DNA from: a virus
DNA length: 30,184 nucleotides
Reading direction: 5' to 3' (one strand)
IMG/VR virus record: IMGVR_UViG_3300021378_001833
Location: 1-30,184 of that record
The notes beneath the pieces are model-generated. The model was not told the DNA's origin and made no database searches. It saw only the letters and a program-made list of their open reading frames with translations. Both the position numbers and the translations under genes were made by a program. The stretch's first letter is position 1. Every line of letters begins with the position of its first letter. Of the stretch, positions 1-30,184 are shown piece after piece.

Positions 1-329
1 GCCCCAAAACAGGCAACGTTATTGTAGTTAAGTTTGGTGATCCAAATATGGAGATCAAAAGGGATGATCCAGATCGTCGTCGTAGCTTTAGGGCTAGACA
101 TAAGTGTGATACAGCAAAGGATAAGACGACACCTCGTTACTGGTCTTGCAAGATGTGGAGCAAAAAGCCAGTAAACAAATCAGTATCTTCAGAAGCTTTA
201 GAGTGGGACGAGGAAGAACTAATCAGCGAGTGGGGCTGGGATGAATCTTCCGTTCTCGAAAACGCAGATGATTTTGTATCTTATGATCATTTAAAAGATT
301 GTAAAATAGTTGAAGAAGATGGCGTGTGA
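1..329 (+). CDS. 3' end of a conserved phage protein with an R/C-rich motif (5' partial)
   Basis: The frame is open from base 3 to the TGA at 327-329 and runs off the left edge, so the ATG at 48 is probably internal: the residues before it (reading VVKFGDPNME across the ATG) continue the same conserved stretch. The visible part has a basic segment with RRRSFRARHKCD followed by TTPRYWSCKMW, then an acidic, tryptophan-rich tail. From memory, the block FGDPNM...SFRARH.C...YWSC recurs in many marine tailed-phage proteins, often near capsid or prohead-protease genes. I cannot assign a function. The paired cysteines and basic residues could bind metal or nucleic acid, which is inference. The next gene begins 13 bases downstream with its own promoter, so this is likely the last gene of a preceding unit. 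Confidence 0.7.
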   Translation, partial: PKTGNVIVVKFGDPNMEIKRDDPDRRRSFRARHKCDTAKDKTTPRYWSCKMWSKKPVNKSVSSEALEWDEEELISEWGWDESSVLENADDFVSYDHLKDCKIVEEDGV

Positions 330-337
330 TTTATAAT
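310..337 (+). promoter_or_regulatory. sigma-70-like promoter abutting the GTG start at 343
   Basis: TTGAAG at 310-315, a 16-base spacer, then a perfect TATAAT at 332-337. Only five bases separate the -10 box from the GTG start codon, so initiation would fall at or next to the start codon and give an essentially leaderless mRNA for the sugar cassette. No Shine-Dalgarno sequence is present. Confidence 0.55.
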
Positions 338-342
338 CATGT

Positions 343-1167
343 GTGACTCCTGATAAAAAAGTATCTGTATTCTGTCTCTGGAGAGACTCTGAAAAAACAA
401 TCTCAAGAACTCTTAAACAACTAGAAGATCTGGAATCTTTAGTTGGATTCAGTTTTTCTTACTTCTTTTACGAAAACGACTCGAAGGACAATACAGTCGC
501 AGTTCTCGACGAATGGTTGTCCTCTAGATCTGGAGAGCTTAAATCAGAGAACCTAGATATGCAAAAGTTTGGGAGAACTACTGATCCCAAAAGAATGAAG
601 TTTTTGTGTAGATGTAGAAATGAAAGCAAAAAACTTGCTGGTTCGAATGATAGCGATTATTCTCTGTTGATAGATTCCGACATTAAGTTTAATAAAGAAA
701 ACTTTTCAAGGCAACTCGACACACTTGAGAACTGTGAGGATGCCGTTATGGTCACCGCCAATTCCAGGCAAAATATAGAAGACCTAACTTTTGGTTGTTG
801 TGCGGATTCATATTATGATGCTTACGCCTTCAAAGATAGACACGGCAACCAAGGGATGTATTGGTCTGACTGTCCATCTTATAAAAGCGATGACCAGTTT
901 AATTGGAAGCTTGGGAAACCAATAATTACGATGTCTTCTTTTGGGGGTCTTGCTGTTATAAAGTCAGATGTCTTTAATAAAGTTGAATGGAGCGCAGATA
1001 TTCATTGCGATCACGTTAACATGTGTTATGATATATCTAGATTTGGAAATATTTATGCAGACCCTAAAAGCAAGATATATGTAGAAGTTAATTTAGCTAA
1101 CTTAAATTTACAATCATTTGCTAATATGGCTAAATCTCAAAACGAAAATTACTACAAACATTTCTAA
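343..1167 (+). CDS. GT-A fold glycosyltransferase (CAP59/GT2-like)
   Basis: A 274-residue predicted glycosyltransferase of the nucleotide-sugar-dependent GT-A type. Visible marks are YENDSKDNT at residues 43-51, typical of the second strand of CAP59-type mannosyltransferases and GT2 enzymes, and an LLIDSD motif whose D111-x-D113 pair would hold the metal and nucleotide sugar. No membrane segment or signal peptide is seen, so it should act in the cytoplasm. The start is GTG: an ATG four bases earlier is in another frame and stops at once, and an in-frame TAA lies at 334-336. It leads a cassette of sugar genes and has its own promoter. Donor and acceptor are unknown; the GDP-mannose dehydratase downstream makes a GDP-hexose donor one possibility. 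Confidence 0.7.
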   Translation: MTPDKKVSVFCLWRDSEKTISRTLKQLEDLESLVGFSFSYFFYENDSKDNTVAVLDEWLSSRSGELKSENLDMQKFGRTTDPKRMKFLCRCRNESKKLAGSNDSDYSLLIDSDIKFNKENFSRQLDTLENCEDAVMVTANSRQNIEDLTFGCCADSYYDAYAFKDRHGNQGMYWSDCPSYKSDDQFNWKLGKPIITMSSFGGLAVIKSDVFNKVEWSADIHCDHVNMCYDISRFGNIYADPKSKIYVEVNLANLNLQSFANMAKSQNENYYKHF

Positions 1168-1168
1168 T

Positions 1169-1858
1169 ATGAAAACTTCAGAGTTATTTGACGAGATAAA
1201 AAAACAAAACAAAAAAAGCAAAGTACTGATACTGGGCTGTGGCCCGTCTTTGTCTGAAATTTCGCTAGATAAAGTAATAGACTTATCTGAAGACCACTTA
1301 ATAGCAACGATTAAACAATCCCACATACCTTTTGGTGATTATAGCGACTTTCAGTTTTTTAATTGCAACAATTTATTAAAATACCAAAGTAAAAAAACAA
1401 AATTTATATGCTGTTCTCCTAATAAACAAGACTGCGGACTTTGGGACAATCAAAATATAGACATTTTTTTTCATATGTCTCGACACCCCGAAAAAATGAT
1501 AAATGTTGAAAGCGATGATTATTTTTTTAAAAAAGATAATATGGGTAAATATTGGGGTCCAGGAATAATGACCGAAATTGTTTTGAGTTTTTTTTACAAT
1601 TTAGGAATAAAAGAAATAACAACTATTGGTTGGGATCTTTACAAAGGTTCCGATGACGGATATAAGCATTTTTATAAAGAATCAAATAGATCTTCATTTT
1701 TAAATCCAGCTGCACAAATGTATTCGGGAGAGATATCAGAATCTATATTAAATAGCAAAAGAATAAATGATTACTTTGCAAGTAAAAACGTTTCATTAAA
1801 ATGTTTAAAAAGCGATAGTTGTTTTTTGGACGATTCAATAGAAAGGGTGACATTATAA
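1169..1858 (+). CDS. GT42 sialyltransferase-like / DUF115-like protein
   Basis: 229 residues. The N-terminal VLILGCGPSLSEI (residues 19-31) is the nucleotide-binding start shared by DUF115 proteins of bacterial flagellin and surface-glycan clusters and by GT42 (Cst-type) sialyltransferases. A second conserved region is WGPGIMTE (129-136), then GIKEITTIGWDLY (146-158), close in layout to the GT42 segment ending in a G-x-D-F-Y-like motif. GT42 enzymes use CMP-activated nonulosonic acids, and the next gene encodes a CMP-ulosonate synthetase, so a transferase for that sugar is an attractive inference. ATG 1169 is preferred over upstream 1118 because it follows the preceding stop by one base. The gene is much more AT-rich than the dehydratase gene further on. 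DUF115 without transferase activity remains possible. Confidence 0.5.
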   Translation: MKTSELFDEIKKQNKKSKVLILGCGPSLSEISLDKVIDLSEDHLIATIKQSHIPFGDYSDFQFFNCNNLLKYQSKKTKFICCSPNKQDCGLWDNQNIDIFFHMSRHPEKMINVESDDYFFKKDNMGKYWGPGIMTEIVLSFFYNLGIKEITTIGWDLYKGSDDGYKHFYKESNRSSFLNPAAQMYSGEISESILNSKRINDYFASKNVSLKCLKSDSCFLDDSIERVTL

Positions 1859-3472
1859 ATGAAAATTTTAGATTGCACACTAAGAGATGGAGGATATCAT
1901 TGTAACTGGACTTTTGATAAAGATTTGGTTAATAATTTGATTGAATCGTTAAACAGTTATGTCAGCGTAATAGAACTTGGTTACAAATCCCGAAACAAAG
2001 AAAGAGGTCTTTGGGGGAGGTGTGATGACAATGAAGTAAACAAAGAACTAGAGAATTCATATGATAATCTGTGTTTTATGATAGACCTTAAAGAGTTCAA
2101 AAACAACACCAATGATCTTTCTATTGTAAGACCCTCTCACAGTTCTCCATTTTCCTATTGCCGTATAGCCATCAAGTATGAAGAATTAAGTTCTTTGAAA
2201 CCTGTATACGAATACTTAAAATCGATGGGTTATAAAATTTTTGTAAACTTAATGCAATCCTCTACTTTAGAAGAAAGCAAAATAAAAGATTTCCTAAATC
2301 ATATATCGGATTTTCATTTAGAGGGGGTTTATTTCGCGGATAGCTACGGTAACCTTGAATTCAAGACAATGTCTTCTATTTTAAAGGCAACCAAACAAAC
2401 AAAACACCTTCTCGGCTTTCATGGTCATGACAATTTTGGGCTTTCCTTTTCTAATTCCATATATTTAAATAATCTCGGGTATGAATATATAGACGGAACC
2501 ATACTGGGGATGGGAAGGGGTTGCGGAAACACAAGAACAGAACAGTTACTTCTTTATAAAAATAAAAACTTAACTAAAAAACAAATTAATATATTAGAAC
2601 CTTTTAGCAAACTCAAATATAAATATAACTGGGGTTTCTCTGTAAATCACATGATGTCCTCTTTAAGCGGTATGCACCCTACTGAAGCCCAAGAGATCTG
2701 CCGAAGTAACCTATCTGAGGATAAAAAATTCGAAAGCATAAAGAAGCTAAAGAAAAAAAAAGAAAAGGTTTCTGTTATCATACCCGCTAGATATGAATCT
2801 TCTAGATTCCCAGGGAAACCCTTAGCTAAATTATTTGGCAAAGAAATGATACTTTGGGTTTGTGAAAAAGCCTCACAGGCAGTTGGTGTTCAAAATGTTT
2901 ATGTGGCTTCTGACAGCGATGAAATATTTGAAGTAGTAAAAAAATCAGGTTATAAATACATAGAAACACCTTCCGATCTTGTAACAGGAACAGATAGAGT
3001 TGCTTATGCTTCTAAATTTGTAGATTCTGACATAATCATAAATATACAAGGAGACGAACCCCTTATAGAACCAGAAGATATCCTTAGGGTTATACAATCA
3101 AAAAAAGAGAATCCAGAAAAAATTATAAATTGTTATTCCAAGATTTCTAAGTCAGAATCGATTAACGATTTAAAGATACCGAAAATAGCTCTGAGTGACG
3201 ACCAAAATTTATTATATATAAGCAGAGGAGCTATTCCTTTTTCTAAATCAGGAGGCTCGGCTGTTTATAAGCAGGTGTGCATATATGGCTTTAACAAGAA
3301 AGATTTAAAAATATTTAATAATAAAAAAACAAAAACAGAAAAATTAGAAGATATAGAGATAATAAGATGTCTCGATAATAATATTATAGTAAAAATGGTC
3401 GAAACCTTTACTAAAGTAATTGCTGTTGATTACCCAGAGGATATAGATTTTATAGAAAATATGTTAAAATGA
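1859..3472 (+). CDS. fused DRE-TIM aldolase and CMP-KDO synthetase-like cytidylyltransferase
   Basis: A 537-residue two-domain enzyme. Residues about 1-285 are an HMGL-like (DRE-TIM) metallolyase: LDCTLRDGG (4-12) supplies R9 and metal ligand D10, HGHDN supplies H188 and H190, and GMGRGCGNT (217-225) is the glycine-rich family motif. After a lysine-rich linker (295-303), residues about 304-537 are KdsB-like: IPARYESSRFPGKPL (308-322), TGTDR (376-380), IQGDEP (396-401), IYGF (475-478) and VDYPED (523-528), so both metal aspartates are kept. KdsB enzymes join CTP to KDO or related 2-keto acids. The aldolase could supply that sugar by adding pyruvate to an aldose, so one polypeptide might make and activate a ulosonic acid. 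The coupled function is inference; the domain calls are firm. It starts directly after the preceding TAA and overlaps the HAD gene by four bases. Confidence 0.8.
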   Translation: MKILDCTLRDGGYHCNWTFDKDLVNNLIESLNSYVSVIELGYKSRNKERGLWGRCDDNEVNKELENSYDNLCFMIDLKEFKNNTNDLSIVRPSHSSPFSYCRIAIKYEELSSLKPVYEYLKSMGYKIFVNLMQSSTLEESKIKDFLNHISDFHLEGVYFADSYGNLEFKTMSSILKATKQTKHLLGFHGHDNFGLSFSNSIYLNNLGYEYIDGTILGMGRGCGNTRTEQLLLYKNKNLTKKQINILEPFSKLKYKYNWGFSVNHMMSSLSGMHPTEAQEICRSNLSEDKKFESIKKLKKKKEKVSVIIPARYESSRFPGKPLAKLFGKEMILWVCEKASQAVGVQNVYVASDSDEIFEVVKKSGYKYIETPSDLVTGTDRVAYASKFVDSDIIINIQGDEPLIEPEDILRVIQSKKENPEKIINCYSKISKSESINDLKIPKIALSDDQNLLYISRGAIPFSKSGGSAVYKQVCIYGFNKKDLKIFNNKKTKTEKLEDIEIIRCLDNNIIVKMVETFTKVIAVDYPEDIDFIENMLK

Positions 3473-3882
3473 AAAACAAAGACATAAAAAAATATAAAGA
3501 TTTACAGTCTTTTGAAAATTCAAACTCAGTGGCTATTGATTTTGATGGTGTAATACACAAAAACTCTAAAGGTTTTAATGATGGCACTATATATGATACA
3601 CCCGTAGAGGGAAGCTTAGAAGCCGTTAAAAAGATATTCAAAAAGGGTTATAAAATAGTAATTTTCACAGCAAAAGCTAAACCAGACAGGCCTCTGGTTA
3701 ACGGGTTAACAGGTGAGGAGCTTGTATGGGATTGGTTAAAAAAACATGATCTTAAAAAATACATTTCAGACGTTACCTGCGAAAAGCCTAGAGCTAAAAT
3801 TTATATAGACGATAAAGGGTATAGATTTCAAGATTGGAAAAATGCAATGTATTTTATTGAATCTATAGAAAATAACGTCTGA
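3469..3882 (+). CDS. small HAD-superfamily phosphatase
   Basis: 137 residues with the full set of HAD motifs: I is AIDFDGV (nucleophile D24 and acid/base D26), II is IFTAK (T67), III is K106 before PRAK, and IV is the D114-D115 pair in YIDDKGY. The protein is short, with no sizeable cap domain. The ATGA overlap with the aldolase/cytidylyltransferase gene implies translational coupling and a shared pathway. In KDO and sialic acid synthesis a HAD phosphatase (KdsC, NeuC-linked) removes phosphate from the ulosonic acid phosphate before CTP activation, and this protein may do the same. Many phage HAD proteins of this size are uncharacterised, so the substrate is inference. Confidence 0.75.
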   Translation: MKNKDIKKYKDLQSFENSNSVAIDFDGVIHKNSKGFNDGTIYDTPVEGSLEAVKKIFKKGYKIVIFTAKAKPDRPLVNGLTGEELVWDWLKKHDLKKYISDVTCEKPRAKIYIDDKGYRFQDWKNAMYFIESIENNV

Positions 3883-3893
3883 CTTTGTATTAT
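3866..3893 (+). promoter_or_regulatory. weak promoter candidate before the GTG start at 3900
   Basis: TATTAT at 3888-3893 lies six bases before the GTG at 3900. A poor -35 (TAGAAA, 3866-3871) sits 16 bases upstream of it. An overlapping TATACT at 3891-3896 is an alternative -10. It is listed because the spacing to the start codon matches the stronger promoters of this window. Confidence 0.3.
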
Positions 3894-3899
3894 ACTGTA

Positions 3900-4928
3900 G
3901 TGAAAAAAGTAATTATAACAGGGGTAACGGGTCAGGACGGAAGCTTAATGGCTGACTATTTATTAGCGAATACAGAACACACAATTATAGCAGGTGTTCG
4001 TCGTCTCAGTGTTAAGAATCACATTAACATAGAACACCTAAAATCAAATCCACGTTTCAAGCTGATCGACCTTGATGTTTCTGACCAGTCAAATGTGACT
4101 TCTGTTATCTCTGATGAAAAGCCAGACTATTTTATTAATTTTGCTGCCAATTCTTTTGTCGGGGCAAGCTGGACGATGCCAGTTAACCACATGGAGACCA
4201 ACTGCATGGCAGTTCTCTATCAACTTGAAGCTATTCGCAAACATTGCCCTAAATGCAAATACTACAACGCTGGCTCGTCTGAAGAGTTTGGTGACATTGT
4301 TACTGTCCCTCAAGACGAAACACACCCACTGCGCCCCAGAAGCCCTTACGGAGCATCTAAGGCCGCAGCGAGACACTTAGTAAAAGTATGGCGTGAAAGT
4401 TACAACCTGTATGCTGTTCAAGGATGGCTATTTAATCACGAAGGCATTCGTCGTGGAGAAGAATTCCTTACCCGCAAAGTAACCAAGGGTGTTGCTGAAA
4501 TTTTTGACAAAACAAGAAAAGGCAAAAAAATTAAACCACTACAACTAGGCAACCTTGATGCAAAAAGAGATTGGTCTGATGCGGAAGATTTTGTGGATGG
4601 AATTTGGAAAATGCTAAACCAAGAAGAACCAAAAGAATATGTCCTTGCTTCTGGACAAACTCATACTATTAGATCTTTTGTGGAGGCGGCTTTTTCTTAC
4701 GCTGGATTTGGCGCAGAAGAGTGTAGGTGGGTTGGAGAGGGAATTAACGAGAAGTATTTTCATGGTAATGATGTGTTGGTTGAGATAAACGTAAAATTTT
4801 ACAGGCCAGCAGAAGTAGAGCTCCTGTTGGGAGATCCTTCCAGAGCGGAGAAAGAGCTTGGATGGGTAAGGAAAACAGACTTTAACGGCTTAGTTAAAAA
4901 GATGGTTGACAAAGACATTGATCTTTGA
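3900..4928 (+). CDS. gmd: GDP-mannose 4,6-dehydratase
   Basis: 342 residues, the usual length for the family. An extended short-chain dehydrogenase that would convert GDP-mannose to GDP-4-keto-6-deoxymannose in the cytoplasm, the precursor of GDP-fucose, rhamnose and perosamine. Evidence: NADP-binding GVTGQDG (8-14), catalytic S126 and E128 in AGSSEEFG, Y150 and K154 in SPYGASK, and the family block GWLFNHEGIRRGEEFLTRK. Threonine of the usual S-T-S-E motif is replaced by serine, a conservative change. GTG 3900 gives the canonical MKKVIITG start; TTG 3885 would add five residues never seen in the family. It is noticeably richer in GC than the four genes before it, suggesting a different origin. 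Phages use this enzyme for glycan or LPS remodelling. No GDP-fucose synthase is seen here. Confidence 0.92.
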   Translation: MKKVIITGVTGQDGSLMADYLLANTEHTIIAGVRRLSVKNHINIEHLKSNPRFKLIDLDVSDQSNVTSVISDEKPDYFINFAANSFVGASWTMPVNHMETNCMAVLYQLEAIRKHCPKCKYYNAGSSEEFGDIVTVPQDETHPLRPRSPYGASKAAARHLVKVWRESYNLYAVQGWLFNHEGIRRGEEFLTRKVTKGVAEIFDKTRKGKKIKPLQLGNLDAKRDWSDAEDFVDGIWKMLNQEEPKEYVLASGQTHTIRSFVEAAFSYAGFGAEECRWVGEGINEKYFHGNDVLVEINVKFYRPAEVELLLGDPSRAEKELGWVRKTDFNGLVKKMVDKDIDL

Positions 4929-4934
4929 TACTAT
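4906..4934 (+). promoter_or_regulatory. sigma-70 promoter abutting the ATG at 4941
   Basis: A perfect TTGACA at 4906-4911, a 17-base spacer, and TACTAT at 4929-4934, preceded by TGA (4926-4928) as an extended -10. Six bases then separate the -10 box from ATG 4941. The -35 lies inside the end of the dehydratase gene. It would drive the recombination-replication operon with a leaderless message. Confidence 0.6.
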
Positions 4935-4940
4935 CTATTT

Positions 4941-5402
4941 ATGCCAAGAGGTAAAAAAGAATGCTCATCGTGCGGGTCCTTCGTCGGGGTTAGGCAGTCG
5001 GTTTGTTCTTGTGGCTTTGAATTTTCCAAGACGGAGAAAAAAGACAAAGTCAAAAAAAGCAAATCGACAATAAACAAGAGAGAAATACTAATCCGTTTGG
5101 TTGAACAGCCAAAAACTGGTAAAAGGTTCTTTTTTGCTAGGGAAATGAAGATGCTTAACGATCTATGTGATCGTTACTCTCTTGAGTTCATGAATATAGT
5201 TAGCTTCTACAAGAAGCTAGACTCATTAGCTTACCTTGTCAGCCCTAAGTTAAAAGCTGTATTGGATCAAAAGTTCAGGGCATTCAATTATGTGGTTGAC
5301 AATAGTAAATACCCCAGCTATACTATAGGGGAAAAGTTCGGTGACGACAAGAAAGTCACAAAGAAAAACAAAACAATAAAAGACTTCCTAGATGAGCGAT
5401 AA
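4941..5402 (+). CDS. zinc-ribbon protein preceding uvsX
   Basis: 153 residues. The N-terminus carries four cysteines, C8-x2-C11 and C22-x-C24 (CSSCG and CSCG), a compact zinc ribbon. A lysine-rich linker (residues 32-46) follows, then a helical domain and a lysine-rich C-terminus (KKNKTIKDF). I do not recognise the family. It is the first gene of the recombination-replication operon and overlaps uvsX by 11 bases, so a DNA-binding accessory role, for example a recombinase mediator, is a guess from context only. It has a strong promoter directly upstream and no Shine-Dalgarno sequence. Confidence 0.65.
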   Translation: MPRGKKECSSCGSFVGVRQSVCSCGFEFSKTEKKDKVKKSKSTINKREILIRLVEQPKTGKRFFFAREMKMLNDLCDRYSLEFMNIVSFYKKLDSLAYLVSPKLKAVLDQKFRAFNYVVDNSKYPSYTIGEKFGDDKKVTKKNKTIKDFLDER

Positions 5403-6510
5403 ATTAAATTCAAAAAACCTATTAGACAGCTTCTTAAAATCAAACAAAGAAGACCATTACAATTTCGAAGAAGAAATTGATTATAAAATCTCCAGCGGAT
5501 CACTTCAGTTTGACTTGCATCTTGGCGGAGGTTTCGGCCCAGGACTGCATAGATTTTGTGGCATGAATGAGGGAGGTAAAACCTCTGAAGCCCTAGAGGT
5601 GGCAAAGAACTTTTTACTGACGCTCCCAAACTCTAAAGCTGTTTATTTCAAGGCTGAAGGAAGGCTTTCTCCAGAGATGAAAAAAAGATCTGGTGTCAAG
5701 TTTGTTACCAAAGCTGAAGAATGGGTTGACGGAACATGTTTCGTTTTTGAGTCCAACATCTACGAAACCGTTGTGGACTTGATGAGACAACTAGTATCAA
5801 ATAATGACGAAGAAACTAAATATTGTTTTCTTCTTGATTCTGTAGATGGGTTAATCTTAAAAAACGATATGGATAAACCCTTCGAGGACTCTGCCAAAAT
5901 TGCTGGCGGAGCGGTTGTGGCTGGGACCTTCATGAAGAAAATGTCTATAGCTCTCGCTAAGAGAGGCCACATGGCTATCTTCATTTCTCAGGTTAGGGCG
6001 GACATCAAATTAGACCCATACAGTAAAGCTCCCATTAGACAAACAAGTGCTACAGGAGGAAACGCCCTACTGCACTTTGCTAACTGGATCATTGAGTTTG
6101 AAGCCAGATATAATAAGGATATAATTTTAAAAAACCCATCTATAAAAAAGATGGATGCCCAGAAAAACCCAGCAGTAGGTCATTTTGCTAGCGTTACAAT
6201 TAAAAAATCCCCTAATGAAAAAACAAATACAAGGCTCACATACCCCGTAAGATACGGAAGGTCATCTGGCACATCTATTTGGATTGAGAAAGAAATTGTG
6301 GATCTCTTATTTGCTTGGGAGTTTTTGATAAAGAAGGGTTCTTGGATAAAAGCTACAGAAGAATTTCTAGAGCTTCTTACTGAGAACAATCTTGAGTTCC
6401 CTGAGAAAATACAAGGAGAGGCTAACGTGTTTAAGCAAATTGAGAGCAGCGAAGACTTGTCCGATTTCTTGGTTGATTATTTCAAGAAGGCTATAGGCGA
6501 GTTAACATGA
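5392..6510 (+). CDS. uvsX: UvsX/RecA-like recombinase
   Basis: 372 residues, RecA-superfamily ATPase that would form filaments on single-stranded DNA and drive strand exchange in phage recombination and recombination-dependent replication. Walker A is GMNEGGKT (57-64). VYFKAEGRL (84-92) matches the RecA FIDAEHAL segment, with E89 as catalytic glutamate. Walker B is CFLLDS (145-150), and the DNA-binding L2-like loop QTSATGGNALLHF is at 217-229. The N-terminal oligomerisation region is short and the C-terminus (about 310-372) is acidic and divergent, as in T4-type UvsX rather than bacterial RecA. It is embedded between the zinc-ribbon protein and a nuclease gene it overlaps by four bases. Confidence 0.88.
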   Translation: MSDKLNSKNLLDSFLKSNKEDHYNFEEEIDYKISSGSLQFDLHLGGGFGPGLHRFCGMNEGGKTSEALEVAKNFLLTLPNSKAVYFKAEGRLSPEMKKRSGVKFVTKAEEWVDGTCFVFESNIYETVVDLMRQLVSNNDEETKYCFLLDSVDGLILKNDMDKPFEDSAKIAGGAVVAGTFMKKMSIALAKRGHMAIFISQVRADIKLDPYSKAPIRQTSATGGNALLHFANWIIEFEARYNKDIILKNPSIKKMDAQKNPAVGHFASVTIKKSPNEKTNTRLTYPVRYGRSSGTSIWIEKEIVDLLFAWEFLIKKGSWIKATEEFLELLTENNLEFPEKIQGEANVFKQIESSEDLSDFLVDYFKKAIGELT

Positions 6511-6914
6511 AATTCCTAGATCCATTAGGCAAACAAAGAAACCTAAAGGGTGCTAAGAAATATTTGATTGATTGGGAAGCTAAGAGCAGAAGCAAGTTTC
6601 AAAAAAACGTCAAAGATTTTTTAAAAGATTATTGGCTCCATGATATTGTTTTTGAAGAATTCAGAATAGTCGGAACAAGAATGTCCTTGGATTTTTACAA
6701 TGCCAACAAGAAAGTCGCCGTAGAAGTCCAAGGAGATCAACATACTAAGTATGTCAAGCATTTTCACAAGACTAGGCTTAAGTATTTGGAACAGCTTAAG
6801 AGGGATCAAAAGAAGCTTGACTTCTGTAATTTAAATGATATAAAGCTGGTAGAGATATACTCAACAGACGTTGTTACAGCATCTCTATTTAAAGACCAAG
6901 ATATATATTTATGA
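6507..6914 (+). CDS. PD-(D/E)XK endonuclease (Vsr/DUF559-like)
   Basis: 135 residues. The core reads FEEF (49-52), then SLDFYN with D62, then AVEVQGDQH with E73 and Q75 (the D-x10-E-x-Q arrangement of Vsr-like and DUF559-like PD-(D/E)XK nucleases) followed by H79. It lacks obvious zinc ligands. Coupled by an ATGA overlap to uvsX, it may cut recombination intermediates or trim ends for the recombinase; a Holliday-junction or mismatch role cannot be told apart from sequence alone. An unrelated homing function seems unlikely because it lies in a tight operon without intron or DNA-binding extension. Confidence 0.65.
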   Translation: MKFLDPLGKQRNLKGAKKYLIDWEAKSRSKFQKNVKDFLKDYWLHDIVFEEFRIVGTRMSLDFYNANKKVAVEVQGDQHTKYVKHFHKTRLKYLEQLKRDQKKLDFCNLNDIKLVEIYSTDVVTASLFKDQDIYL

Positions 6915-7135
6915 AAGAAGAGGAAGTAGAATTTTCAATACCAGATAACTTTATAGAACAGATATATGAGTTAAGTGGTGGGGCCGATAAGTATAAAGGT
7001 ATGATCCTTGTATTATGCACAGAGCATGGTTCTCCCATGATATATTCAAAATACGATTCCTCCATAGTAGAGCTTGGCCTTAAGCAAGCTATGGTCAACT
7101 TTATCGAAGGCAACGTCGAACCCTCTTCAAAATGA
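6911..7135 (+). CDS. small protein between nuclease and helicase
   Basis: 74 residues, acidic N-terminus (MKEEEVEF), a predicted mixed alpha/beta body and a helical C-terminal third. There are no cysteine pairs, membrane segments or known motifs. It overlaps the nuclease gene and the helicase gene by four bases each, so it is real and translationally coupled. I do not recognise it. A helicase-loader or inhibitor role would be a guess from position. Confidence 0.6.
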   Translation: MKEEEVEFSIPDNFIEQIYELSGGADKYKGMILVLCTEHGSPMIYSKYDSSIVELGLKQAMVNFIEGNVEPSSK

Positions 7136-8646
7136 TTTATAACCTAGAATTAGAAAAACAACTTTTAGCTGGTCTTATTAAAGATTCAGATAGCCTCGCA
7201 GATATATCTAACTTCATAGATAGCGATGACTTCTATTCTCAAGAAAGCAATCTTCACAAGACTATATTCACAATAATCAAACAAGCAAACCAAAGCGGTG
7301 ATGACGTTGATGAGATTATTATAGCTCAAAGAATAGCTAACATGGGTTTGTCTTTTCAAGATAATCTTAACCCCTCTGATTATATTAAATCCTTAGCCTT
7401 AAGGAAAGTCCCTCAAGGTAACGTTGCCAAAACAGCAAGAGAGCTTAAGAAAATTTCTGTAAGAAGAGGTATATATAAAGCCGCTCAAGACATAGCTAGG
7501 GAGATGAAGAATGTCTCTCCAGAAACAGCTTATCATGAGATCGTTGAGAAGGCTGATCATGTTTATAATTCAAGAATAAACCTTTATGAAACTGGTGAAG
7601 ACTTGCCAGTAAATATTTATGACGAGATGGAGGATGTCATTGAGGACAGGGGTAATAATCCTGTTACTGAGTTCGGCATGATGGGTCCTCATCCAAAGAC
7701 AAACAAGATGTATGGTTCTCTCTTGAGACCTGGCAACATAACTGTTATTGTCGCCAGATCTGGAGTAGGAAAAACTCAGTTCTGTATGCACTACGCTAGT
7801 TGGGTAGGTGCAAAGTATGACGTTCCAATCCTTCACTTCGATAATGGAGAGATGAGTAAAGAAGAGCTTATCATGAGGCAGTGTTCTTCTATGTCTGGTA
7901 TCTCAATGCATCTTCTTGAGAGCGGCAAGTGGAGACAAGCTGGTCCAGATGTAGTTAAAAAAGTCAGAGAGACTTGGGCAAAGGTTAAAAAGCTTAAGTT
8001 CTATTACTATAACGTTGGGGGCATGGACGTAGACTCTATGGTTAACACCCTTAAAAGGTTTTACTTGTCAAAAGTTGGTCGGGGAAACAAAATGGTTTTC
8101 TCTTTCGATTATATTAAGACAACAAGCGAAGGGTCTGGCAATAAGAATGAATGGCAACTTGTTGGTGAGATGGTCGACAAGTTTAAAAAGTGTGTCCAAA
8201 AAGAAATCCTTCATGAAGGAGAGCCTATTATACCAATGATAACATCCGTTCAGTCGAACAGATATGGAATTACTAATAACAGAAATGCTCAAAACATTGT
8301 GGACGACGAAAGTATTGTCTCCCTTTCTGATAGAATTATTCAGTTTTGCTCTCACATGTTTATCCTAAGAAATAAAACAGCTGATGAAATAGAAATAGAA
8401 GGAAATAGATTTGGGACTCATAAATTAGTGAACATCAAAAGCAGACACTTGGGAGAGGATGTTGCTGGAGCCTTGGAACCCGTTCAAGTAGGAGACGCTC
8501 TGAGGAAGAACTTTGTCAATCTTGAATTCCACAACTTTAAGATTACAGAGTGTGGAGACCTTAGGGATATAGTAAGATCTGCAGAAGGAACGGCAGACCT
8601 AGATGATTCGGAAACAGAAGAAGTCCCAGATTTTGATCAGTTCTAG
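7132..8646 (+). CDS. dnaB: replicative DNA helicase, DnaB family
   Basis: 504 residues with the two-domain DnaB layout. The N-terminal primase-interacting helical domain spans about 1-145 (LEKQLLAGLIKDSD start), and the RecA-like motor domain has Walker A ARSGVGKT (208-215), a catalytic-glutamate segment HFDNGEM (235-241), and a Walker B-like FSFDYIK. The C-terminus is long and acidic (ETEEVPDFDQF). It would unwind the phage fork 5'-3' as a hexamer. It sits directly before the primase gene, the usual helicase-primase pairing. The family R-M-S motif after the catalytic segment is altered, as is common in phage versions. Confidence 0.88.
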   Translation: MIYNLELEKQLLAGLIKDSDSLADISNFIDSDDFYSQESNLHKTIFTIIKQANQSGDDVDEIIIAQRIANMGLSFQDNLNPSDYIKSLALRKVPQGNVAKTARELKKISVRRGIYKAAQDIAREMKNVSPETAYHEIVEKADHVYNSRINLYETGEDLPVNIYDEMEDVIEDRGNNPVTEFGMMGPHPKTNKMYGSLLRPGNITVIVARSGVGKTQFCMHYASWVGAKYDVPILHFDNGEMSKEELIMRQCSSMSGISMHLLESGKWRQAGPDVVKKVRETWAKVKKLKFYYYNVGGMDVDSMVNTLKRFYLSKVGRGNKMVFSFDYIKTTSEGSGNKNEWQLVGEMVDKFKKCVQKEILHEGEPIIPMITSVQSNRYGITNNRNAQNIVDDESIVSLSDRIIQFCSHMFILRNKTADEIEIEGNRFGTHKLVNIKSRHLGEDVAGALEPVQVGDALRKNFVNLEFHNFKITECGDLRDIVRSAEGTADLDDSETEEVPDFDQF

Positions 8647-8650
8647 TAAT

Positions 8651-9676
8651 ATGAAGGAAGTCTTAGAAAGTATGGGCTACAAACTCATAGATAATGGCGA
8701 CCACTGGAGAACCAACGCTCTTTATAGAGATGGAGACAACCCTACGGCTGTTAAGATCTATAAAAATTCAGGTGTTTGGAGTGACTTCGTTAGGTTTGAA
8801 AGCCCGAAGCCATTGGAGCTTTTAGTAAAACTGACTCTTGAAGGAGATAAAGAAAAACTCAAAACAGTACTGCAGTCTCTCAATTCTAAAGATCAGGAGA
8901 TAACTGAATACAAACAAAACACCTTAATACAAATGGAAAAAACTTACGACGATTCGGTTTTAGATAAACTATTCCCTAATTACAATTTCTACTTAAACAA
9001 AAGTATTTCAGAAGAAACCCAAAAATATTTTAGGGTCGGTCTTGCTGGCGGGGGCAATATGTATCGTAGGATGGTTTTCCCTGTTTATAATGAACACTCT
9101 CAAATCATAGGATTCTCTGGTAGGAAAGTTGACGATAATGATTATGCAAAATGGAAGCATCTAGGCAAAAAGAATAACTGGATATATCCAGCTTACGTAC
9201 CAAACAAAGAAACAGTAGATTCTGTTATAGACGAGAAGTGTGAAGTTTATTTAGTTGAGAGTATCGGAGATGCAATGTCTCTATATCAACAGGGCGTTAA
9301 AAATGTTTTAGTAATCTTTGGGCTTTCTGTCAGTTCTTCTATAATATCTTATCTTTCTAGCAAACAGATGAATAGGATTGTTCTTGCTGGTAATAACGAT
9401 TTCCACTCTGAAGAGAATAGAGGTCTCATGGCTTCTATAAAAAACTATTTAAAATTGAGTAACTATTTTGATCTAGATGTTTTGTGCATCAAGAACCCTC
9501 CAAAGGGTTTCAACGATCTTGGAGATGCTCACTTGAAAGAGGTTGACTTGGCTTCTTGGTCCAAAGAAACTCCAGACAGCAAAGAACAAAGAAAGTTCAT
9601 ATCTGATTTTGTTGCAGATAACGAAATGAAGTTTTCTAAAACACATATAAGAAAGGCATCTAAATTAAATGAGTGA
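8651..9676 (+). CDS. DnaG-type primase with Toprim domain
   Basis: 341 residues from ATG 8651, chosen over upstream 8603 because it follows the helicase stop by four bases. Residues about 1-60 resemble the CHC2 primase fold (DHWRTNALYRDGDN, WSDF) but have none of its zinc cysteines. Residues 138-182 match the RNA-polymerase domain (RRMVFPVYNE, GFSGRKVDD). The Toprim starts at VYLVESIGDAMSL with E203 and D207. The later D-x-D is changed to NND (248-250), so metal binding may be weakened or differently arranged. It would lay RNA primers for the phage fork with the adjacent helicase. It ends inside the nuclease gene with an eight-base overlap. Confidence 0.78.
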   Translation: MKEVLESMGYKLIDNGDHWRTNALYRDGDNPTAVKIYKNSGVWSDFVRFESPKPLELLVKLTLEGDKEKLKTVLQSLNSKDQEITEYKQNTLIQMEKTYDDSVLDKLFPNYNFYLNKSISEETQKYFRVGLAGGGNMYRRMVFPVYNEHSQIIGFSGRKVDDNDYAKWKHLGKKNNWIYPAYVPNKETVDSVIDEKCEVYLVESIGDAMSLYQQGVKNVLVIFGLSVSSSIISYLSSKQMNRIVLAGNNDFHSEENRGLMASIKNYLKLSNYFDLDVLCIKNPPKGFNDLGDAHLKEVDLASWSKETPDSKEQRKFISDFVADNEMKFSKTHIRKASKLNE

Positions 9677-10691
9677 ACCAGTAACAACATTGTCGGCAAG
9701 CAGAATCAAAACAGCAGAGAGTTGTTCTTGGTTGTATTGGTCTAAGTATAAACTAAAACTTCCAGACAGGAGTAATGACGGAGCTAGACGAGGGTCTATA
9801 TGTCACTTGATCTTTGAAGTGTTGGGGGAAAAAAGAAGGAAACATTATTTTGATGAGATCATCAGGACTCTCGATGTATTCAGTGTGCCTTCTATTAAAA
9901 GGTTAATAATGAAACACGCTATCAGGGAGGGCGTTCATGACGAAACTAACGTTCAAATGATGAAGGAGATGACTCTTAATGGCTTGATGTACGACTTCTT
10001 CGGTAATACGGACCAAGAACCTACTGAAGAACATTCCGAGAAAGATTTTCATATTGTTGTTAATGATGGTGTTGTAAAATATAAAATCAGAGGGTTTATA
10101 GACAAACTGTTTTTATACAAAGATAAAAAATATGCCTTAATTAGAGACTTTAAAACCAGCAAAGAAACATTCAAAGGTAAAGACGCGGAAGATAACATGC
10201 AGGACTTGATGTATAGTCTTGCAGTTAAGCATTTATTTCCAGAATACGAAACAAAACAAAGTGAGTTCTTGTTTCTTAAGTTTGACTTAATACCTGACAT
10301 TAAGAAAAGCGGTATAGTAAGAATGGAACCTCTGGACGAGCATGACCTTCATGGTTTCGAACATCACCTCACAGAAATACAAAAGTATTTAGACAATTTC
10401 ACAGAAGAATCTGCTACCAAAAACATGGCAGCATACAAAGGTTTCCCTAGCGATGGTTCTTTCAGTTGTAAGCTTCTTTGCGGTTTTGCTAAAGAGAAGG
10501 GGCAACTCAAAAAAGATGGGACACCTATGTGGCATTGCGGGATGAAGTTCGATTTCTTTTATTATGATATTAAAAATTCTGAAGGCAATTTTCACAAATC
10601 TTGTTTTGACGACGAGTTTTCTGAAGATATGGTTCCAGAGGGAGGTTCATATGAAATCAAACATTACCCAGGATGCCCTGCTCATAGATAA
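9669..10691 (+). CDS. Cas4/RecB-like PD-(D/E)XK exonuclease with cysteine cluster
   Basis: 340 residues. The nuclease core shows H46, then GFIDKL with D145, IRDFKTSK with D160-x-K162, and Q178-x3-Y182 (the QxxxY motif), all as in Cas4 and RecB/AddB nucleases. Cysteines C19 near the N-terminus and C267, C271, C290, C312 and C336 near the C-terminus resemble the one-plus-three arrangement that binds a 4Fe-4S cluster, with extra cysteines. It likely degrades or resects DNA ends in support of replication and recombination. There is no CRISPR array and no cas gene nearby, so an adaptation role is not supported. It is the last gene of the operon; a 50-base gap follows. Confidence 0.75.
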   Translation: MSEPVTTLSASRIKTAESCSWLYWSKYKLKLPDRSNDGARRGSICHLIFEVLGEKRRKHYFDEIIRTLDVFSVPSIKRLIMKHAIREGVHDETNVQMMKEMTLNGLMYDFFGNTDQEPTEEHSEKDFHIVVNDGVVKYKIRGFIDKLFLYKDKKYALIRDFKTSKETFKGKDAEDNMQDLMYSLAVKHLFPEYETKQSEFLFLKFDLIPDIKKSGIVRMEPLDEHDLHGFEHHLTEIQKYLDNFTEESATKNMAAYKGFPSDGSFSCKLLCGFAKEKGQLKKDGTPMWHCGMKFDFFYYDIKNSEGNFHKSCFDDEFSEDMVPEGGSYEIKHYPGCPAHR

Positions 10692-10707
10692 TGCTTATTA
10701 TTTAGTC

Positions 10708-10735
10708 TTGACGTAGACTATTTATTTGGTATGAT
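10708..10735 (+). promoter_or_regulatory. sigma-70 promoter abutting the GTG at 10742
   Basis: TTGACG at 10708-10713, a 16-base spacer, and TATGAT at 10730-10735, then six bases to the GTG start codon. It lies in a 50-base gap between operons and would give a leaderless message for the polymerase module. Confidence 0.6.
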
Positions 10736-10741
10736 TGTGGT

Positions 10742-11455
10742 GTGATAAAACCTATTTTCAAATCGACCTACTCAGTAGGTAAAAGTATATTGACTATCGA
10801 TGAGATAGTTCAGATATGCAAAGACAAAGACTTCAAAAGTCTTACCTTGGTTGAAGACAACTTAACCAGCTTTATGAAGGCTTTTCATGCCTGTGTAAAA
10901 AACGGCATAGATCTAACATACGGTCTGAGGATTACTCTCTGTAACTCCATAGAATGTAAAGACTCAGATCACAAGTGCGTTATATTTGCTTTGGATGACA
11001 AAGGCTGCAAGCTAATGAATAAAATTTATTCTAAGGCGTTTGTTGATAACGGAGGTAAAATAACATACGAAGAGCTTCGGTCATTTTGGGATAATGATAG
11101 CCTTTCTTTTGTAGTCCCCTTTTACGATAGCTTTATTCATCAGAATAACTTGTTTTTAAAGAATTGTATACCAGAGCTTGAAGGTCTCAATCCTAGATTT
11201 TGGGTTGAGAAAAACAACCTTCCTTATGACAGACTTATTGAGCAGAAAGTTTTAGAGTTTACCGATGGTAATTTCCCTATTAGTTTCGTAAAGTCAATAT
11301 ATTATAAAAACAAAGAAGATGTCGAAGCTCTCCAAACTTACAAAATCCTCTGCAACCGAAGCTTCGGAAGACAAGCTACATTATCCTGTCCAAATTTAAA
11401 TCACTTCTCTAGTGATGAGTTTTGCTTAGAATCCTATATAGAAAAAACAAAGTAA
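10742..11455 (+). CDS. stand-alone PHP domain of DNA polymerase III alpha
   Basis: 237 residues that match the first part of DnaE. SVGKSILTIDEIVQICKD (residues 11-28) corresponds to the SLLDG...EL start of the PHP domain, SLTLVEDNLTSFMKAFHA to the ALTDHGNL segment, and the end (FGRQATLSC...SSDEFCLES) to the last PHP-to-palm region. The metal-binding H-x-H near the N-terminus is absent (FKSTY instead) and TDH has become VED, so the domain is probably catalytically dead and structural. The polymerase core is encoded two genes downstream, so this is a split subunit expected to assemble with it. GTG is the start, as an in-frame alternative nearby is lacking. Its stop overlaps the exonuclease ATG (TAATG). 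Confidence 0.72.
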   Translation: MIKPIFKSTYSVGKSILTIDEIVQICKDKDFKSLTLVEDNLTSFMKAFHACVKNGIDLTYGLRITLCNSIECKDSDHKCVIFALDDKGCKLMNKIYSKAFVDNGGKITYEELRSFWDNDSLSFVVPFYDSFIHQNNLFLKNCIPELEGLNPRFWVEKNNLPYDRLIEQKVLEFTDGNFPISFVKSIYYKNKEDVEALQTYKILCNRSFGRQATLSCPNLNHFSSDEFCLESYIEKTK

Positions 11456-12087
11456 TGAACGACGACCTACTAAGATATAATAGAAAACAAAAATACATTA
11501 TTTTTGACACAGAGACGGAAGGTTTGAATTTAGTGAAATCAAAACCTTGGCAAGCGGCTTGGATTGTTGCGGAAGGAAACAAGATAATTAAAAAATATGA
11601 CAAGCTAATCAAATGGGATGACCTGAGTGTTTCTAAAGATGCAGCAAGAATCACTGGTTTCAATAAGGCCGAGTATGAAAAGAAAGCTGAAGACCCTAAA
11701 AAGGTTTGGGATGAATTCTCTAAGTATTTATATGACGATTCCTATAAGATTGTGGGCCAAAACCTTTTGGGTTTCGATGTTTACATGATAGATGTATGGA
11801 GGAAGCTTATTGGAGAACCCCTGCATCAAGACTATATCAATAGAATCATTGACACTAAAGCGATAGCTACTGCCATTGTAAAAGAGTCACCAGTAAACAA
11901 AAAAGAATTTATATATTGGCAGTATAGGTGGCTTAACTATAGAGAAAGAGGTTTGAAGACTTCTCAATTAACACTTCTTAAAAAATATGAGATTGACTTT
12001 GACAAAGACAGACTGCATGATGCCTTATACGACATCGAAATGAATTTCGAAATATTCCACAAACAACTTTACGATATCGAACTATGA
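11455..12087 (+). CDS. DnaQ-like DEDDh 3'-5' exonuclease (proofreading)
   Basis: 210 residues. The DEDDh motifs are complete: FDTETEG with D18 and E20, GQNLLGFD with N103 and D108, and LHDALYDIE with H188 and D193. It would remove mismatched 3' nucleotides as the proofreading partner of the polymerase III core. ATG 11455 (TAATG junction) is chosen over upstream 11422, which would overlap the PHP gene by 34 bases. It lies between the PHP and polymerase-core genes and shares an ATGA overlap with the latter. A clamp-binding peptide is not evident. Confidence 0.85.
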   Translation: MNDDLLRYNRKQKYIIFDTETEGLNLVKSKPWQAAWIVAEGNKIIKKYDKLIKWDDLSVSKDAARITGFNKAEYEKKAEDPKKVWDEFSKYLYDDSYKIVGQNLLGFDVYMIDVWRKLIGEPLHQDYINRIIDTKAIATAIVKESPVNKKEFIYWQYRWLNYRERGLKTSQLTLLKKYEIDFDKDRLHDALYDIEMNFEIFHKQLYDIEL

Positions 12088-14627
12088 GATACAAGAATCC
12101 ATTCCCAGCAGGAGTTAAATTACCAGAGATTGTCGTTCAAGACGACACACTAGAATCACTAGGCCTCAAGCATGGTAGTTCTAGCTTGGAGATATTGAAG
12201 CAGTTATGCAGAAAAGGTCTTAGAGATAAGTCTTTAACTAAATCTGAAAACAAAAATGATTACTATGAGAGGGTTCAGATGGAAATTGATATTCTTGATG
12301 ATCTCGGCTTTGTGGACTACATACTTCTTAACTGGGACATTATGGACTACTGCAAAAGAAGCAAAATCCCTACTGGTGCTGGAAGGGGAAGTGCTGCTGG
12401 TAGTTTAGTTTTGTTTCTTCTCGGTGTAACTAATATTGACCCAATTAAATATGAACTATTTTTTGAAAGATTTGTCTCTAAAAGCAGAGCAAGGAAAATT
12501 GAGCATGAGGGGGAAGTGTTTCTTGACGGCTCTTTACTCGCTGATATTGATAACGATATTTCTTATGATCGCAGGGCTGAAGTTATTAAGTATATTGAAG
12601 ACAAGTACGAAGGAAGAACTTCCAAGATTTTAACTCTTAATACACTAAGCTCCAAGCTATGCATGAAAGAGTGCGGAAAGATAGTGGAAGAATTATCTGA
12701 AATGGATGTTAACCAGATTAGTGACACTATACCTAAGCATTTTGGCAAAGTCGCAAAATTAGATATTGCTTACGAGGAAAGCGAATCTTTTAAAAAGTTT
12801 GCCGATAAGCATGAGAGATGTTATAAAATAGCAAAAAAATTAGAAGGCTTAATTAAAAATACAGGAGTTCACCCTTCTGGAATTTCTATTAGTTATTACA
12901 ACCAAGAGGACATAATGCCCCTTCAAAAAACTAATGATGGAGCATTAGTATCTGGTTACGATATGGATGACGTTGCTAGCCTTAGCGTTAAGTTCGATAT
13001 ACTTGGACTGAGGACGCTTTCGGTTGTTAATGATACTTGTAACCAATTAGGCATTAAAGCCGCTGACATCGATCCTGGAGACAAAAGCATCTATGATGCG
13101 CTGTCATGCTTGAGGCAACCCAAAGGTTTGTTTCAGATTGAGGCTGAAACCAACTTTAAGGTGTGTAAACAAATAGCTCCAAAAAACCTTGAGGAGTTGT
13201 CTGCTGTAGTTGCTATTGCTCGTCCTGGAGCTTTAGACTTTAAAGACAGATATGCAGACTATGCAAGAACTGGAGAGTTCCAATCTGTCCATGAATTTTT
13301 TGACGACATACTCAGTTACACTGGTGGTATTCCTCTGTATCAAGAGCAGTTGATGAAAATGGCTGTTAAGGTAGGTTTTAGTCTCGATGAGTCGGAACAA
13401 CTCAGAAGGATTGTGGGCAAGAAAAAGGTGGAAGATATGCCAGCTTGGAAGGCTAAGATTGAGGACAAAATCAAGGAAAGAAACTTGGACCCAATAATAG
13501 GGGATGTTCTATGGAAGGTCGCAGAAGATTCAGCCAACTACTCCTTCAATAAGTCTCATAGTATCTCTTATGCTTATTTGGCGGCAATTACAATTTATTT
13601 AAAATTCAACCACCCACAAGAGTTTTTCCTTAGTTTGTTAAAGATGGCTAGGTTTGAGCCTAACTCTCACGAAGAGATAGCTAAAATATCGCAAGAGCTT
13701 TCCTTCTTTAACATTGAATTACTACCTCCAGATTTAAACCTGTCTGATTTTGACTTCAAAATCGATGATGAGAACATCAGATATGGACTAAATTCCATCA
13801 AGGGAGTTTCTGGCAAGGTTGTAGAGTCACTGATTGAATTCAGAGAGAACAAGTTCGAAAACAAATATGATATATTTATAGCAGCTAAAGATTGCGGCGT
13901 TAATATCGGTACCATGTCGGCTTTTGTTCAGGCTGGATTACTTGATTCTTTCGTGGTTACTGATCGTTGCAGATTAGTTCTCGAAGCTCAAACATTCAAC
14001 ATATTAACTGACAGAGAAAAAAGGAACATTATTGAAGTAGGAGAGCGTTTTGATTTCGATGTATTGAATACAATACAACACTTCAAAGAAAACGAGGCTC
14101 CTGCTGATGACGGAAGGGTATTATTCGCAGAAAGAAGGTTCAATACATTTAAGAAGAAATATACGCCCTATAAAAAAATATACGAACAAAATACAAGTCA
14201 TATAAAGTATGCTAACTGGCATTTCGAAGAGAAGCTTTTAGGTTACAGCTACTCACACAACATTAGAGATATCTTTAGCTCTGGAGATTCTGTTTCGTTT
14301 CATACTTCAGAGGACATAGCTAACTCTTCTGCCAGAAGAAGGATAAAGTTCGTAGGAACGGTCACAGACGTTATAAAAAGAACTAGCAGAAACGGTAATA
14401 AGTATGCGAGACTAGAAATGAAAGATGATGTAGGTTCCGTTTGTGGTTTATTTTTAGACTCAGACAGGAATGAAAGGTTGACAGAGTACATTAGTTCTGG
14501 TAAAAAGTTACCTAACAAGGGTGACGTCGCTATAATTACAGGCGATGTCGGAGAAGACATAGTGTTTGTTGATTCAATAAACACTGTGAAAGAAAAAATT
14601 TATATGAAATTATCTGAACTAAAATGA
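12084..14627 (+). CDS. dnaE: DNA polymerase III alpha catalytic core (DnaE without PHP)
   Basis: 847 residues corresponding to DnaE from just after the PHP domain. GAGRGSAAGS (98-107) is the palm P-loop-like motif. The catalytic aspartates are in DIDND (154-158) and VKFDILGLRTL (D305). IPLYQEQLMKMA, RRIVGKKK and YSFNKSHSISYAY are the fingers motifs, and LLPPDLN and YGLNSIKGV lie in the helix-hairpin-helix region. An OB fold occupies about 750-835 (FVGTVTDVIKRTSRNG). Compared with E. coli DnaE about 14 extra residues lie between FERF and the first aspartates. It lacks an obvious tau-binding tail. It synthesises the phage genome with the separate PHP and exonuclease proteins. No clamp or clamp loader is seen in the window, so host factors or genes outside may be used. 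Confidence 0.92.
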   Translation: MRYKNPFPAGVKLPEIVVQDDTLESLGLKHGSSSLEILKQLCRKGLRDKSLTKSENKNDYYERVQMEIDILDDLGFVDYILLNWDIMDYCKRSKIPTGAGRGSAAGSLVLFLLGVTNIDPIKYELFFERFVSKSRARKIEHEGEVFLDGSLLADIDNDISYDRRAEVIKYIEDKYEGRTSKILTLNTLSSKLCMKECGKIVEELSEMDVNQISDTIPKHFGKVAKLDIAYEESESFKKFADKHERCYKIAKKLEGLIKNTGVHPSGISISYYNQEDIMPLQKTNDGALVSGYDMDDVASLSVKFDILGLRTLSVVNDTCNQLGIKAADIDPGDKSIYDALSCLRQPKGLFQIEAETNFKVCKQIAPKNLEELSAVVAIARPGALDFKDRYADYARTGEFQSVHEFFDDILSYTGGIPLYQEQLMKMAVKVGFSLDESEQLRRIVGKKKVEDMPAWKAKIEDKIKERNLDPIIGDVLWKVAEDSANYSFNKSHSISYAYLAAITIYLKFNHPQEFFLSLLKMARFEPNSHEEIAKISQELSFFNIELLPPDLNLSDFDFKIDDENIRYGLNSIKGVSGKVVESLIEFRENKFENKYDIFIAAKDCGVNIGTMSAFVQAGLLDSFVVTDRCRLVLEAQTFNILTDREKRNIIEVGERFDFDVLNTIQHFKENEAPADDGRVLFAERRFNTFKKKYTPYKKIYEQNTSHIKYANWHFEEKLLGYSYSHNIRDIFSSGDSVSFHTSEDIANSSARRRIKFVGTVTDVIKRTSRNGNKYARLEMKDDVGSVCGLFLDSDRNERLTEYISSGKKLPNKGDVAIITGDVGEDIVFVDSINTVKEKIYMKLSELK

Positions 14628-17059
14628 GTGTATTTAATAACGTGATATTTAAAGACTTTAACCTAACACCGAGGGCTAAAAAAGCCTATAAAGATGCTTA
14701 TGATTTATCCAAAGAAATGGGGCATAATAATGTTAACAATCTGCACGTAGCTTACGGTTGCATTCAAAACATGTCATCATCTCTTAAAGACTTGATAGTC
14801 AGTGTAAACTTTCCATTAGGGACTGAGTTTATACATGAGAAAATAATTTCATGTGAAGACAACCCATCGTTAAGCGGTAAGTTTTATGCTAATAAAAATT
14901 CTGATCCTTGGCATAAGGAGGTTATTGAATCAATGAACTCTGCTAACAGTATATCTCAAAGTTTAGAACACCACTATGTGGGCATTGAGCATGTGCTTCT
15001 AGGAATATTGGAAACATCATATTATGTTTTTCCAGATCTGGGCTTGGAGGATTTCAAGGAAACACTTCATTCTTATGCAAAAGGAGATAAGGAAGACAGT
15101 CCAGATCCATTATCTTTGGATGATTTGTTGGCTGATTTTGGAGATCTAACGGGTTCTTTAGGAGATCCTCACGGAGATGAACCTGCAGAGCTTCCTAAGT
15201 TCTTAACAAGCCTAAACGACATGTATTGCGAAGGTTCTTTGCCAGATGTTTACGGAAGAGAAGATGAGATAAATCTTGTTGTCGAAACTATTCTAAAGAA
15301 GAACAAAAGCAACGCCATCTTAACTGGTGACGCTGGTGTTGGTAAGACGGCAATAGTTGAAGCATTGGCTACTAAAATTTGCAGGGCAGAAGTACCCTCT
15401 GGTCTTTTGGGGATGGAGATAATGAGTGTGGATTTGGGGGCAATGCTTTCTGGCACTCAGTATAGGGGGCAGTTTGAAGCTAAATTCCAAGATCTTTTGC
15501 AGATGGCTAAGGAAAACCCTCATATTATTTTGTTTTTTGATGAAATCCATACTATATTTGGAGCAGGTGGCAACCAAGAGGGCAGTATAGATGCTGCAAA
15601 CATGTTGAAACCAATGCTGGCTAGGGGTGAAATAAAATGTATCGGCTCTACTACTTCTGATGAATACGAAAAGATATTCAAGAAAGACTCAGCAATGAAA
15701 AGAAGGTTCTTTAATATAGAGGTGCAAGAACCTACTAAGGAAGACACCAAAAAAATACTTTATAATTGTAAGTCTAAATATGAAAAATATCACAACGTAA
15801 AATACAGCAAGTCTATTATTGATTGCGTGGTAGATTTGTCCGACAACTTAATCAGCAATAAAAACTTCCCAGATAAAGCTTTTGATGTCATTGATCAAGT
15901 TGGATCTAGGATCAAAATCAAGAATTCAAAGCCTTGCGAAGAGTTGGTCAACAGCCACAAAGACTTCGTGGACTTCCTGGCTTCAGGAGAAAGTTCTGCA
16001 GAAAAAGTAAAGGAAAAATTTAATTCTTTTCTGGCAAACCTAGACAAAGTTAATAAAAAAATATCAACTAAATCAATTACCGTTAACAAGGGCGATGTTT
16101 TAGAAGTTATATCAGAACACAGTAAAATTTCAGTAGACCAAATAAAAGAAAGTAGACAGGGTTTCTCTTCCTTTTTGGATAGGATGTCTAAGGAAGTTTT
16201 TGGCCAGCCTGATGTTTTAGAGAAGGTTAACGATTTACTCAGTTGTGTAAAGGCTGGGTTGGTAGACGACGACAAACCTTTGGCTAGTATGTTCTTTGTT
16301 GGCCCTACAAGTGTCGGTAAAACCTATACAGCTAAAAAGATAGCTAAGAATTTCTTTGGAAATGAAAAAGCTATGCTTCAAATCAACATGAGCGAGCTTT
16401 ATGATAAGACGGGAATCAGTAAACTTATTGGTTCTAATGCTGGCTACGTTGGTCACGAAGAAGGAGGGTTACTTACCAAATTTTTAAAGGATAATCCAAA
16501 TTGCGTTGTTCTTTTCGACGAGGTAGAAAAAGCCGACCCACAAGTTTTAAATTTATTGCTTCATCTACTTGATGAGGGTTACATAGAGGATAACAAACAC
16601 AATAAAATTGATTTCTCCAAATCAATAGTAATACTAACAAGCAACATAGGTCACGAAAAAGCGACTAAACCAAGCATGGGTTTCGTGCAAGACGAAGTCA
16701 ACAAAAAAGATTCCTACAAAAGCTCTGTAAAGAGCAAGCTAAAGCCAGAATTACTAGCTAGAATCAATGATGTTTTGGTTTTCGATGATCTTGGTGACTC
16801 AGACATCAAAAGAATCATAAAACATGAGCTTGATAAAGTAAAAGACAAACTAAACGAGAGAAACATAAGAATAATAGTGAAAAGCACTTCTGTAGATTGT
16901 ATTTTTAACGATATTAAAAGCAAAAAAATGCATGTAAGAGATGTGAAAAGGTATATCCGAGAAAAAGTTCAAGTACCTATTGCAAAACTGGTAGTCAAAA
17001 ACTCAAAAACATCAGAAATAATGCTAAAAAGTGTTGACAACAAACTAAGTATAGTCTAA
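14624..17059 (+). CDS. ClpA/ClpC-type two-ring AAA+ unfoldase
   Basis: 811 residues, full Clp/Hsp100 length. The N domain has two Clp repeats (LTPRAKKAY... at 15; HHYVGIEHVLLGIL at 116-129). D1 has Walker A GDAGVGKT (235-242), pore loop YRGQFE (280-285), Walker B FFDE (304-307) and Arg fingers R360-R361. D2 has Walker A GPTSVGKT (560-567), pore loop GYVG (607-610), Walker B LFDE (630-633), Arg finger in LLARIND (R713) and a modified sensor 2, VRDVKR (771-776). The middle region is too short for a ClpB coiled coil. MGF at 685-687 sits where ClpC has its VGF ClpP-docking loop, so it may deliver substrates to host ClpP. No ClpP gene is present here. Overlap with the polymerase gene is four bases. 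Its substrates are unknown. Confidence 0.9.
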   Translation: MSVFNNVIFKDFNLTPRAKKAYKDAYDLSKEMGHNNVNNLHVAYGCIQNMSSSLKDLIVSVNFPLGTEFIHEKIISCEDNPSLSGKFYANKNSDPWHKEVIESMNSANSISQSLEHHYVGIEHVLLGILETSYYVFPDLGLEDFKETLHSYAKGDKEDSPDPLSLDDLLADFGDLTGSLGDPHGDEPAELPKFLTSLNDMYCEGSLPDVYGREDEINLVVETILKKNKSNAILTGDAGVGKTAIVEALATKICRAEVPSGLLGMEIMSVDLGAMLSGTQYRGQFEAKFQDLLQMAKENPHIILFFDEIHTIFGAGGNQEGSIDAANMLKPMLARGEIKCIGSTTSDEYEKIFKKDSAMKRRFFNIEVQEPTKEDTKKILYNCKSKYEKYHNVKYSKSIIDCVVDLSDNLISNKNFPDKAFDVIDQVGSRIKIKNSKPCEELVNSHKDFVDFLASGESSAEKVKEKFNSFLANLDKVNKKISTKSITVNKGDVLEVISEHSKISVDQIKESRQGFSSFLDRMSKEVFGQPDVLEKVNDLLSCVKAGLVDDDKPLASMFFVGPTSVGKTYTAKKIAKNFFGNEKAMLQINMSELYDKTGISKLIGSNAGYVGHEEGGLLTKFLKDNPNCVVLFDEVEKADPQVLNLLLHLLDEGYIEDNKHNKIDFSKSIVILTSNIGHEKATKPSMGFVQDEVNKKDSYKSSVKSKLKPELLARINDVLVFDDLGDSDIKRIIKHELDKVKDKLNERNIRIIVKSTSVDCIFNDIKSKKMHVRDVKRYIREKVQVPIAKLVVKNSKTSEIMLKSVDNKLSIV

Positions 17060-17062
17060 TAT
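17034..17062 (+). promoter_or_regulatory. sigma-70 promoter abutting the ATG at 17070
   Basis: A perfect TTGACA at 17034-17039 inside the end of the Clp gene, a 17-base spacer, TAATAT at 17057-17062, then seven bases to the ATG. A leaderless message is expected. Confidence 0.5.
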
Positions 17063-17069
17063 ATAAAAC

Positions 17070-17294
17070 ATGAACAAAACACAACAAAACAAAATCATGA
17101 AAGCAATCCGTACAAGCAAAGGCCGTTTTTTTGGTCTGTATACAAAAGCTGGAGAAGCGCTCAATGCTCAGTTCGTTTCAGAAAGCCCATCGTATGTGAT
17201 TGTTTATGACCGCAACGCCAAAAACAAACGCAAGCTTGCTAAGACAAGCCTCAATGGTCTTAAGTTGCAAGGCTCGAAAATTGGCGCAGTCTAG
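17070..17294 (+). CDS. small basic protein
   Basis: 74 residues, strongly basic, with a beta-rich middle (RFFGLYTK, LNAQFVSE, YVIVYDRN) and a basic stretch (KNKRKLAK). The pattern suggests a small SH3- or KOW-like barrel that might bind nucleic acid, but I recognise no family. Codon choice is less AT-biased than in the flanking genes, with CGT and CGC arginine codons. It stands alone between a promoter and the inverted repeat at 17321-17376, which could terminate its transcript. Function unknown. Confidence 0.6.
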   Translation: MNKTQQNKIMKAIRTSKGRFFGLYTKAGEALNAQFVSESPSYVIVYDRNAKNKRKLAKTSLNGLKLQGSKIGAV

Positions 17295-17309
17295 TCTAAT
17301 TATATAGAT

Positions 17310-17337
17310 TAGAAAAAAACAGCCCTTCCAGTATAAT
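17310..17337 (+). promoter_or_regulatory. promoter with perfect -10 abutting the ATG at 17344
   Basis: A perfect TATAAT at 17332-17337 lies exactly six bases before ATG 17344. The best -35 is weak: TAGAAA at 17310-17315 with a 16-base spacer. The spacer and the first two -10 bases contain the left arm of a 13-bp inverted repeat, so the promoter could be under repressor control. Confidence 0.5.
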
Positions 17338-17376
17338 TAGCAGATGAATGCGTCTCAATTATTTACTGGAAGGGCT
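17321..17376 (+). repeat. perfect 13-bp inverted repeat bracketing a start codon
   Basis: AGCCCTTCCAGTA (17321-17333) and its exact reverse complement TACTGGAAGGGCT (17364-17376) are separated by 30 bases that hold the rest of the -10 box and ATG 17344. The left flank is A-rich (17314-17319) and the right flank is T-rich (TTATTCTTTT), so an RNA from upstream could form an intrinsic-terminator-like hairpin with a large loop. The right arm codes for residues 7-11 of the pseudokinase. Possible roles are a terminator or attenuator for the 17070 transcript, or a DNA operator. Confidence 0.75.
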
Positions 17377-18414
17377 TATTCTTTTAATTGCGAGCTAGAA
17401 ATTGATAAAGAAGAAGCTTCTTATAGGTTTGTGTCTCAAGTTTTAGACAAATCCAAACTAGAGATTGAAATAGAAAAGATATCAGAAATAGAGTGCAACG
17501 AAAATTTCGATGAATACAAAGTAGAGGGTGTTGATGGTTATTCTTATTCTGTAAAAATCTCATTAGATGAAAACTGCGAACATATACTAAATGAAATAGA
17601 CTTTCATAAAAACAATTCAGAATCGGGTTTCATTCCAATCCTATTAGATTCAGGTAAGATCAGGGTCGGCTCTGATTTAATATTTTCCATCTGCAGTCAC
17701 GATAATGGGAACAACATAAAGGATGAGGGCGTTCTTTCTATTTTTGAAAACATTGAATCTTTTTTTTACACGATTCACAACTTCGCCAACTTAAAAGCTG
17801 AAATTTCGTTCAAGAATTATTTAGACTTATACCTGAGAGATACTAGATTAGAAGAAGGCTCTGAAATTTTAAGTCATAGTGTATCTATAAATCATGAGCT
17901 AGAGGAAATTAAAGATACCTTTGAAATGCTCAACGAGGAGGTTTACAAGGAGTATGAAAAATCGTTACTTGGTAACGATAAGTGTTGTCACGGAGTCTTG
18001 TCCTTTGATAATATAGTAACTAGGGATGGTCTTTATAAACTCAAAAACTTCAACCTTACCTTTTCTGGGAGTCAGTTTTTCGACATAGCTTTTTTATGCG
18101 TGAACTCAGGGTTTTCAAAACCTACTTGCTTATCTCTTTTTGAGAAATACTGCGAATTCAAAAACATAAGCTTTATAGAAAACAAGTCGGAGTTCTCTTC
18201 CTGCATTAAAATATCTAGCGGATTATTCTTTTCCAGAATACTCTTTGACTACTTGATAGAGGAGACTATATTCGAAACCAGAAGACCAGACAGACTGTTT
18301 GATATCTGCCTAAGGTTCTCAAAGTCTTTCCATAATTTAAAAAGGCTGGATTGTTCGGGTGTTGTGAGCGAAACTCTTAAAAAGGTTATAACAAGCCCTA
18401 TAGTTAATTACTGA
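17344..18414 (+). CDS. aminoglycoside-phosphotransferase-fold pseudokinase
   Basis: 356 residues. The middle matches the APH/choline-kinase fold: CCHGVLSFDNIV (214-225) aligns with the Brenner motif HGDLxxxNI, YKLKNFNLTFSGSQFFDIAFL with the metal-binding IDxxxxxxxxxxYDIAF segment, and YSVKISL (68-74) with the N-lobe lysine strand (K71), with E84 as possible partner. The catalytic aspartate of HGD is V218 and the metal-binding aspartate of the IDL motif is N235; H216 and N223 remain. It is therefore probably a pseudokinase that binds rather than phosphorylates a ligand or protein. The role is unknown. Its start codon lies in the loop of the inverted repeat and it has its own promoter. Confidence 0.55.
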   Translation: MNASQLFTGRAYSFNCELEIDKEEASYRFVSQVLDKSKLEIEIEKISEIECNENFDEYKVEGVDGYSYSVKISLDENCEHILNEIDFHKNNSESGFIPILLDSGKIRVGSDLIFSICSHDNGNNIKDEGVLSIFENIESFFYTIHNFANLKAEISFKNYLDLYLRDTRLEEGSEILSHSVSINHELEEIKDTFEMLNEEVYKEYEKSLLGNDKCCHGVLSFDNIVTRDGLYKLKNFNLTFSGSQFFDIAFLCVNSGFSKPTCLSLFEKYCEFKNISFIENKSEFSSCIKISSGLFFSRILFDYLIEETIFETRRPDRLFDICLRFSKSFHNLKRLDCSGVVSETLKKVITSPIVNY

Positions 18415-18431
18415 TTGCATAAAATAACTAA

Positions 18432-18459
18432 TTGAAAATCTAACTTATTTTTATATGAT
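18432..18459 (+). promoter_or_regulatory. sigma-70 promoter just before the ATG at 18469
   Basis: TTGAAA at 18432-18437, a 16-base spacer and TATGAT at 18454-18459 (overlapping GATAAT at 18457-18462), nine or six bases before the ATG. It lies in a 54-base intergenic gap and would drive the glycosyltransferase-recombination operon. Confidence 0.6.
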
Positions 18460-18468
18460 AATGTCAAG

Positions 18469-18930
18469 ATGATTCAATTTTACAAACCAAATTCCAAAAA
18501 CACAGGGAACGCCTTCGGCTTCCGCTTAGGCATCCAAGGGAAGAGCGAGACCCCTTGTTTATATATGACCGCAATCAAGCAGCATTCCTGGAATAGCAAC
18601 AAGAGAAGTGGCTCTTTCGCAGAGAACGCTAAAAACCCAGAGAAGTGCGCCTCTGTTAAATTCAACGAAAGCGAATTGGGCGGCTTTATTTATGCTATAG
18701 AAAACTACGATAAGTTTAATGCGTTTCATAGTTTTGACGACAATAAAACCTCTATATCATTAAGTCCTTATACTAAAAATGATGGCACAAAGGCTTTCTC
18801 TTTTTCTGTGGCTAGGAACTCCGCTAATAAGTTTGGTATCGGTTTAGAGATGTCTGAAGCTTACCTGCTTGCTGAATATTTTAAATTTGTGTTAAAAGAA
18901 ATATTTACCTACAAAACAAACAATAAGTAA
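18469..18930 (+). CDS. candidate single-stranded DNA-binding protein (PC4/Whirly-like)
   Basis: 153 residues. It begins MIQFYKPNSKNTGNAF and has alternating beta strands with aromatic and basic residues (GFRLGIQGK, LYMTAIKQHSW, SVKFNESELGGFIYAI, ISLSPYTK, FSFSVAR), ending in a long helix (residues about 128-148). This strands-then-helix pattern and the KPN...GSF..NA.NP wording recall small phage proteins with a PC4/Whirly-like ssDNA-binding fold. The assignment is from memory of the pattern, without a diagnostic motif. A phage with its own polymerase, helicase and recombinase would be expected to encode an SSB and none other is seen here. It ends at a TAATG junction with the next gene. Confidence 0.4.
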   Translation: MIQFYKPNSKNTGNAFGFRLGIQGKSETPCLYMTAIKQHSWNSNKRSGSFAENAKNPEKCASVKFNESELGGFIYAIENYDKFNAFHSFDDNKTSISLSPYTKNDGTKAFSFSVARNSANKFGIGLEMSEAYLLAEYFKFVLKEIFTYKTNNK

Positions 18931-20786
18931 TGAGAAAGAAAACCGTACTCATACATTCCAATTTCTGCAAAGCATTCACTGGTTTTGGGAAAAACCAAAA
19001 GAATGTTCTAAAGTATTTATATAAAACAAATAAATACAAAGTAGTAGAAGCAGCAAACATGAAGATATCTGGAGATCCGTCTCTAGAGACTCTTCCTTGG
19101 GATTGTTATGGAGCTGTATCTAAAGATCACCAGTCTAAGTCCGAGGAAGACAGGAGGTCTGATGGGTATGGTTTTTTCGAAATAGACAATATTGTAGAGA
19201 AAGTAAGGCCTGACGTATATATAGGTTCAGAAGACATATGGGCTTTCACAAACTATCACAACAAACCTTGGTGGAACAAAGTTAACTGCATGGTATGGAC
19301 TACCTTAGACAGTCTTCCGCTTCTTCCTCAAGCCGTGGAGTACGCCCCTAAAATAAAAAACTATTTTGTGTGGTCTTCTTTCGCTGAAAAAGCTTTTAAG
19401 AAAATAGGCTACGACCACGTAAAAACTTTGCGTGGCTCTTTGGATGTGGAAAACTTTAACAGACTAAGTGATGACGAAAGAAAAAAGCTAAGAGACTTTC
19501 ATGGCGTAGATGAAAATGATTTTGTTGTTGGCTTTGTTTTTCGTAATCAATTAAGAAAGTCCGTACCCAACCTACTAGACGGATTCAAGCTTTTTAAAGA
19601 AGAAAAAAAGAATGCTAAATTACTTCTTCACACTCACTGGTCAGAGGGATGGGATATAATGAGGTTGCTGGAAGAGAAGGAAATTGACAGGGAGGATATT
19701 TTAACCACCTACTTCTGCTCCTCTTGTAATTCTTATCATGTCAGAAGCTACACTGGTCAAAATCAAAAATGTAGAGATTGCGGGTCAGAGACTCTTAACA
19801 CAGCTAATGTAAGCGCGGGTGTTTCCGAGGACCAGTTAAACCAAGTTTATAATCTTATGGATGTTTATTGTCACCCGTTCACTAGTGGTGGTCAGGAAAT
19901 ACCAGTGCAAGAAGCCAAGCTGACAGAGCTTATTACTTTGGTAACAGATTACTCTTGTGGCGAAGATAGCTGCTCAGAAGAGAGCGGAGGCTTGCCTCTT
20001 AGCTGGCATGAATACAGAGAACCAGGTACCCAGTTCATCAAAGCTTCTACAGACGCTGAGAGCATCAAGCAAATGCTAAATACGGTCTTTGATATGTCTG
20101 AGGAAGAAAGATCAAGCACAGGTAAGAAGGCTAGGTCTTGGGTTATGGAAAACTTCTCCATAGAGGTTATAGGTAAAAAGCTAGAATCCATTATAGATGC
20201 AATGCCTTATCTAGATGAAGACTTGGATATAAAAAACGCTTCTTACAATGATCTTTACGAAAAACCTGAGGGGTTAGACAACAAGGACTTTATAATAAAC
20301 TTGTATGAAAACGTGCTTAATGATTATGTAGACGAAAGAACTGATGGTTTTAAACACTGGTTCCAAAAATTAGAGTCTGGCGAGCTTGATCAAAATTCTA
20401 TATATCATCATTTTATAGACATAGCAAAAAAAGAAAATCTAAAGAAGCCTGTAGTGTTTGATGATTTGATGTCTGACGATGACAAAGGAAACCGTATCGC
20501 TGTCGTTATTCCTGAGTCTGGCACAGATGTTCTGTTGATTAACTCCCTTCTTAAAAACCTACAGAGAAAACATAAAGGATCAAATATTTATATATTCACC
20601 AAGCCTGAGTTTTTCGAATACATAGAAGACAATCCTTGTGTCCATAAATGTATCCCATATTCAAGTGGTTTAGATAATCCTATTTCCCTTGAAGGTTTCG
20701 GTAATCACGAAGGTTTCTTTGAAGCCGCCTACTACCCAGCTACTACGACGCAGAAGGTCCCTTGTTACATACATAACGGAAAATAA
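18930..20786 (+). CDS. multidomain glycosyltransferase: GT-B with zinc ribbon, DUF4214-like, N-half of GT9
   Basis: 618 residues. About 1-425 form a GT4-like GT-B transferase (SNFCKAFTGFGKN at the N-lobe, SGGQEIPVQEAK at 319-330 with conserved E329). Inserted in the C-lobe is a zinc ribbon: C263, C266, C281 and C284 (CSSC, CRDC). About 453-500 (INLYENVLNDYVDER, FKHWFQKLESG) resembles DUF4214, a helical domain common in surface-glycan proteins. From about 520 (RIAVVIPESGTDVLLINSLL) it resembles the N-terminal lobe of a GT9 heptosyltransferase, which ends with the protein; the matching C-lobe starts the next gene two bases on. It probably builds or modifies a phage or host surface glycan in the cytoplasm. 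Donors are unknown. Confidence 0.72.
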   Translation: MRKKTVLIHSNFCKAFTGFGKNQKNVLKYLYKTNKYKVVEAANMKISGDPSLETLPWDCYGAVSKDHQSKSEEDRRSDGYGFFEIDNIVEKVRPDVYIGSEDIWAFTNYHNKPWWNKVNCMVWTTLDSLPLLPQAVEYAPKIKNYFVWSSFAEKAFKKIGYDHVKTLRGSLDVENFNRLSDDERKKLRDFHGVDENDFVVGFVFRNQLRKSVPNLLDGFKLFKEEKKNAKLLLHTHWSEGWDIMRLLEEKEIDREDILTTYFCSSCNSYHVRSYTGQNQKCRDCGSETLNTANVSAGVSEDQLNQVYNLMDVYCHPFTSGGQEIPVQEAKLTELITLVTDYSCGEDSCSEESGGLPLSWHEYREPGTQFIKASTDAESIKQMLNTVFDMSEEERSSTGKKARSWVMENFSIEVIGKKLESIIDAMPYLDEDLDIKNASYNDLYEKPEGLDNKDFIINLYENVLNDYVDERTDGFKHWFQKLESGELDQNSIYHHFIDIAKKENLKKPVVFDDLMSDDDKGNRIAVVIPESGTDVLLINSLLKNLQRKHKGSNIYIFTKPEFFEYIEDNPCVHKCIPYSSGLDNPISLEGFGNHEGFFEAAYYPATTTQKVPCYIHNGK

Positions 20787-20787
20787 T

Positions 20788-21948
20788 ATGCCACATTTAC
20801 TTAAAGAATACTCAAAAAATTTAGAAGTCGACCCTAAGAAACCTGTGGTCAACAAGCACTTCTACCCAGTTACTCCAGAAAAATATATAGTTTTATATAA
20901 CGAACAAAATGTTAATTCAAAAAACTACAGATACTTTTCTTTAGTTCTTGATCTGATCAAGCATGAACTCCAAAGCGAGAATACTAGTGTGGTCATTATC
21001 GGTTCTGGTAAAAATTTAACTAACAGAGCGGATTATATTTACCCAAATTTAAGTTTCAGGAAGAACTGCTACATTGTCTCCAAGGCTGATTTATTTATAT
21101 CGATAGATAATGCATTGACTCAGTACGCGAGCAGTCAAAGTGTTCCTATAGTAAATTTATATGGAAATATATACCCCTCAATAACAACTCCTTACTGGTC
21201 TAATAAAAACAATAAAATTGATTTGGCTCCAGAGTGGAGTACAAAACCCTGTTTAGGCCTGGAAGATCCAGACGATTCCATAAATAAAATACCAGCTGAG
21301 AAGATTGCTGAGTCGATAATTAAAATTTTAAAGCCGAACAAAAAATCGATTATAAACTTCAAAACGAAAGTTACGAATAAAATCAAAGATTTTGCAATAG
21401 ATGTAATACCAACAGATTACAAGAACATTTCCATTTTTAAAGATTCATTAATAAACCTCAGACTTGACAGGGGTAAAGTAGACGATGAAGCCTTTTATAA
21501 GTATTGTTCTAATCATATGTGCGACATTACTATTGAAGATAAGATTTTACAACCTCAGATCGCTGAGAATTTTGCAAAAAACATAAACTGCATACATTTA
21601 ATTTTAAATGATGAAATAGATAACATACCTAAAAAATATTTCGAACTCTTAAAGAGATTAAAAATTAAACTAAAGATACTAGTTAAGAACAAAGAGATAC
21701 TTGACGATGTTAGGTTCGACTATTTCGATCAAGATGTTGAATTTTATGACCCACCGTCAAAAAAACCTGACCTCGTAGACCTTGGTGACAAGTTTTTCTC
21801 TTTTAAATTCGTTGTGGAGGCTGACAAAATATACAAATGCACTCATTTTTGGAAGAATAATATTGACTCTGATGATAATATAGTGGATAATGCTGATTAC
21901 TGGGAAGAATCAGATTACTTTTATATTTATGAACAAGAAAGACAATAA
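20788..21948 (+). CDS. GT9 heptosyltransferase-like C-lobe plus unknown C-terminal domain
   Basis: 386 residues from ATG 20788, one base after the TAA of the preceding gene (TAATATG); upstream 20689 is in the wrong frame for the GT9 homology and overlaps it. YIVLYNEQNV (33-42), VVIIGSG (68-74) and SKADLFISIDNALTQYASSQSVPIVNLYGN (98-127) match the donor-binding lobe of GT9 heptosyltransferases. The GT9 N-lobe is at the end of the preceding protein, so the two halves must pair or be fused by frameshifting. The remaining about 200 residues are AT-rich, lysine- and aspartate-rich, and end in an aromatic acidic segment (NADYWEESDYFYIY). I do not recognise them. The end overlaps the next gene by 20 bases. 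Confidence 0.6.
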   Translation: MPHLLKEYSKNLEVDPKKPVVNKHFYPVTPEKYIVLYNEQNVNSKNYRYFSLVLDLIKHELQSENTSVVIIGSGKNLTNRADYIYPNLSFRKNCYIVSKADLFISIDNALTQYASSQSVPIVNLYGNIYPSITTPYWSNKNNKIDLAPEWSTKPCLGLEDPDDSINKIPAEKIAESIIKILKPNKKSIINFKTKVTNKIKDFAIDVIPTDYKNISIFKDSLINLRLDRGKVDDEAFYKYCSNHMCDITIEDKILQPQIAENFAKNINCIHLILNDEIDNIPKKYFELLKRLKIKLKILVKNKEILDDVRFDYFDQDVEFYDPPSKKPDLVDLGDKFFSFKFVVEADKIYKCTHFWKNNIDSDDNIVDNADYWEESDYFYIYEQERQ

Positions 21949-22789
21949 GACAGAAGCTGTAGGCAAAACAAAAAATGCGTCTAAGAAAGCCGCAAAGAAG
22001 AAACAAGCTAAAAGCAAAAAGCTTTTTGGTCCAGATGTTTACAAGAGAGACGAGCATGGTCTTCTTGAGTGCGTTGATTATGTTTTCAACGATGATGGAT
22101 CAGTAAATTGGAGAGCTATGATCAAGCCAGAGTTCCTTTACCCCAATAAAGGATGGTTCGAAATGCGAGGGCAGCAAGTTCCAAGCTCGACAGATGGCCT
22201 TAGAGATAATCAACTTCTAATTATGCTCGGTGGCATCAAAGAGTTAGCCAAGCTGAGAGGTTTCAGTGCAGTTGCTTTCGATGTTAAGAATGTTGAAGAA
22301 GGTTACGTTACCGCTCGTTGTGATGTGGAGTGGATTGGCAACTATGAATCTGCTGACCATGAATCCTCTCACAATAGTGTATGTTATGAAGACTATGCCA
22401 ATGCATCCCTAGAAAATACAGACGCTTTTTGCGAAAAGTTTTTAGAGACCATCGCTTGTAATAGAGCTTTTGTTCGTTGTGTAAGGAATTTTCTTAATAT
22501 TCATATTGTTGGTGCTGATGAAATAGACAAGTCTGGAAACAGGTCGTCTACAAGCAAGAGCGATACTACACCAGCTGTATCCAGTAGCGCCCCTATAACG
22601 CCCTCTGGTCTACTAGAGAAGACATTGAGAGACAAGCACAGCGTAGAGTCTTTCGACGCCTTCAAAGACGTTCTAAGAGGCTTGTGGAAAGATGGCAAAT
22701 ACACCAACGAAGAGGTTAAAGACTGGAAGTCGTTTGATGACATTCCTGCTAAAGAAGCAAGAAAGCTTATTGGTATTATTTCTAAATGA
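21929..22789 (+). CDS. possible Rad52-fold single-strand annealing protein
   Basis: 286 residues from ATG 21929 (20-base overlap with the preceding gene; the upstream 21890 start would overlap more). The N-terminus is lysine-rich (about 1-32). The core, about 60-195, has LIMLGGIKELAKLRGF, a beta-strand pair ending in ARCDVEWIGNYE, and the helix FLETIACNRAFVRCVRNFLNI, an arrangement like Rad52/Erf annealing proteins where a basic helix follows strands. A Ser/Thr/Pro-rich linker (about 204-224) leads to a C-terminal helical domain. It would anneal complementary strands and act with UvsX. The fold is inferred by pattern only and has no decisive motif; it could equally be an uncharacterised phage protein. 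Confidence 0.4.
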   Translation: MNKKDNKTEAVGKTKNASKKAAKKKQAKSKKLFGPDVYKRDEHGLLECVDYVFNDDGSVNWRAMIKPEFLYPNKGWFEMRGQQVPSSTDGLRDNQLLIMLGGIKELAKLRGFSAVAFDVKNVEEGYVTARCDVEWIGNYESADHESSHNSVCYEDYANASLENTDAFCEKFLETIACNRAFVRCVRNFLNIHIVGADEIDKSGNRSSTSKSDTTPAVSSSAPITPSGLLEKTLRDKHSVESFDAFKDVLRGLWKDGKYTNEEVKDWKSFDDIPAKEARKLIGIISK

Positions 22790-23244
22790 TTAAAAGGATA
22801 ACAAACCCAGACGAATTCAAACAGGTAATCCTAGATATGGATGAAATGTTTGACATCGAAAATGGAGAACAGGGACACGCTTGTGATCTAAGACACAACA
22901 AAGACACAATCATCGCTGGCTTTGCCAACAAGCAACTGCTTAATTTCGATGTATTCGTCTGGGCTAATAAAGAGGAAAGCGGTTTCGACTCTTTATGTAT
23001 TTTCCTAAATGAAAGAAGTATAAAGTTTGGAAAGAAGTTCTTTGTTGAATTCCTATGGATTTCAAAAAACCCAAAAGTAGGATTCAAACTATTTAAAGAG
23101 GCTGTTGAATTCGCAAGAAAAAACGGCTTTGAATATATAGGAGTATCAACATCAGAGAGAAATCCGAATACACCAAAGTATGAAGAGTTTTACGATAAGC
23201 TAGGCTTTGTAAAAGATTCTTCAAATTTTATAGCAAAATTATGA
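22786..23244 (+). CDS. GNAT-family N-acetyltransferase
   Basis: 152 residues. The C-terminal half has a GNAT-like layout: a strand (FFVEFLWIS) followed by the acetyl-CoA helix KVGFKLFKEAVEFARKNG, the strand YIGVSTSE and the closing NTPKYEEFYDKLGFVK (usual x-x-Y-x-x-x-G-F). The canonical Q/R-x-x-G-x-G/A loop is reduced to NPKVGF, a common variation. The N-terminal region (DEMFDIENGEQ) is divergent. It would acetylate a small molecule or protein amine. The gene overlaps its upstream and downstream neighbours by four bases each. Substrate unknown. Confidence 0.7.
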   Translation: MIKRITNPDEFKQVILDMDEMFDIENGEQGHACDLRHNKDTIIAGFANKQLLNFDVFVWANKEESGFDSLCIFLNERSIKFGKKFFVEFLWISKNPKVGFKLFKEAVEFARKNGFEYIGVSTSERNPNTPKYEEFYDKLGFVKDSSNFIAKL

Positions 23245-23414
23245 ACAACGAAGTAGCGAAAAAAATAAGAGATATAATCGACCCGCAAGACGCGACGACT
23301 AGGCGAGTGTATAGAAGAGCTAAAAAGCAGTATATGAAAACCCCTAAACACTTGAGGGCTGATTTCCTGCTTTCTCTATCCCAACTATTGTCTCACGATG
23401 ACCAAGAACGTTAA
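23241..23414 (+). CDS. 57-residue basic helical protein
   Basis: A small gene from ATG 23241 to TAA 23412-23414. The start overlaps the GNAT stop (ATGA) and the end overlaps the next gene by 17 bases, the same packing as its neighbours. Without it a 153-base hole would interrupt an otherwise gapless operon. The sequence is basic and helical, with ATTRRVYRRAKKQYMKTP in the middle and a hydrophobic helix DFLLSLSQLL near the end, then an acidic tail. Function unknown; a small nucleic-acid-binding or regulatory protein is one possibility. Confidence 0.55.
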   Translation: MNNEVAKKIRDIIDPQDATTRRVYRRAKKQYMKTPKHLRADFLLSLSQLLSHDDQER

Positions 23415-23643
23415 TTGGTCTGAAAATCAAATAGGTGGCTTTTGGATCAAAGCTACATCCAAGGGCAATAAGTTTATGTCTGGGACGGTTAAGATGAAAC
23501 TATCTGATTTAAAAGAAAACTTTTTAGAAGCTGATGGCGAAACTGTGACAGTTAGGTTAGCTGTCTTTAAGAACGACTATAAGAAAGATAATAACCCAGA
23601 CTTCAATTGTTTTACTTTTAAAAAGAATTCCTCTGATACTTAA
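23398..23643 (+). CDS. small DUF736-like phage protein
   Basis: 81 residues. GGFWIKATSKGNKFMSGTV (13-31) followed by VTVRLAVFKNDYKKDNNPDF is the pattern of a short beta-rich protein common in replication regions of phages and plasmids (DUF736-like), with unknown function. It is the last plus-strand gene and ends 26 bases inside the oppositely oriented distal tail gene. No terminator hairpin is visible at the junction. Confidence 0.55.
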   Translation: MTKNVNWSENQIGGFWIKATSKGNKFMSGTVKMKLSDLKENFLEADGETVTVRLAVFKNDYKKDNNPDFNCFTFKKNSSDT

Positions 23644-25210
23644 AGTTAAGGTGTCCGTGGCCTGTGTTGGCTACAAGATACAGTCCGCTCTCCGTATAAT
23701 TTATTCCAAGCTCTACAGCTGCGCCCGTATTTGAGTCTCTTATTTCAAACAATGGCATACCGCTGTTCAACGGATCTATAGAAGTGCCTGTTGCGTTAAG
23801 TTTTATATTTTTGGATATATTGCTGTATGGGTCTAAGGGGTTTTTAAATTCCAAGGAATAATCAAAAGTAGTATAAATCCATTGTCCACTTAGATTTGTT
23901 TCTACGGTTTTAAACAAGAAGTCAGGTCCATCATAAACACCCGAAGAAGAGCCGTAGTTTTGCTTGTCTATCAACAGTCTATCTACTATTCCAGACGAGC
24001 CAGTCAATTCTTGGTTTATTGACCCTGTTTTAAATACATTGCTCGAGCTTGCTCCTCTGTAAGATATATTTAATTCTGGAGCGTTTGTAGCTAATGGAGC
24101 TTCTTCTTTTTGGTAGATTTTATGTGGTCCAAATTTAACTGCATTGCCAGAGCCTATTTTTGAATGGCCCACCATAGAGAACCAGTAATCTTTATTTACG
24201 TCTAATCCAAAAGAACTATTTAATTCTATATTAAATAATGTTGCTGATGCATCTAAATTCTTAGAAGCGACAAGATTCGAATCGTTAATATCAAAGCTTT
24301 CTGTTTCAGAAGCATATACGTCTACGTGAGAAGCTCTTGTTTTTCTAGTGTCATTTGCGAAAACAGTCTTTATTATAACTGCGTCTTCGATAGATCCAGA
24401 AGGTAAAACTCCTGTTGTCGATGAGCCAGTTTCGCTGTCAAACCATTTTGTTGTACCCTGTTTGTCTTGTATTTGTATTTCTGGTATAAACAGTCTATTT
24501 CCGTAGGTATAGACTTGGGCTACTCCTTCTTGTGAAAGAAGGTCGTCCTTTGTTCTTGCTCTTACGCCGAAGTTAGGCTCGTAATATCCAAATACTTTTA
24601 TATTGTCCTGTTCTGTAAATGTGAACTTAGAAACATAACCTTCTAAATAGTTTGGGTAAGCAACTATTCCGTTTTCATTTAAAATATCATAAGAAACAGA
24701 TTTAAAAAACAGGCTATTCTGCATGTCTGTTGAATTTGAAATGTATTTATTTTTTCTGTCCAGAAAAGAAAATTTAAAAGTTACATCTCTTTCTAAATGT
24801 ATCCCGCTACCTTCGCCAATTATAGAAATATCTTTACTATCGTATTTAAAAGAAGATTCAAAATCGTAAATAGGGTAATCTCCAAATGGGTCAGAATCTA
24901 CCCTGATCGGATCAAATAGACCTCCAGTATATTGTCCTACTGGATTACACGGATTGCCCGTTTGAACAGATCTGTAAATAGAGCTATCGTTAAATCCTGT
25001 TGAGTTTCCAGAAAAAGTCCAGAAACCACTACCAGAGTTATACTGTATATCTACAGTATAGTAATCGTAATTACTTAACTCTGGCGACCCTGTATAGTTT
25101 TCATAGTAACCGCAACTTGGGTAGTCGCCAGTTCCTCTTTTTATTCTTATATCACCAGTTGGACTTACTGATGGTATTTTTACATATAATGGTGTGCAAC
25201 AAATAGACAT
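23618..25210 (-). CDS. distal tail or receptor-binding protein downstream of J
   Basis: 530 residues, rich in Ser, Gly, Asn and aromatic residues with strand-forming stretches, low in lysine clusters: a typical virion beta-structure protein. The N-terminus has cysteines (C4, C5) and YVKIPSVSPTGDIRIKRGTGDYPSC. No catalytic motif, coiled coil or membrane segment is seen. It follows the tail-tip gene by 22 bases on the same strand, so it is likely co-transcribed and part of the tail tip or a fibre that touches the host. I do not recognise a family. It converges on and overlaps the plus-strand operon by 26 bases. Confidence 0.6.
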   Translation of the reverse strand: MSICCTPLYVKIPSVSPTGDIRIKRGTGDYPSCGYYENYTGSPELSNYDYYTVDIQYNSGSGFWTFSGNSTGFNDSSIYRSVQTGNPCNPVGQYTGGLFDPIRVDSDPFGDYPIYDFESSFKYDSKDISIIGEGSGIHLERDVTFKFSFLDRKNKYISNSTDMQNSLFFKSVSYDILNENGIVAYPNYLEGYVSKFTFTEQDNIKVFGYYEPNFGVRARTKDDLLSQEGVAQVYTYGNRLFIPEIQIQDKQGTTKWFDSETGSSTTGVLPSGSIEDAVIIKTVFANDTRKTRASHVDVYASETESFDINDSNLVASKNLDASATLFNIELNSSFGLDVNKDYWFSMVGHSKIGSGNAVKFGPHKIYQKEEAPLATNAPELNISYRGASSSNVFKTGSINQELTGSSGIVDRLLIDKQNYGSSSGVYDGPDFLFKTVETNLSGQWIYTTFDYSLEFKNPLDPYSNISKNIKLNATGTSIDPLNSGMPLFEIRDSNTGAAVELGINYTESGLYLVANTGHGHLNFKYQRNSF

Positions 25211-25232
25211 ATTATTTATACTGTATTATTTT

Positions 25233-28200
25233 TTATTCAATGGTAACACCAGCTAAAGTAGTTCCCTCGTTTTCTTCCTGTTCCTCATCTTCTTCTGTGT
25301 TTATATCTTCAACTATCAGGCTAGCTGAAAATGGCTCTGAGTCGTAAAATCGTTTATCATAACTTTGATTATTAAATATATCCGAAAGAGCTTGTATTCT
25401 AAAATTGTGTTTTCCTATGTATTGAGGTTCAAAAAACGTAGAAGTATTATTTGTTGTTTGCGGTTCGCTTGCCGCTCCATTTGGCTCTTCAAAATAATAG
25501 TAATATCCAGTAGCATTTTCTACAGGCTCCCATTCAGCTATCAAGGAAAAGAAGTCTTTTCCTTCTTCTGTTTCTGTGATTAAAGTTAAGTCGGCGTTTG
25601 GACTTTCCAATGTTATGTAATTAGTATTGTTTATTTTTAAATCGTTCGAATTATAATCGTCATACACTTCATCCTGAGGAGACTTGTCACCCTTTTCTAT
25701 CTCTTCGAACTTTCCAGAGTGGTATTTTGAACCCAGTACCGTATAAGAATAATTTTCATTCTCTTTGATACTTGTGATTTTGAACACCTGGTCTTCGGTA
25801 TCTTTTGATTGGAACCTGTAGGTAGATCCTTCTGGGATAAATTTAAGCAAGTTGGAGTTAACGTCGTTTTTGTCTATATAGAGTTTATCTCCAAACTCTT
25901 CTGATTGTTGCCCCTTGTAACCTCCCCAGCCAGTAACCGAGAAAGTTCTTATTTGAGAAGAACCGTTTAAGTTTATCTTTTCGCTTTCCACTCCTCCTTG
26001 ATAATCTAAATCAAACAAACTATCAAAAGTTTGAAATGCCCCAGAAAAGTTTATTTCTGCTACCCCACTTCTTTTATTTAGTGAGTTTGTATCGTAAACA
26101 AAACCAGACACAGATTCAGAAACGCCCCTCGACAAAGACTTGAAGTTAAACGTATTGTCTCCAGTATCGGAAATAAACAGGTTGTATTCATTGCTTTGCT
26201 GGAAAGCTTTCCCTGTTGAGAAAACCCATCCAGTAGCTTCTGTGTCAAACCATATAAACTTATTATTTAGTCCTGTGTAAGAAGCGTATTGCTCATAAAG
26301 TTCATCTTCTGTATTTTCTTTTATGTATTCAAGGTTGTATCCTGCTTCGTATTTATCGAATCTGTAAATAGAGTCAAACTTACTTTTGAAATCAACATAA
26401 GAAGGGTCTGCGCTGACTTTAAAGTCGGTGACTCTTTTTCTTTTTAAAGATGCGTCAATATCAAGATCGGCTTTGGAAACATTTCCTGTAGGTAAATATA
26501 CAGTGACTTGGCTATTGTTTTGTAAGATATTAAATGGCGCGGTTGTTCTTATTGAGCATTCCTGCGGGTCTATGCTCAATACTCGCCCTATATTATTTCT
26601 TAATGATTTGAGGTCGTCTTCGACAATTATTAAGTCTCCAGGTTTACAGAGCAGACACTCATTACCAGCTTCGAACATAATCGACTCGTTTTCTTTCGTT
26701 GTCTGATACATTATGTGTTTGGCAGCTCTTCTAGCCATTGCTTTAGATGTAATGCCCATTGCCGTTATCTCTTTTTTAAACACACCTCTCTCTAATATAT
26801 CTTTTTCGTTTTCTACGTATTCTGTTTTAGACTTGTAGTCGTCATTTCTGTCTTTGTAGGAGACTTCGACGGCATTGAACTTCTCATCTCTTTTGTAACT
26901 TGAATAAGAAAACAAACCATCCCTCACATTAGAGTTTGTAAAAAGAGCTGTTGGTTTTTTTATCCTGTCGTCTGAAAAGCTTATTATTGAATTTTTAAAG
27001 TAAACTATACCTCTAAATATAGCTGCGATAGAATTTATAGCATCAAATATCTTTGTCCCTTGGGAGAAAGCTATGTTGCAGTTGAATCTAGGCTCTAATC
27101 CTCCTCTATCATCGGGTGATCCGAAAAAGAAACCTTCTTCATCCACTGCGTCACAAAATCTCCCTATAGAATACAACTCCCATTTGTTGATTTGATTTTC
27201 AAATACTTGTTCACCGAGTCCATATCTTGTGGACGTTAACATGTCGTAAAGAACCCAAGCTGGATTATCGCTCCATGCAACTCTAAACGTTCCGTCCCAG
27301 TCTCCTTTGTATATTTGTTTTGAGTTATTTGATGTGTTATCAAAGTCAGCGATGGTTTTATAAAACCTCTTATCTTTTCCGCTTCTAAATGTCGGAGAGT
27401 AATTAGATGGTATTTTTATTTTTTTAAACTTACCTCTGTATGTTCTTTTAGGTATGTCATTGAATACTCTAGAGTCTACTTTGGTTCCGACTATGGCAGA
27501 GAAAGGGTAAGTACATTGAGAATCTATTATTTCGGTCACCTTAATTAAAGACATTTCTTTTGCTATCAAGGTAGAGTTAGACTCTGTTGATAATTTGGTG
27601 ACCCTAATATATCTTCTTTCTTTTAGGTCTTCTCTGTATTCGGTATCTTCGGCTAACTCCGAGTAAGTGAGAGGCGGCAATATAAAAGGTTTGTCTATAC
27701 CTCCTTGGGCCACAGTCTCGACATCTCTTTCTAGTTCTCTTATATCTTTGTATTCGAGTATAGAATCTATTGAGTCTGGGTTTCCTATGTCCATATAGTT
27801 TGGACTTTCGACAAGAGCTACTATTTGAAAAAATTTGCGCACAAAAACAGATTCCTTACCAGCGTTATTTATAAGTCCTGTCTCAACCAATACATTTACT
27901 GGAGCGGGTATTTTGCTTCCCAATTCTCCACCTGTCCCGTTATAATATGTATCTTCTGTTGTATCCATCAATGCCTCCACAGAGATGGTAACAAAGCAAG
28001 ATGATGTATTTGGGTTTTCTATTATATGGGTTATTGGTTGAGCCTTTTCGTTATAGTCTATTTTTGACTGGTTCCATTTGTGGTAAGCCTTATTACCTCC
28101 TCCTTCCCCTACTGCGTTTCTGTAGTCAGAACTTCCTTCTTTAGAGGCCAATCTGAAATCGTCCGCCATTGGTGGGATTGAATTACTATTGAAATTGAGC

Positions 28201-30155
28201 TTCGGCTTACCTGCGCTTTTCTTTAAATCATTACCTTCGCTAAGTTTCTGAATACCTAGATAATCTGTGCTAACAGCTCCAGCTCCGCCTTTTAATTCTC
28301 CCCTGACGTTAAATGGTCCAATTAATTTAGAGTTATAGAAGTGATCGATAAAAATGTTTCTGAAATAAGATAATGGAGTCTGCGTTTGACTCCCATTTCT
28401 AAATTCCATCATCACATTAGAGTAGTTGTATTTTTTCGCCCCTGTAATGGCATCTACTCTTTGTGATATATCGAATACGGCTAGGCCATCTATGCTTTTA
28501 TTGTAAGCTATTTCTTCTTTGTCCATTAAGAAGTTAAAGTATTCTATAGAGACGGAGCTTAACTTGCCTTTTCCGACTAAACTAGTTGCTACCAGTCCTG
28601 CCTTACCAGAAAATTTACCACTCGAGTTATTTCTCTTCTCTCTAACCTCTACAGATCTATCATTATCGACATTCAATATCTCCATGTAAAAGCCCTTCAC
28701 CCTTCCATTCCAAAGACCATCAGAGTCAAGGTTTGGTATCAAAAAGTTCAATCTCTTTCCTAGGTAATCTCCCCTAGAAACCAAAGACTTAGGCTCAATT
28801 GAGTAAGATTCCTCTATATTCCTCAATGGAGCGTCTTGTTCTACTATCTGTGCTGCTATTGAAAGAATATAAGCTTCGTCGATTGTGGCTTGTGTGGTAA
28901 TTTGAGCTACATTAACTAGGTAATATTTGTTTCCATAATGAAAACGTTCCCCACTATAATAATTAGTACTTGGTTTTATGTTTTCTATGAAATTTGGATC
29001 TCTAAAAATTTCTTGGTGAAGCAGTGGGTCGTATCCCTCTATAGCCTTATCACTAGAGAAGGAAACAAAAGAATAAGGAGGGATAAATTCATCGAAAGCC
29101 TCTCTATCATCATTTATGGACAAAGTATCCTTAACAAAACTAGTAATCTCATCTCTGGTTAATTCGGCTATCGATCCATCCTCTTGATTTATGTTAAGGC
29201 CTACTCCAAGAAGCTCCAAAGTATATCTTAAATATTCAGAACTCAATCCTTCGGTTCTTGGCTTGTTTACATTTATAGTGTCTATTAACTGATTTATTTC
29301 ATTGGATATTTTTGGTCTGTAGACCCCTTCTGCTAAGTTTGTATCTAAAGTTCTTGACCAATTAGAATACTGGAGACATATCTCAGAGTAGAGTGTATTT
29401 TGTTGGGCTTCGTTTACAAGTTGTTTTTCGAAGAAAACAGTTCCCCCGCAAGCTATCTTCTTGGCTTTCAGCTTATCTCTTGTATTGTAAACTCCAAAAT
29501 ATGCCCTTGTTTGATCTAAAGTGTGGTTTCTTAAATAATACGACCAGCTAGTATAGCTTGAATAGCCATTATCCCTGTATCCATATCTTGTATAACGGTA
29601 ATCATTTTTTTGTTTGTCAACCTTGGCCGCTAAAGAAGCTTCTGCATAAATTTCCCTGGCCTTATCTAATGTATGAACTGAGTTGTCATTGTATCTGACA
29701 ACTGTCCCGCTATAACCTCCAGCTGAAGATATATCTATACATGCAAATTGATTTTCTGCCAAATCATTTCTAGAACCGTTTTCATTAAAAACTCCAGGGT
29801 TTATAAAGTGAGATATTAAAACCTTACTTGATGATTGTTTTAGGGGATTTTGGTATGTATATGTTTTGAGTTCTTCTGTGACTTCTGTCCTCCTACTTCT
29901 TCCAGATCCAGTTCTGCGTTTTGCCGTTACCCATTTATGTTTATAAGAAGTAAATCCATATAAAGCATCTTCGTAATCTCCTAGTGTTTCATGAGATCCT
30001 GATACAAGGCTTATATAATCATTAATATAACCATTTTCATCTGGTTCGAACTCTTGAATAGCTTCGTCGAATCTCTGTACAAAGTTTTCGTTGGTGACCT
30101 CCACTTGTACGTCGTTCAAATTAAGTCCCTGCATATACGAGCTGGAATCTAACAC
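25233..30155 (-). CDS. J: tail-tip attachment protein, lambda J family
   Basis: 1640 residues, against about 1130 for lambda J. The J core lies at about 845-1180: TEIIDSQCTYPFSAIVG, VDSRVFNDIPKRTYRG, DGTFRVAWSDNPAWVLYDML, TSTRYGLGE, EPRFNCNIAF and AINSIAAIFRGIVYFKN follow the lambda J order. A fibronectin III-like domain is near 1540-1610 (SLIAEWEPVENATGYYYYFEE ... HNFRIQALS). The C-terminus is acidic (about 1618-1632). About 700 N-terminal residues precede the core and include a tyrosine-rich patch (187-207). J proteins cap siphovirus tails and bind the receptor. The start is ATG 30155: an in-frame TAG stands at 30182-30184 with no alternative ATG, GTG or TTG between. Confidence 0.88.
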   Translation of the reverse strand: MLDSSSYMQGLNLNDVQVEVTNENFVQRFDEAIQEFEPDENGYINDYISLVSGSHETLGDYEDALYGFTSYKHKWVTAKRRTGSGRSRRTEVTEELKTYTYQNPLKQSSSKVLISHFINPGVFNENGSRNDLAENQFACIDISSAGGYSGTVVRYNDNSVHTLDKAREIYAEASLAAKVDKQKNDYRYTRYGYRDNGYSSYTSWSYYLRNHTLDQTRAYFGVYNTRDKLKAKKIACGGTVFFEKQLVNEAQQNTLYSEICLQYSNWSRTLDTNLAEGVYRPKISNEINQLIDTINVNKPRTEGLSSEYLRYTLELLGVGLNINQEDGSIAELTRDEITSFVKDTLSINDDREAFDEFIPPYSFVSFSSDKAIEGYDPLLHQEIFRDPNFIENIKPSTNYYSGERFHYGNKYYLVNVAQITTQATIDEAYILSIAAQIVEQDAPLRNIEESYSIEPKSLVSRGDYLGKRLNFLIPNLDSDGLWNGRVKGFYMEILNVDNDRSVEVREKRNNSSGKFSGKAGLVATSLVGKGKLSSVSIEYFNFLMDKEEIAYNKSIDGLAVFDISQRVDAITGAKKYNYSNVMMEFRNGSQTQTPLSYFRNIFIDHFYNSKLIGPFNVRGELKGGAGAVSTDYLGIQKLSEGNDLKKSAGKPKLNFNSNSIPPMADDFRLASKEGSSDYRNAVGEGGGNKAYHKWNQSKIDYNEKAQPITHIIENPNTSSCFVTISVEALMDTTEDTYYNGTGGELGSKIPAPVNVLVETGLINNAGKESVFVRKFFQIVALVESPNYMDIGNPDSIDSILEYKDIRELERDVETVAQGGIDKPFILPPLTYSELAEDTEYREDLKERRYIRVTKLSTESNSTLIAKEMSLIKVTEIIDSQCTYPFSAIVGTKVDSRVFNDIPKRTYRGKFKKIKIPSNYSPTFRSGKDKRFYKTIADFDNTSNNSKQIYKGDWDGTFRVAWSDNPAWVLYDMLTSTRYGLGEQVFENQINKWELYSIGRFCDAVDEEGFFFGSPDDRGGLEPRFNCNIAFSQGTKIFDAINSIAAIFRGIVYFKNSIISFSDDRIKKPTALFTNSNVRDGLFSYSSYKRDEKFNAVEVSYKDRNDDYKSKTEYVENEKDILERGVFKKEITAMGITSKAMARRAAKHIMYQTTKENESIMFEAGNECLLCKPGDLIIVEDDLKSLRNNIGRVLSIDPQECSIRTTAPFNILQNNSQVTVYLPTGNVSKADLDIDASLKRKRVTDFKVSADPSYVDFKSKFDSIYRFDKYEAGYNLEYIKENTEDELYEQYASYTGLNNKFIWFDTEATGWVFSTGKAFQQSNEYNLFISDTGDNTFNFKSLSRGVSESVSGFVYDTNSLNKRSGVAEINFSGAFQTFDSLFDLDYQGGVESEKINLNGSSQIRTFSVTGWGGYKGQQSEEFGDKLYIDKNDVNSNLLKFIPEGSTYRFQSKDTEDQVFKITSIKENENYSYTVLGSKYHSGKFEEIEKGDKSPQDEVYDDYNSNDLKINNTNYITLESPNADLTLITETEEGKDFFSLIAEWEPVENATGYYYYFEEPNGAASEPQTTNNTSTFFEPQYIGKHNFRIQALSDIFNNQSYDKRFYDSEPFSASLIVEDINTEEDEEQEENEGTTLAGVTIE

Positions 30156-30184
30156 ATATCCGTTTGAGTTGACCAGTCCTTCTA

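Follow-up and report, generated by a model that had tools for sequence, protein, structure and literature searches.

The closest described systems to the locus analysed here are the KdsA–KdsC–KdsB pathway for KDO and the NeuB–NeuA pathways for nonulosonic acids, the latter likewise leading to CMP-activated 3-deoxy-ulosonates. NeuB and KdsA enzymes use PEP. Enzymes of the 4-hydroxy-2-oxovalerate aldolase (HOA) type reversibly split 4-hydroxy-2-keto acids into pyruvate and aldehydes, and such a reaction with a polyhydroxy aldehyde would give a 3-deoxy-2-ulosonate, the class of compound that is activated by KdsB-type enzymes. The nearest solved relative of the aldolase described below is the N-terminal domain of BVU_2661 (3dxi), deposited only as a putative aldolase, and we know of no activity for any member of this aldolase family. 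A description of the fusion or of the related operon was not found in the open-access literature, a coverage that takes in few subscription journals.

The DNA analysed (the window) was a virus record of 30,184 bases, complete as a record and perhaps only part of a genome, containing phage genes for tail, DnaB helicase, primase and DNA polymerase III. The features of the fusion locus are given in table 1. Residues 2–243 of the fusion matched Pfam HMGL-like (PF00682, E 1.6e-16) and residues 306–503 matched CTP_transf_3 (E 2.5e-43); the best PDB sequence matches were 3dxi for the aldolase part (7e-37) and the KdsB/KpsU structures 1gq9 and 2y6p for the cytidylyltransferase part (1e-34 to 1e-35). 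An AlphaFold model of the fusion (mean pLDDT 87; pTM 0.56, which makes the relative domain placement unreliable) matched KdsB at TMt 0.87–0.92 and 3dxi at TMt 0.84. Together with the surrounding phage genes, these matches bore out the first-pass annotation of an aldolase joined to a KdsB-like synthetase in one phage-borne ORF. Most other phage fusions have a longer linker in the alignment. DNA polymerase III alpha appeared to be split in the window into overlapping PHP (10742–11455), RNase_T-type exonuclease (11422–12087) and polymerase core (12084–14627) ORFs, directly followed by an 811-aa ClpA/B-type AAA+ ATPase (14624–17059).

Table 1. Fusion gene, its domains and neighbouring genes in the window.
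Feature	Position	Strand	Remarks
Possible GT2-like glycosyltransferase	343..1167	+	weak match, below cut-off
MptE/DUF115-like Rossmann protein (GCGPSL)	1169..1858	+	candidate CMP-ulosonate transferase; abuts fusion start at 1859
Aldolase–cytidylyltransferase fusion ORF	1859-3472	+	537 aa, ATG start, single frame
Aldolase domain, residues 1-284	1859..2710	+	HMGL-like/DRE-TIM barrel, BVU_2661 (3dxi) type
Lys-rich linker, residues 285-302	2711..2764	+	from translation and alignment
KdsB-like cytidylyltransferase domain, residues 303-537	2765..3469	+	from Pfam, structure and motifs
Small HAD-family hydrolase, probable phosphatase	3469..3882	+	ATG overlaps fusion TGA (ATGA)
SDR, GDP-mannose 4,6-dehydratase type	3885..4928	+	below Gmd equivalog cut-off

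Relatives were sought in IMG/VR by an alignment-based scan, which returned 60; a single-sequence scan of viral records returned none. Viral contigs with both domains in one ORF numbered 37 besides the window and fell into 19 groups at 90% identity; the HMGL-like plus KdsB-like architecture is thus shared by phages other than this one. Among 50,697 records of named phage genomes no fusion was found, and nine matched one half only. Aldolase and KdsB were encoded as adjacent or overlapping ORFs in seven contigs (L044, L045, L048, L049, L050, L052 and L053), and in L040 the two parts were separated by frame changes. A tree built on the cytidylyltransferase sequences joined 25 phage fusions, that of the window included, with L067 and L040 in a 27-row clade (SH-aLRT 95), nested in a 70-row group (97) holding most of the unfused bacterial enzymes listed. 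This topology suggests a single fusion event in phages, with some doubt left by a quick tree and some long branches. L067 (CACCYT010000029.1) is a 4.2-kb contig from the genome of a single Bacteroidetes cell; it has a fusion of the phage type, groups among the phage sequences and possibly derives from a phage infecting the sorted cell.

The PF00682 match and an RD...HxH metal site place the aldolase domain among the DRE-TIM metallolyases (HMGL-like). The metal ligands D10, H188 and H190, intact in the window as first noted, were invariant in 37 phage fusions, four bacterial or single-cell fusions and the 66 unfused bacterial aldolases listed; R9, E39, R102, R220 and N224 were likewise invariant in the fusions and the bacterial cassette aldolases, and N192 was invariant except in some stand-alone phage aldolases. 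H14, beside Y13 in the window copy, was unconserved. BVU_2661 (30% identity by structural alignment) shares LRDGGYY..W and GMGRG.GN with the phage aldolase; it was solved as a lone N-terminal domain, whereas the phage protein has KdsB at the C-terminus. HOA aldolases (DmpG/BphI type; 1nvm, 4jn6, 4lrs) have in common with the phage domain the DRE-TIM barrel, R9/D10/H188/H190/N192 and the G.G.GN loop, but three positions set the family apart from them, namely Y13, W17 and R220, which in HOA are His, His and Ala, and no acylating aldehyde dehydrogenase partner was identified beside the phage fusion. The aldolase domain also fell short of the HOA equivalog cut-off (TIGR03217, 68 bits versus 286). 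The position of Y13 is occupied by Tyr in 37/37 phage fusions and in 64/66 of the bacterial aldolases listed, and by His in 4jn6 and 4lrs; in HOA aldolases the His at this site, the third residue past the metal Asp, is the catalytic base. Because this His is replaced, the condensation of pyruvate put forward at first was not borne out as stated, and we infer it only as the probable type of reaction. The invariant R220 would fit an anionic or phosphorylated substrate and, taken with the HAD partner, suggests a phosphorylated acceptor.

In the cytidylyltransferase domain, D399 and D524 were aligned with the metal ligands D95 and D219 of Aquifex KdsB, and R311, R316 and K320 with its CTP-loop residues R10, R15 and K19 (PMC3149649). 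The motifs around these residues, QGDEP (D399), AVDYPED (D524) and K320, agreed with the earlier reading of intact KdsB-like motifs, and equivalents of Arg157, Gln98, Tyr185 and Glu210 of KdsB/KpsU are kept as well. Two further motifs had diverged, to KQVCIY (Q472) and DIEIIR (I501) in the window: KHxGIY and LEQLR of canonical KdsB were replaced by KQVCIY and DIEIxR in 41/41 fusion copies readable there. The positions of H181 and Q211 of E. coli KdsB, which we take to contact KDO (the numbering fits the sequence), were thus Gln and Ile in every readable fusion copy. Enzymes with this pair are called Q/I type below. At the same positions the adjacent unfused enzymes had Gln in 54/58 and Ile, Leu or Val in 55/58 of the loci listed, and the KDO-type enzymes 1gq9, 2y6p and those of the KdsA-carrying phages L004 and L005 keep His and Gln. 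The window domain missed the kdsB equivalog cut-off (TIGR00466, 131 bits versus 155) and passed that of the broader subfamily model NF003952, 3-deoxy-manno-octulosonate cytidylyltransferase (226 versus 193). The Q/I enzyme of Proteocatella exceeds the kdsB cut-off (160 bits), and the automatic kdsB name is therefore undiagnostic. Judged by these motifs, the fusion cytidylyltransferase is a subfamily distinct from canonical KdsB. Identity with a phosphonate cytidylyltransferase, considered on account of PMC6697681, was dropped, the domain being clearly KdsB-like.

Related HAD genes were found near the fusion in 14 of the 19 non-redundant groups and also near 7/15 aldolase-only phage loci, so that HAD genes do not mark the fusion specifically; phage HADs and those of the bacterial cassettes belong to different subfamilies. 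MptE-like relatives were near the fusion in 14/19 groups and near 0/15 aldolase-only phage loci. The MptE-like ORF as listed starts at TTG 1118, with ATG 1169 as the likely start, and its end at 1858 directly before the fusion start, together with the HAD overlap, suggests co-translation. Its PF01973 match was below cut-off. GT29 sialyltransferase-like genes were near the fusion in 3/19 groups and NeuB in 2/19; NeuB was not found in the window, which sets the locus apart from the NeuB–NeuA pathways. The SDR gene provides a sugar-nucleotide context, its tie to the fusion being uncertain. The phages L033/L034 (5992–9887) have NeuB and another cytidylyltransferase in addition to the fusion, and a single phage may thus possess two sources of CMP-sugar acids. 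The window has a second sugar-related block at 18930–21948, where two glycosyltransferase-like ORFs overlap (Glycos_transf_1 with DUF4214; GT9-like).

A scan of GTDB genomes yielded at least 80 bacterial-type loci, in a sample leaning to close relatives. These loci commonly combine an aldolase (about 530–545 aa), a KdsB-like enzyme (about 245 aa) and a HAD hydrolase (about 219 aa), and members of the HAD cluster occurred in at least 38 bacterial loci. Among the hosts were Gammaproteobacteria, Pelagibacteraceae, Bacteroidota, Bacillota, Verrucomicrobiota and others, and also a Micrarchaeota MAG. The additional domain carried by bacterial aldolases is MptE-like (weak Pfam hits) and matched the phage MptE-like family with an hhalign probability of 95–97% (E 2e-8 local, 1.5e-10 global), the layouts thus being MptE-like, aldolase–KdsB and HAD in phages and aldolase–MptE-like, KdsB and HAD in bacteria. 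Close homology of the two MptE-like parts had been considered, but by the local E value the relationship is only distant, and the invariant His of the phage family was not evident in the bacterial domain. A role of this C-terminal domain as the phosphatase was rejected because it is MptE-like; the phosphatase is encoded by a gene of its own next to KdsB. Longer fusions of aldolase, middle domain and KdsB (767–787 aa) were present in L109, L138 and L143 among the loci listed, and arose independently of the phage fusion. In some of the bacterial cassettes (L105, L108, L117, L123 and L141) KdsB was replaced by a NeuA-like enzyme, a further likeness to the NeuB–NeuA pathways, and L117 and L118 had the aldolase without a Q/I-type KdsB and with a NeuA-like enzyme alongside. 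An order-wide search around an Idiomarina genome found a similar aldolase in 3/149 genomes, the query genome included; such patchiness within one order is as expected of a variable surface-sugar locus.

KDO enzymes were sought in genomes with the aldolase. In whole-genome searches, a true KdsA over cut-off was present in 9/9 Gram-negative genomes. The KdsB search covered 11 genomes, nine of which had the Q/I type by motif reading: the Gram-negatives Saccharospirillum (L158), Nitrincola (L159), Oceanobacter (L160), Alteromonas (L161), Pseudomonas BMS12 (L162), Gelidibacter (L163) and Idiomarina seosinensis (L164), and the Gram-positives Rossellomorea (L157) and Proteocatella (L156). All seven Gram-negatives had, in addition to the Q/I type, a separate KdsB over the family cut-off, with the canonical HxG/LEQLR motif in six and an unreadable pattern in Gelidibacter (L155). 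Pseudomonas flexibilis and Idiomarina aquatica had the aldolase, a canonical KdsB and a NeuA-like enzyme in the cassette, and the Q/I type was not found in either by KdsB search and motif reading. KdsA over cut-off was found neither in Rossellomorea nor in Proteocatella, which have the cassette, and in 0/20 fusion-phage records, many of them fragments. An unannotated 462-kb phage record, L004 (LR756500.1 125143–135805), has consecutive genes that resemble, as judged by eye, KdsA, KdsB and a KdsD-like isomerase with a SIS domain, apparently a complete KDO supply set.

These data bear directly on whether the locus could be a KdsA-independent route to KDO, in which the aldolase would join pyruvate and arabinose 5-phosphate and the KdsB domain would make ordinary CMP-KDO. 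KdsB is the nearest known family, the NF003952 name is passed and some phages have genuine KDO genes (L004, L005), but the two pocket residues differ from the KDO type in all readable fusions, the aldolase-bearing Gram-negatives have their own KdsA and, in the seven with the Q/I paralogue, their own KdsB, and Gram-positive cassettes occur without KdsA; we regard this route as improbable. The altered pocket, the coexisting KdsA and KdsB, and the Gram-positives and fusion-phage records without KdsA indicate that the product is probably other than KDO. The idea of a new sugar raised by the first-pass annotation was accordingly upheld in part: the pocket argues for a non-KDO sugar, as does the lack of KdsA over cut-off in the 20 fusion-phage records, and the sugar may be a new one. 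Less readily set aside, though still unlikely, is an aldolase that does not handle pyruvate, carrying out another DRE-TIM reaction such as acyl-CoA condensation or cleavage, with the cytidylyltransferase activating a different acidic substrate. The loss of the His base gives real reason for doubting a pyruvate aldolase, as does an HpcH/HpaI aldolase gene between the HMGL-like aldolase and the NeuA-like cytidylyltransferase in L118 (8609–9358, assigned by Pfam) and L128 (8642–9379, same cluster), where the HMGL-like gene may have another role; W17 and R220 also differ from HOA, and weak profile matches of the aldolase domain reach citramalate and homocitrate synthases. Against this, 4-hydroxy-2-oxovalerate aldolases, the nearest relatives with a characterised function, act on pyruvate, and the tight link to KdsB-like and NeuA-like CMP-ulosonate synthetases demands an upstream maker of a 2-keto sugar acid.

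The role of the MptE-like neighbour was weighed in the same way. Its model (pLDDT 74) gave archaeal HPPK/MptE (8sd5) as the first Foldseek match (4e-4) and sialyltransferase at 0.014, with all TM-scores around or below 0.5; the fold list included thiamin pyrophosphokinases as well as the CMP-binding sialyltransferases 5bo9, 6apl and 4js1. A (pyro)phosphokinase, for example one preparing a phosphorylated acceptor, would suit the top match and the distantly related domain fused to the aldolase in bacteria. The sialyltransferases in the same list speak against it. The moderate confidence of the model and query TM-scores below 0.5 limit both readings; a kinase role was considered the less probable choice, and a CMP-ulosonate transferase is the preferred, tentative assignment. 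Almost no weight was given to chance read-through, an assembly artefact or a decayed gene. The separated parts of L040 could be read in this way, but the same fusion in 37 other contigs argues that it is no assembly accident, and the active sites are invariant and the sequences form one supported clade.

The reading preferred here, to which we assign a probability of roughly 0.55, is that the fusion carries out both condensation and activation in a small surface-sugar pathway that parallels KdsA–KdsC–KdsB and probably leads to a sugar other than KDO. The common logic would be to condense, dephosphorylate and activate with CTP; the differences from the KDO pathway are a first enzyme from another family, a changed pocket and fusion-phage records in which KdsA was not found. 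The aldolase domain, with a divalent metal on D10/H188/H190, would condense pyruvate, the inferred donor, with a common aldose, probably phosphorylated, to a 3-deoxy-2-ulosonate (phosphate); the product of the overlapping HAD gene would strip the phosphate from it; the KdsB-like domain would convert CTP and the ulosonate into CMP-ulosonate; and the MptE/sialyltransferase-like protein, or another glycosyltransferase of the locus, may move the ulosonate to a glycan of the phage or of the host surface. The fusion had first been taken for a shortcut, a view that found no support as stated, as bacteria encode aldolase, HAD phosphatase and cytidylyltransferase each in a gene of its own and a HAD gene is still present in the window; since that gene overlaps the fusion, a KdsC-like dephosphorylation is probably retained. 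The phage fusion is the joined form of a patchily distributed bacterial surface-sugar operon.

The automatic names KdsB and 4-hydroxy-2-oxovalerate aldolase both look wrong for the fusion family. The kinds involved, KdsB, HOA and the pathways to KDO and nonulosonates, are known ones, and what is new is the combination, with altered specificity residues. The wider proposal, to which we give somewhat less than an even chance, is an additional route to CMP-ulosonates that begins with a DRE-TIM pyruvate aldolase in place of KdsA or NeuB, has spread through bacteria in the form of an accessory operon, was acquired by phages as one bifunctional enzyme, and yields an undescribed CMP-sugar. If true, an uncharacterised acidic sugar would be made by many bacteria, Gram-positives included, and by phages, the bifunctional enzyme would be a compact tool for CMP-sugar production, and phages would carry the supply line of a special sugar, beyond glycosyltransferases alone.
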